Source: Planctomycetales bacterium (lineage in GTDB: Bacteria; Planctomycetota; Planctomycetia; Planctomycetales; Planctomycetaceae). Taken from it: a stretch of 37,241 nt of DNA. The stretch spans positions 1 to 37,241 of the forward strand of contig JAPLOA010000099.1 of the NCBI GenBank assembly GCA_026400835.1. The letters are read 5' to 3'. Of this stretch, positions 1 through 37,241 are shown in pieces (positions within the stretch are counted from its first letter, which is position 1; the number at the start of each line of letters is the position of its first letter). The notes under the pieces were generated by a model, which saw nothing but the letters and a program-made list of their open reading frames with translations, ran no database searches and was not told the origin of the DNA. The position numbers and the translations under genes are program-made.

Positions 1-18
1 TGCCAGTTTCCACATCCA

Positions 19-145
19 AATCCCTCAACAGTGTGTATACTCATCCGTGGCCTCGCTGTGTTTCCGTAAGTTGTTCGTTGACATCAACTTCTACGCAGCG
101 ATGGCCCTTTCATTTGAACCAGTTATGAATAATCCGGGTTTAACG
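19..145. repeat. Left arm of 127-bp terminal inverted repeat
   Basis: Positions 19-145 are an exact reverse complement of the last 127 bases of the window (37115-37241). The match breaks at 146 on this side; on the other side the partner reaches the physical end of the window, so the true repeat may be longer. The last two codons of the DJ-1 gene lie inside it. The exact length of 127 equals a common de Bruijn k-mer size, so the contig probably stops where the assembly graph met this repeated sequence. The sequence contains TATGAATAATCCGGGTT, which could be the edge of an insertion sequence, but no transposase is present to confirm it. Confidence 0.9.
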
Positions 146-706
146 CCGAGCCGCCTCAAGCAACTTAATCCATGGCCCGACATAGTGACCGTTGTCGTGG
201 AATGTTCGGCCGCTGATGAGGTTTCCGTCGATCACGCAGGGCTCATTCACAAAGATACCGCCGCAAACTTCCAGATCAAAGCGGCACTTCAGGACAGTCG
301 CCATCCGCCGACCGCGGACACAGTCGGCATAAGCGGGAATCTCGACGCCGTGACAAACGCTGGCGATCGGCTTATTCGTCGCAAAGAAGTGCTTTGTTGC
401 ACGAACCAGGTCCTGGTCATACCGAATATACTCAGGCGCGCGTCCTCCCGAAAACATGATACCGGCATACTCTTCCTCTTTGATATCGCGGAACGCAATG
501 TCAGCTTCGATTGAGTAGCCTTCCCACTCCTTCGTGATCGTCCAGCCCGGTTTCACTTCATGCAGAACCATCTGGTATCGACGTTTCTCAGGAGCAGCCA
601 CCACTGGAACAAAACCAGCTTCGATCAGACGGTAATAAGGGTACATCGTGTCGAGCGTTTCCGTGGCGTCGCCAACGATGATGAGCACTTTGTTGCTGGA
701 TGACAT
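140..706 (-). CDS. DJ-1/PfpI family protein
   Basis: A 188-aa single-domain protein of the DJ-1/PfpI (class I glutamine amidotransferase-like) superfamily. The nucleophile elbow is visible as ASVCHG with Cys118 followed by His119, and an upstream glycine-rich GGRAPEY segment carries the acidic residue (Glu92) expected to pair with the cysteine. Family members act as proteases, chaperones, glyoxalase or deglycase-like enzymes, or oxidative-stress proteins; the substrate cannot be read from sequence. Length is normal for the family and there is no signal peptide, so it is probably cytosolic. AGAAGGA lies about 8 nt upstream of the ATG and supports the start. The next gene upstream (864-1805) is on the same strand but 157 bp away, with hairpins between, so this is likely a separate transcript. 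Confidence 0.88.
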   Translation of the reverse strand: MSSSNKVLIIVGDATETLDTMYPYYRLIEAGFVPVVAAPEKRRYQMVLHEVKPGWTITKEWEGYSIEADIAFRDIKEEEYAGIMFSGGRAPEYIRYDQDLVRATKHFFATNKPIASVCHGVEIPAYADCVRGRRMATVLKCRFDLEVCGGIFVNEPCVIDGNLISGRTFHDNGHYVGPWIKLLEAARR

Positions 707-746
707 TGTTGGATCCTTCTAATACGTTTTGTGAGCAGTTCAGACC

Positions 747-809
747 GTAGTGTTGGCTTCAGCCAACTTTCGTCCGGAGATTTAATGCAGAGTGCCGACT
801 GAAGTCGAC
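747..809 (+). repeat. Two REP-like hairpins; first has 5' GTAG
   Basis: GTAG at 747-750 is followed after one base by the palindrome GTTGGCTTCAGCCAAC (752-767; 6-bp stem, TTCA loop). This is the same layout as the hairpin A units near the transposase at 28.2-29.2 kb. A second hairpin (794-809, GCCGAC/GTCGAC, TGAA loop, one mismatch) lies in opposite orientation 26 bp on. The pair sits between two minus-strand genes and looks like a degenerate BIME-type pair; membership of the 28-kb family is inferred from the shared GTAG and loop. Confidence 0.55.
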
Positions 810-863
810 ACGACCAACTCAATCAACAACCCACGGATGTCTTTCCGGGACAGCTGCGAAACA

Positions 864-1805
864 TCAAATTGCAACGCTCTTCAATCGTTCGGCCAGATAT
901 TCACGTGACTTATTGATCTCGGCCGTGACCTCCTGAGCCGTCTCCAGAATCGGGATGCCTCTGGGAACCGGATGCATGAAGATTTCTGTCCATCCCTGAT
1001 ACTTGATGTCTATGAGTGCTTTCACCAGCGGACCAAAATCCAGTGGACCCCGGCCCGGCATCTGAAGCAGCTCCTGTTCCTTCGGCAGCCTGGTCATACA
1101 ACCATCGCCGTGCTGCCAGGCATAAAACATCTGCAGGCTGCTGCCGAGTTCTCGAATGAGTGCGGCTAGTTGTTCGGCGTCCTGCGGCAGATGATAGGGC
1201 GCGAGAGCAATGCCCAGATTCGCCGAAGGTCGTAGTTCGTTCAGATAACGAATACCGTCCGCCGTTTCGAAGAGATCGTTTGCATGATTCTCGATCGCAA
1301 CTATGACACCGTTTTCTTCTGCAACCGCCAAATGTGGCTTCATGTTCTCGACAAAAGTTGCCACGGCTTTTTTCAGCTCCGCTCCCGCGAGACCTTTCTG
1401 GCCAGTGCCAGCGGTAATGATCAGCGGACAGCCAAGGCGTTTGGCGAGTCGCATGTCATCCTGAAGCTTGAAAGGTCCAAGCGGATACTGTGTCAGGCAG
1501 CCGACCTGAAGCTTATGCTTCTGCAGCATGCTGAGGAACAACTCCTCACCCATGTCCTGCAACTGCTCACGCTGATTCCCGTGCCGCTTCGGCCAGATAT
1601 CAATATGCGAGGCACCACATTGAGTGACCTCGGGCAGGATCTCGCCCAGATACATGTAACCGTACATGCACGAAGCCACGATATACTTGAAGTCGAAACC
1701 GGCCGCCGCAGAGGCCATTGCACTGTCTGTCAGATGAGGCAAGCACTGTGAACCGCAGGCGGCAGCAACAGCCGCAAGGAAAGACCGGCGCGTGGGAATG
1801 CTCAT
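864..1805 (-). CDS. Tat-exported sugar phosphate isomerase/epimerase-like TIM barrel
   Basis: A 313-aa protein that fits the xylose-isomerase-like TIM-barrel family (AP endonuclease 2 superfamily; hydroxypyruvate isomerase and sugar phosphate epimerase relatives). The N-terminus has a twin-arginine signal (TRRSFLAAVAAA, residues 5-16), so it is predicted to be exported folded, a common arrangement in planctomycetes. Typical barrel elements are visible: HIDIWPKRHG near residue 67-76, VIVAIENHAND around 163-173 with the Glu/His expected at the metal site, and a late WTEIFMHPV strand. AGGAAAACAC precedes the ATG. The real substrate is unknown. Neighbours on both sides are separated by palindromic repeats, so it is probably transcribed alone. 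Confidence 0.85.
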   Translation of the reverse strand: MSIPTRRSFLAAVAAACGSQCLPHLTDSAMASAAAGFDFKYIVASCMYGYMYLGEILPEVTQCGASHIDIWPKRHGNQREQLQDMGEELFLSMLQKHKLQVGCLTQYPLGPFKLQDDMRLAKRLGCPLIITAGTGQKGLAGAELKKAVATFVENMKPHLAVAEENGVIVAIENHANDLFETADGIRYLNELRPSANLGIALAPYHLPQDAEQLAALIRELGSSLQMFYAWQHGDGCMTRLPKEQELLQMPGRGPLDFGPLVKALIDIKYQGWTEIFMHPVPRGIPILETAQEVTAEINKSREYLAERLKSVAI

Positions 1806-1850
1806 GGTGTTTTCCTGAGTAACAGCCCGAAATCATTCTCTTATTTACCG

Positions 1851-1910
1851 CTTGAGCCTGAGGCGTCAGGCGATTCTACAGGAAAAATCGGCTAGCGTCT
1901 CAGGCTCAAG
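1851..1910. repeat. Imperfect inverted repeat, 25-bp arms
   Basis: Left arm 1851-1875 begins CTTGAGCCTGAG and right arm 1886-1910 ends CTCAGGCTCAAG; the arms pair over 25 bp with about five mismatches around a 10-nt loop. It lies just upstream of the Tat-exported isomerase gene and downstream of the zinc-ribbon gene, both on the minus strand. There is no T-run, so it is not an obvious intrinsic terminator. It resembles dispersed planctomycete intergenic repeats, but only this copy is in the window. Confidence 0.75.
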
Positions 1911-2000
1911 TGAATGTGGTTTGCTCGCTTCTGTGCAAGCCGTCGAACCGCCTCTGCGGTCAAACTCTAAGGTAGCTTAAGCAGATGAACTGCCTCGAAG

Positions 2001-2126
2001 CTACGCTTTCTTCTGAACCATGTGGCAGGTCTTGCAGCGAGCGGCAGCGCGGACAATCTTGCCGCACTTTGGGCATCGCTTGGATTTCTTAAGGATTTTT
2101 GCCTTTGTGCGAGGACGTTGAACCAT
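2001..2126 (-). CDS. 41-aa basic zinc-ribbon protein
   Basis: A short gene: the minus strand reads MVQRPRTKAKILKKSKR, then CPKCGK, then RCKTCHMVQKKA and TAG. Four metal-ligand positions are evident (CPKC and CKTC, with an adjacent His), separated by nine residues, which fits a small zinc ribbon. The protein is very basic, with a Lys/Arg-rich first half, which suggests nucleic-acid or ribosome binding, but it does not match a ribosomal protein I can name. A good ribosome-binding site (GGGAGA, about 6 nt upstream of ATG) and the ligand pattern support it as a real gene despite its size. It is divergent from the SGNH hydrolase gene at 2233, so the 106 bp between them should hold two promoters or ribosome-binding sites. 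Confidence 0.8.
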   Translation of the reverse strand: MVQRPRTKAKILKKSKRCPKCGKIVRAAARCKTCHMVQKKA

Positions 2127-2232
2127 TAGTTTTCTCCCGAAAGGGTGTTGGCGTACGATGGAAAGCGGGGCACTTTAATGGCCCGGCGATATTTCGACAA
2201 TCGTATCCTGAACAGATCCCCGGGAGTTTTCG

Positions 2233-3324
2233 ATGCTGCTGCTGTGGCTGGATACCAGTTATCTCGTCGGATTAGCCTTATGGATGGCGTTCCTGCTGGT
2301 CAATCTCGTCTGGCTGCTCCGTCGGCGTCGTGCGGCTCGGAAGAAATCCGGGACTTCGAAGAATTCTCTACGTTCTCGAATGCTGGGATTCGGCTTTGGA
2401 CTTTGGTTTCTCTTCGCTTCCTTGACGGCTGCAGAGCTCATCTTTGCCCTGTTTGTAGATCATTCTGAAGCTTTTAACGCGAGCATGATCGCGAAACGCT
2501 GGTTTCAGGTGCATTTCGATTCGCAGCGAAACGATGACGGTTTTCGTGAACGACGGCTTCTGGCCACGCCTCTTCCCGAAGGCGTCAGTCGCATTCTTTT
2601 CCTCGGCGACAGTTTTACAGCCGGGCACGGTGTTAACAATATCGATGATCGGTTCACTGAACGCCTGGAAGTCCTGCTGAACTCCGGAAAGAAGCCTGAG
2701 TACCAGGTTTACAACATGGGAGAACCGGGATTTGAGATCTCCATGATTCGCGCCATGGAAAGTGCGGTGCTGGAAAAAGAGTACCCCGTTCAGACTCTGA
2801 TCTATTGTTACATGATGAATGACATCGAAGGTTACGATCCGAAGACGAACGCAGCGATTGAGGAGATCGGCAACAGACGTCAGACCGGAAGCTGGCTCGT
2901 CTCTCACAGTTATTTCATCAACTGGATGTACCATCGCTGGGTTCAGTACTCGGCCGGATCGTCTGTCGACTATTTCCCCCACCTCGTGGAATCCTACAAC
3001 AGTCCGCCATGGGATGCCGTTAAGAATGAACTCGATAGCATGGCTGCGATGAGTAAAGAGAAAGGCGTAGAGTTTCGTCTTGTGATCTTCCCCTTTATGC
3101 ACAATCTTGGCCCTGATTATCCGTTCCAGAAAGCTCATGAGAACCTTGTCGCATGGGCTAACAACAAGAACGTGCCGGTGCTCGACATGATGCCGATCTT
3201 TGCATCGCATGTTTCAGAGAAGCTGACAGTGAATGCGTTCGACAATCATCCGAACGAACGAGCCCATCGGATCATTGCTGAAGAGATTTTCAAGTGGCTG
3301 CAGGAAGATCCATCCGAGCTATAA
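2233..3324 (+). CDS. Membrane-anchored SGNH/GDSL hydrolase
   Basis: A 363-aa protein with two N-terminal hydrophobic segments (residues about 2-29 and 50-76) separated by an Arg/Lys-rich stretch, then an SGNH hydrolase domain from about 118. Block I is GDSFTAGHG with the nucleophilic Ser, the oxyanion Gly and Asn lie in NMGEPGF and YMMND, and block V is DNHPNERAH with the catalytic Asp and His. This makes it an esterase or acyl-transfer enzyme acting at the membrane; relatives act on acetylated polysaccharide, lipid or peptidoglycan. The substrate is unknown. GGGAG sits about 7 nt before the ATG. The 220 bp to tatD downstream hold no other gene that I could support. Confidence 0.85.
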   Translation: MLLLWLDTSYLVGLALWMAFLLVNLVWLLRRRRAARKKSGTSKNSLRSRMLGFGFGLWFLFASLTAAELIFALFVDHSEAFNASMIAKRWFQVHFDSQRNDDGFRERRLLATPLPEGVSRILFLGDSFTAGHGVNNIDDRFTERLEVLLNSGKKPEYQVYNMGEPGFEISMIRAMESAVLEKEYPVQTLIYCYMMNDIEGYDPKTNAAIEEIGNRRQTGSWLVSHSYFINWMYHRWVQYSAGSSVDYFPHLVESYNSPPWDAVKNELDSMAAMSKEKGVEFRLVIFPFMHNLGPDYPFQKAHENLVAWANNKNVPVLDMMPIFASHVSEKLTVNAFDNHPNERAHRIIAEEIFKWLQEDPSEL

Positions 3325-3544
3325 ACACGACGGCCCTCGGCAGTCACTTTGGCCCCGAGTGTCGTAGCGGAAGCCGTCAGTGCTTTCGGTACACTGCATT
3401 TTTGAATCCTACGCCGAAACGCTCAGCACCAGAATTCGAGCTTTTGAACCCGTCTGGTGGACGGTCGCACAATTGTTACGTACCCTGCGCGTCTGTGCTC
3501 CTGTCCGCTGTGAATCTATGCTGAAACGTAAAGACAACTGACTC

Positions 3545-4321
3545 ATGGCAAGTCCCCTGATCGATACTCATTGCCATCTGGATTCTGAGGGATTTCATCA
3601 GGAGATCGATCTGGTGATTCAGCGTGCTCAGGAGAGCGGCCTCGAACGCATGATATCCATCGGGACGACGTTGGAGACCAGTCAGGCTGCGATTCTGCTT
3701 TCGAATCGTTATTCGTGTGTCTCCGCTGCGGCTGGCATTCATCCCAACTATGTTCAGGAAGCCAGGCCCACCGACTGGGCTCAAATCGAAGAGCTGGTTC
3801 GACATCCTCATGTCGTAGCCGTTGGCGAGACCGGTCTCGACAAATACTGGGACAAAGCCCCTCTCGACGTTCAACAGGACTATTTCGTACGGCACATCCA
3901 TTTGTCACGGCGAGTGCAAAAGCCGTTCGTTGTTCATTGCCGCGAAGCGGAAGCAGAAGTGCTCGCGGTTCTGCAGAGTGAATCAGGCGAGAAGCCAATG
4001 CAGGGTGTGATGCATTCTTTCTGCGGGAAACTGGAGACGGCACAGATTTGTCTCAGTCTTGGACTCTACATTTCCTTCGCCGGGATGCTCACCTTTCGAA
4101 AGAACGAAGATCTGCGCGCGGTCGCCAAACAAATTCCGCTGGATCGACTTTTGGTTGAAACCGATGCTCCGTATCTGGCGCCATTGCCTTATCGAGGCAA
4201 ACGTAACGAACCTTCCTGGGTTCACTACACCAACGAATGCCTGGCTCAGATTCATGGTCTGACGCCTGATGAGATGGCTGAGCAGACAACCTTAAACGCA
4301 CGACGCCTGTTTTCGATTTGA
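3545..4321 (+). CDS. tatD: TatD family metal-dependent DNase
   Basis: A 258-aa TIM-barrel metallohydrolase of the TatD/YcfH family. The metal ligands are all visible: the N-terminal DTHCHLD (His-x-His), GETGLDKYW with the bridging Glu, VVHCRE, MHSFCG, and the late ETDAPYLAP with the catalytic Asp. The C-terminal YRGKRNEP motif is also typical. TatD enzymes are Mg-dependent 3'-5' exonucleases active in DNA repair and in DNA degradation under stress; some relatives remove D-amino acids from tRNA. Length is normal. The Shine-Dalgarno before the ATG is weak. The gene converges on the DinB-like gene, with a likely terminator between them. Confidence 0.93.
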   Translation: MASPLIDTHCHLDSEGFHQEIDLVIQRAQESGLERMISIGTTLETSQAAILLSNRYSCVSAAAGIHPNYVQEARPTDWAQIEELVRHPHVVAVGETGLDKYWDKAPLDVQQDYFVRHIHLSRRVQKPFVVHCREAEAEVLAVLQSESGEKPMQGVMHSFCGKLETAQICLSLGLYISFAGMLTFRKNEDLRAVAKQIPLDRLLVETDAPYLAPLPYRGKRNEPSWVHYTNECLAQIHGLTPDEMAEQTTLNARRLFSI

Positions 4322-4377
4322 ATCCTGACATTCTGAGTCTGAAGATTTCAAACGTGTGAACCTGCAAACGCCAAAAG

Positions 4378-4411
4378 GCGGCAGAGAATCACTGCATTGC
4401 CGCAGTTTTTT
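4378..4411 (+). terminator. Possible intrinsic terminator for tatD
   Basis: GCGGCA (4378-4383) can pair with TGCCGC (4398-4403), followed by AGTTTTTT. The stem is only 6 bp and the loop 14 nt, so this is a modest candidate. It overlaps the last codons of the convergent DinB-like gene. Confidence 0.4.
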
Positions 4412-4853
4412 CGTTGATAAACTTAACGTGATGCGGAATGTGGCTCGTGATGCGTTCCAGCAGCGTTTCCAGTGTCAGTGGACCGGATTCCGAGTGCACT
4501 CCGGTTCTTTGAAAATCTTCGACATCGGTCTGGCGGAGAATCCGGGCCATTTGTTTACGGACGAGGGCAATCAGGTTCAGCTCTTCGTGAACATCTCGGA
4601 TCTCATAGTGCAGGCCGGATGCAAAGACGTCCGGGTCTCCGCCGAACATCGTCGGATTGTCTTCGACAAGTACTCGCTTCATCCGATCCGCGTAGATAGG
4701 TTCAAAATCGGCAAGGTGGCAAACGACCTGTCGAATGGACCACTTGCCCGGTACCGGATGCAGCCCATACTGACTTTCCTGCGCTTTCGCGACGGCTGCT
4801 CGAAGCAGTTCCGGGCCTTGTTCATATTGCTGCAGAAGCTGATCCAGTGTCAT
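4389..4853 (-). CDS. DinB/YfiT-like superfamily protein
   Basis: A 154-aa four-helix-bundle protein of the DinB/YfiT superfamily. The three expected metal-ligand histidines are present: His46 in CHLADFE, and His138 and His142 in HIPHH near the C-terminus. The WSIRQVVCHLADFE segment is characteristic. Members include thiol S-transferases such as bacillithiol or mycothiol transferases and many proteins of unknown role; the thiol or substrate cannot be decided here. Length is typical. No strong ribosome-binding site is seen before the ATG. The gene stands alone: convergent with tatD, and separated from the PSD1 gene by about 400 bp. Confidence 0.8.
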   Translation of the reverse strand: MTLDQLLQQYEQGPELLRAAVAKAQESQYGLHPVPGKWSIRQVVCHLADFEPIYADRMKRVLVEDNPTMFGGDPDVFASGLHYEIRDVHEELNLIALVRKQMARILRQTDVEDFQRTGVHSESGPLTLETLLERITSHIPHHVKFINEKTAAMQ

Positions 4854-4977
4854 TCAAATTGGTCCAACTCGGGGGCTGCGATGATGTTTCATGCGTGAGT
4901 GGTACGTCGAACCGCTACGCCTGACTTGAGAAATAGTCCCAAATCAACTTCCGGATGTTGCTATGTCTTGAAATCCC

Positions 4978-5055
4978 AACGCGAGACGTCAGTGAGGGAT
5001 TGAGCTGTGCCGTTTTACAAGTGTCTCCGTAAATCCCTCGCTGACGCGTCGGGTT
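4978..5055. repeat. GCGTCAGCGAGGGATT-type inverted repeat, copy 1
   Basis: The left arm (AACGCGAGACGTCAGTGAGGG and following TT) and the right arm (AATCCCTCGCTGACGCGTC and following GGGTT) are imperfect reverse complements around a loop of about 30 nt. Related copies occur at 8815-8885 and 23175-23251. This copy lies in the 404-bp gap 4854-5257 between the DinB-like and PSD1 genes, where I see no gene. When such repeats fall in frame they encode peptides like TRSVSEG or NPKRQRG, which I recognise from planctomycete hypothetical proteins. Confidence 0.8.
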
Positions 5056-5257
5056 ATGGTAATTCCCTGTGTTTTTGCACCGTTGATCTCCCCCAGTCTT
5101 GAAAGGCGCAACTTCAAAACTGACGCTTCGAGTTGGGATAATCGGAACTCACGTCGGGACTATCCCCATGTCAGAAACTGCCGAACAAACAACTTTCCAT
5201 ATGTCCCTGTGAAGTCTCATCGAATATGAGATAAAACACAAGCACCGCGAATTCGCG

Positions 5258-8200
5258 TCAGTCAACAAACATAAATTCGTTGGAACACATCAACACCTGC
5301 GCCAGTTGCTCCAGAGGCGTCAGCAGATTGACAGTGTTTCGCGGAAAGTCGGCTTCGGAATTCCATTTCGTGGGCGGTGACTTTGCATTCGTTTTTACGG
5401 ACACTGGTTCCTCTCCTGAAGCCTCCGATAATTGGCAACGCCAGAAATATTGATCGGTGTTCAACACGTCGCCGATGTCGACCAGAAAATCCAAAGTATC
5501 CCCGGGCTCAACGGCGATGCTTTCAACATTCATCGCCACGGTTTGCTTGTGAGCTTTCGCCGACTGCAGGACTCCGGAACGTGAACTGACGATGAATGCT
5601 CGAACGCCATCGCCCGGTTCATGTTCATGAATCAATGCAGACGTAATCTTCAGCGTCATGGCTTTCGGAGCTGTCCAGCGGCGAATGACCGCATGCTGGC
5701 GATCATTGCCCGGATGCCCGCCAACAGCACTCAACTGAACCCAGCCCAGCGGTCCGTCCGGAAACGCCGGGCCACCTTGCCAGGCACTGCCACTGAAATG
5801 CGGCAGAGGTGTAAAGGAAGTAATCTTCTGAGTCGTCTCATCAATTGCTCCGAAGCCGTAGGACCAATCGGCCGCTGTCAGCACCGCTGGCTCAGCGGTC
5901 GGAGATTCTTCGCGAATAAGCTGCAAAGCATCCTCAAGCTGTGAGGCTGTCGGAGGTCTTTGAAGCGTTCGCAAATAGAGCTGCTGGATTTGTTCGGCCG
6001 GATCGGAAACATCAGCGACTGATCTCGCCATCGCCTTTGCACGTTCCAGAACAATCGGATGATTCATCAGAAACAACGACTGCTGCGGAACCGTCGTTTC
6101 ACTTCGCTGAGGAATGTGTAAATCCGGATTAGCGAAGTCGAACATTCGCAGTGTTCCCGGCAGAAACTGGCGATCAACCAGTCCATAGATGGTCCGCCGC
6201 ACTGGATAAGGAGGCGTGAATAATTCTGCCGGCTTGCCTCCCTGGCGAGCATCCAGTTCACCGGAAGTTGACAGCATGGAATCGCGCATCTCTTCAAAGG
6301 AAAGACGATGAGCATTCATGCGCCAAAGCAGTCGGTTGGATGGATCGACAGTCAATGCCTTTGAAAGCTGAGCTGGCTCCGTTGGTCCGAAAGAGCTTTG
6401 ACGAAACGCGGCCGAAGTCACAATCAGTCGATGCAGTTTTTTCAGGCTCCAGCCATCTGCGATAAACTTTTCCGTCAGCCAGTCCAGCAGTTCCGGATGA
6501 GACGGCGGATCTGCGCGAACGCCGAAATCTCCGGGCGTTGAAACGAGTCCTGTCCCAAAGTGATGTGCCCAGACTCGATTGACTATGACTCGCGCGGTCA
6601 GTGGATTGGAAGGATCGATGATCGCCTGAGCAAGCTCAAGTCGGCCGCTGCCGTGCTGAAATGGTTCACGATCCGGCCCACTGAGCAGTTTCAGGAACTG
6701 ACGCGGAACATCTTCTCCCTTATTCGCTGGGTTACCACGTTTGAAGACTCGTGGATTCACAGGGAAATCTCGATCACGCATGGTCACGGCAAATCGCGGC
6801 TGTGATGCCGTGTTAAGAATCGCACGATCCATCTCAACCTGGAGCTTCCATAATTCGTTACAGGTGCCGGAGTCAAAATCATACTCCGTGCTGACGATCG
6901 GCTCGTCCGGAACCGAACAGGGCCGACCCGGTAAATAAAGCACCTCGCGTAGTTGTTCATCAGCCGGATTACTAAATCCCTCGGGAAGCGGCTGGCCGTT
7001 AGTCTTCGCGGAATTCAGTTCGGTCTGCCACTGAGTATCACACTGCTGAAAGAGTGCTGCATAGCGTTGCACAACCTCTGTAAAGTTTCCGGGAGGCGAA
7101 GTGAAGGCTGCTGCGACGCGAGGATTCAATCGACTTGCATCCAGTGCTTTCAAAATGTCAGTCTCACTGGCTGCCTGTTGAGCAAAGTCATCAAGCGATA
7201 TGCGTCGATACGCGTGCCATGCGGCGAAGACAGGGTCTCCTGATTTTTCGGTATCCCGCAGATAGTCCCGCCAGCGATGAACGAACGACGGAAGTAAATC
7301 CGTCACTGCAAGAATCTGATCAAAGCCTTCTTCGGGATACTTACCCAGTTCCAGTTGAGCCTGCAGATAATCGCCGACGCGAGAACGCAGGCGAGCTTCT
7401 GTGGTGGCTCGACGTTCCGTGCGGGTCGACTCCATCGTAGCCAGACGCGCGGCATGTTCTTTCGCAAACGTTTCGTCAGCGGTTGCGATCGGAGGCAATG
7501 CAACAAGTTCCTCGCGAGAACTGTCGAAAACACCGTACAGAGAATAATAATCGGCAGTCGGAATCGGATCGTATTTGTGATCATGACACCGCGCGCATCC
7601 CACGGTTAACGACATCGTGCCTCGACAAACAACGTCAATTCGATCGTCAATAATGTCACGACGAACTCCCTGAAATCGTCGGCCGATGGTAAGAAATCCC
7701 ATCGCGGCCAGATCATTATCCGTTCGATCAGCAACTTGATCAGCTGCAATCTGCAGCAGCAGGAAACGATCATAGGGCATGTCGGAATTCAAAGCATTCA
7801 CGACCCAGTCACGATAGTTCCAGGCGTGAACCCAGAAGCGTTCTTCGCGACCGTAGACATAACCCTTCGTATCGGAGTACCGAGCAACATCCAGCCAATG
7901 CCGAGCCCATTGCTCACCATGTGCGGGTGAAGCCAGAAGTTGATCGATGAGTTTCTCATAAGCTTCAGGATCAGGATTGGCGAGGAACAGTTCGACGTCC
8001 TGTGGTGATGGAGGTAATCCCGTTAACGCATAGGACGCACGACGAATCAAAGTGCGACGATCTGTCTCTGGCGACATCTCGAGCCCTGCGGCATTCAGTC
8101 TGGCAAGCAAAAATGCGTCAACAGGCGTATGAGCTGACTGTGAGCTGTTCGCGACTTGTGGTGGCTCAAAATGCTGAACCGGCTGAAAGGCCCAGTGAGT

Positions 8201-8677
8201 TTTTTTGAGATCTGTTTTCTCGGACAGCATTGGTTTTGAATCGGCCGGCCATGGTGCTCCCAGTTCGATCCAGTGTGTCAGCAGCTTCTTCTGGTCGTCG
8301 GCCAGCGGTGTTTCGGGGGGCATCTGCAAATCGCCATCGTAACGGATCGCCTGAATGAGCCGACTTGCTGCAGGATCACCGGGAATCATCGCTGCCCCGG
8401 AGTCGCCTCCCTTCAGAATATGGTCGCGTGAATCCAGTCGCAGACCACCGGATTGTTTTTCGGCGTTATGACATTCGAGACATTTTTCGATCAGCAGCGG
8501 TCGAATCCGGGATTCAAAAAACTGCTCAGAATCATCCGCCTGAATGAACGTCGGCCAAGCGGACGCAAGGACGATTATTGCTGCGAGCCCGGGAAACAAA
8601 GAGAAGTCCGGATGGCATTGATTCAGCAGACGATTGAGAAGACTCATGAAGTGCAATCGTTGTGAGGAGAGATTCAT
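5258..8677 (-). CDS. PSD1 and planctomycete cytochrome C domain protein (DUF1549/DUF1553)
   Basis: An 1139-aa secreted protein typical of planctomycetes. After an N-terminal hydrophobic segment (about 27-47) comes a cytochrome c-like domain with one heme site, CLECH (Cys66, Cys69, His70), and a likely Met ligand in LQMPP. The PSCyt2/DUF1549 region follows (about 160-370) and then DUF1553 (about 640-920). An extra segment of roughly 165 residues (about 924-1088, nt 5411-5908) separates the body of DUF1553 from its usual ending LAQVLMCSNEFMFVD; it looks like a beta-rich lectin- or jelly-roll-like insert. Such proteins are usually encoded beside a DUF1501 partner and are linked to extracellular polysaccharide breakdown, but no DUF1501 gene is adjacent. 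The first ATG has no clear ribosome-binding site; Met11 (8647) is an alternative start. Confidence 0.92.
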   Translation of the reverse strand: MNLSSQRLHFMSLLNRLLNQCHPDFSLFPGLAAIIVLASAWPTFIQADDSEQFFESRIRPLLIEKCLECHNAEKQSGGLRLDSRDHILKGGDSGAAMIPGDPAASRLIQAIRYDGDLQMPPETPLADDQKKLLTHWIELGAPWPADSKPMLSEKTDLKKTHWAFQPVQHFEPPQVANSSQSAHTPVDAFLLARLNAAGLEMSPETDRRTLIRRASYALTGLPPSPQDVELFLANPDPEAYEKLIDQLLASPAHGEQWARHWLDVARYSDTKGYVYGREERFWVHAWNYRDWVVNALNSDMPYDRFLLLQIAADQVADRTDNDLAAMGFLTIGRRFQGVRRDIIDDRIDVVCRGTMSLTVGCARCHDHKYDPIPTADYYSLYGVFDSSREELVALPPIATADETFAKEHAARLATMESTRTERRATTEARLRSRVGDYLQAQLELGKYPEEGFDQILAVTDLLPSFVHRWRDYLRDTEKSGDPVFAAWHAYRRISLDDFAQQAASETDILKALDASRLNPRVAAAFTSPPGNFTEVVQRYAALFQQCDTQWQTELNSAKTNGQPLPEGFSNPADEQLREVLYLPGRPCSVPDEPIVSTEYDFDSGTCNELWKLQVEMDRAILNTASQPRFAVTMRDRDFPVNPRVFKRGNPANKGEDVPRQFLKLLSGPDREPFQHGSGRLELAQAIIDPSNPLTARVIVNRVWAHHFGTGLVSTPGDFGVRADPPSHPELLDWLTEKFIADGWSLKKLHRLIVTSAAFRQSSFGPTEPAQLSKALTVDPSNRLLWRMNAHRLSFEEMRDSMLSTSGELDARQGGKPAELFTPPYPVRRTIYGLVDRQFLPGTLRMFDFANPDLHIPQRSETTVPQQSLFLMNHPIVLERAKAMARSVADVSDPAEQIQQLYLRTLQRPPTASQLEDALQLIREESPTAEPAVLTAADWSYGFGAIDETTQKITSFTPLPHFSGSAWQGGPAFPDGPLGWVQLSAVGGHPGNDRQHAVIRRWTAPKAMTLKITSALIHEHEPGDGVRAFIVSSRSGVLQSAKAHKQTVAMNVESIAVEPGDTLDFLVDIGDVLNTDQYFWRCQLSEASGEEPVSVKTNAKSPPTKWNSEADFPRNTVNLLTPLEQLAQVLMCSNEFMFVD

Positions 8678-8814
8678 CGTCAGCCGATCTGTAAAAATCG
8701 TACGGAAAAAACGGCTGGGGCGGGATTCGCATTGTCGTATTCCGAGTTCGAGGTCTCAAGTGTTGTGTCCTTGTTTGTGAACCGAATGGCGATAGCGGGG
8801 TGTTGATTCAATCC

Positions 8815-8885
8815 TAACCCGCTGCGTCAGCGAGGGATTGTTGATTAAAACTCGGCAACGTTTATCCCTCACTGACGTTTCGGTT
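8815..8885. repeat. GCGTCAGCGAGGGATT-type inverted repeat, copy 2
   Basis: The left arm (8815-8839, containing GCGTCAGCGAGGGATT) and the right arm (8862-8885, containing ATCCCTCACTGACG) pair imperfectly. This copy lies in the 502-bp divergent gap between the PSD1 and hppA genes. The same gap also holds the hppA leader; I see no gene in it. Confidence 0.8.
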
Positions 8886-9069
8886 GTGAAAACCCATTCA
8901 ATCAACGCCCCGCTGGCGCCAAACCGTCCATGGAAGCGATCGTCGGTAGTCAATGCATGCAACCAGCAAATTGGGAAAGACAGGTCAAGGCAGTGACGGG
9001 AGGAAATTGCGTGCGTACAGCCATCGAGCAAAAACATTCAGCAACATTGCTTGGTACAGTGGCAAACTT

Positions 9070-9100
9070 TTGTTCAGAACACTATTCCTTCACCTATCTT
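9070..9100 (+). promoter_or_regulatory. Weak candidate promoter for hppA
   Basis: TTGTTC (9070-9075) and TATCTT (9095-9100) resemble -35 and -10 boxes but with a 19-bp spacer, so support is weak. If used, transcription would begin near 9106, right at the first stem of the leader structure. Confidence 0.25.
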
Positions 9101-9104
9101 CTTC

Positions 9105-9151
9105 AAGGCGACGGCATTTCCCGGTCGCCTTTGTCATTTGGCGAATGCCGT
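9105..9151 (+). promoter_or_regulatory. hppA leader with two crossing stems (possible pseudoknot)
   Basis: Stem 1 pairs AAGGCGAC (9105-9112) with GTCGCCTT (9124-9131). Stem 2 pairs ACGGCATT (9111-9118) with AATGCCGT (9144-9151). Both are perfect 8-bp matches. Stem 2's left arm lies mostly in the loop of stem 1, so the two either compete or form an H-type pseudoknot with a 5-nt and a 12-nt loop. The structure ends 28 nt before the hppA ATG, close to the ribosome-binding site. It could be a cis-regulatory leader or simply a terminator-like hairpin; no known riboswitch class was recognised. Confidence 0.45.
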
Positions 9152-9179
9152 TAATTCTGCAAACTCACTGGAGTCGAGA

Positions 9180-11426
9180 ATGAGTTCTCTGGTCTACATC
9201 ATTCCTGTTATCGGCCTTGTCGGGCTTGCATTCAGTGCTTATCGCTATCAATGGGTAGCTGGTCAGGATCCCGGCAACGAAAAGATGCAGGCCATCGCTG
9301 ACCGAATTCGCAAGGGAGCGATGGCGTTCCTGAAGGCTGAGTACACGGTGATGCTGGGCTTTATTCTGGTGGCCACGGCCCTGATGTTTTTGTCGGGCAG
9401 CTCGAAGGATTCTCATCCGCTGGTCGCTCTGTCGTTTATTACGGGGGCACTGTTTTCGGGCCTGGCGGGCTTCTTCGGAATGCGAATCGCTACATTGGCG
9501 AACGTGCGAACTGCCAACGCAGCACGGCGAGGACTCGCGCCAGCTCTGCTGATTGCCTTTGGAGGCGGATCGGTGATGGGCATGATTGTGGTGGGGCTGG
9601 GAGTTTTCGGTCTCGGTGGACTGTTTGTTGTCTATTTGAAAGTTCTGGGCAGCGAAGGTGCGTCGTTAACACGCGTCATTAATGTGCTGACGGGATTCTC
9701 TTTTGGAGCTTCGTCCGTCGCGTTGTTTGCTCGTCTGGGCGGAGGCATCTATACCAAAGCCGCCGACGTCGGTGCTGACCTTGTGGGAAAAGTGGAAGCC
9801 GGAATTCCGGAAGATCACCCACTCAACCCCGCAACGATTGCTGACAATGTTGGTGACAACGTCGGTGACGTCGCAGGCATGGGAGCAGACCTTTTCGAAA
9901 GCTATGTCGGAGCAATCATCGGAGCGATGGTCCTGGGAGTCACCTTTGCTCCTCTGGAACAATTTACTTCGACCTCGGATGGAATCAACGCGGTCCTGTT
10001 GCCTCTGATGTTGAGTGCGGCCGGAGTTCTGGCCTCCGTCTTCGGGACATTCTTCGTCTCTGGCGGTGACAATGTTGATCCTCAAAAAGCACTGAACCGC
10101 GGCGAGTTGATTGCTGCTGCGGCCATGCTTGTCGCCAGCTACTTCATCATCACAATGATGTTGCCGGCGACGTGGACTGGTGCTGATGGCTTCGTCTATA
10201 CCGAAATGGGCGTCTTCTGGGCTTCGCTGATTGGTCTTGGAGCGGGCATCCTGATCGGCTTCGTGACTGAATACTACACCGGTTCTGGTCGTCGTCCGGT
10301 TCTTGATATCGTTGAACAGTCAGTCACCGGAGCAGCCACCAACGTGATCGCCGGTCTTGGTGTCGGGATGTTGTCGACCGCGATTCCGATGCTGTTGATC
10401 GCTTTCGCTATTCTGGGTGCTCACGAATTGGCGGGTCTGTACGGCATTGCAATCGCCGCGGTGGGAATGCTGTCCAATACCGGCATTCAGTTGGCCGTTG
10501 ACGCGTACGGCCCAATCGCTGACAACGCCGGCGGGATTGCTCAAATGGCTGGTTTGCCGAAAGATGTTCGAGCACGCACGGACCAGCTTGATGCTGTTGG
10601 GAACACAACGGCCGCTATCGGAAAAGGCTTTGCGATTGGTTCGGCCGCTTTGACCGCACTGGCTCTGTTTAGTGCTTATATGACGACTGCTGGTCTGAAG
10701 TCGATCGACGTCGCACAGGCTCGAGTCATGTGCGGATTGTTCATCGGGGCGATGATGCCATTCCTCTTCTCGGCCCTGGCGATGCGAGCCGTTGGACGTG
10801 CTGCGACAAAGATGATTGAGGAAGTTCGTAGGCAGTTCCGCGATATTCCGATCCTCACAAAAGCTCTTGCGATCTGTAAAGCTAAGGAAGATGTTCCGAT
10901 GGAAGAATGGTCGGCTGCTGAGCAGTCCACCATGGATCAAGCAATGAAGGAAGTTGACTGCGATCGCTGTATCGCGATTTCCACTCGAGCATCTCTGCGA
11001 GAAATGGTGCTCCCGGGGATTCTGGCAATCGCTGGCCCGATGGTCGTTGGCTTCCTCGGTGGCGGAGAAATGCTGGGTGGACTTTTGGCAGGCGTAACTG
11101 TCAGCGGAGTCATGCTGGCCATCTTCCAGTCCAATGCCGGTGGCGCCTGGGACAACGCCAAGAAGATGATTGAAGGCGGAGTCACGATCAACGGTGTCGA
11201 CTACGGCAAAGGTAGTTCTGTTCATGCTGCAGCCGTCGTTGGCGATACCGTCGGCGATCCGTTCAAAGATACTTCCGGTCCATCACTGAATATTCTGCTG
11301 AAGCTGGTTTCGGTCGTTGCTCTCGTGATCGCTCCATGGCTGGCTGTGAAAGCTGAAGTGCCACCAGTTGCTGAAACTCCGGCTGCGGTGGCTCCGGCAG
11401 AAACTCCGGAAGCTCCGGCAATCTGA
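9180..11426 (+). CDS. hppA: Membrane-bound K+-dependent pyrophosphatase, probably Na+-pumping
   Basis: A 748-aa integral membrane pyrophosphatase that couples PPi hydrolysis to cation pumping across the membrane, with about 16 transmembrane helices. Diagnostic motifs are present: [20 protein letters not shown], then [20 protein letters not shown], and a late [15 protein letters not shown]. The residue after GNTT is Ala478, whereas K+-independent enzymes have Lys there, so this is of the K+-dependent type. Glu240 in DLFES lies at the 6.53 position used by Na+-pumping enzymes; plant H+-pumps have it one turn later. I infer Na+ or mixed Na+/H+ transport. The ATG at 9180 is chosen because the membrane protein begins MSSLVYIIP and GGAG lies just upstream; an open frame extends 43 codons further upstream without support. 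The C-terminal tail is rich in Ala, Pro and Glu. Confidence 0.95.
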
Positions 11427-11455
11427 TCGATCACCGAATCACGATTCGTTTCAAT

Positions 11456-11506
11456 CACGATGCAACTGTGAGTGGACTCCTGGAATTCCACCACGATTGC
11501 ATCGTG
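11456..11506 (+). terminator. Hairpin downstream of hppA
   Basis: CACGATGCAA (11456-11465) pairs perfectly with TTGCATCGTG (11497-11506), with an inner GTGGA/TCCAC stem. TTTGTCGTTTGTG follows, a poor U-tract. It sits 30 bp after the hppA stop and probably ends or protects that transcript before the methyltransferase gene. Confidence 0.5.
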
Positions 11507-11589
11507 TTTGTCGTTTGTGCCTGTAACAATTGCTTACCGTTTGTCCGCCAAAGTTTTGTTCATGCACATTCAACTGGTCGCTTAATCTG

Positions 11590-12573
11590 ATGTTCACTTT
11601 TATCGATCTCTTCGCCGGAATCGGTGGCCTTCGTCTGGGACTGGAGGCCGCCGGAGGCGAATGCGTATTCTCGTGTGAGATCGACCGGTATGCTCAGAAA
11701 ACCTATCAGCATTGGTTTGGTGAGCAGCCGGCTTCAGATGTCACGCATTACACATCCGGCGAAGGTGTTCCGGATCATGATCTGCTGGCCGCGGGGTTTC
11801 CCTGTCAGCCATTTTCAATCGCGGGCGTGTCCAAGAAGAACAGTCTCGGTCGAGCCCACGGGTTTCACGACAAAGCTCAGGGCACGCTGTTCTTTCATTT
11901 GGCCAATATCATCGAAGCCAAACGTCCGTCGGCTCTGCTGCTGGAGAACGTCAAGAATCTGCGTTCTCACAACAAAGGCGACACCTGGAAAACGATCTCC
12001 GATCGTTTGAATGACCTGGGCTACCAGGTGTTCGACAAGACCATCGATGCGGCCAGTTATGTGCCTCAGCATCGGGAGCGAATTTTCATTGTAGGCTTTC
12101 GACGGGATGTTTTCGGAGACAATATCCCCTTTCGATTTCCCGACCCGCCGGAAGGCAAACGCCCAAAGCTGTCGGATGTGCTGGAGAAGGAATCGAAGGT
12201 TCCGGAGAAATACATCCTGACCGAGCATCTCTGGAACTATCTGCAGCAGTACGCGATCAAGCATCAGCAAAAAGGTAACGGCTTTGGCTGCAGCGTGGCT
12301 GATCGCAAGGGGATTACTCGAACCCTGAGTGCCCGCTATTACAAAGACGGCTCCGAGATCCTGATCCCGCGCGGCGAAGGCAGGATTCCTCGCCGCCTGA
12401 TGCCACTGGAAGCTGGCCGACTGATGGGTTTCCCGGAGGAACTTGTCAGAAAGCAAGTGGTTTCTGACACTCAAGCCTATCGTCAATTCGGCAATGCTGT
12501 GGTGCCCAAAGTGGCGGAAGCTGTGGCACACCAGATTGCGGAAGTTCTGGCGAGTCGTAAGCGCCGAAGATAG
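11590..12573 (+). CDS. Orphan DNA (cytosine-5-)-methyltransferase
   Basis: A 327-aa C5-cytosine methyltransferase with all core motifs in order: I ([23 protein letters not shown] binding), IV (GFPCQPFS, nucleophile Cys72), VI (ENVKNL), VIII ([11 protein letters not shown]), IX (the [15 protein letters not shown] region) and X ([12 protein letters not shown]). The target-recognition stretch between VIII and IX is short, so the recognition site is likely short, but I cannot name it. The ATG at 11590 starts directly at motif I as usual in the family; an ATG 20 codons upstream (11530) is in frame but adds no family sequence. No restriction endonuclease, Vsr-type repair gene or S subunit lies nearby, so it is an orphan. 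No good Shine-Dalgarno is visible. A REP cluster follows directly. Confidence 0.93.
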
Positions 12574-12590
12574 CCCCTTTTTGGACTGCT

Positions 12591-12717
12591 GCAGCCTGCT
12601 GCCGCTTTGGTGCGGGCAGCCTGCTGCCAAACATCAGGTCTGGAGCCCGTTCAGTTCAGAATGGTTGCCCACAGCAGGCTGTGCATTGGAAAGCTGCAGC
12701 AGGCTGCAGCTTTCCAA
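12591..12717. repeat. Cluster of four CAGG-loop hairpins (REP-like)
   Basis: Four hairpins share the core GCAG-CAGG-CTGC or its complement: 12591-12602 (GCAGCCTGCTGC), 12615-12628 (GGCAGCCTGCTGCC), 12670-12683 (CACAGCAGGCTGTG) and 12686-12717, whose stem is a perfect 14 bp with loop CAGG. The last lies 30 bp beyond the carB stop and could end or stabilise that transcript. The cluster fills most of the convergent gap between the methyltransferase and carB genes. The repeated loop and stem with varying outer bases suggest a dispersed family rather than one terminator. Confidence 0.75.
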
Positions 12718-12747
12718 ACAGGATTATGCTCTGAACCAGCCCCTGCC

Positions 12748-16008
<3,261 letters not shown>

Positions 16009-16472
16009 TTTGCAGTGGTCCTTCCAGTGGCGAAATACAGCGATGCGGATGGCGATCCGCTGGTAGAGCAAAAAGCGCGCAAAATTTGGAGCAGGGTAAC
16101 AGCAATTCCCCGCCGTTCAAGAACGTCGCATCCCAATGTCCCAAACGAAGCCCGGGAATGCGCAGAACAGGCCCTGTTGTCTCAGTTTTGGTCAAACTTC
16201 CTGCGGGCTTCGATTTGTGATGACCTCCGAGAGCCTGCAAAACGTTGCATGGGTTCGCGAGAAAGCCCGTATTTCAACAATCGCCGAATTGGTATTTAGT
16301 GGAAATCGTGATTATTCTGTACGCGGTCACGACCGGGTTAACGATCGGAACGATATGTCCCGCGAACACTCGGCCTGAATTTATGCTGCCCGAAGACTAA
16401 CATCGCTCTCCGGCAAGTTTTTTCTGCGCTGCGACTGATTTTCTCTCCTGCTCTCTGCGGATACCTGTCTGA

Positions 16473-17393
16473 ATGTCCCTGCCAATTCTGTTTGCTGACG
16501 TGTCACTTGGGTTTTGGGGACAGACTTTTGGTACTCCGGACCTGATCGTTATTGGAATGCTGGTCCTGCTGGAAGGCGTTCTTTCGATCGATAACGCGTT
16601 GGTGTTGGGACTGCTGGCCAAGCGAGTTCCCAAGCACCTGCAGAAACGCGCTTTGACATACGGTTTGGTCGGTGCGTTTGTATTTCGAGTCATCTCGATT
16701 GCGTCAGTCAGCTATTTGCTGAAGTGGCGAATTGTAAAGCTCCTGGGAGGCGGCTATCTCGTCTACATCGCGGTCAAGCACCTGTTCTTCGAATCAAAGG
16801 AAGAGGCCGAGCAGACCGTGAGCATCGACGCTCAGGGGGAACCCGAACTGCGTGACTCGGTCACTGGCGCGGCCCTGACGGATGCTCAGGAGATGGTCGA
16901 AATTCAGGAACGTGTTCCTGTCCCGATACCGGAAGAGGACCTCCGAGCAGGCAAGAGTTTCTGGATGGCGGTTGGTGTTATCGAACTCACCGACATCGCA
17001 TTTGCCGTCGACTCGATTTTGGCGGCGATGGCATTCATTCCTGCTGTTCCTGAAGATATGCCAGCCGATTCGACTAACCCCAAGCTTTGGGTTGTCGTCG
17101 CGGGCGGCTTTATTGGTCTGATGTTGATGCGCGTCGCGGCCGTAATGTTCATCAAGCTGCTGGAGAGATTCCCTCGCTTTGAAACTTCGGCCTATCTGCT
17201 TGTGATCGTAATTGGACTGAAGCTCCTGGCTGACTGGGGATTGAATTCGGAAACCAACCCGCACATTGTCGACTTCCACAGCTACACGCGCCCGGAGTTC
17301 TGGATCTTCTGGATCTCCATGGCCACCTGCCTTGGATTTGGTTTCCTTCCAAAGAAGTCTCACGCCGTTGGCAATACGAAGTCAAACACATGA
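16473..17393 (+). CDS. TerC family integral membrane protein
   Basis: A 306-aa TerC/Alx-type membrane protein with about seven transmembrane helices. The two family signatures with a conserved acidic residue in the membrane are present: EGVLSIDNALVLG (about 30-42) and ELTDIAFAVDSILA (about 171-184). A longer polar loop (about 107-160, acidic) separates the two halves. TerC/Alx/MeeF proteins export Mn2+ and help metallate secreted enzymes; the tellurite link is historical. Its stop codon overlaps the truD start in ATGA (17390-17393), so the two are very likely translationally coupled. The start Met is reasonable but its ribosome-binding site is weak. Confidence 0.92.
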   Translation: MSLPILFADVSLGFWGQTFGTPDLIVIGMLVLLEGVLSIDNALVLGLLAKRVPKHLQKRALTYGLVGAFVFRVISIASVSYLLKWRIVKLLGGGYLVYIAVKHLFFESKEEAEQTVSIDAQGEPELRDSVTGAALTDAQEMVEIQERVPVPIPEEDLRAGKSFWMAVGVIELTDIAFAVDSILAAMAFIPAVPEDMPADSTNPKLWVVVAGGFIGLMLMRVAAVMFIKLLERFPRFETSAYLLVIVIGLKLLADWGLNSETNPHIVDFHSYTRPEFWIFWISMATCLGFGFLPKKSHAVGNTKSNT

Positions 17394-18568
17394 AACTTCG
17401 CCGGCTGCCTGAGGACTTTCAGGTTGAGGAACTCACGCAGATCAGTCCGGACGGTGGGCCGTTTGCTTTCTATAGACTCACGAAGACATCGATCGGTACT
17501 CCCGAAGCGGTGAACGCCATCGTCGAAAAATGGAAGATGCACCGCAAACGCATCAGTTACGGTGGACTCAAAGATCGTCATGCGGTCACGGTACAACACC
17601 TGACTATTCATAATGGTCCTCGCAAATCGCTGCGACAAAACTCATTTGATCTGGAATATCTCGGTCAGGTGCGAGCACCTTTTACGCCGGCCGATCAGGA
17701 CGGCAATCGGTTCCAACTGGTTCTCCGCGACATGACAGCGGACGAAATTCAACGAGCCGAAACAGCGATTGCTCAGGTCCAAACAACCGGACTGCCCAAC
17801 TACTTCGACGATCAGCGATTTGGTTCGCTGGGTGTGTCCGGAGAATGGATCGCTCGTGCCTGGTGTCTGGGAAATTGGGAGCGAGCACTGTGGTTAGCGC
17901 TGGCAGATCCTCATGTGAACGATCCTTCCGCAGAGAAACAGCAGAAGGCTCTTCTGCGTGAACTGTGGGGACAATGGCCCGAATGTCAGCAGCAACTGGA
18001 TCGCTCTTCGCGTCGCAGCATCGTGACGTATATGTCGGACAAGGTGAAGGTTGGCAAAGATCCGGACTACCGCGGCGCACTGGCGCGAATCAGTGTGGAC
18101 TTGAGAGGTCTCTATCTGTCTGCGTTTCAGTCAGCCTTGTGGAATCGACTTTTGACTCGCTTCCAGGATGCAGTTTGCGATCCCGGCTCGCTGCAACCGT
18201 TCGACTTGCTCAGTGGTCGCTGCGTCTTTCCGATGAACTCAGGTACGCAGCAGATCGAGACATTGCTGCAGACCGAACTTCCGCTGCCCTGCGCAAGGAT
18301 TGAGCGTCCGGAAGGAATGATCGGAGATCTTCTCGACGAAGTATTGAAAGCGGAACAAATCGAGCTGCGCGAAATCCGCGTGAAGTATCCTCGCGACAGC
18401 TTTTTCTCCAAAGGCCAGCGCCGCGCCATCATTCGACCGGCAGGACTTCAGTGTCAGACGTCTGATGATGACCTGCATCCGCAGCGGAGGAAGCTCACGC
18501 TGGCGTTTGAGCTTCCTCGCGGCAGCTATGCAACGATTCTCGTGAAACGAATTACTGAAGCAGGCTGA
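17390..18568 (+). CDS. truD: tRNA pseudouridine(13) synthase TruD
   Basis: A 392-aa TruD-family pseudouridine synthase, which converts U13 of tRNA(Glu) and some other RNAs to pseudouridine. The catalytic motif GGLKDRHAVTVQ has the nucleophile at Asp62, and NYFDDQRFG (137-145) is the conserved RNA-binding motif. The fold is intact through the C-terminal LTLAFELPRGSYATILVKR. An insertion-type TRUD segment lies between about 155 and 330, as expected. The start overlaps the terC stop by 4 nt, implying co-translation; the functional link between metal export and tRNA modification is not evident. Downstream is a 110-bp gap and a convergent aquaporin gene. Confidence 0.93.
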   Translation: MKLRRLPEDFQVEELTQISPDGGPFAFYRLTKTSIGTPEAVNAIVEKWKMHRKRISYGGLKDRHAVTVQHLTIHNGPRKSLRQNSFDLEYLGQVRAPFTPADQDGNRFQLVLRDMTADEIQRAETAIAQVQTTGLPNYFDDQRFGSLGVSGEWIARAWCLGNWERALWLALADPHVNDPSAEKQQKALLRELWGQWPECQQQLDRSSRRSIVTYMSDKVKVGKDPDYRGALARISVDLRGLYLSAFQSALWNRLLTRFQDAVCDPGSLQPFDLLSGRCVFPMNSGTQQIETLLQTELPLPCARIERPEGMIGDLLDEVLKAEQIELREIRVKYPRDSFFSKGQRRAIIRPAGLQCQTSDDDLHPQRRKLTLAFELPRGSYATILVKRITEAG

Positions 18569-18678
18569 GTGCCCGGCTCAGAGATCCAGTCACAAACAAG
18601 TGTTTTTCCGCTTGCCCGCCTGCACTGTCGCGAAAAGTACACACATGACCTGCGTACTAATCAGGATTTCAGGGCCAG

Positions 18679-19539
18679 TCAGTCCTGAGCGGGTACGGAG
18701 TGTCCCGGACGGATGGCAACATCATAGAGGCCGCCCCCAAGCACCGCTCCAACAATCGGGGCGATGATGTAAACCGTGAGCCAGCCGAGATCCCTGAAGC
18801 CCGGCAACGCAATCGAGCCCCAGCCCGCAAGACATGCAAACAGTCGCGGGCCAAAATCTCGAGCCGGATTAAAGCATGCCTGAGTTAATGGCGCGATGAC
18901 AGAGATCAGTACACTCACCGTCAGTCCAATAAAGATCGGCGCGTTTCCACTGAGCGGTGCTCCTGTGTTTCGTGTGTCTGTCACAGCGAACACAACGAAG
19001 GCCAAAATCATTGTTCCCAGGACTTCGGCAACGAAAGCTCGCCCCTGCGACATCTTTGCCTTGAGAGCGGCATGGTCGGTCGGCGAATACGGACCGTCGC
19101 CATCTCCCAATGCTCCCGGTGCCGGATAATACTCCCCGTAACACATCGCCGTCATTTCACTGCCCGGCTTTCCGCGAGTGACACCTTTGGCAGTTTCCTT
19201 TGCCGCGATATGAGGCTCAAAAAGAATGAACAGACAGGCGGCTGCCACCATGGCTCCTGCAATTTGCGCGAAGATGTATGGCAAAACGCGAGATTTTGGA
19301 AATCCACGCCAGACCATACTGGCTATCGTCATCGCCGGATTGATATGAGCGCCACTGATCGAGCCAACCGTATAGATCGCCAGCATAATGGCGATACCCC
19401 AAACGATCGCAACCTGCCACAGGCCACTCTGAGCCCCGGTAATCACAGCAGCATGAACCGCACCACAACCGAAGAAGATCAGGATAAACGTGCCGAGAAA
19501 CTCGGCTATAACCGCGCGTTGAATTGTCGGGGGAGACAT
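18679..19539 (-). CDS. MIP family channel, aquaglyceroporin-like
   Basis: A 286-aa major intrinsic protein channel with six predicted helices. Both NPA boxes are visible: GAHINPAMT in the first half and CFNPARDFGPR in the second. The Asp directly after NPAR is a mark of glycerol facilitators rather than strict water channels, so glycerol or another small polyol is the likely cargo. A long periplasmic-type loop (GKPGSEMTAMCYGEYYPAPG and following) is inserted between helices 3 and 4 compared with short aquaporins. I chose Met at 19539 (MSPPTIQRAVIAEF) because GAGG lies about 10 nt upstream; the open frame reaches 19578. The upstream region carries a 20-bp dyad also found upstream of the S46 peptidase. 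No glycerol kinase gene is nearby. Confidence 0.92.
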   Translation of the reverse strand: MSPPTIQRAVIAEFLGTFILIFFGCGAVHAAVITGAQSGLWQVAIVWGIAIMLAIYTVGSISGAHINPAMTIASMVWRGFPKSRVLPYIFAQIAGAMVAAACLFILFEPHIAAKETAKGVTRGKPGSEMTAMCYGEYYPAPGALGDGDGPYSPTDHAALKAKMSQGRAFVAEVLGTMILAFVVFAVTDTRNTGAPLSGNAPIFIGLTVSVLISVIAPLTQACFNPARDFGPRLFACLAGWGSIALPGFRDLGWLTVYIIAPIVGAVLGGGLYDVAIRPGHSVPAQD

Positions 19540-19570
19540 GAATTCTGACCTCGCTGTGACTGTTGTGAAG

Positions 19571-19590
19571 CTCCACAATGTGTGGCAGTC
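19571..19590 (-). promoter_or_regulatory. Shared upstream dyad, aquaporin copy
   Basis: CTCCACAAT-GT-GTGGCAGTC matches CTCCACAAT-CG-GTGGCAGTC at 36989-37008 in 18 of 20 positions. Each lies upstream of a minus-strand gene, here 31 bp before the aquaporin ATG. The centre is a CCAC-N5-GTGG dyad, which fits an operator, though a small dispersed repeat is also possible. Confidence 0.4.
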
Positions 19591-19712
19591 TAATCTTGAG
19601 TGTGTCAGTTAGAAAATGATTTGCACGGCGCTGTCAGCCACTTTGCTTAACGACAAGCCGAGAGCGTCAGTGCATCGTTCGATGACAGCATGCGAGATCT
19701 GAAGCCCGCGTC

Positions 19713-20504
19713 TTATGGACCGACCAACGCCTTGTCGAAGTAGTTGACGCCCATGCCGGCGTCGATCACGAGTCCCTGAGCATTGATTCCGGACGATCGA
19801 GGACTCAGCAGGAACGCGACTGTTGAAGCGACTTCTTCCGTCTGCACCGCCTGCTTGCGTAACGTGGCTTTTTCGGCGAACAAATAACTGTCGACATATC
19901 CCGGGATACCGGCTGAGGCAGATGTTTTCAGCAACCCGGGACAAACCGCATTGAAACGAATTCGGGAGAATTGAGAAAACGACTTTGCCAAAAAGCACAA
20001 GGAGGAATCCAGAGCAGCTTTGACCGGAGCCATGTAGCCATAGTTTTCTGCAGCCATGCGAGTTGTCGAAATGGAGATCGTGACAACACTACCCGATTCC
20101 GGATCCAGGGTGTCTCGAAAGGCTTCTGATAACGCAATCAGCGAATAGCAGGAGATATTGATCGCCTGCAAAAATGCGGGCCGTGGAGTTTGATGAAAGG
20201 GCAGCCAGCCAGCAGAAAAGTCTGCAAACGCGACGGAATGGACGATCCCGTGCAGCACTGATGTTGTGGCCGCCACCGACGTTTTTAACGCATCAATCTG
20301 GTCCTGATGCTCGACGTCGCACACAAAGACTGGCGAATCGGGAAACAGATTCCGAACCGACTCTGCTCGCGATTCACTGCGAACAGAAAAGATCAATTTC
20401 GCGCCGTTCTCCTGCAGCACTTTCGCCGTATGCCATGCCACGCTTTTGCGATTCGCGACACCAACGATCAGAATCGTTTTTCCGGAGAGTTGCAGGAAGT
20501 CCAT
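19713..20504 (-). CDS. fabI: Enoyl-[acyl-carrier-protein] reductase (FabI-type)
   Basis: A 263-aa short-chain dehydrogenase/reductase that fits FabI, the NADH-dependent enzyme for the last step of fatty-acid elongation. The nucleotide-binding segment reads [14 protein letters not shown], matching the FabI-type GIANxxSIAW rather than the classical GxxxGxG. The active site has the FabI spacing Tyr155-x6-Lys162 in [13 protein letters not shown], where ordinary SDRs have Tyr-x3-Lys. HSVAFAD (89-95) and the flexible-loop region [15 protein letters not shown] also fit. It follows pilT by only 59 bp on the same strand and may be co-transcribed with it. The ribosome-binding site is weak. Some divergence from textbook FabI leaves room for a paralogue acting on another acyl substrate. 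Confidence 0.87.
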
Positions 20505-20563
20505 GATCGACGCTCAGGTTCTCGGTACAGATTTGAAATTGAGATTTGAAAAAGGGAATACCG

Positions 20564-21709
20564 TCAAAGAATCGCTGAGCCCTTCACTTCGATACCCTTG
20601 AGTTTCATCTTCAATTCTTCAATGTTCGGCGAAATTTCAAACGCCGCTTCACGGCTGACAAATTCTCGCGTCACGAAGTCATACAGACTGTCATTAAACA
20701 ACTGCATACCTTCTGACTTGCCGATACGAATCGCCGCGAACAATTTCTCGTCCATTTCCTCCATCACCAGTTTGCGCACGGTGGGATTGAAGGTCATGAT
20801 TTCAACGATGGGCACTCGAGGCGGCTTGTCGACGATGGTCTTCAGCAGTTTCTGACCAACGATACACTTCATGTTCATCGCCATACTCGCGCGAATCGCT
20901 TTGTGCATATCGAATGGGAACAAGTCCAAAATACGCGAAATGCACCCCGGCGCACCGGGCGCGTGAATCGTTCCAAACACAAGGTGACCGGTTTCGGCAG
21001 CGTGAATCGCTGTTTCGAAAGTTTCACGGTCGCGTAACTCGCCCACGAGCATGATATCGGGGTCTTCACGCACCGCGTGTTTCATGGCGATGTGAAAGTC
21101 AATGACGTCCTGTCCAATCTCCCGCTGGTTAATTAAGCATTTGTCTGACGTGTAGATGAATTCGATCGGATCCTCGATTGTCAGGATGTGCTTGTTCATG
21201 TTGCGGTTAATCCAGTCCAGCATCGACGCAATCGTCGTACTTTTTCCGGAACCCGTCACGCCTGCCAACAGCACCATCCCCTGGTCATACTTGCAGTGAT
21301 CGACCATCTGAGGCGGAAGGTAAAGACCTTCAAACGGAGGAATTGATCGCTCGATCTTTCGAGCGACCATTCCGACTTTGCCCATTTGAGTAAACAAATT
21401 TACTCGGAATCGCCACGGGTCACCTTCGATCAGAATCACTTTTGAAAAGTCGGCCCCGCCGTTTTTATGAAAGATGTCCAGATTTCGCTGGTCCATCATG
21501 GGAAACGTCAGCTCAATCATCTGGCTTTCGGTGATCGGTGCCATTTCGAGATCGCGTAATCCACCGCGAATTCGAAACACGGGTGGTCTGCCAACCTGAA
21601 GGTGAATATCCGAGCACTTATGTTTAATGGCCAGTTTGAAAATCTTGTCGACTTCAATCTCTTTAACTGGGTCGAAGGTAGATTTTTTCCAGTCAGCAAT
21701 CAAAACCAT
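20564..21709 (-). CDS. pilT: PilT/PilU-like type IV pilus retraction ATPase
   Basis: A 381-aa secretion-type hexameric ATPase of the PilT/PilU group, which powers pilus retraction. An N-terminal PAS-like domain (about 10-110, with CSDIHLQVGRPPVFRIRG) precedes the ATPase core: Walker A GVTGSGKST, an Asp box around LTIEDPIEF, Walker B IMLVGELRD, and a His box HLVFGTIHA. The C-terminus has GKSEGMQLFNDSLYDF, closer to the EGMQTFDQ-type ending of PilU than to the IRE-rich PilT end, so a PilU-like role is possible. Met at 21709 is chosen because MVLIADWKK follows AGGA and matches family N-termini; the open frame reaches 21778. No other pilus genes are in the window. A Ser/Thr kinase gene lies 121 bp upstream on the same strand. 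Confidence 0.92.
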   Translation of the reverse strand: MVLIADWKKSTFDPVKEIEVDKIFKLAIKHKCSDIHLQVGRPPVFRIRGGLRDLEMAPITESQMIELTFPMMDQRNLDIFHKNGGADFSKVILIEGDPWRFRVNLFTQMGKVGMVARKIERSIPPFEGLYLPPQMVDHCKYDQGMVLLAGVTGSGKSTTIASMLDWINRNMNKHILTIEDPIEFIYTSDKCLINQREIGQDVIDFHIAMKHAVREDPDIMLVGELRDRETFETAIHAAETGHLVFGTIHAPGAPGCISRILDLFPFDMHKAIRASMAMNMKCIVGQKLLKTIVDKPPRVPIVEIMTFNPTVRKLVMEEMDEKLFAAIRIGKSEGMQLFNDSLYDFVTREFVSREAAFEISPNIEELKMKLKGIEVKGSAIL

Positions 21710-21830
21710 AGTCAATTTGTCCTGACGATTGGTTGGCGTTCCAGGGGACCTGCACAGAAACAGCGTTTTACCATGCAAAGCCTCCCTCGTGCAGCGTGCA
21801 AAGCCCAGATTTTTGCTTTGCCCGGCTTAC

Positions 21831-22664
21831 TTAAGCTGACGCTCGACGACGCAATTTCGCGTGCCGCAGTGTGCGATTCTTCAGCTTCAGAAAAATCGCC
21901 AGCATTTGCTCAGCATCCCGGTAACGATGACGTGGGTTGATTTCGATCGCTCGACGCATAAAGTCAATGAATTCGGGATGAATCCGACCACGCAACTTTG
22001 GATAGCCTGCAGCCGGCCATTCGAATGGCCATTCCGGCCATTGACCGGAAAGCAATCGCCAGACAATCAGCCCGATCGAAAACACATCGGACCGGAATGA
22101 TGGCTTTCCCATGGCTTGTTCCGGTGCCATATAGCCTACTGTTCCGGTGCCGCCACCTTGAACCGTTTTCTGCGACACTTTCGCGATCCCGAAGTCTGCC
22201 AGGCGAATGCGATTTCCGGCAAACACGATCACGTTTTCAGGCTTGATATCGCAGTGAATCACATGATGGGAATGAGCTAACGCAGTGGCCCGCAGAATTT
22301 GTTCGGTGATCTCAAAGGCGGTTTCCAGACAAATCCGTCGCATCATTCTCTGCTGAAGAGTTTCGTCACCCAGCGGAAACACCACAACCAGACGGTCTTC
22401 GATGATACTGGCGTCTTTGATGGGCAGGATGTTGTCGTGCTCAAGTGGGGCGGTGGTCCGAATTTCTTTACGAAACTCGGTCAGGACAGCGTCTGTCGTG
22501 TATTGAGAGTGAGGCACCTTAATGGCGACTCGAATCCCCTGCACTGTATCCATCGCCTGGTACACAGCGGCGAATCCGCCCGCGCCCAAACGACGCTCGA
22601 TGCGGTACTTTCCGAGCTTCTGCCGGATCTTTAATTCGCTGGACGATTTATGACCGTTGGGCAT
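21831..22664 (-). CDS. Soluble Hanks-type Ser/Thr protein kinase
   Basis: A 277-aa protein that is almost only a kinase domain (about 20-265). It has the glycine loop GAGGFAAVY, the catalytic Lys49 in VAIKVP, the catalytic loop HCDIKPEN with Asp139, the DFG motif at 157-159, and the activation segment ending GTVGYMAPEQ. All catalytic residues are in place, so it should be active. Unlike most planctomycete kinases it has no transmembrane segment and no sensor, WD40 or TPR domain. The short tail is Arg/Lys rich. The gene sits 121 bp upstream of pilT on the same strand, so it could be co-transcribed with it and might phosphorylate pilus or envelope proteins, which is inference only. Confidence 0.93.
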   Translation of the reverse strand: MPNGHKSSSELKIRQKLGKYRIERRLGAGGFAAVYQAMDTVQGIRVAIKVPHSQYTTDAVLTEFRKEIRTTAPLEHDNILPIKDASIIEDRLVVVFPLGDETLQQRMMRRICLETAFEITEQILRATALAHSHHVIHCDIKPENVIVFAGNRIRLADFGIAKVSQKTVQGGGTGTVGYMAPEQAMGKPSFRSDVFSIGLIVWRLLSGQWPEWPFEWPAAGYPKLRGRIHPEFIDFMRRAIEINPRHRYRDAEQMLAIFLKLKNRTLRHAKLRRRASA

Positions 22665-23012
22665 AGCTCACTGCAGTGAATCGGGTGACCTGAAACACAG
22701 CCGGCTGAACCAGGAAAGCGCCGGGGGGAACAATGAATGTTCAATGTCCAGATTCGGCGACTCATTGCAACTGGCAGGATGGACTTTTCCGCACGACGGC
22801 TAAAACCCGTAGATCCGCGGCCATCACACCTCACCAGTGGCACGACCGGAAAGGTTTACGACGGCGATCCCGAGAATACACGAAATTGAGCTGAAGCCCA
22901 GGGGTCGCAAGCGCCGAAAGCGGGTGCGGATTCTCGTTCCCCGGGAGTTGCCAGCAGTCAATGGCCGCTCGCACAAAAGGGAACTCGGCTGGCGGTCTGA
23001 TGATTTGGTCGC

Positions 23013-23072
23013 TTCACGGCAAGCCGCAGGCGTCGTCCGATTTCGCCTGCGCCTTGCCGTTAAACGAAAACG
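23013..23072. repeat. GGCAAGCCG-type inverted repeat, copy 1
   Basis: The left arm (23013-23032, TTCACGGCAAGCCGCAGGCG) and the right arm (23044-23072, CGCCTGCGCCTTGCCGTTAA region) pair over about 20 bp with few mismatches. Related copies are at 25950-26015 and 37059-37122. This copy is in the 627-bp gap 22665-23291 between the kinase and the Tat-exported protein gene; the first 340 bp of that gap show nothing I can support. Confidence 0.8.
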
Positions 23073-23174
23073 CTCAAGACGCGACTATAAATCAACACCG
23101 CACTTGCGCCTTTTGAAGTTGCGCGTTTCGGCGCTGAGGTTGTTCACTTGCGGAGAAACACTGGGATTTATCAC

Positions 23175-23251
23175 AACCCGAAGCGTCAGCGAGGGATTTA
23201 CGGCAACCCTGCGCAAAACGCAAAAGCACAATCCCTCACTTACGTTTCGGG
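23175..23251. repeat. GCGTCAGCGAGGGATT-type inverted repeat, copy 3
   Basis: The left arm (23175-23198, containing GCGTCAGCGAGGGATT) and the right arm (23230-23251, AATCCCTCACTTACGTTTCG region) pair imperfectly. Read in one frame this copy encodes NPKRQRG and in another TRSVSEG, the peptides typical of this repeat when it is mis-annotated as protein. It lies about 40 bp beyond the stop of the Tat-exported protein gene. Confidence 0.85.
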
Positions 23252-23291
23252 CCTCAGGCTCAGATGGGTGGAAGATTCCTGGCAGCCGACC

Positions 23292-24590
23292 TCAAAGCGG
23301 CAGCGGTGGATTCGGAGCGTGCGGATAAGAACTGGGCGTATAGGAGATCGCCAATTCCGGCGTTTCCAGACGAACTCCTCCCTGAGCTTTGGAATTTAAA
23401 ACCCGGTCCAGAATACCGCTGGTCAGAACCGTTCGCTCCACAGGATAAGTCGGTTTTCCCGAGTGAATCATGCGTTCAATCGCATGCAGCAAGAACCCAA
23501 AATGCGGGTGGCGAGGCACCGTTCTTTCTTCTGCCCGCGTTGCCAGTGGTTGCTCAACTCCTCGAAGCTTAACCCCGGCGCTGATGCTTTGAGCAAAGCT
23601 CCGCGTCATAAGGGCTCCAGCCACGAATCCGTCGCAGTACTCGATCAGGAACAAATGATCATCTGGATTGTTGGCAGATCGAACAGCAGCTCCATCGGCT
23701 TTCAGTGAAACTGCTGCCACGGCATCGATCAACGAAGCATTGATGGCCCCTTTTTCGATCGCCTCCCAGATAGCTGCTCCGCTGAGACACTGGACAGCCT
23801 TGACGCCAACCTCTCCGCCTTTCCGGCGTTCCACCATGCACTGCAGAAACTCGAGGGTATGAATGCCGTAGCGATCCAGTTCTGCGTAGCCAATGGCAAA
23901 AGCCGATTCCATTTCGCCGCCCATCGGGACCGTCATATCGGGATCTCGGTATCCCACGACCAGCGATGACCCGGCCATGAATGGCACCTTCATTTCCACG
24001 GATCGTTGATACATCCAAAGCGTGTCTTCCCAGCTCGGGCCCAGATGTTTGTCGTTGAAGACTGGAACAACTTTGCCGTACTTCTGAAACGTGTCCGTGA
24101 TCTCCTCAAAAAACCTCTTTCGAGGATAGAGGTCCTGCCCGAGTTCGTTGCGAGGATAATCGCCATGCTCTCCGATACTCAAAACACCATCGATGGGAAT
24201 TCCCTTTGTTCCAACTGTGACCGCTCCCTCAATTGTTTCGAAGATCGGAATGTTATACTTCTTTGCCAGCTCGCGTCCGAATTCTGTTTTGACCGTTTGA
24301 TCGATGTAGAGAGAACTCAGTTTCAGCGATGGACCGATGCCACCATCAATCTTCCAGCCTTCCAGAAGTCGACCGATTAAGACGTCAGAATGTGAACCCT
24401 TGAAATAGGTCGTCAAAATCCCCGTGACCAGCCTGGGAGGACGATTTCCCAGCGGCGGCCAATCTGAGTTCTCAGCAGGATTCAGTTGCTGAGTAGCGGC
24501 AAAAGCCCCTTGAGAAACCGCGAAACCACCGGCCATGGCAGCAGATGCAGCCAGCCAATTTCGGCGAGTCAGGTTTTCCGATACGTTCAT
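23292..24590 (-). CDS. Tat-exported conserved protein of unknown function
   Basis: A 432-aa protein whose family I cannot name with certainty. It begins MNVSENLTRRNWLAASAAMAGGF-, a clear twin-arginine signal, so it should be exported folded. The mature part has strand-helix alternation, for example RLVTGILTTYF, IPIFETIEGAV, DGVLSIGEHGDY and VVPVFNDKHLGPSW, which recalls a Rossmann- or oxidoreductase-like fold; the GEHGDYP and NDKH stretches look like conserved active-site or metal-site loops. An open frame extends 69 codons upstream to 24797, but that part is translated from a dispersed repeat, so I chose the Met directly before the Tat signal. It is divergent from hisC with 256 bp between them, containing that repeat. 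Confidence 0.8.
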   Translation of the reverse strand: MNVSENLTRRNWLAASAAMAGGFAVSQGAFAATQQLNPAENSDWPPLGNRPPRLVTGILTTYFKGSHSDVLIGRLLEGWKIDGGIGPSLKLSSLYIDQTVKTEFGRELAKKYNIPIFETIEGAVTVGTKGIPIDGVLSIGEHGDYPRNELGQDLYPRKRFFEEITDTFQKYGKVVPVFNDKHLGPSWEDTLWMYQRSVEMKVPFMAGSSLVVGYRDPDMTVPMGGEMESAFAIGYAELDRYGIHTLEFLQCMVERRKGGEVGVKAVQCLSGAAIWEAIEKGAINASLIDAVAAVSLKADGAAVRSANNPDDHLFLIEYCDGFVAGALMTRSFAQSISAGVKLRGVEQPLATRAEERTVPRHPHFGFLLHAIERMIHSGKPTYPVERTVLTSGILDRVLNSKAQGGVRLETPELAISYTPSSYPHAPNPPLPL

Positions 24591-24698
24591 GGGCAGAGCT
24601 CCGAACCAGTGATCGTGCCCGTTTGTCTGGGCCTTTGAGATGACGAATTTCAGGCGTTTGCGAATTCCCGGGCGAGACTGTTGTAAGACATCGTGAAA

Positions 24699-24773
24699 CG
24701 TCCGACAATCCACGCAGGTTTGCCGTAAGATGGGCATTCCTGCCCGCCGAAATGTGTCGGACAAGAATGTCCA
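24699..24773. repeat. Palindromic repeat between the Tat-protein gene and hisC
   Basis: Nested small hairpins: GTCCGACA (24700-24707) with TGTCGGAC (24755-24762), GGGCA-TTCC-TGCCC (around 24732-24745) and GGAC-AAGAAT-GTCC (24759-24772). On the minus strand it encodes GWTFLSDTFRRAGMP, a peptide I recognise as a recurrent translation product of planctomycete dispersed repeats. One copy is in the window. It lies in the divergent promoter gap upstream of hisC. Confidence 0.65.
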
Positions 24774-24846
24774 ACCTACTATTTGATTGCCGGGCAAATG
24801 GGCCCGGCCGTTCTTCTATCAGAATTCTTCAGGATCGATCTTCCTC

Positions 24847-25935
24847 ATGACCTCCGTCTTTCGCCCGGCAATTGATCGTATGGCAGGCTATGCTCCTGGT
24901 GAGCAGCCTCAGGAAGGCGGCTGGGTCAAGCTCAACACGAATGAGAATCCCTATCCGCCTTCACCGCGAGTTGTCGACGCCATTCGCCGGGCTGCGGAAG
25001 GTCGTCTGAACGTCTATCCTGATCCCAGTGCGACGGCATTTCGGAAAGTTGCGGCGAAGTTGTTCAATGTCGATCCGGACTGGATTCTTCCGGCCAACGG
25101 TAGTGATGAAAATCTTACGATCATTACTCGTTCGTTCTGTGACGCCGGTCAGTCGATCGCCTACCCGTATCCGAGTTACGTCCTGTACGAATCGCTCGCC
25201 CAGATTCAGGGCAGTCAGGTTCTTCGCCTGCGACTGAATTCCCAGTGGCAATGGGATGCGGCTGAAGCTGCCGAACTGCGAAAGAAGATTCGCATCTTTT
25301 TTGTCCCTAATCCAAATTCACCAACCGGAACGCTGTGGTCGGCCGAACAATTGGCTCAACTTCTGCCCGAACAGGGTGTGCTCATTCTGGACGAAGCGTA
25401 TGGAGACTTTTGCCAGAAACCGCACCGCGGCGAATTGCTGCGAAACGATCTTTTCGACGGTCGCATGATCGTGACTCGCACGTTCAGCAAATCATACAGC
25501 CTGGCGGGAATTCGATTCGGTTTCGCTGTCGCTCACCCCGACCTGATCAGTGGAATGCAAAAGGTCAAAGACAGCTACAACTGTGACACGGTCGCCATTG
25601 CCGCCGCAACCGCCGCTTTGGAAGATCAGGATTGGATGCTGCAGAATCGAGCTCGCATCCTGGCGACTCGTGAACGACTGGCGGCAGCCCTGCCGGCCTT
25701 TGGGTTTCTGGTTCATCCGAGCGAAGCGAATTTCCTCTGGACAACTCACGCGACCGGTCAGCACAAAGAAATTTACGAACAGCTCAAGGCCCGCAAGATC
25801 CTCGTTCGCTTCATGAAGTTCCCTGATGCCTTGCCAGACGGAGGAACGCTCGACGGTCTGCGAATCACCATCGGCACCGATGCTGAGATCGATCGAGTTC
25901 TCGAGGTCATGGGCGACGTAACGAACGGCCTGTGA
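24847..25935 (+). CDS. hisC: Histidinol-phosphate aminotransferase
   Basis: A 362-aa class I/II PLP-dependent aminotransferase that fits HisC, which converts imidazole-acetol phosphate and glutamate to histidinol phosphate. Visible signatures are KLNTNENPYPPSP at the N-terminus (substrate contact), NPNSPTGTLW (PLP contact), DEAYGDF, and the Schiff-base lysine Lys215 in TFSKSYSLAGIRFGFA. The length is normal. The ATG at 24847 is selected because family proteins start here and AGGA lies upstream; an earlier in-frame ATG at 24787 reads through the dispersed repeat. No other histidine gene is adjacent. HisC paralogues can act on other aromatic keto acids, so the exact substrate is likely but not certain. 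Confidence 0.92.
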   Translation: MTSVFRPAIDRMAGYAPGEQPQEGGWVKLNTNENPYPPSPRVVDAIRRAAEGRLNVYPDPSATAFRKVAAKLFNVDPDWILPANGSDENLTIITRSFCDAGQSIAYPYPSYVLYESLAQIQGSQVLRLRLNSQWQWDAAEAAELRKKIRIFFVPNPNSPTGTLWSAEQLAQLLPEQGVLILDEAYGDFCQKPHRGELLRNDLFDGRMIVTRTFSKSYSLAGIRFGFAVAHPDLISGMQKVKDSYNCDTVAIAAATAALEDQDWMLQNRARILATRERLAAALPAFGFLVHPSEANFLWTTHATGQHKEIYEQLKARKILVRFMKFPDALPDGGTLDGLRITIGTDAEIDRVLEVMGDVTNGL

Positions 25936-25949
25936 AGCTTTGACTTCAT

Positions 25950-26015
25950 CGTTTAACGGCAAGCCGAAGGCGACGGTGTGACCAAAAACAGTCGCCTTCG
26001 GCTTGCCGTTAAACG
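25950..26015. repeat. GGCAAGCCG-type inverted repeat, copy 2 (perfect 25-bp arms)
   Basis: CGTTTAACGGCAAGCCGAAG and following GCGAC (25950-25974) is the perfect reverse complement of 25991-26015, with a 16-nt loop. It lies between the convergent hisC and asnB genes and could act as a two-way transcript end, though there is no U-tract. It is the best-preserved copy of the family in the window. Confidence 0.9.
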
Positions 26016-26137
26016 AGAGTTGAGCCGCGTGATTGTCCCAACAACTACAATCGGCTGCCGTTGACTTCTTGATTGCCAAGCGAGCCCTTCGACGAGTATT
26101 CTACGCCTGCAGGACAAGAACACTTCATACGGGCAGC

Positions 26138-28123
26138 TCACGCAAACGATGTCGGGGCCGAGATTGGCGGCACATTATCCAGAATCATCCGCTGCCAAAG
26201 CTCTAGGCACAGGAGATTCCACAACCGATAAGCGTGGTCCATCGTTCCGAAAACATGCTCGTCGACAAGAGTTCTCACCGCAGACGGATTCAACAAACCT
26301 CGCCCCAGACAACGTTCGGACAGCAGGACGTCATACAGCATCGGTTTGAGTTCCGCTCGAAACCAGTGATCGATCGGTACGCCGAATCCCATCTTCCTGC
26401 GAGTCTGAATATCTGGCGGAATCAGATCTTTAAACGTCTCAACCAGCACCTTCTTCGACTGCTGCATCGTCTGCTTCACTTCGATCGGCATTCGAGCTGC
26501 CAGCTCCACGACCTTGTGATCCAGCATCGGACAACGACACTCCAGCGACGCAGCCATGCTGGCGATATCGACCTTGGTCAGAATATCGCATGGCAAATAA
26601 GTCTGGACGTCGGTCGCCGTCGTGCGAGTAATAAAGTCGCGCTGCGGATACTTTTCGTACGCTGAAAAAATGCAGGCCGCCGGATCCTCGGCCTGAGCGA
26701 GCTTCCATAATTCCGGTGTCACCAGCCATTCAAGCCGGGACGAGTTGAAGATGGTAATCCAGTTCAGATATCGCCGCTCAGGATCCTGGGCCAGTGATTC
26801 GACCAGCCGCTTCAGTCGACGTCGAAACGATCGATGTTCGGCCGATGCAGGAAGTCGCGAAATCACCGACGACATCATTTGACGCATCCAGCGCGGAACA
26901 AAGTCCATCTGGCCAGTCATGCGAGCAGCACGGTAGCGTTCATAGCCGCAGAATAATTCATCGCCAGCATCGCCAGTCAAAGCGACCGTCACATGTTCGC
27001 GAGTCATCTTCGACAGATACATCGTCGGAATCGCAGAGCTGTCTCCGAACGGTTCGTCATAGTGCCAGATCAATTGCGGCAGGATGGCCAATGCATCAGG
27101 TGTGACGACTGCTTCATGGTGATTAGTTCCGAGTTGCTTCGAAGCCTGTCTCGCATATTCGCGTTCATCAAACGCGGCCACTGGAAAGCCAATGGAGAAC
27201 GTCTGCACCGGGCGATCCAATTGCGTCTGCATCAGGCCACAGATGACTGTCGAATCGACGCCTCCCGAGAGAAACGCTCCGAGGGGCACATCACTTCGCA
27301 GTCGCAGTCGAACGGCTTCGGTCAGAGTACTCCGTAACTCATCCTGCCAGTCTTCGACTCGCGTCCGCCCTGGCTCCGGCTGATCAAACGGCGCGGACCA
27401 GTATGTCTGTAATTTCATTTGGCCATTCTGAACAACAGCCAGTGTCGCCGGTGGAAGCTTGCTAAATCCTTCCAGCATGCAATGGGGATGCGGGACATAC
27501 TGCAGTGTCAAAAATCGCAGCACCGACTGACGATCCAGCGTGCGCGGGATTCCGGGAATCTGCAGCAGAGTCTTGAGCTCACTGCCGAAGGCCAGCCGTC
27601 CTTCATCCAGCCGATAATAAAGTGGCTTCTTGCCAAGTCGATCGCGAACAATCACCAGACGCTGTTGATTGGAATCCCAGATCGCCAGCGCAAACATGCC
27701 GCGCAGGTGTTTGACGAAGTCGAGCCCATGCTGTTCATACAAATGCACAATAACTTCTGTGTCACCGTCCGTCCGAAACTGATGACCAGCTCGCAGCAGG
27801 TCTGCGCGAAGTTCCAGGTAGTTGTAGATCTCACCGTTGAAGACAATCTGCACGCTGCCATCTTCGTTGCCCAGCGGTTGAGCACTCCCGGCGACGTCGA
27901 TAATGCTGAGCCGTCGATGTCCCAACGCCACACCTGGTTTGGCGAGTGAGGGCGATTCTGTCGCGCGAGAGCCGATTGATGGCCGAGAATCATGGACTGG
28001 CCAGAGGTAATGTCCATCCGCATCCGGCCCACGATGACGAATGCTGTCTGTCATTCGTTGCAACGTTTCTCTCGAAACCGCCCGATCCGCCTGCCACCAG
28101 ATTGCCCCTGTGATGCCGCACAC
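26138..28123 (-). CDS. asnB: Asparagine synthase (glutamine-hydrolysing)
   Basis: A 661-aa AsnB-type amidotransferase. The N-terminal class II glutaminase starts MCGITGAIWW with the nucleophile Cys2 exposed after Met removal, and includes RHRGPDADG and the VFNGEIYNYLELR loop that binds glutamine. The synthetase half has the PP-loop LSGGVDSTVICG, which binds ATP, and TGDAGDELFCGYERY. The enzyme makes asparagine from aspartate, glutamine and ATP. Planctomycetes and other bacteria often carry several long AsnB-like paralogues that amidate cell-surface or exopolysaccharide precursors, so a role outside asparagine synthesis is possible. Residues about 40-60 form a short extra loop. It converges on hisC across a large palindrome, and its start lies next to the REP cluster. 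Confidence 0.93.
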   Translation of the reverse strand: MCGITGAIWWQADRAVSRETLQRMTDSIRHRGPDADGHYLWPVHDSRPSIGSRATESPSLAKPGVALGHRRLSIIDVAGSAQPLGNEDGSVQIVFNGEIYNYLELRADLLRAGHQFRTDGDTEVIVHLYEQHGLDFVKHLRGMFALAIWDSNQQRLVIVRDRLGKKPLYYRLDEGRLAFGSELKTLLQIPGIPRTLDRQSVLRFLTLQYVPHPHCMLEGFSKLPPATLAVVQNGQMKLQTYWSAPFDQPEPGRTRVEDWQDELRSTLTEAVRLRLRSDVPLGAFLSGGVDSTVICGLMQTQLDRPVQTFSIGFPVAAFDEREYARQASKQLGTNHHEAVVTPDALAILPQLIWHYDEPFGDSSAIPTMYLSKMTREHVTVALTGDAGDELFCGYERYRAARMTGQMDFVPRWMRQMMSSVISRLPASAEHRSFRRRLKRLVESLAQDPERRYLNWITIFNSSRLEWLVTPELWKLAQAEDPAACIFSAYEKYPQRDFITRTTATDVQTYLPCDILTKVDIASMAASLECRCPMLDHKVVELAARMPIEVKQTMQQSKKVLVETFKDLIPPDIQTRRKMGFGVPIDHWFRAELKPMLYDVLLSERCLGRGLLNPSAVRTLVDEHVFGTMDHAYRLWNLLCLELWQRMILDNVPPISAPTSFA

Positions 28124-28257
28124 GAGAAATGATTGCCCCTGACAAAAGTCGTACTAGTCACCCGAGATTCAAACCGCCGCAACTGTTATCGCTGCGTTCG
28201 TCTCCGAACAATACTCGCCCCCAACACGACTGACCAGTCATCCTCCCCGTAGCCTAC

Positions 28258-28525
28258 GTAGCGTGGGCTTCAGCCCACTTGCATTGGCTGCCGTAGCCGA
28301 GTGCGATTCGCCGCGAATGCGGTGCCAGCGCCTAGCTGCGGGCTTCAGCCCACTTGTACTGCACTTGCCATTTCCCATTTGCGATTCACCGCGAACGCGG
28401 TGCCAGCGCGTAGCTGCGGGCTTCAGCCCGCAGTTGGCATTCACACAAACTCCCGGGCCGTGAATACGGCCCAAGCACCACAGGCTAAAGCCTGTGGCTA
28501 CGCGCTGGGCCCGTATTCACGGGCC
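28258..28525. repeat. REP cluster: units 1-4 of the two-hairpin family
   Basis: Several related units are packed here. Unit 1: GTAG (28258-28261) plus hairpin A GTGGGCTTCAGCCCAC (28263-28278). Unit 2: hairpin B CCGCGAATGCGG (28311-28322), linker TGCCAGCGCCTAG, hairpin A (28338-28353). Unit 3: hairpin B CCGCGAACGCGG (28389-28400), linker TGCCAGCGCGTAG, hairpin A (28414-28433, 8-bp stem). Unit 4: B (28455-28472), A (28478-28497), then CTAC and a reverse B (28508-28525). Hairpin A loops are TTCA or AA; hairpin B loops are GAA(T/C) or ATTC. GTAG directly 5' of a palindrome is the hallmark of REP sequences. The cluster lies in the 498-bp gap between asnB and the transposase; I see no gene in it. 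Confidence 0.85.
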
Positions 28526-28621
28526 AATCGCAGTTCGCTTGTGACGTACGATACACAATATTCTTTCCACCCTTCTGCCAGCCACCCCCGTGTTTCCTAA
28601 CGCGATTAGACCAAATTCCAC

Positions 28622-29086
28622 TCACCCATGATGTTCCGCCTCAAAGAGGTATCGCGGATCAAACGGGATATTGTGTCGAATCAACATTGCTCGATATTCG
28701 TCTTCAAAGGTTGTTTTCTTGTGATGGCTATCCTGCTGCTGAATGTAATTCTGGACCACTTCAACGTGCGAATAACTGACCGTGAATGCACAATATCCCT
28801 TTTGCCACTCGAAATGACGGGCAGCGAGTTTCTCCGCGTTCATCCACGTCGAAGAATTGCCCTTCAGTTCTCCAATCATTGCACTTACGCTGATCGTTGG
28901 CGGAAAGTGAGCCAGAATATGGATGTGGTCGGCAATTCCACCGATTTCAATGAGATGACCGGACTTTTCCCGGATGATGCCGCCAATGTATTTGTAGAGG
29001 CGTTCCTGAAATCCTGGCGTGATCAACGGACGACGGTACTTTGTGCCAAACACGACGTGGTATGTCAGTTTTGTGAATGAGCTCAT
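28622..29086 (-). CDS. tnpA: IS200/IS605-like Y1 (HUH) transposase
   Basis: A 154-aa single-domain HUH transposase. The HUH metal site is HIHILAH with His54 and His56, and the nucleophilic tyrosine is Tyr114 in VVQNYIQQQDSHH, with Gln118 and the His pair as in IS200/IS605 TnpA. The N-terminus (MSSFTKLTYHVVFGTKYRRP-) is typical. The protein cuts and joins single-stranded DNA at hairpin ends. I chose Met at 29086 because GGAGG lies 8-9 nt upstream; the open frame reaches 29146 through a hairpin. The gene is intact. The size and YI-x2-Q-x2-HH motif favour IS200-type TnpA over longer REP-associated RAYT proteins, but the flanking GTAG hairpins give it a RAYT-like setting. No tnpB is present. Confidence 0.92.
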   Translation of the reverse strand: MSSFTKLTYHVVFGTKYRRPLITPGFQERLYKYIGGIIREKSGHLIEIGGIADHIHILAHFPPTISVSAMIGELKGNSSTWMNAEKLAARHFEWQKGYCAFTVSYSHVEVVQNYIQQQDSHHKKTTFEDEYRAMLIRHNIPFDPRYLFEAEHHG

Positions 29087-29104
29087 TGAGGTGGACCTCC
29101 TCTG

Positions 29105-29189
29105 CCGCCGCATTCGCGGCGGAGACCCCACGAGGATGGAGACCACAGGCTAAAGCCTGTGGCTACGCGCTGAGCCCGTATTCACGGGC
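29105..29189. repeat. REP unit 5, upstream side of tnpA
   Basis: Hairpin B variant CCGCCGC-ATTC-GCGGCGG (29105-29122), then hairpin A CCACAGGCTAAAGCCTGTGG (29143-29162), CTAC (29163-29166) and reverse B GCCCGTATTCACGGGC (29174-29189). The first hairpin ends 5 nt upstream of the tnpA Shine-Dalgarno on the transcript, so it could influence translation of the transposase, as 5' hairpins do in IS200. The remaining 168 bp up to selO hold nothing I can name. Confidence 0.8.
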
Positions 29190-29357
29190 CAATCACAGTC
29201 AATTCAGTGGGAGGTGTAGCAAAGTTCACAGAGCAGATCAACGTTACCCTGAGGGTGGTGTTAATAATATCCCATGTTGCACGATAGCCGTGAAATCCTC
29301 ACCCGTCATTTCTGGACCTTCATGATCCAGCATACCGAAATCGAAATACCTCCCGCA

Positions 29358-30980
29358 TCACGAACTGCACGACAACATCGAACATCCCGCACGGTGGCGA
29401 GCCCATTCGGGGCGTTTGGCGGCGAAATGTTCGTTTTCGGGCTGCTCATCGTAAGGATGGCGCAATACTTCCAGCAGCTCCTGAATGCCCGAGTAATCTC
29501 CGGCTGTGGCTTTGTCGATCGCCACCTGCGCGAGATAGTTACGGAGCACATACTTCGGATTGACGGCGTTCATCTGCTGACAACGATTTTCATCTGAGAT
29601 TCCCACCTGGTCAACTCGTGCGCGATAGCGATGAATCCATTGCATCAGCTTCACTCGATACTCAGCCGTCACCTGTTCCGGCTTGTACCATGCGTCGGCC
29701 AGAGCCGTGACGAAAGCATTCTCAACATCCTGCTCTGACGCGTTGACTCCACCATCAAACTTCAGAGTCGCGAGGCGACGATAGAAAATCGTCATGTCGG
29801 TCTCGATCTCCTGCATCAACTCCAGCAGATCATCAGACAGAGCTTTGTCGTCGAGCGATGCGTCGTAAACCAGTCCCAGCTTGGCGGCCAGCATGTTCTG
29901 ACAGGCTTCATTGAAATGGGTTGAATACAAATCAATCCCGCGTTGTAACGGAACAACTGAATCGAAAATCGGAGCCAGCGCATTGGCCAACTGAACCAGA
30001 TTCCACATGGCAATTTGTGGCTGCTGGCCATAGCGATAACGGCGGCCTGATGCATCGGTCGTATTCGGAGTCCAGTTTGGATCATAATCTTCCAGCCAGC
30101 CGTATGGTCCGTAATCAATCGTCAGTCCGAGAATCGACATGTTGTCCGTATTCATGACTCCATGCACGAACCCGACTCGCATCCAGCCCACAATCATGTC
30201 GGCTGTACTGCGACAGATTTCTGCAAACCACTGTTCGTAAACTTCCGGAGACGGCGGTCCCAGATGAGGAAAGTCGACGCGAATTGTGTGATCAATCAAC
30301 TTCTGCAGAGTTTCGTTCTCTCGTCGAGATGCCAGGATTTCAAAGTTGCCAAACCGAGTAAACGAAGGGGCAACTCGACAAACTATCGCACCCGGCTCGC
30401 GTTCAGGATTTCCGTCATAAAACATATCACGGACAACCTGCTCTCCAGTGAGCACCAGACTCAGGGCGCGAGTCGTGGGAACTCCCAGATGAAACATCGC
30501 TTCGCTGCACAGGAATTCACGGACAGATGATCTGAGCACGGCCAGCCCATCGGCCGTTCGCGAATAAGGAGTCGGGCCAGCTCCTTTCAACTGCAGCATC
30601 CAGCGCTGGCCTCGGGAGTTCACAACTTCTCCCAAATTGATCGCTCGTCCATCACCCAACTGTCCGGCCCAGTTTCCAAACTGATGACCGCCGTAGCACA
30701 TCGCAAACGGATCCATACCCTCCAGTTGCACGTTGCCGGAAAACACATTCGCGATTTCCTGTGCGTCATCAGGCTCAGTCGGCAGGTCCAGCAACTCCGC
30801 CACTTCCCGCGAGTAACCAATCAACTGCGGCTGTGCCACCTTCGTCGGGAGCACTCGCGAGTAACACGCGCCACGAACCTGCCGTCGAAAGTTCTTTTCT
30901 TCTGGATCGCCGGGAAGCGAATGAGTAAATCGATTATCAAATTGCAGGTTGCTGAGCCCAGCGAAAGTCATTTCAGGCAC
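29358..30980 (-). CDS. selO: SelO/YdiU family protein adenylyltransferase (AMPylase)
   Basis: A 540-aa SelO pseudokinase, which transfers AMP from ATP to Ser, Thr or Tyr of target proteins and is linked to redox homeostasis. Conserved blocks include YGGHQFGNWAGQLGDGRA, LQLKGAGPTPYSR (nucleotide loop), VHGVMNTDNMSILGLTIDYGPYGWLEDYDP (metal and catalytic region), and the C-terminal FAAKRPEWARHR with the ending CSMLSCSS. The third residue from the end, Cys538, takes the place of the selenocysteine of animal SelO, as is usual in bacteria; no UGA is needed. The length is normal. It lies just beyond the transposon-like element and is probably transcribed alone. Confidence 0.95.
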   Translation of the reverse strand: MPEMTFAGLSNLQFDNRFTHSLPGDPEEKNFRRQVRGACYSRVLPTKVAQPQLIGYSREVAELLDLPTEPDDAQEIANVFSGNVQLEGMDPFAMCYGGHQFGNWAGQLGDGRAINLGEVVNSRGQRWMLQLKGAGPTPYSRTADGLAVLRSSVREFLCSEAMFHLGVPTTRALSLVLTGEQVVRDMFYDGNPEREPGAIVCRVAPSFTRFGNFEILASRRENETLQKLIDHTIRVDFPHLGPPSPEVYEQWFAEICRSTADMIVGWMRVGFVHGVMNTDNMSILGLTIDYGPYGWLEDYDPNWTPNTTDASGRRYRYGQQPQIAMWNLVQLANALAPIFDSVVPLQRGIDLYSTHFNEACQNMLAAKLGLVYDASLDDKALSDDLLELMQEIETDMTIFYRRLATLKFDGGVNASEQDVENAFVTALADAWYKPEQVTAEYRVKLMQWIHRYRARVDQVGISDENRCQQMNAVNPKYVLRNYLAQVAIDKATAGDYSGIQELLEVLRHPYDEQPENEHFAAKRPEWARHRAGCSMLSCSS

Positions 30981-31095
30981 CAGAAGAGTTAAATGTGCAG
31001 TCTCAGAGAGTCACCGTTGTAACGAATATGGCAATGATTTGCAGTCTCTGCGTCAACACGTCTGGCAAGTCGCACAAAATGAATTCGCACAGGGG

Positions 31096-32670
31096 CTACT
31101 TTTTTCCTGACGACGCAAGCTGATGATCGTGCAGTGATATTCCCAGCTTTGCAAGGTTCATAGCGTCGCTTGCGGCAAGGTCGCATTCCCGAAACAACTT
31201 CCACGCATTCTCATAGTCATGAATCCGTACCATAAGCTCGAAGACCAATTGCAGGTCTTTAGGGCTGTGATGGTCTTCGTACTCGGCGAGAACCTCCTGC
31301 ACTACATTGGAGCAGAGCTGCTTTTCTCCAAGTGTGTTCAGCAACTCAATCAGATCACACTGAATTATGAGCCGCTTGATGCGCTCCGTTTCCAGCGACA
31401 ACTCCGGAATGACTTTTGTTTGGAGTCTCGTGATAGCATCTTCACGCCGATTGTGTCGCGCCAGCTCTTGACAAAAGTGCACCTGCCAGGAGAGACGCGA
31501 GTGTGTCGGAGGCATCGTTGAAATCGACTCCTCCGCCAGGTCAAACGCGCCATAATTGAGTAGCTCTCGGATGATAATGTTGTCTGCGTTAAGGTCCGTG
31601 TCCCCGTGAATATCTCTTAACTGCGCCTTTGTGCTCTCGATCTGCTTTCTGGAGTCTTCGATCCGTCCGGAGCTTGCAAGCAGGGCTGCAATGCGTCCAG
31701 TTACGTGTAACAGGTCCTGTGCATTGTTAACCCAAATTCTGGACGACGAAGAATCAACCGTTTCTCCCGTCCTTAGTTCCTCTGATGTGCGTTCTACGTG
31801 ATCAGCCGCTATCGCCAGTTGTTCATTCGCTCGGTCTGGCTTTTTGCAGTAGAAGAATATCGCGGCCAATAGCGAGTGGTTTCTTGCCATAACCAGCGAC
31901 CCGGCAGTGTCACTCTTCAGGTCTTCACTCGCTGCATCCGCGTTCGTCAGGAGTTGAGGAATAAGCTCTGTCAAATGATGTTGCGCCACCAAATCAGAAC
32001 ACTGTTCCATTTGACGCAACCATTCGTTCATGTTTAGCCGTCGTCCGTACTCAACGGTGGTACGTTCAACAGCCAACCGCAGCGAGTTCGCCAGTGCTTC
32101 TGTCTGCTTGTTCGTGATTCGCTGTTTGACGATCTGCATTTGTTCCCAGAAGAAGATGTCCAGAAGATGTGGGTTGTCGGCCAGAACGGCCGTCAACTCC
32201 GCATCCGCCTGACCCAGATCTCCGCGACAGATCAAACCCTGAATACGGCCTCGTGCGAAGTCTTCCGGCTGAAGCAGGGATACTAATCCGGGATGCTGAA
32301 GCTTCTCTTCTCTATGGAATCGCACAAGTTGCTTCACAACATTAATGCCATCGGACTTTTGTAATCCTCCATTTTCATGTTGCTGAAGTAACTCTATTGC
32401 AGCATCACATCGTCCAGCTGCTATCAACAACGCTCTCTGATAATCCGAACGGATGTTTGCACCACCGTCAATCTCAGTGACAGCCGTTTCCAGCAGCTGT
32501 TGCCATGAAGGCACGGGCGTGGATGATTCATTCGAACGTCCACTAAACAGATAGAGCAGACCGAGAACCCAAATCGCTCCACCGAAGACAATCGAGCCGA
32601 TCAGCTTCGCCCGGTTTGAACGGCCAGCGGATGCTCGGTCTGGAATTCCGTGTTTTGGTGGAGTCGTCAT
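31096..32670 (-). CDS. Single-pass membrane protein with TPR-like helical repeats, unknown function
   Basis: About 524 aa. One transmembrane segment is clear (IGSIVFGGAIWVLGLLYLF, near residues 25-43) after a short basic N-terminus, so the bulk is probably periplasmic or external. The rest is helical, with repeated short helices and alanine and leucine spacing, for example DYQRALLIAAGRCDAAIELLQQ, GDLGQADAELTAVLADNP and YNAFDLAEES-like stretches, which resemble TPR repeats, but no canonical TPR consensus runs long. I recognise no enzyme motif. I prefer ATG at 32670 (MTTPPKHG); a GTG 10 codons earlier (32700) is possible, and neither has a strong ribosome-binding site. It lies 51 bp beyond bipA's terminator hairpin, on the same strand, so it is likely a separate transcript. 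Confidence 0.7.
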   Translation of the reverse strand: MTTPPKHGIPDRASAGRSNRAKLIGSIVFGGAIWVLGLLYLFSGRSNESSTPVPSWQQLLETAVTEIDGGANIRSDYQRALLIAAGRCDAAIELLQQHENGGLQKSDGINVVKQLVRFHREEKLQHPGLVSLLQPEDFARGRIQGLICRGDLGQADAELTAVLADNPHLLDIFFWEQMQIVKQRITNKQTEALANSLRLAVERTTVEYGRRLNMNEWLRQMEQCSDLVAQHHLTELIPQLLTNADAASEDLKSDTAGSLVMARNHSLLAAIFFYCKKPDRANEQLAIAADHVERTSEELRTGETVDSSSSRIWVNNAQDLLHVTGRIAALLASSGRIEDSRKQIESTKAQLRDIHGDTDLNADNIIIRELLNYGAFDLAEESISTMPPTHSRLSWQVHFCQELARHNRREDAITRLQTKVIPELSLETERIKRLIIQCDLIELLNTLGEKQLCSNVVQEVLAEYEDHHSPKDLQLVFELMVRIHDYENAWKLFRECDLAASDAMNLAKLGISLHDHQLASSGKK

Positions 32671-32710
32671 GTGAGCAGTGTATCGAAGCAGCCCGGACAC
32701 CCCAATGAAA

Positions 32711-32735
32711 AACCCCCGAGGGACACTCGGGGGTT
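32711..32735 (-). terminator. Rho-independent terminator of bipA
   Basis: AACCCCCGAG (32711-32720) pairs perfectly with CTCGGGGGTT (32726-32735) around a 5-nt loop. On the minus strand the stem is followed by a run of T (TTTTT then C), the classic intrinsic terminator, starting 16 bp after the bipA stop. It lies upstream of the next minus-strand gene, separating the two transcripts. Confidence 0.92.
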
Positions 32736-32751
32736 CTGGTTCGCTTTTAAA

Positions 32752-34614
32752 CTACTTGCCGCTGCGATGTTGGCGTTTGCGTTCGCTTTCGCTGAGCATC
32801 ACCTTTCGCAGGCGAATCACCTGCGGAGTGACTTCCACGTACTCGTCCCACTCGATGTACTCCAGAGCCAGCTCCAGAGTCAGTTCGCGAGGTGGACGCA
32901 GCAGCATGGCGTCTTCTGCACCGGCTGAGCGAATGTTGGTCAATTTCTTTTCGCGGATTGGATTGACGACCATGTCGTTGTCACGAACATTCTCGCCGAT
33001 AATCATTCCGTCATAGACATCTTCGCCAGGTTTCACGAACAGGTCTGCTCGCTCCTGCAGCTTCCACAAGGCGTAGGCAATCGCTTTGCCGTTATCCTGT
33101 GAAATCAAGACGCCGTTCTGGCGATGAGGAATCTCGCCTTCGATCGGACGATACTCTTCAAAGCGGTGATGCATAATCGCTTCACCACGAGTTGCGTTCA
33201 ACATCTTTGTTCGCATGCCGATCAGGCCGCGAGCTGGAATGCTGAATTCGACGTGAGTCATTCCGGTTGAAGTCGTGTTCATCACTTTGGCCTGGCCTCG
33301 GCGACCACCGACCAATTCCATCACAGGACCAAGGTCCGAGCTGGGGACGTCGACTTCCAGAAGTTCGTAAGGTTCGCACTTCTTGCCGTCGATTTCGCGA
33401 ATGATCACTTCCGGCTTGCCGACAGACAGTTCATAACCTTCACGACGCATGGTTTCGATCAGTACGGCCAGATGCAGAACACCTCGACCGGAAACCTTGA
33501 AGGATTCCTTGTCTTCTGTCTCTTCAACTCGCAAAGCCACATTGGACTGAAGTTCACGGTAGAGTCGGTCCCGCAGATTTCGGCTGGTGACGAACTTGCC
33601 ATGCTGACCCACCAGTGGTGAGCTGTTAATCGTAAACTTCATCGACAGAGTCGGCTCGTCGACGGCAATGCGTTCAAGAGCGACCGGGTTCAAAATGTCA
33701 GCGATGGTGTCGCCAATTTCCGGATCCGGCAGACCAGTCACAGCGACAATGTCACCAGCCTGTGCTTCATCAGAATCAGCTCGTCCGAGGTTGTCGAACA
33801 ATTGGACCTTGTCGACTTTAGCCATGGTCTTTGAGCCGTCGGCTCGCATCATCGCGATCTGCTGACCGGACTTGATTCGACCCGCGGCGATGCGACCGGT
33901 CGCAATTCGCCCGACATAACGCGACCATTCGAGCGAGGTGACCATCAACTGCAAAGGATCGTCCGGGCGAACAACAGGTCCCGGGATTTTCTCCAGAACC
34001 AGGTCCAGAAGCGGACGAACGTCACCACCTTTATTCGCCGGGTCATGCGTTGCATAGCCTTCACGAGCACTGGTGTAGATGTACGGGAAGTCAAGAGTCT
34101 TGTCGTCAGCTCCCAATTCAACCAGCAGGTCAAACGTTTGGGACAGGACTTCATCCGGACGACAGTCCTGACGGTCGATCTTGTTGATCACGACCATCAA
34201 CGACAGGCCGCACTCCAGAGCTTTCTGAAGTACAAAGCGAGTTTGTGGGCGAGGTCCTTCGAAGGCGTCGACAACGAGCAGCGCTCCGTCGGCCATCTTC
34301 AGAACGCGTTCAACTTCGCCACCGAAGTCTGCGTGTCCAGGAGTATCAATGATGTTGATTCGGACGCCATTCCACATCATGGCGATGTTCTTCGCCAGAA
34401 TCGTAATCCCGCGTTCGCGTTCGAGATCGTTCGAGTCCAGAATGCAGGTTCCCATCCGCTGATTTTCGCGGAACATTCCGCTTTGCTTGATCAGGCAGTC
34501 CACGAGCGATGTTTTGCCGTGGTCAACGTGGGCGATAATGGCAATGTTGCGAACATCAGTACGGCGCAAAACGCCAGCGCTGTCGACAACTGACGGAAAC
34601 TCAACAACAGACAT
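32752..34614 (-). CDS. bipA: Ribosome-associated GTPase BipA/TypA
   Basis: A 620-aa translational GTPase of the BipA/TypA family, which binds the ribosome and is needed for 50S assembly and growth at low temperature or stress. The GTP motifs are intact: AHVDHGKTS (G1), the switch region with [15 protein letters not shown] (G3), NKIDR (G4). Domain II and the EF-G-like domains follow, with the BipA C-terminal block [29 protein letters not shown]. The C-terminus is basic (RKRQHRSGK). AGGG lies before the ATG. A probable -10 (TACAAT) is upstream, and a strong terminator follows. Confidence 0.96.
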
Positions 34615-34673
34615 GAAACTTACCCTGGGAAAACAACCGTCAGCAACAGAACGAAGACGTCCTTTTCAAATTC

Positions 34674-34679
34674 ATTGTA
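34674..34679 (-). promoter_or_regulatory. Candidate -10 box for bipA
   Basis: The minus strand reads TTTACAATG about 60 nt upstream of the bipA ATG, with TACAAT as a good -10. The -35 about 18 bp upstream (TTCGCG) is poor, so this is a guess only. Confidence 0.3.
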
Positions 34680-34777
34680 AATTCTTCGTTAACGGACCGC
34701 GAACCCCCTCATTTTGCAGGGAATTCCTGTAGTTTTACTGGCGACAGAGTTGCGGAATTCGATTTCCGGTTGGCCAA

Positions 34778-36925
34778 CTACAGCCCCATTTCCCCTAAAA
34801 GATGGTCTGCTCCGTAAACTGTCCCGGTAATCCAGAGTACGTAACGGATGTCAACTCCGATCGAACGGCTGTAGTCCTGGTTCCACGCAAAGTCGTTAAT
34901 TGTCGCTTCAAAGCAGCGATCAAAATTCACTCCGACGAGATGACCGTTTTTGTTCAGCACCGGACTGCCTGAGTTGCCTCCAGTTGTATCCGTGTCATAA
35001 AGAATGGCGACCGGAACCTGTCCCAGTCGAGGATGCCGGAAGCGTCCGAACTCGCCGGCTTCGTATTTCTTCATCACGGCTTCCGGAGTAATGAACGGTT
35101 CGACTCCGGTTGTTTTCTCGATCACGCCTTTGAATGTTGAAATCGGAGTTCTGACTACGGCGTCGGCCGGCGAGTATCCGCGAACTCGACCACAGGTAAA
35201 CCTCAACGTGGCATTTGCGTCCGGGATAAAACTGGTGGCCTGAAATTGCTGTTTCACTTCGACTAAGGAACCATAGAGCTGTCCCAGGCGACCGTCCCGA
35301 GCCTTCTCGGTATCACGCAGTTTCAAATAGCAGGGATGCAGGCTTACGATCAGGCTTAACAGAAGATCATCAGTCTTCCGCAATTCATCCGGAGACTTCT
35401 TCAGGCAGGCTTCCACGAACGCAGGGTCGCCCAGTTGAGTTTTCTGAAGCATGTCCTTCGCGACGGACTCCAGCGACTTCGCTTCAGAGAACAGAACCTT
35501 TAACGGCTCGATCTCATGCGATGCCGGGATCTTGCTCAAACGCTCCAGCATTCCGGCGAGCATGATCTCATCGGTTTCGCGATGCCAGTCAGACATCGCC
35601 ACCTTAATTTCCTGACTGGACTGCGCAAAGTTGCGATCCATGTAAGGTGGTTCACGATCCAGATCCGGCTTCGCGCGTTCGACGGACGAGTCAAAGACAA
35701 AGTAACCGAATGCGGCGGCTCGACATGCCTGGCGAAGTTGAAGCAGATGAATCTCCAAAGCGCCTGCCGCCGACATTTCCTGATAGACAGATTCAATGTC
35801 TTTCAGCACCGTGCCAAAGCGAGTTTTTCGCAGTGGATCGCTGTCGATATAAGCCTGCAGTTCAGCCTCCTGCTGCGTTCGAGTTGCCACAATCTTTGCT
35901 CGTCGAAGCCCCTGCAACTGACCTCGCGATCGTTTTTCTACGTTAGCCAGCGACTTGCTGCGAGACGCGTGTTTGATGGCCACGGAGCGATCAGTGGCTC
36001 CGGCTTCTTCCATTTCATGAATCTGCCACTGATAGAGCTCAACGGTCAGCGGCAATCTCACGTTCTGTTCGTAATCCAGAAAGCTGGCCGTCTTGTGGCG
36101 CGCCGTTCGGCCGGGATATCCCAGCAAAAACACGGCATCGTTTTCATCGACTCCTTCCGGAGCCACCTGAATAAATCGCTTCGGTTTGTACGGTACATTG
36201 TCTTTGGAATACGTCGCCGAAGAGCCGTCCGGCGCGGTGTAAGCTCGCATAAAGGAAAAGTCTCCGGTGTGCCGAGGCCACTCCCAGTTATCCACCTCGC
36301 CACCAAAATTGCCAACCGCAATCGGAGGTGCGAAGACCAGTCGCACGTCTTTTAGAAATGTGTACTGGAACAGTACATAAGTCTTACCAGCGAACATTTC
36401 CGCCACTTCTGCTCGCAAGCCGGGGTGTTCTTTCTCTGCGGCAAGTTCCAGTTCTTTGCGACGCTTGTCGATAGCCCTGGTGCGTTCCAGGAATGACATG
36501 TTGTCCCGGACTGCTGACAAGACCTCTGCGGAGACATCGCGATAATTTTCGGTGATGCGAACCTGATAATCCGGTGCCGAAATTTCCTGTTCGCGATTCG
36601 TGGCGATGAAGCCATTCGTCAGCAGATCATTGGCCGCCGTGCTGGCTTTCTGGATCGCGTCAAACGCACAATGATGATTCGTAATGATCAAACCATTTGG
36701 TGAGATGAATGATCCGGTGCATCCGTTTACGCGGCAGATTCCGTCGACCAGACTGATCTGATTGGGATTGAAGAGCTGCTCCCCTGTCAGCTCAATGCCC
36801 TTTTCTTTGAGGTTTAATCGCGGCAGTTCGCTCATCGGATACATGCCGTCGTCAGCCCTGGCCGTCATGAAAACTCCTGAGACAATGATGCTGAAAACAC
36901 ACAGTGAGAAAATGATTCTGGTCAT
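34778..36925 (-). CDS. Secreted S46 dipeptidyl-peptidase (DPP11-like)
   Basis: A 715-aa serine peptidase of family S46 (DPP7/DPP11). An N-terminal signal peptide ends near TARA-DDG. The active site is visible: His84/85 in ITNHHC, Asp in VDNWEWPRHTGDF (212 or 222), and the nucleophile Ser652 in TGGNSGSPVLN. These enzymes release dipeptides from oligopeptides in the periplasm. The residue 18 positions after the Ser, Arg670 in GVNFDRCFE, matches the position known as Arg673 in Porphyromonas DPP11, which selects Asp or Glu at P1; DPP7 has Gly there. I therefore predict acidic-residue specificity. The length is normal for the family. The gene is probably monocistronic. A 20-bp dyad shared with the aquaporin gene lies 63 bp upstream of the ATG. 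Confidence 0.94.
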   Translation of the reverse strand: MTRIIFSLCVFSIIVSGVFMTARADDGMYPMSELPRLNLKEKGIELTGEQLFNPNQISLVDGICRVNGCTGSFISPNGLIITNHHCAFDAIQKASTAANDLLTNGFIATNREQEISAPDYQVRITENYRDVSAEVLSAVRDNMSFLERTRAIDKRRKELELAAEKEHPGLRAEVAEMFAGKTYVLFQYTFLKDVRLVFAPPIAVGNFGGEVDNWEWPRHTGDFSFMRAYTAPDGSSATYSKDNVPYKPKRFIQVAPEGVDENDAVFLLGYPGRTARHKTASFLDYEQNVRLPLTVELYQWQIHEMEEAGATDRSVAIKHASRSKSLANVEKRSRGQLQGLRRAKIVATRTQQEAELQAYIDSDPLRKTRFGTVLKDIESVYQEMSAAGALEIHLLQLRQACRAAAFGYFVFDSSVERAKPDLDREPPYMDRNFAQSSQEIKVAMSDWHRETDEIMLAGMLERLSKIPASHEIEPLKVLFSEAKSLESVAKDMLQKTQLGDPAFVEACLKKSPDELRKTDDLLLSLIVSLHPCYLKLRDTEKARDGRLGQLYGSLVEVKQQFQATSFIPDANATLRFTCGRVRGYSPADAVVRTPISTFKGVIEKTTGVEPFITPEAVMKKYEAGEFGRFRHPRLGQVPVAILYDTDTTGGNSGSPVLNKNGHLVGVNFDRCFEATINDFAWNQDYSRSIGVDIRYVLWITGTVYGADHLLGEMGL

Positions 36926-36988
36926 GAGAGGTCCTGTTTCTGTCTGTTTGATCGCATACGGAGAACACTAACACAGTGTGGCACGGGA

Positions 36989-37008
36989 CTCCACAATCGG
37001 TGGCAGTC
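36989..37008 (-). promoter_or_regulatory. Shared upstream dyad, S46 peptidase copy
   Basis: CTCCACAAT-CG-GTGGCAGTC, 18 of 20 identical to 19571-19590, in the same orientation relative to the downstream minus-strand gene, centred on CCAC-N5-GTGG. It sits in the 316-bp end gap 36926-37241, which otherwise holds a GGCAAGCCG-type palindrome and the terminal inverted repeat and no gene. Confidence 0.4.
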
Positions 37009-37058
37009 ATTGATGAACAATCGCGGCTTGTGCATCCTTAGGGACTGCGATTCCATTC

Positions 37059-37122
37059 GTTCAACGGCAAGCCGGAGGCGTCGGCGCGAGCAGCAGCAGT
37101 CGCCTCCGGCTTGCCGTTAAAC
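37059..37122. repeat. GGCAAGCCG-type inverted repeat, copy 3
   Basis: The left arm (37059-37080, GTTCAACGGCAAGCCGGAGG plus CG) pairs with the right arm (37101-37122) over 22 bp with one mismatch. The right arm overlaps the start of the terminal inverted repeat (37115). Confidence 0.85.
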
Positions 37123-37241
37123 CCGGATTATTCATAACTGGTTCAAATGAAAGGGCCATCGCTGCGTAGAAGTTGATGTCAACGAACAACTTACGGAAAC
37201 ACAGCGAGGCCACGGATGAGTATACACACTGTTGAGGGATT
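37115..37241. repeat. Right arm of 127-bp terminal inverted repeat
   Basis: Exact reverse complement of 19-145, ending at the last base of the window. Its first bases (CGTTA) fall inside the right arm of the GGCAAGCCG-type palindrome. See the left arm entry for interpretation. Confidence 0.9.

Follow-up and report, generated by a model that had tools for sequence, protein, structure and literature searches.

A Y1 transposase gene in planctomycete DNA is surrounded by compound hairpin units that probably belong to a REPtron/REPIN-like system whose enzyme is not a RAYT but a Y1 transposase from the IS200 side (class 1, subclass 1.2). The units have a conserved anatomy, are placed mostly as inverted copies at the two ends of the gene, and recur as gene-less copies and as inverted pairs; such pairs differ in presence and absence between sister genomes. 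These observations were made in the window (the whole stretch of 37,241 nucleotides that was analysed), in the genome that contains it (own genome, G000), in two sister genomes (G132 and G131), and at related loci of other bacteria.

Units and hairpins around tnpA

In the window, tnpA has a SelO gene on one side and an asparagine-synthase-like gene (asnB) on the other, and the repeats that accompany it are collected in Table 1. Three of them (U3, U4, and U5) share a common plan, consisting of hairpin B with a GAAT or GAAC loop, a linker ending in CAGCGC, the tag GTAG, and hairpin A, an 8-bp stem with a 4-nt loop. This B-linker-GTAG-A plan had been proposed in the initial annotation of the region and is borne out by the sequence, the ssDNA folds, and the model matches. 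Five related units had been counted at that stage; four B-A units are indeed there, one of them (U2) decayed, but the fifth is a foreign plain REP that has no hairpin B. Elsewhere in the own genome, a class-2 RAYT (L019) is surrounded by four REPs, three of which are identical to this plain REP.

Upstream of the gene, U5 has the same orientation as tnpA, and downstream the direct unit U4 lies between tnpA and the inverted U3. The same-orientation copies already recognized on both sides of tnpA are U4 and U5, which form 58-nt direct repeats with 97% identity. The pattern GTAGC(4-10)GGCTTnAGCC was found at 17 places in the 7.58-Mb own genome, compared with 1 for the reversed control; 3 of the 17 are in the window, and most of the other 14 represent a second B-linker-A family. 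The borders of the segment that holds all units and tnpA, which is inverted between two sister genomes, form an imperfect palindrome, TGACCAGT / ACCCGTCA.

Table 1. Features around tnpA, in window positions; z scores of ssDNA folds were measured against dinucleotide shuffles.
Feature	Position	Strand	Sub-parts	Evidence
tnpA, 154 aa, Y1 HUH transposase	28622..29086	-		Pfam Y1_Tnp 1.7e-30; NCBIfam transpos_IS200; motif alignment; tree
U5, 5' of tnpA, tnpA-oriented	29142..29191	-	B 29173-29190; then linker; GTAG 29163-29166; A 29143-29162	model R2 E 9e-10 (U5 in training set); ssDNA fold z -5.7
Hairpin C of U5, CCGCCGC-GAAT-GCGGCGG, directly 5' of the tnpA start codon	29105..29122	-		comparable spacing in relatives
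U4, 3' of tnpA, tnpA-oriented	28477..28526	-	B 28508-28525; GTAG 28498-28501; A 28478-28497	training unit; ssDNA fold z -6.3
Hairpin C of U4, GGGCCGTGAATACGGCCC	28455..28472			sequence
U3, 3' of tnpA, inverted relative to the gene, as is usual downstream	28385..28434	+	B 28387-28402; GTAG 28410-28413; A 28414-28433	R2 E 2.6e-11, training unit; ssDNA fold z -4.2
U2, decayed copy, A stem broken	28301..28355	+	B 28309-28324; CTAG (not GTAG) 28332-28335	R2 E 4e-4; ssDNA fold z -0.56
Plain REP GTAGCGTGGGCTTCAGCCCACT, without hairpin B, not a B-A unit	28258..28279	+		type flanking the class-2 RAYT at L019
Segment with all units and tnpA	28239..29300	.		inverted at the orthologous asnB/SelO site of sister genome G132 (L037)

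Family assignment of the transposase

The window TnpA has its HUH motif at D53-H54-I55-H56, followed by W94-Q95, Q118, H121-H122, and a C-terminal tail, and Y114 is presumed to be the catalytic tyrosine. When aligned, the motifs DHIH, WQ, and Y---Q--HH (NYIQQQDSHH), together with the C-terminal tail, correspond to the signature of Quentin subclass 1.2. The combination of DH[VIL]H, WQ, and Y---Q--HH is complete in 91 of the 97 TnpA rows, and 2 of the 6 exceptions are truncated or interrupted. The NCBIfam model transpos_IS200, with a cut-off of 55, gave 90.3 bits for the window TnpA and 73.5 for L002, the second subclass-1.2 TnpA of the own genome; the Bacteroidota homologue L038 scored 51.1 bits, slightly below the cut-off. 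No TnpB match was obtained among the five window proteins scanned.

The GTAG located 5' of a palindrome in some units, the inverted flanking units, the gene-less inverted doublets, and the WQ motif would all suit a window TnpA that belongs with the RAYTs (TnpA-REP, Quentin class 2) and is accompanied by its REPs. However, the Y---NP motif is absent from the window TnpA, and the NCBIfam model REP_Tyr_transpos (NF047646; cut-off 80) reported no match for it and only 32 for L002, while E. coli rayT scored above the cut-off and two RAYT-like proteins of the own genome matched below it. A tree of 108 rows separates subclass 1.2 together with IS200 from classes 2 and 3 at 99/98; the published subclass-1.2 sequences are not among these rows, five short or duplicate loci (L041, L190, L044, L072, and L037) were left out, long branches and an unknown root limit finer claims, and the tree takes no side on the order of subclasses 1.1 and 1.2 inside class 1. 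A fold search with an AlphaFold model (mean pLDDT 69, which served only to rank folds) returned IS608 TnpA first (9e-9) and the RAYT structure 4er8 at rank 30 (7.6e-4). Assignment to the RAYT family is ruled out by the tree and the motifs, and we regard this reading of the locus as extremely improbable.

Judged by its sequence, the window TnpA is an IS200-side (class 1) enzyme with subclass 1.2 motifs. The NCBIfam score, the tree, and the fold ranking agree on the IS200-type features that the initial annotation had attributed to it. The further suggestion of a system intermediate between IS200 and RAYT fits the anatomy of the locus but not the ancestry of its enzyme, which the tree places with class 1 (IS200) and not between the two families.

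Two related loci deserve mention. The gene of L002 (C72:218019-218507) encodes the variant Y---Q--RH and has six compound units nearby, all six with the tag GATAG instead of GTAG. The locus L041, from a Parachlamydiaceae MAG, carries an apparently interrupted subclass-1.2-like TnpA that is 61-62% identical to the window TnpA, with an upstream unit at E 1e-8; it represents either a transfer or a mis-binned contig.

Structure and covariation of the compound unit

Among the 22 units of the training alignment, 91.9% of cells were paired, compared with 74.0% after shuffling, and both-sided changes were found in 10 of the 13 pairs. The held-out units (22, of which 21 are distinct, from 19 non-training loci) were picked with R2, which favours structure, and were aligned by sequence in alignment A4; 100% of their cells are paired in both helices, 7 of the 13 pairs changed on both sides, and the covariation score was 0.473 versus 0.143, with 0 of 500 shuffles reaching it. 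Pairing at B in alignment A2 is 79.8% because B slips out of register there, with a 3- or 4-nt loop, a fault that is absent from A4.

The tags of the 22 held-out units are AAAG in 7, GTAG in 6, ATAG in 4, TTAG in 2, and CTAG, GTTG, and GTAA in 1 each, so that positions 3-4 are A and G in 20 of 22 and positions 1-2 vary. The constant GTAG of the A2 training units is a product of construction, because a GT[AG]G filter was used to choose these units. GTAG, which the initial annotation had named as the REP hallmark of RAYT systems, is not a hallmark of the present family; among the held-out units, the AG of the tag is the nearly constant part.

A third hairpin, C, was sought in 58 of the 165 R2 matches, 55 of which had enough flank, and was present in 48 of these 55 units, compared with 13 of 55 control windows located 150 nt further on. 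It begins 21-26 nt past A in 43 of the 48 units and is followed by GACAG in 15 and by GGCAG in 5 of them. B and C have the same inner 4 bp in only 21 of 46 units. The initial annotation had described B as a second conserved hairpin and had named a lack of covariation in it as grounds for abandoning the reading; B is conserved and covaries in training and held-out units alike, and what had been overlooked is hairpin C, usually 21-26 nt 3' of A.

Units beside tnpA as a trait of the family

Of the 170 genomes of one planctomycete order, 84 contain TnpA homologues at E<=1e-10; the homologues are scarce, with 1-9 per genome among the genomes having any, and only the best-scoring of these matches (30 and a further 60) were taken into the TnpA loci studied here. 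A unit lies within 700 nt of tnpA in 48 of 94 loci, and on both sides in 34 of 94 (R2, E<=0.0012). The count excludes L041, which is interrupted, the window's own locus L043, and L044, the same locus as L037. Among the loci from which no unit went into the model, the corresponding figures are 34 of 80 and 23 of 80, or 35 and 24 of 81 before the removal of L037, since L037 and training locus L044 are one locus. Upstream, the closest unit is oriented like the gene in 33 of 45 cases (other orientation, 12 of 45); downstream, it is inverted in 32 of 37 (other orientation, 5 of 37), at median distances from the gene of 67 nt upstream and 51 nt downstream. These oriented units flanking the gene support the earlier proposal of a REP-generating arrangement with an IS200-type transposase.

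A model-free comparison of flanks points in the same direction. In 47 of 91 loci, the resemblance of the upstream flank to the reverse-complemented downstream flank exceeds the 99% level set by pairs from different loci; among these are 21 of the 45 loci without an R2 match. Direct flank repeats exceed the 99% null in 18 of 91 (the test was run without L041, L043, L044, L190, and rows with short flanks). Perfect stems of at least 6 bp were found 50-120 nt from the gene in 44 of 93 upstream and 39 of 91 downstream flanks, compared with 17 of 89 and 5 of 85, respectively, at 450-520 nt. In the first 50 nt beside the gene, an excess of such stems (>=6 bp) is absent, with 10 of 93 and 10 of 91. 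The model R2 covers only part of the subclass, because 46 of the 94 loci are without an R2 unit.

In table 1 of Quentin et al. 2018 (PMC6006769), subclass 1.2 is listed as REP "no" and as found mainly in Cyanobacteria and Bacteroidetes. This "no REPs" feature appears incomplete, because units lie close to tnpA in the 48 loci counted above.

Copies away from the gene

The window model (R1) gave 41 matches in the own genome at E<=1 (150 candidates scored), and 35 of them are more than 3 kb from both subclass-1.2 genes. At E<=0.01, 16 of 21 matches are outside the window, L084 and L088 being, by eye, another REP type. Seven gene-less pairs in this genome lie on opposite strands and 168-171 bp apart, and an eighth pair overlaps. 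In G085, nine gene-less pairs on nine contigs are 142-143 bp apart. Such gene-less, dispersed, inverted pairs, with tags pointing outward and in many copies, have the arrangement of REPINs and also resemble MITEs.

Four genomes selected for a recount from those with many units, G129, G013, G083, and G085, contain 59, 42, 39, and 36 units and 3, 4, 5, and 2 TnpA homologues, respectively. The count away from tnpA proposed in the initial annotation thus stands at 36-59 units for 2-5 homologues in these unit-rich genomes, and the copies are scattered away from tnpA, not confined to its ends as would have spoken for abandoning the reading. Across the 170 genomes of the order, TnpA and units occur together in 63, TnpA only in 21, units only in 20, and neither in 66 (Fisher 8e-12, kinship ignored), and the median number of units per genome is 7 with TnpA and 0 without it (best <=35 candidates scored per genome). 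Within the phylum, units at E<=1e-4 were detected in 36 of 199 sampled genomes.

The hairpins might instead be terminators or RNA elements that lie by chance beside tnpA and other genes, given their intergenic position and the location of C near the ribosome-binding region; hairpins next to IS200 genes can regulate translation. We consider this very improbable in view of the tight, oriented spacing on both sides of tnpA, the constant spacing of the gene-less pairs in G085 and in the own genome, and the Rfam search, in which no family reached the gathering score and the two matches obtained were both far below it.

More weight, at the level of an unlikely explanation, goes to an insertion sequence of the IS200 group that is ordinary but poorly catalogued and has clusters of hairpins as its ends. 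The scattered units would then be its dead ends and its deletion derivatives, similar to MITEs, and no domestication of the REP type would have taken place. The IS200-side position of TnpA in NCBIfam, tree, and fold is in keeping with such an element, as are the direct repeats on both sides of the window tnpA. The end units of L045, whose TnpA is 63-64% identical to the window TnpA, are matched by the gene-less pairs of the own genome, as though tnpA had been lost, and some pairs of G085 and G013 lie inside 14-18-nt inverted repeats that an exact pattern did not find empty (0 of 4 genomes), like transposon tips. However, known IS200/IS605 elements are described as having no terminal inverted repeats (PMC2817692), whereas the tagged ends here are mostly inverted; in addition, TnpA homologues are few and the units far outnumber them in the recounted genomes. 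We retain a REPtron/REPIN-like system as the preferred reading.

Several further observations concern the surroundings of the dispersed copies. Some gene-less pairs of G085 and G013, which belong to two genera, are enclosed by a 14-18-nt inverted repeat of about TTTTGAAGTTGCRCACTT (L107, L201, L212, L216, L200, L204, L213, and L217). As an insertion target, this repeat was rejected, an empty palindrome (exact pattern, gap 0-30) being found in 0 of 4 genomes, and the inverted repeats are more likely the tips of an element. In the own genome, L084, L088, and L094 contain another palindromic repeat, with a core like GTAGCCGGTGGTCAGCG / CGCTGACCACCGG, beside a B-like hairpin, which at L094 is GATTCACCGCGAAGCGGT. 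At L026, L027, L028, L034, L036, and L089, contig ends break within repeats and all continue with ttaggtttaggcacat..., a shared continuation that is probably an assembly artefact.

Presence, absence, and turnover in sister genomes

At the asnB/SelO site, G132 carries the inverted form of the segment that holds tnpA and the units, with U4 mostly lost and U3 in the position of the inverted downstream partner. The G131 site has only a decayed plain REP and is without the flank common to G000 and G132, a state that represents either loss or the ancestral condition.

Gene-less pairs also differ between these genomes. The L091 pair of G000 is present at the matching G132 site (94% over 1501 nt) and missing from G131, where flanks of 99% and 92% identity enclose another, 49-nt spacer; in the G131 contig C244, too, a left-flank copy of 91% identity leads into the beginning of this same 49-nt spacer. 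The L082 pair of G000 is likewise missing from G131, where flanks of 92% and 88% enclose about 320 nt of unrelated spacer without a unit. Neither of these two G131 sites is a precise empty site, both being imprecise in a fragmented assembly, and the comparisons show turnover of pairs, not precise insertion. The end of contig C114 and the start of C244 in G131 overlap by 671 nt at 92% identity, one of them being 99% like the own genome; the G131 assembly may mix strains or be a chimeric bin.

Other Y1 types and other phyla

The own genome also has Y1 genes of other types. Four of them (L015, L016, L018, and L019) are placed with class 2 in the tree, and each has its own plain GTAG repeat family, in which no hairpin B was seen by eye. 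When R2 was run on 13 own-genome loci of other Y1 types, it gave one borderline full-length match, at L019 (E 0.0069), and five partial matches to hairpin A only (E 0.055). Three more genes (L010, L013, and L017) form a separate tree group with NHVH and W[TA], and were assigned to class 3 from these motifs.

In Bacteroidota, the flanks of L038 and L040 present B, about 8 nt, ATAG or ATAA, A, 20-25 nt, and C; at L040, C adjoins the start codon and an inverted C is close to the stop codon, while a third locus, L039, has a decayed look. In Cnuella, the three-part pattern was found at 6 places, of which the tnpA locus is one, compared with 0 for the control; in the L040 genome it was found at 2 places, one of which looks genuine. 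In a Chloroflexota MAG, L042 encodes a distant TnpA homologue with long inverted hairpin clusters of different sequence on both sides.

There is also a broader proposal, on which we remain evenly divided: that REP/REPIN-like populations had a second origin, on the IS200 side, and that the subclass-1.2 TnpAs of Planctomycetes, Bacteroidota, and possibly Chloroflexota retain B-tag-A-C units as the dispersed repeats cognate to them, B and C adding a module for recognition or landing.

Proposed mechanism and significance

In the REPtron/REPIN-like reading, the repeat is a compound ssDNA unit made of B, a linker with the core CAGC, a 4-nt tag ending in AG, A, 21-26 nt, and C, where C resembles B and often has a similar tail (GACAG). 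TnpA is predicted to bind hairpin A on one strand, and the tag would serve as a guide that selects the cut. For the GTAG of REPs, A and G have been proposed to select a CT cut (PMC8266576); by analogy, the AG of the present tags may pick CT. Hairpins B and C could be equivalent landing or cutting modules that flank A, and TnpA, acting in trans, may have spread the units and the inverted pairs.

A class-1 enzyme with REP-like populations of its own would provide a comparison independent of the RAYTs, on which the cited REP work centres, and bears on the origin of REPs from insertion sequences. It would allow traits of domestication, such as inverted ends, low copy number, and mobilisation in trans, to be told from RAYT ancestry. 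In addition, a TnpA subclass listed without REPs gains a family model and a defined DNA substrate.

Comparison with known systems

RAYTs have been defined by their inverted flanking REPs (Nunvar et al. 2010, PMC2817692), and Di Nocera et al. 2013 (PMC3733652) report GTAG repeats from Planctomycetes and, in R. baltica, many genes of tyrosine transposases that have repeats in their flanks. Some repeats of the present family may already have been counted in the planctomycete data of the latter study. Among the titles and opening lines of abstracts covered by our literature search, whose scope did not include subscription papers and ISfinder, no description of subclass-1.2 units was found.

The class-3 transposases of Planctomycetes and Acidobacteria share with the present system the host phylum, a class-1-like Y motif, and dispersed atypical structures, and are called possible intermediates with a CnGA foot in PMC6006769. 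In contrast to the window TnpA, they form a separate tree group and have NHVH and W[TA]. Published subclass 1.2, as characterized in the same paper (PMC6006769), agrees in DH[IV]H, WQ, Y---Q--HH, the C-terminal domain, and low copy number; the difference is that the genes studied here are common in one planctomycete order and that about half of the loci have structured units, which are also dispersed.

With IS200/IS605 elements (subclass 1.1; IS608, ISDra2, and IS200), the system has in common its ancestry, the HUH/Y/Q+4 residues, the fold, and ssDNA hairpins at the ends. It differs in that its ends are mostly inverted copies of one compound unit, in the C-terminal tail, in units that outnumber genes in the recounted genomes, and in its SelO and asparagine-synthase-like neighbours. 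The IS200/IS605 pattern of hairpins without terminal inverted repeats does not describe the 47 of 91 loci with inverted flanks, a feature that the other 44 do not have.

The closest resemblance in organization is to the REPtron/REPIN systems of RAYTs in E. coli (rayT), Stenotrophomonas, and Pseudomonas, which likewise consist of a low-copy Y1 HUH gene flanked by inverted tagged palindromes, with scattered single units, gene-less inverted doublets, and a tag at the 5' foot of the hairpin. Here, however, the TnpA is of class 1, with Y---Q--HH instead of Y---NP, the additional hairpins B and C are conserved, and the tag varies (NTAG, AAAG) around a nearly constant AG.
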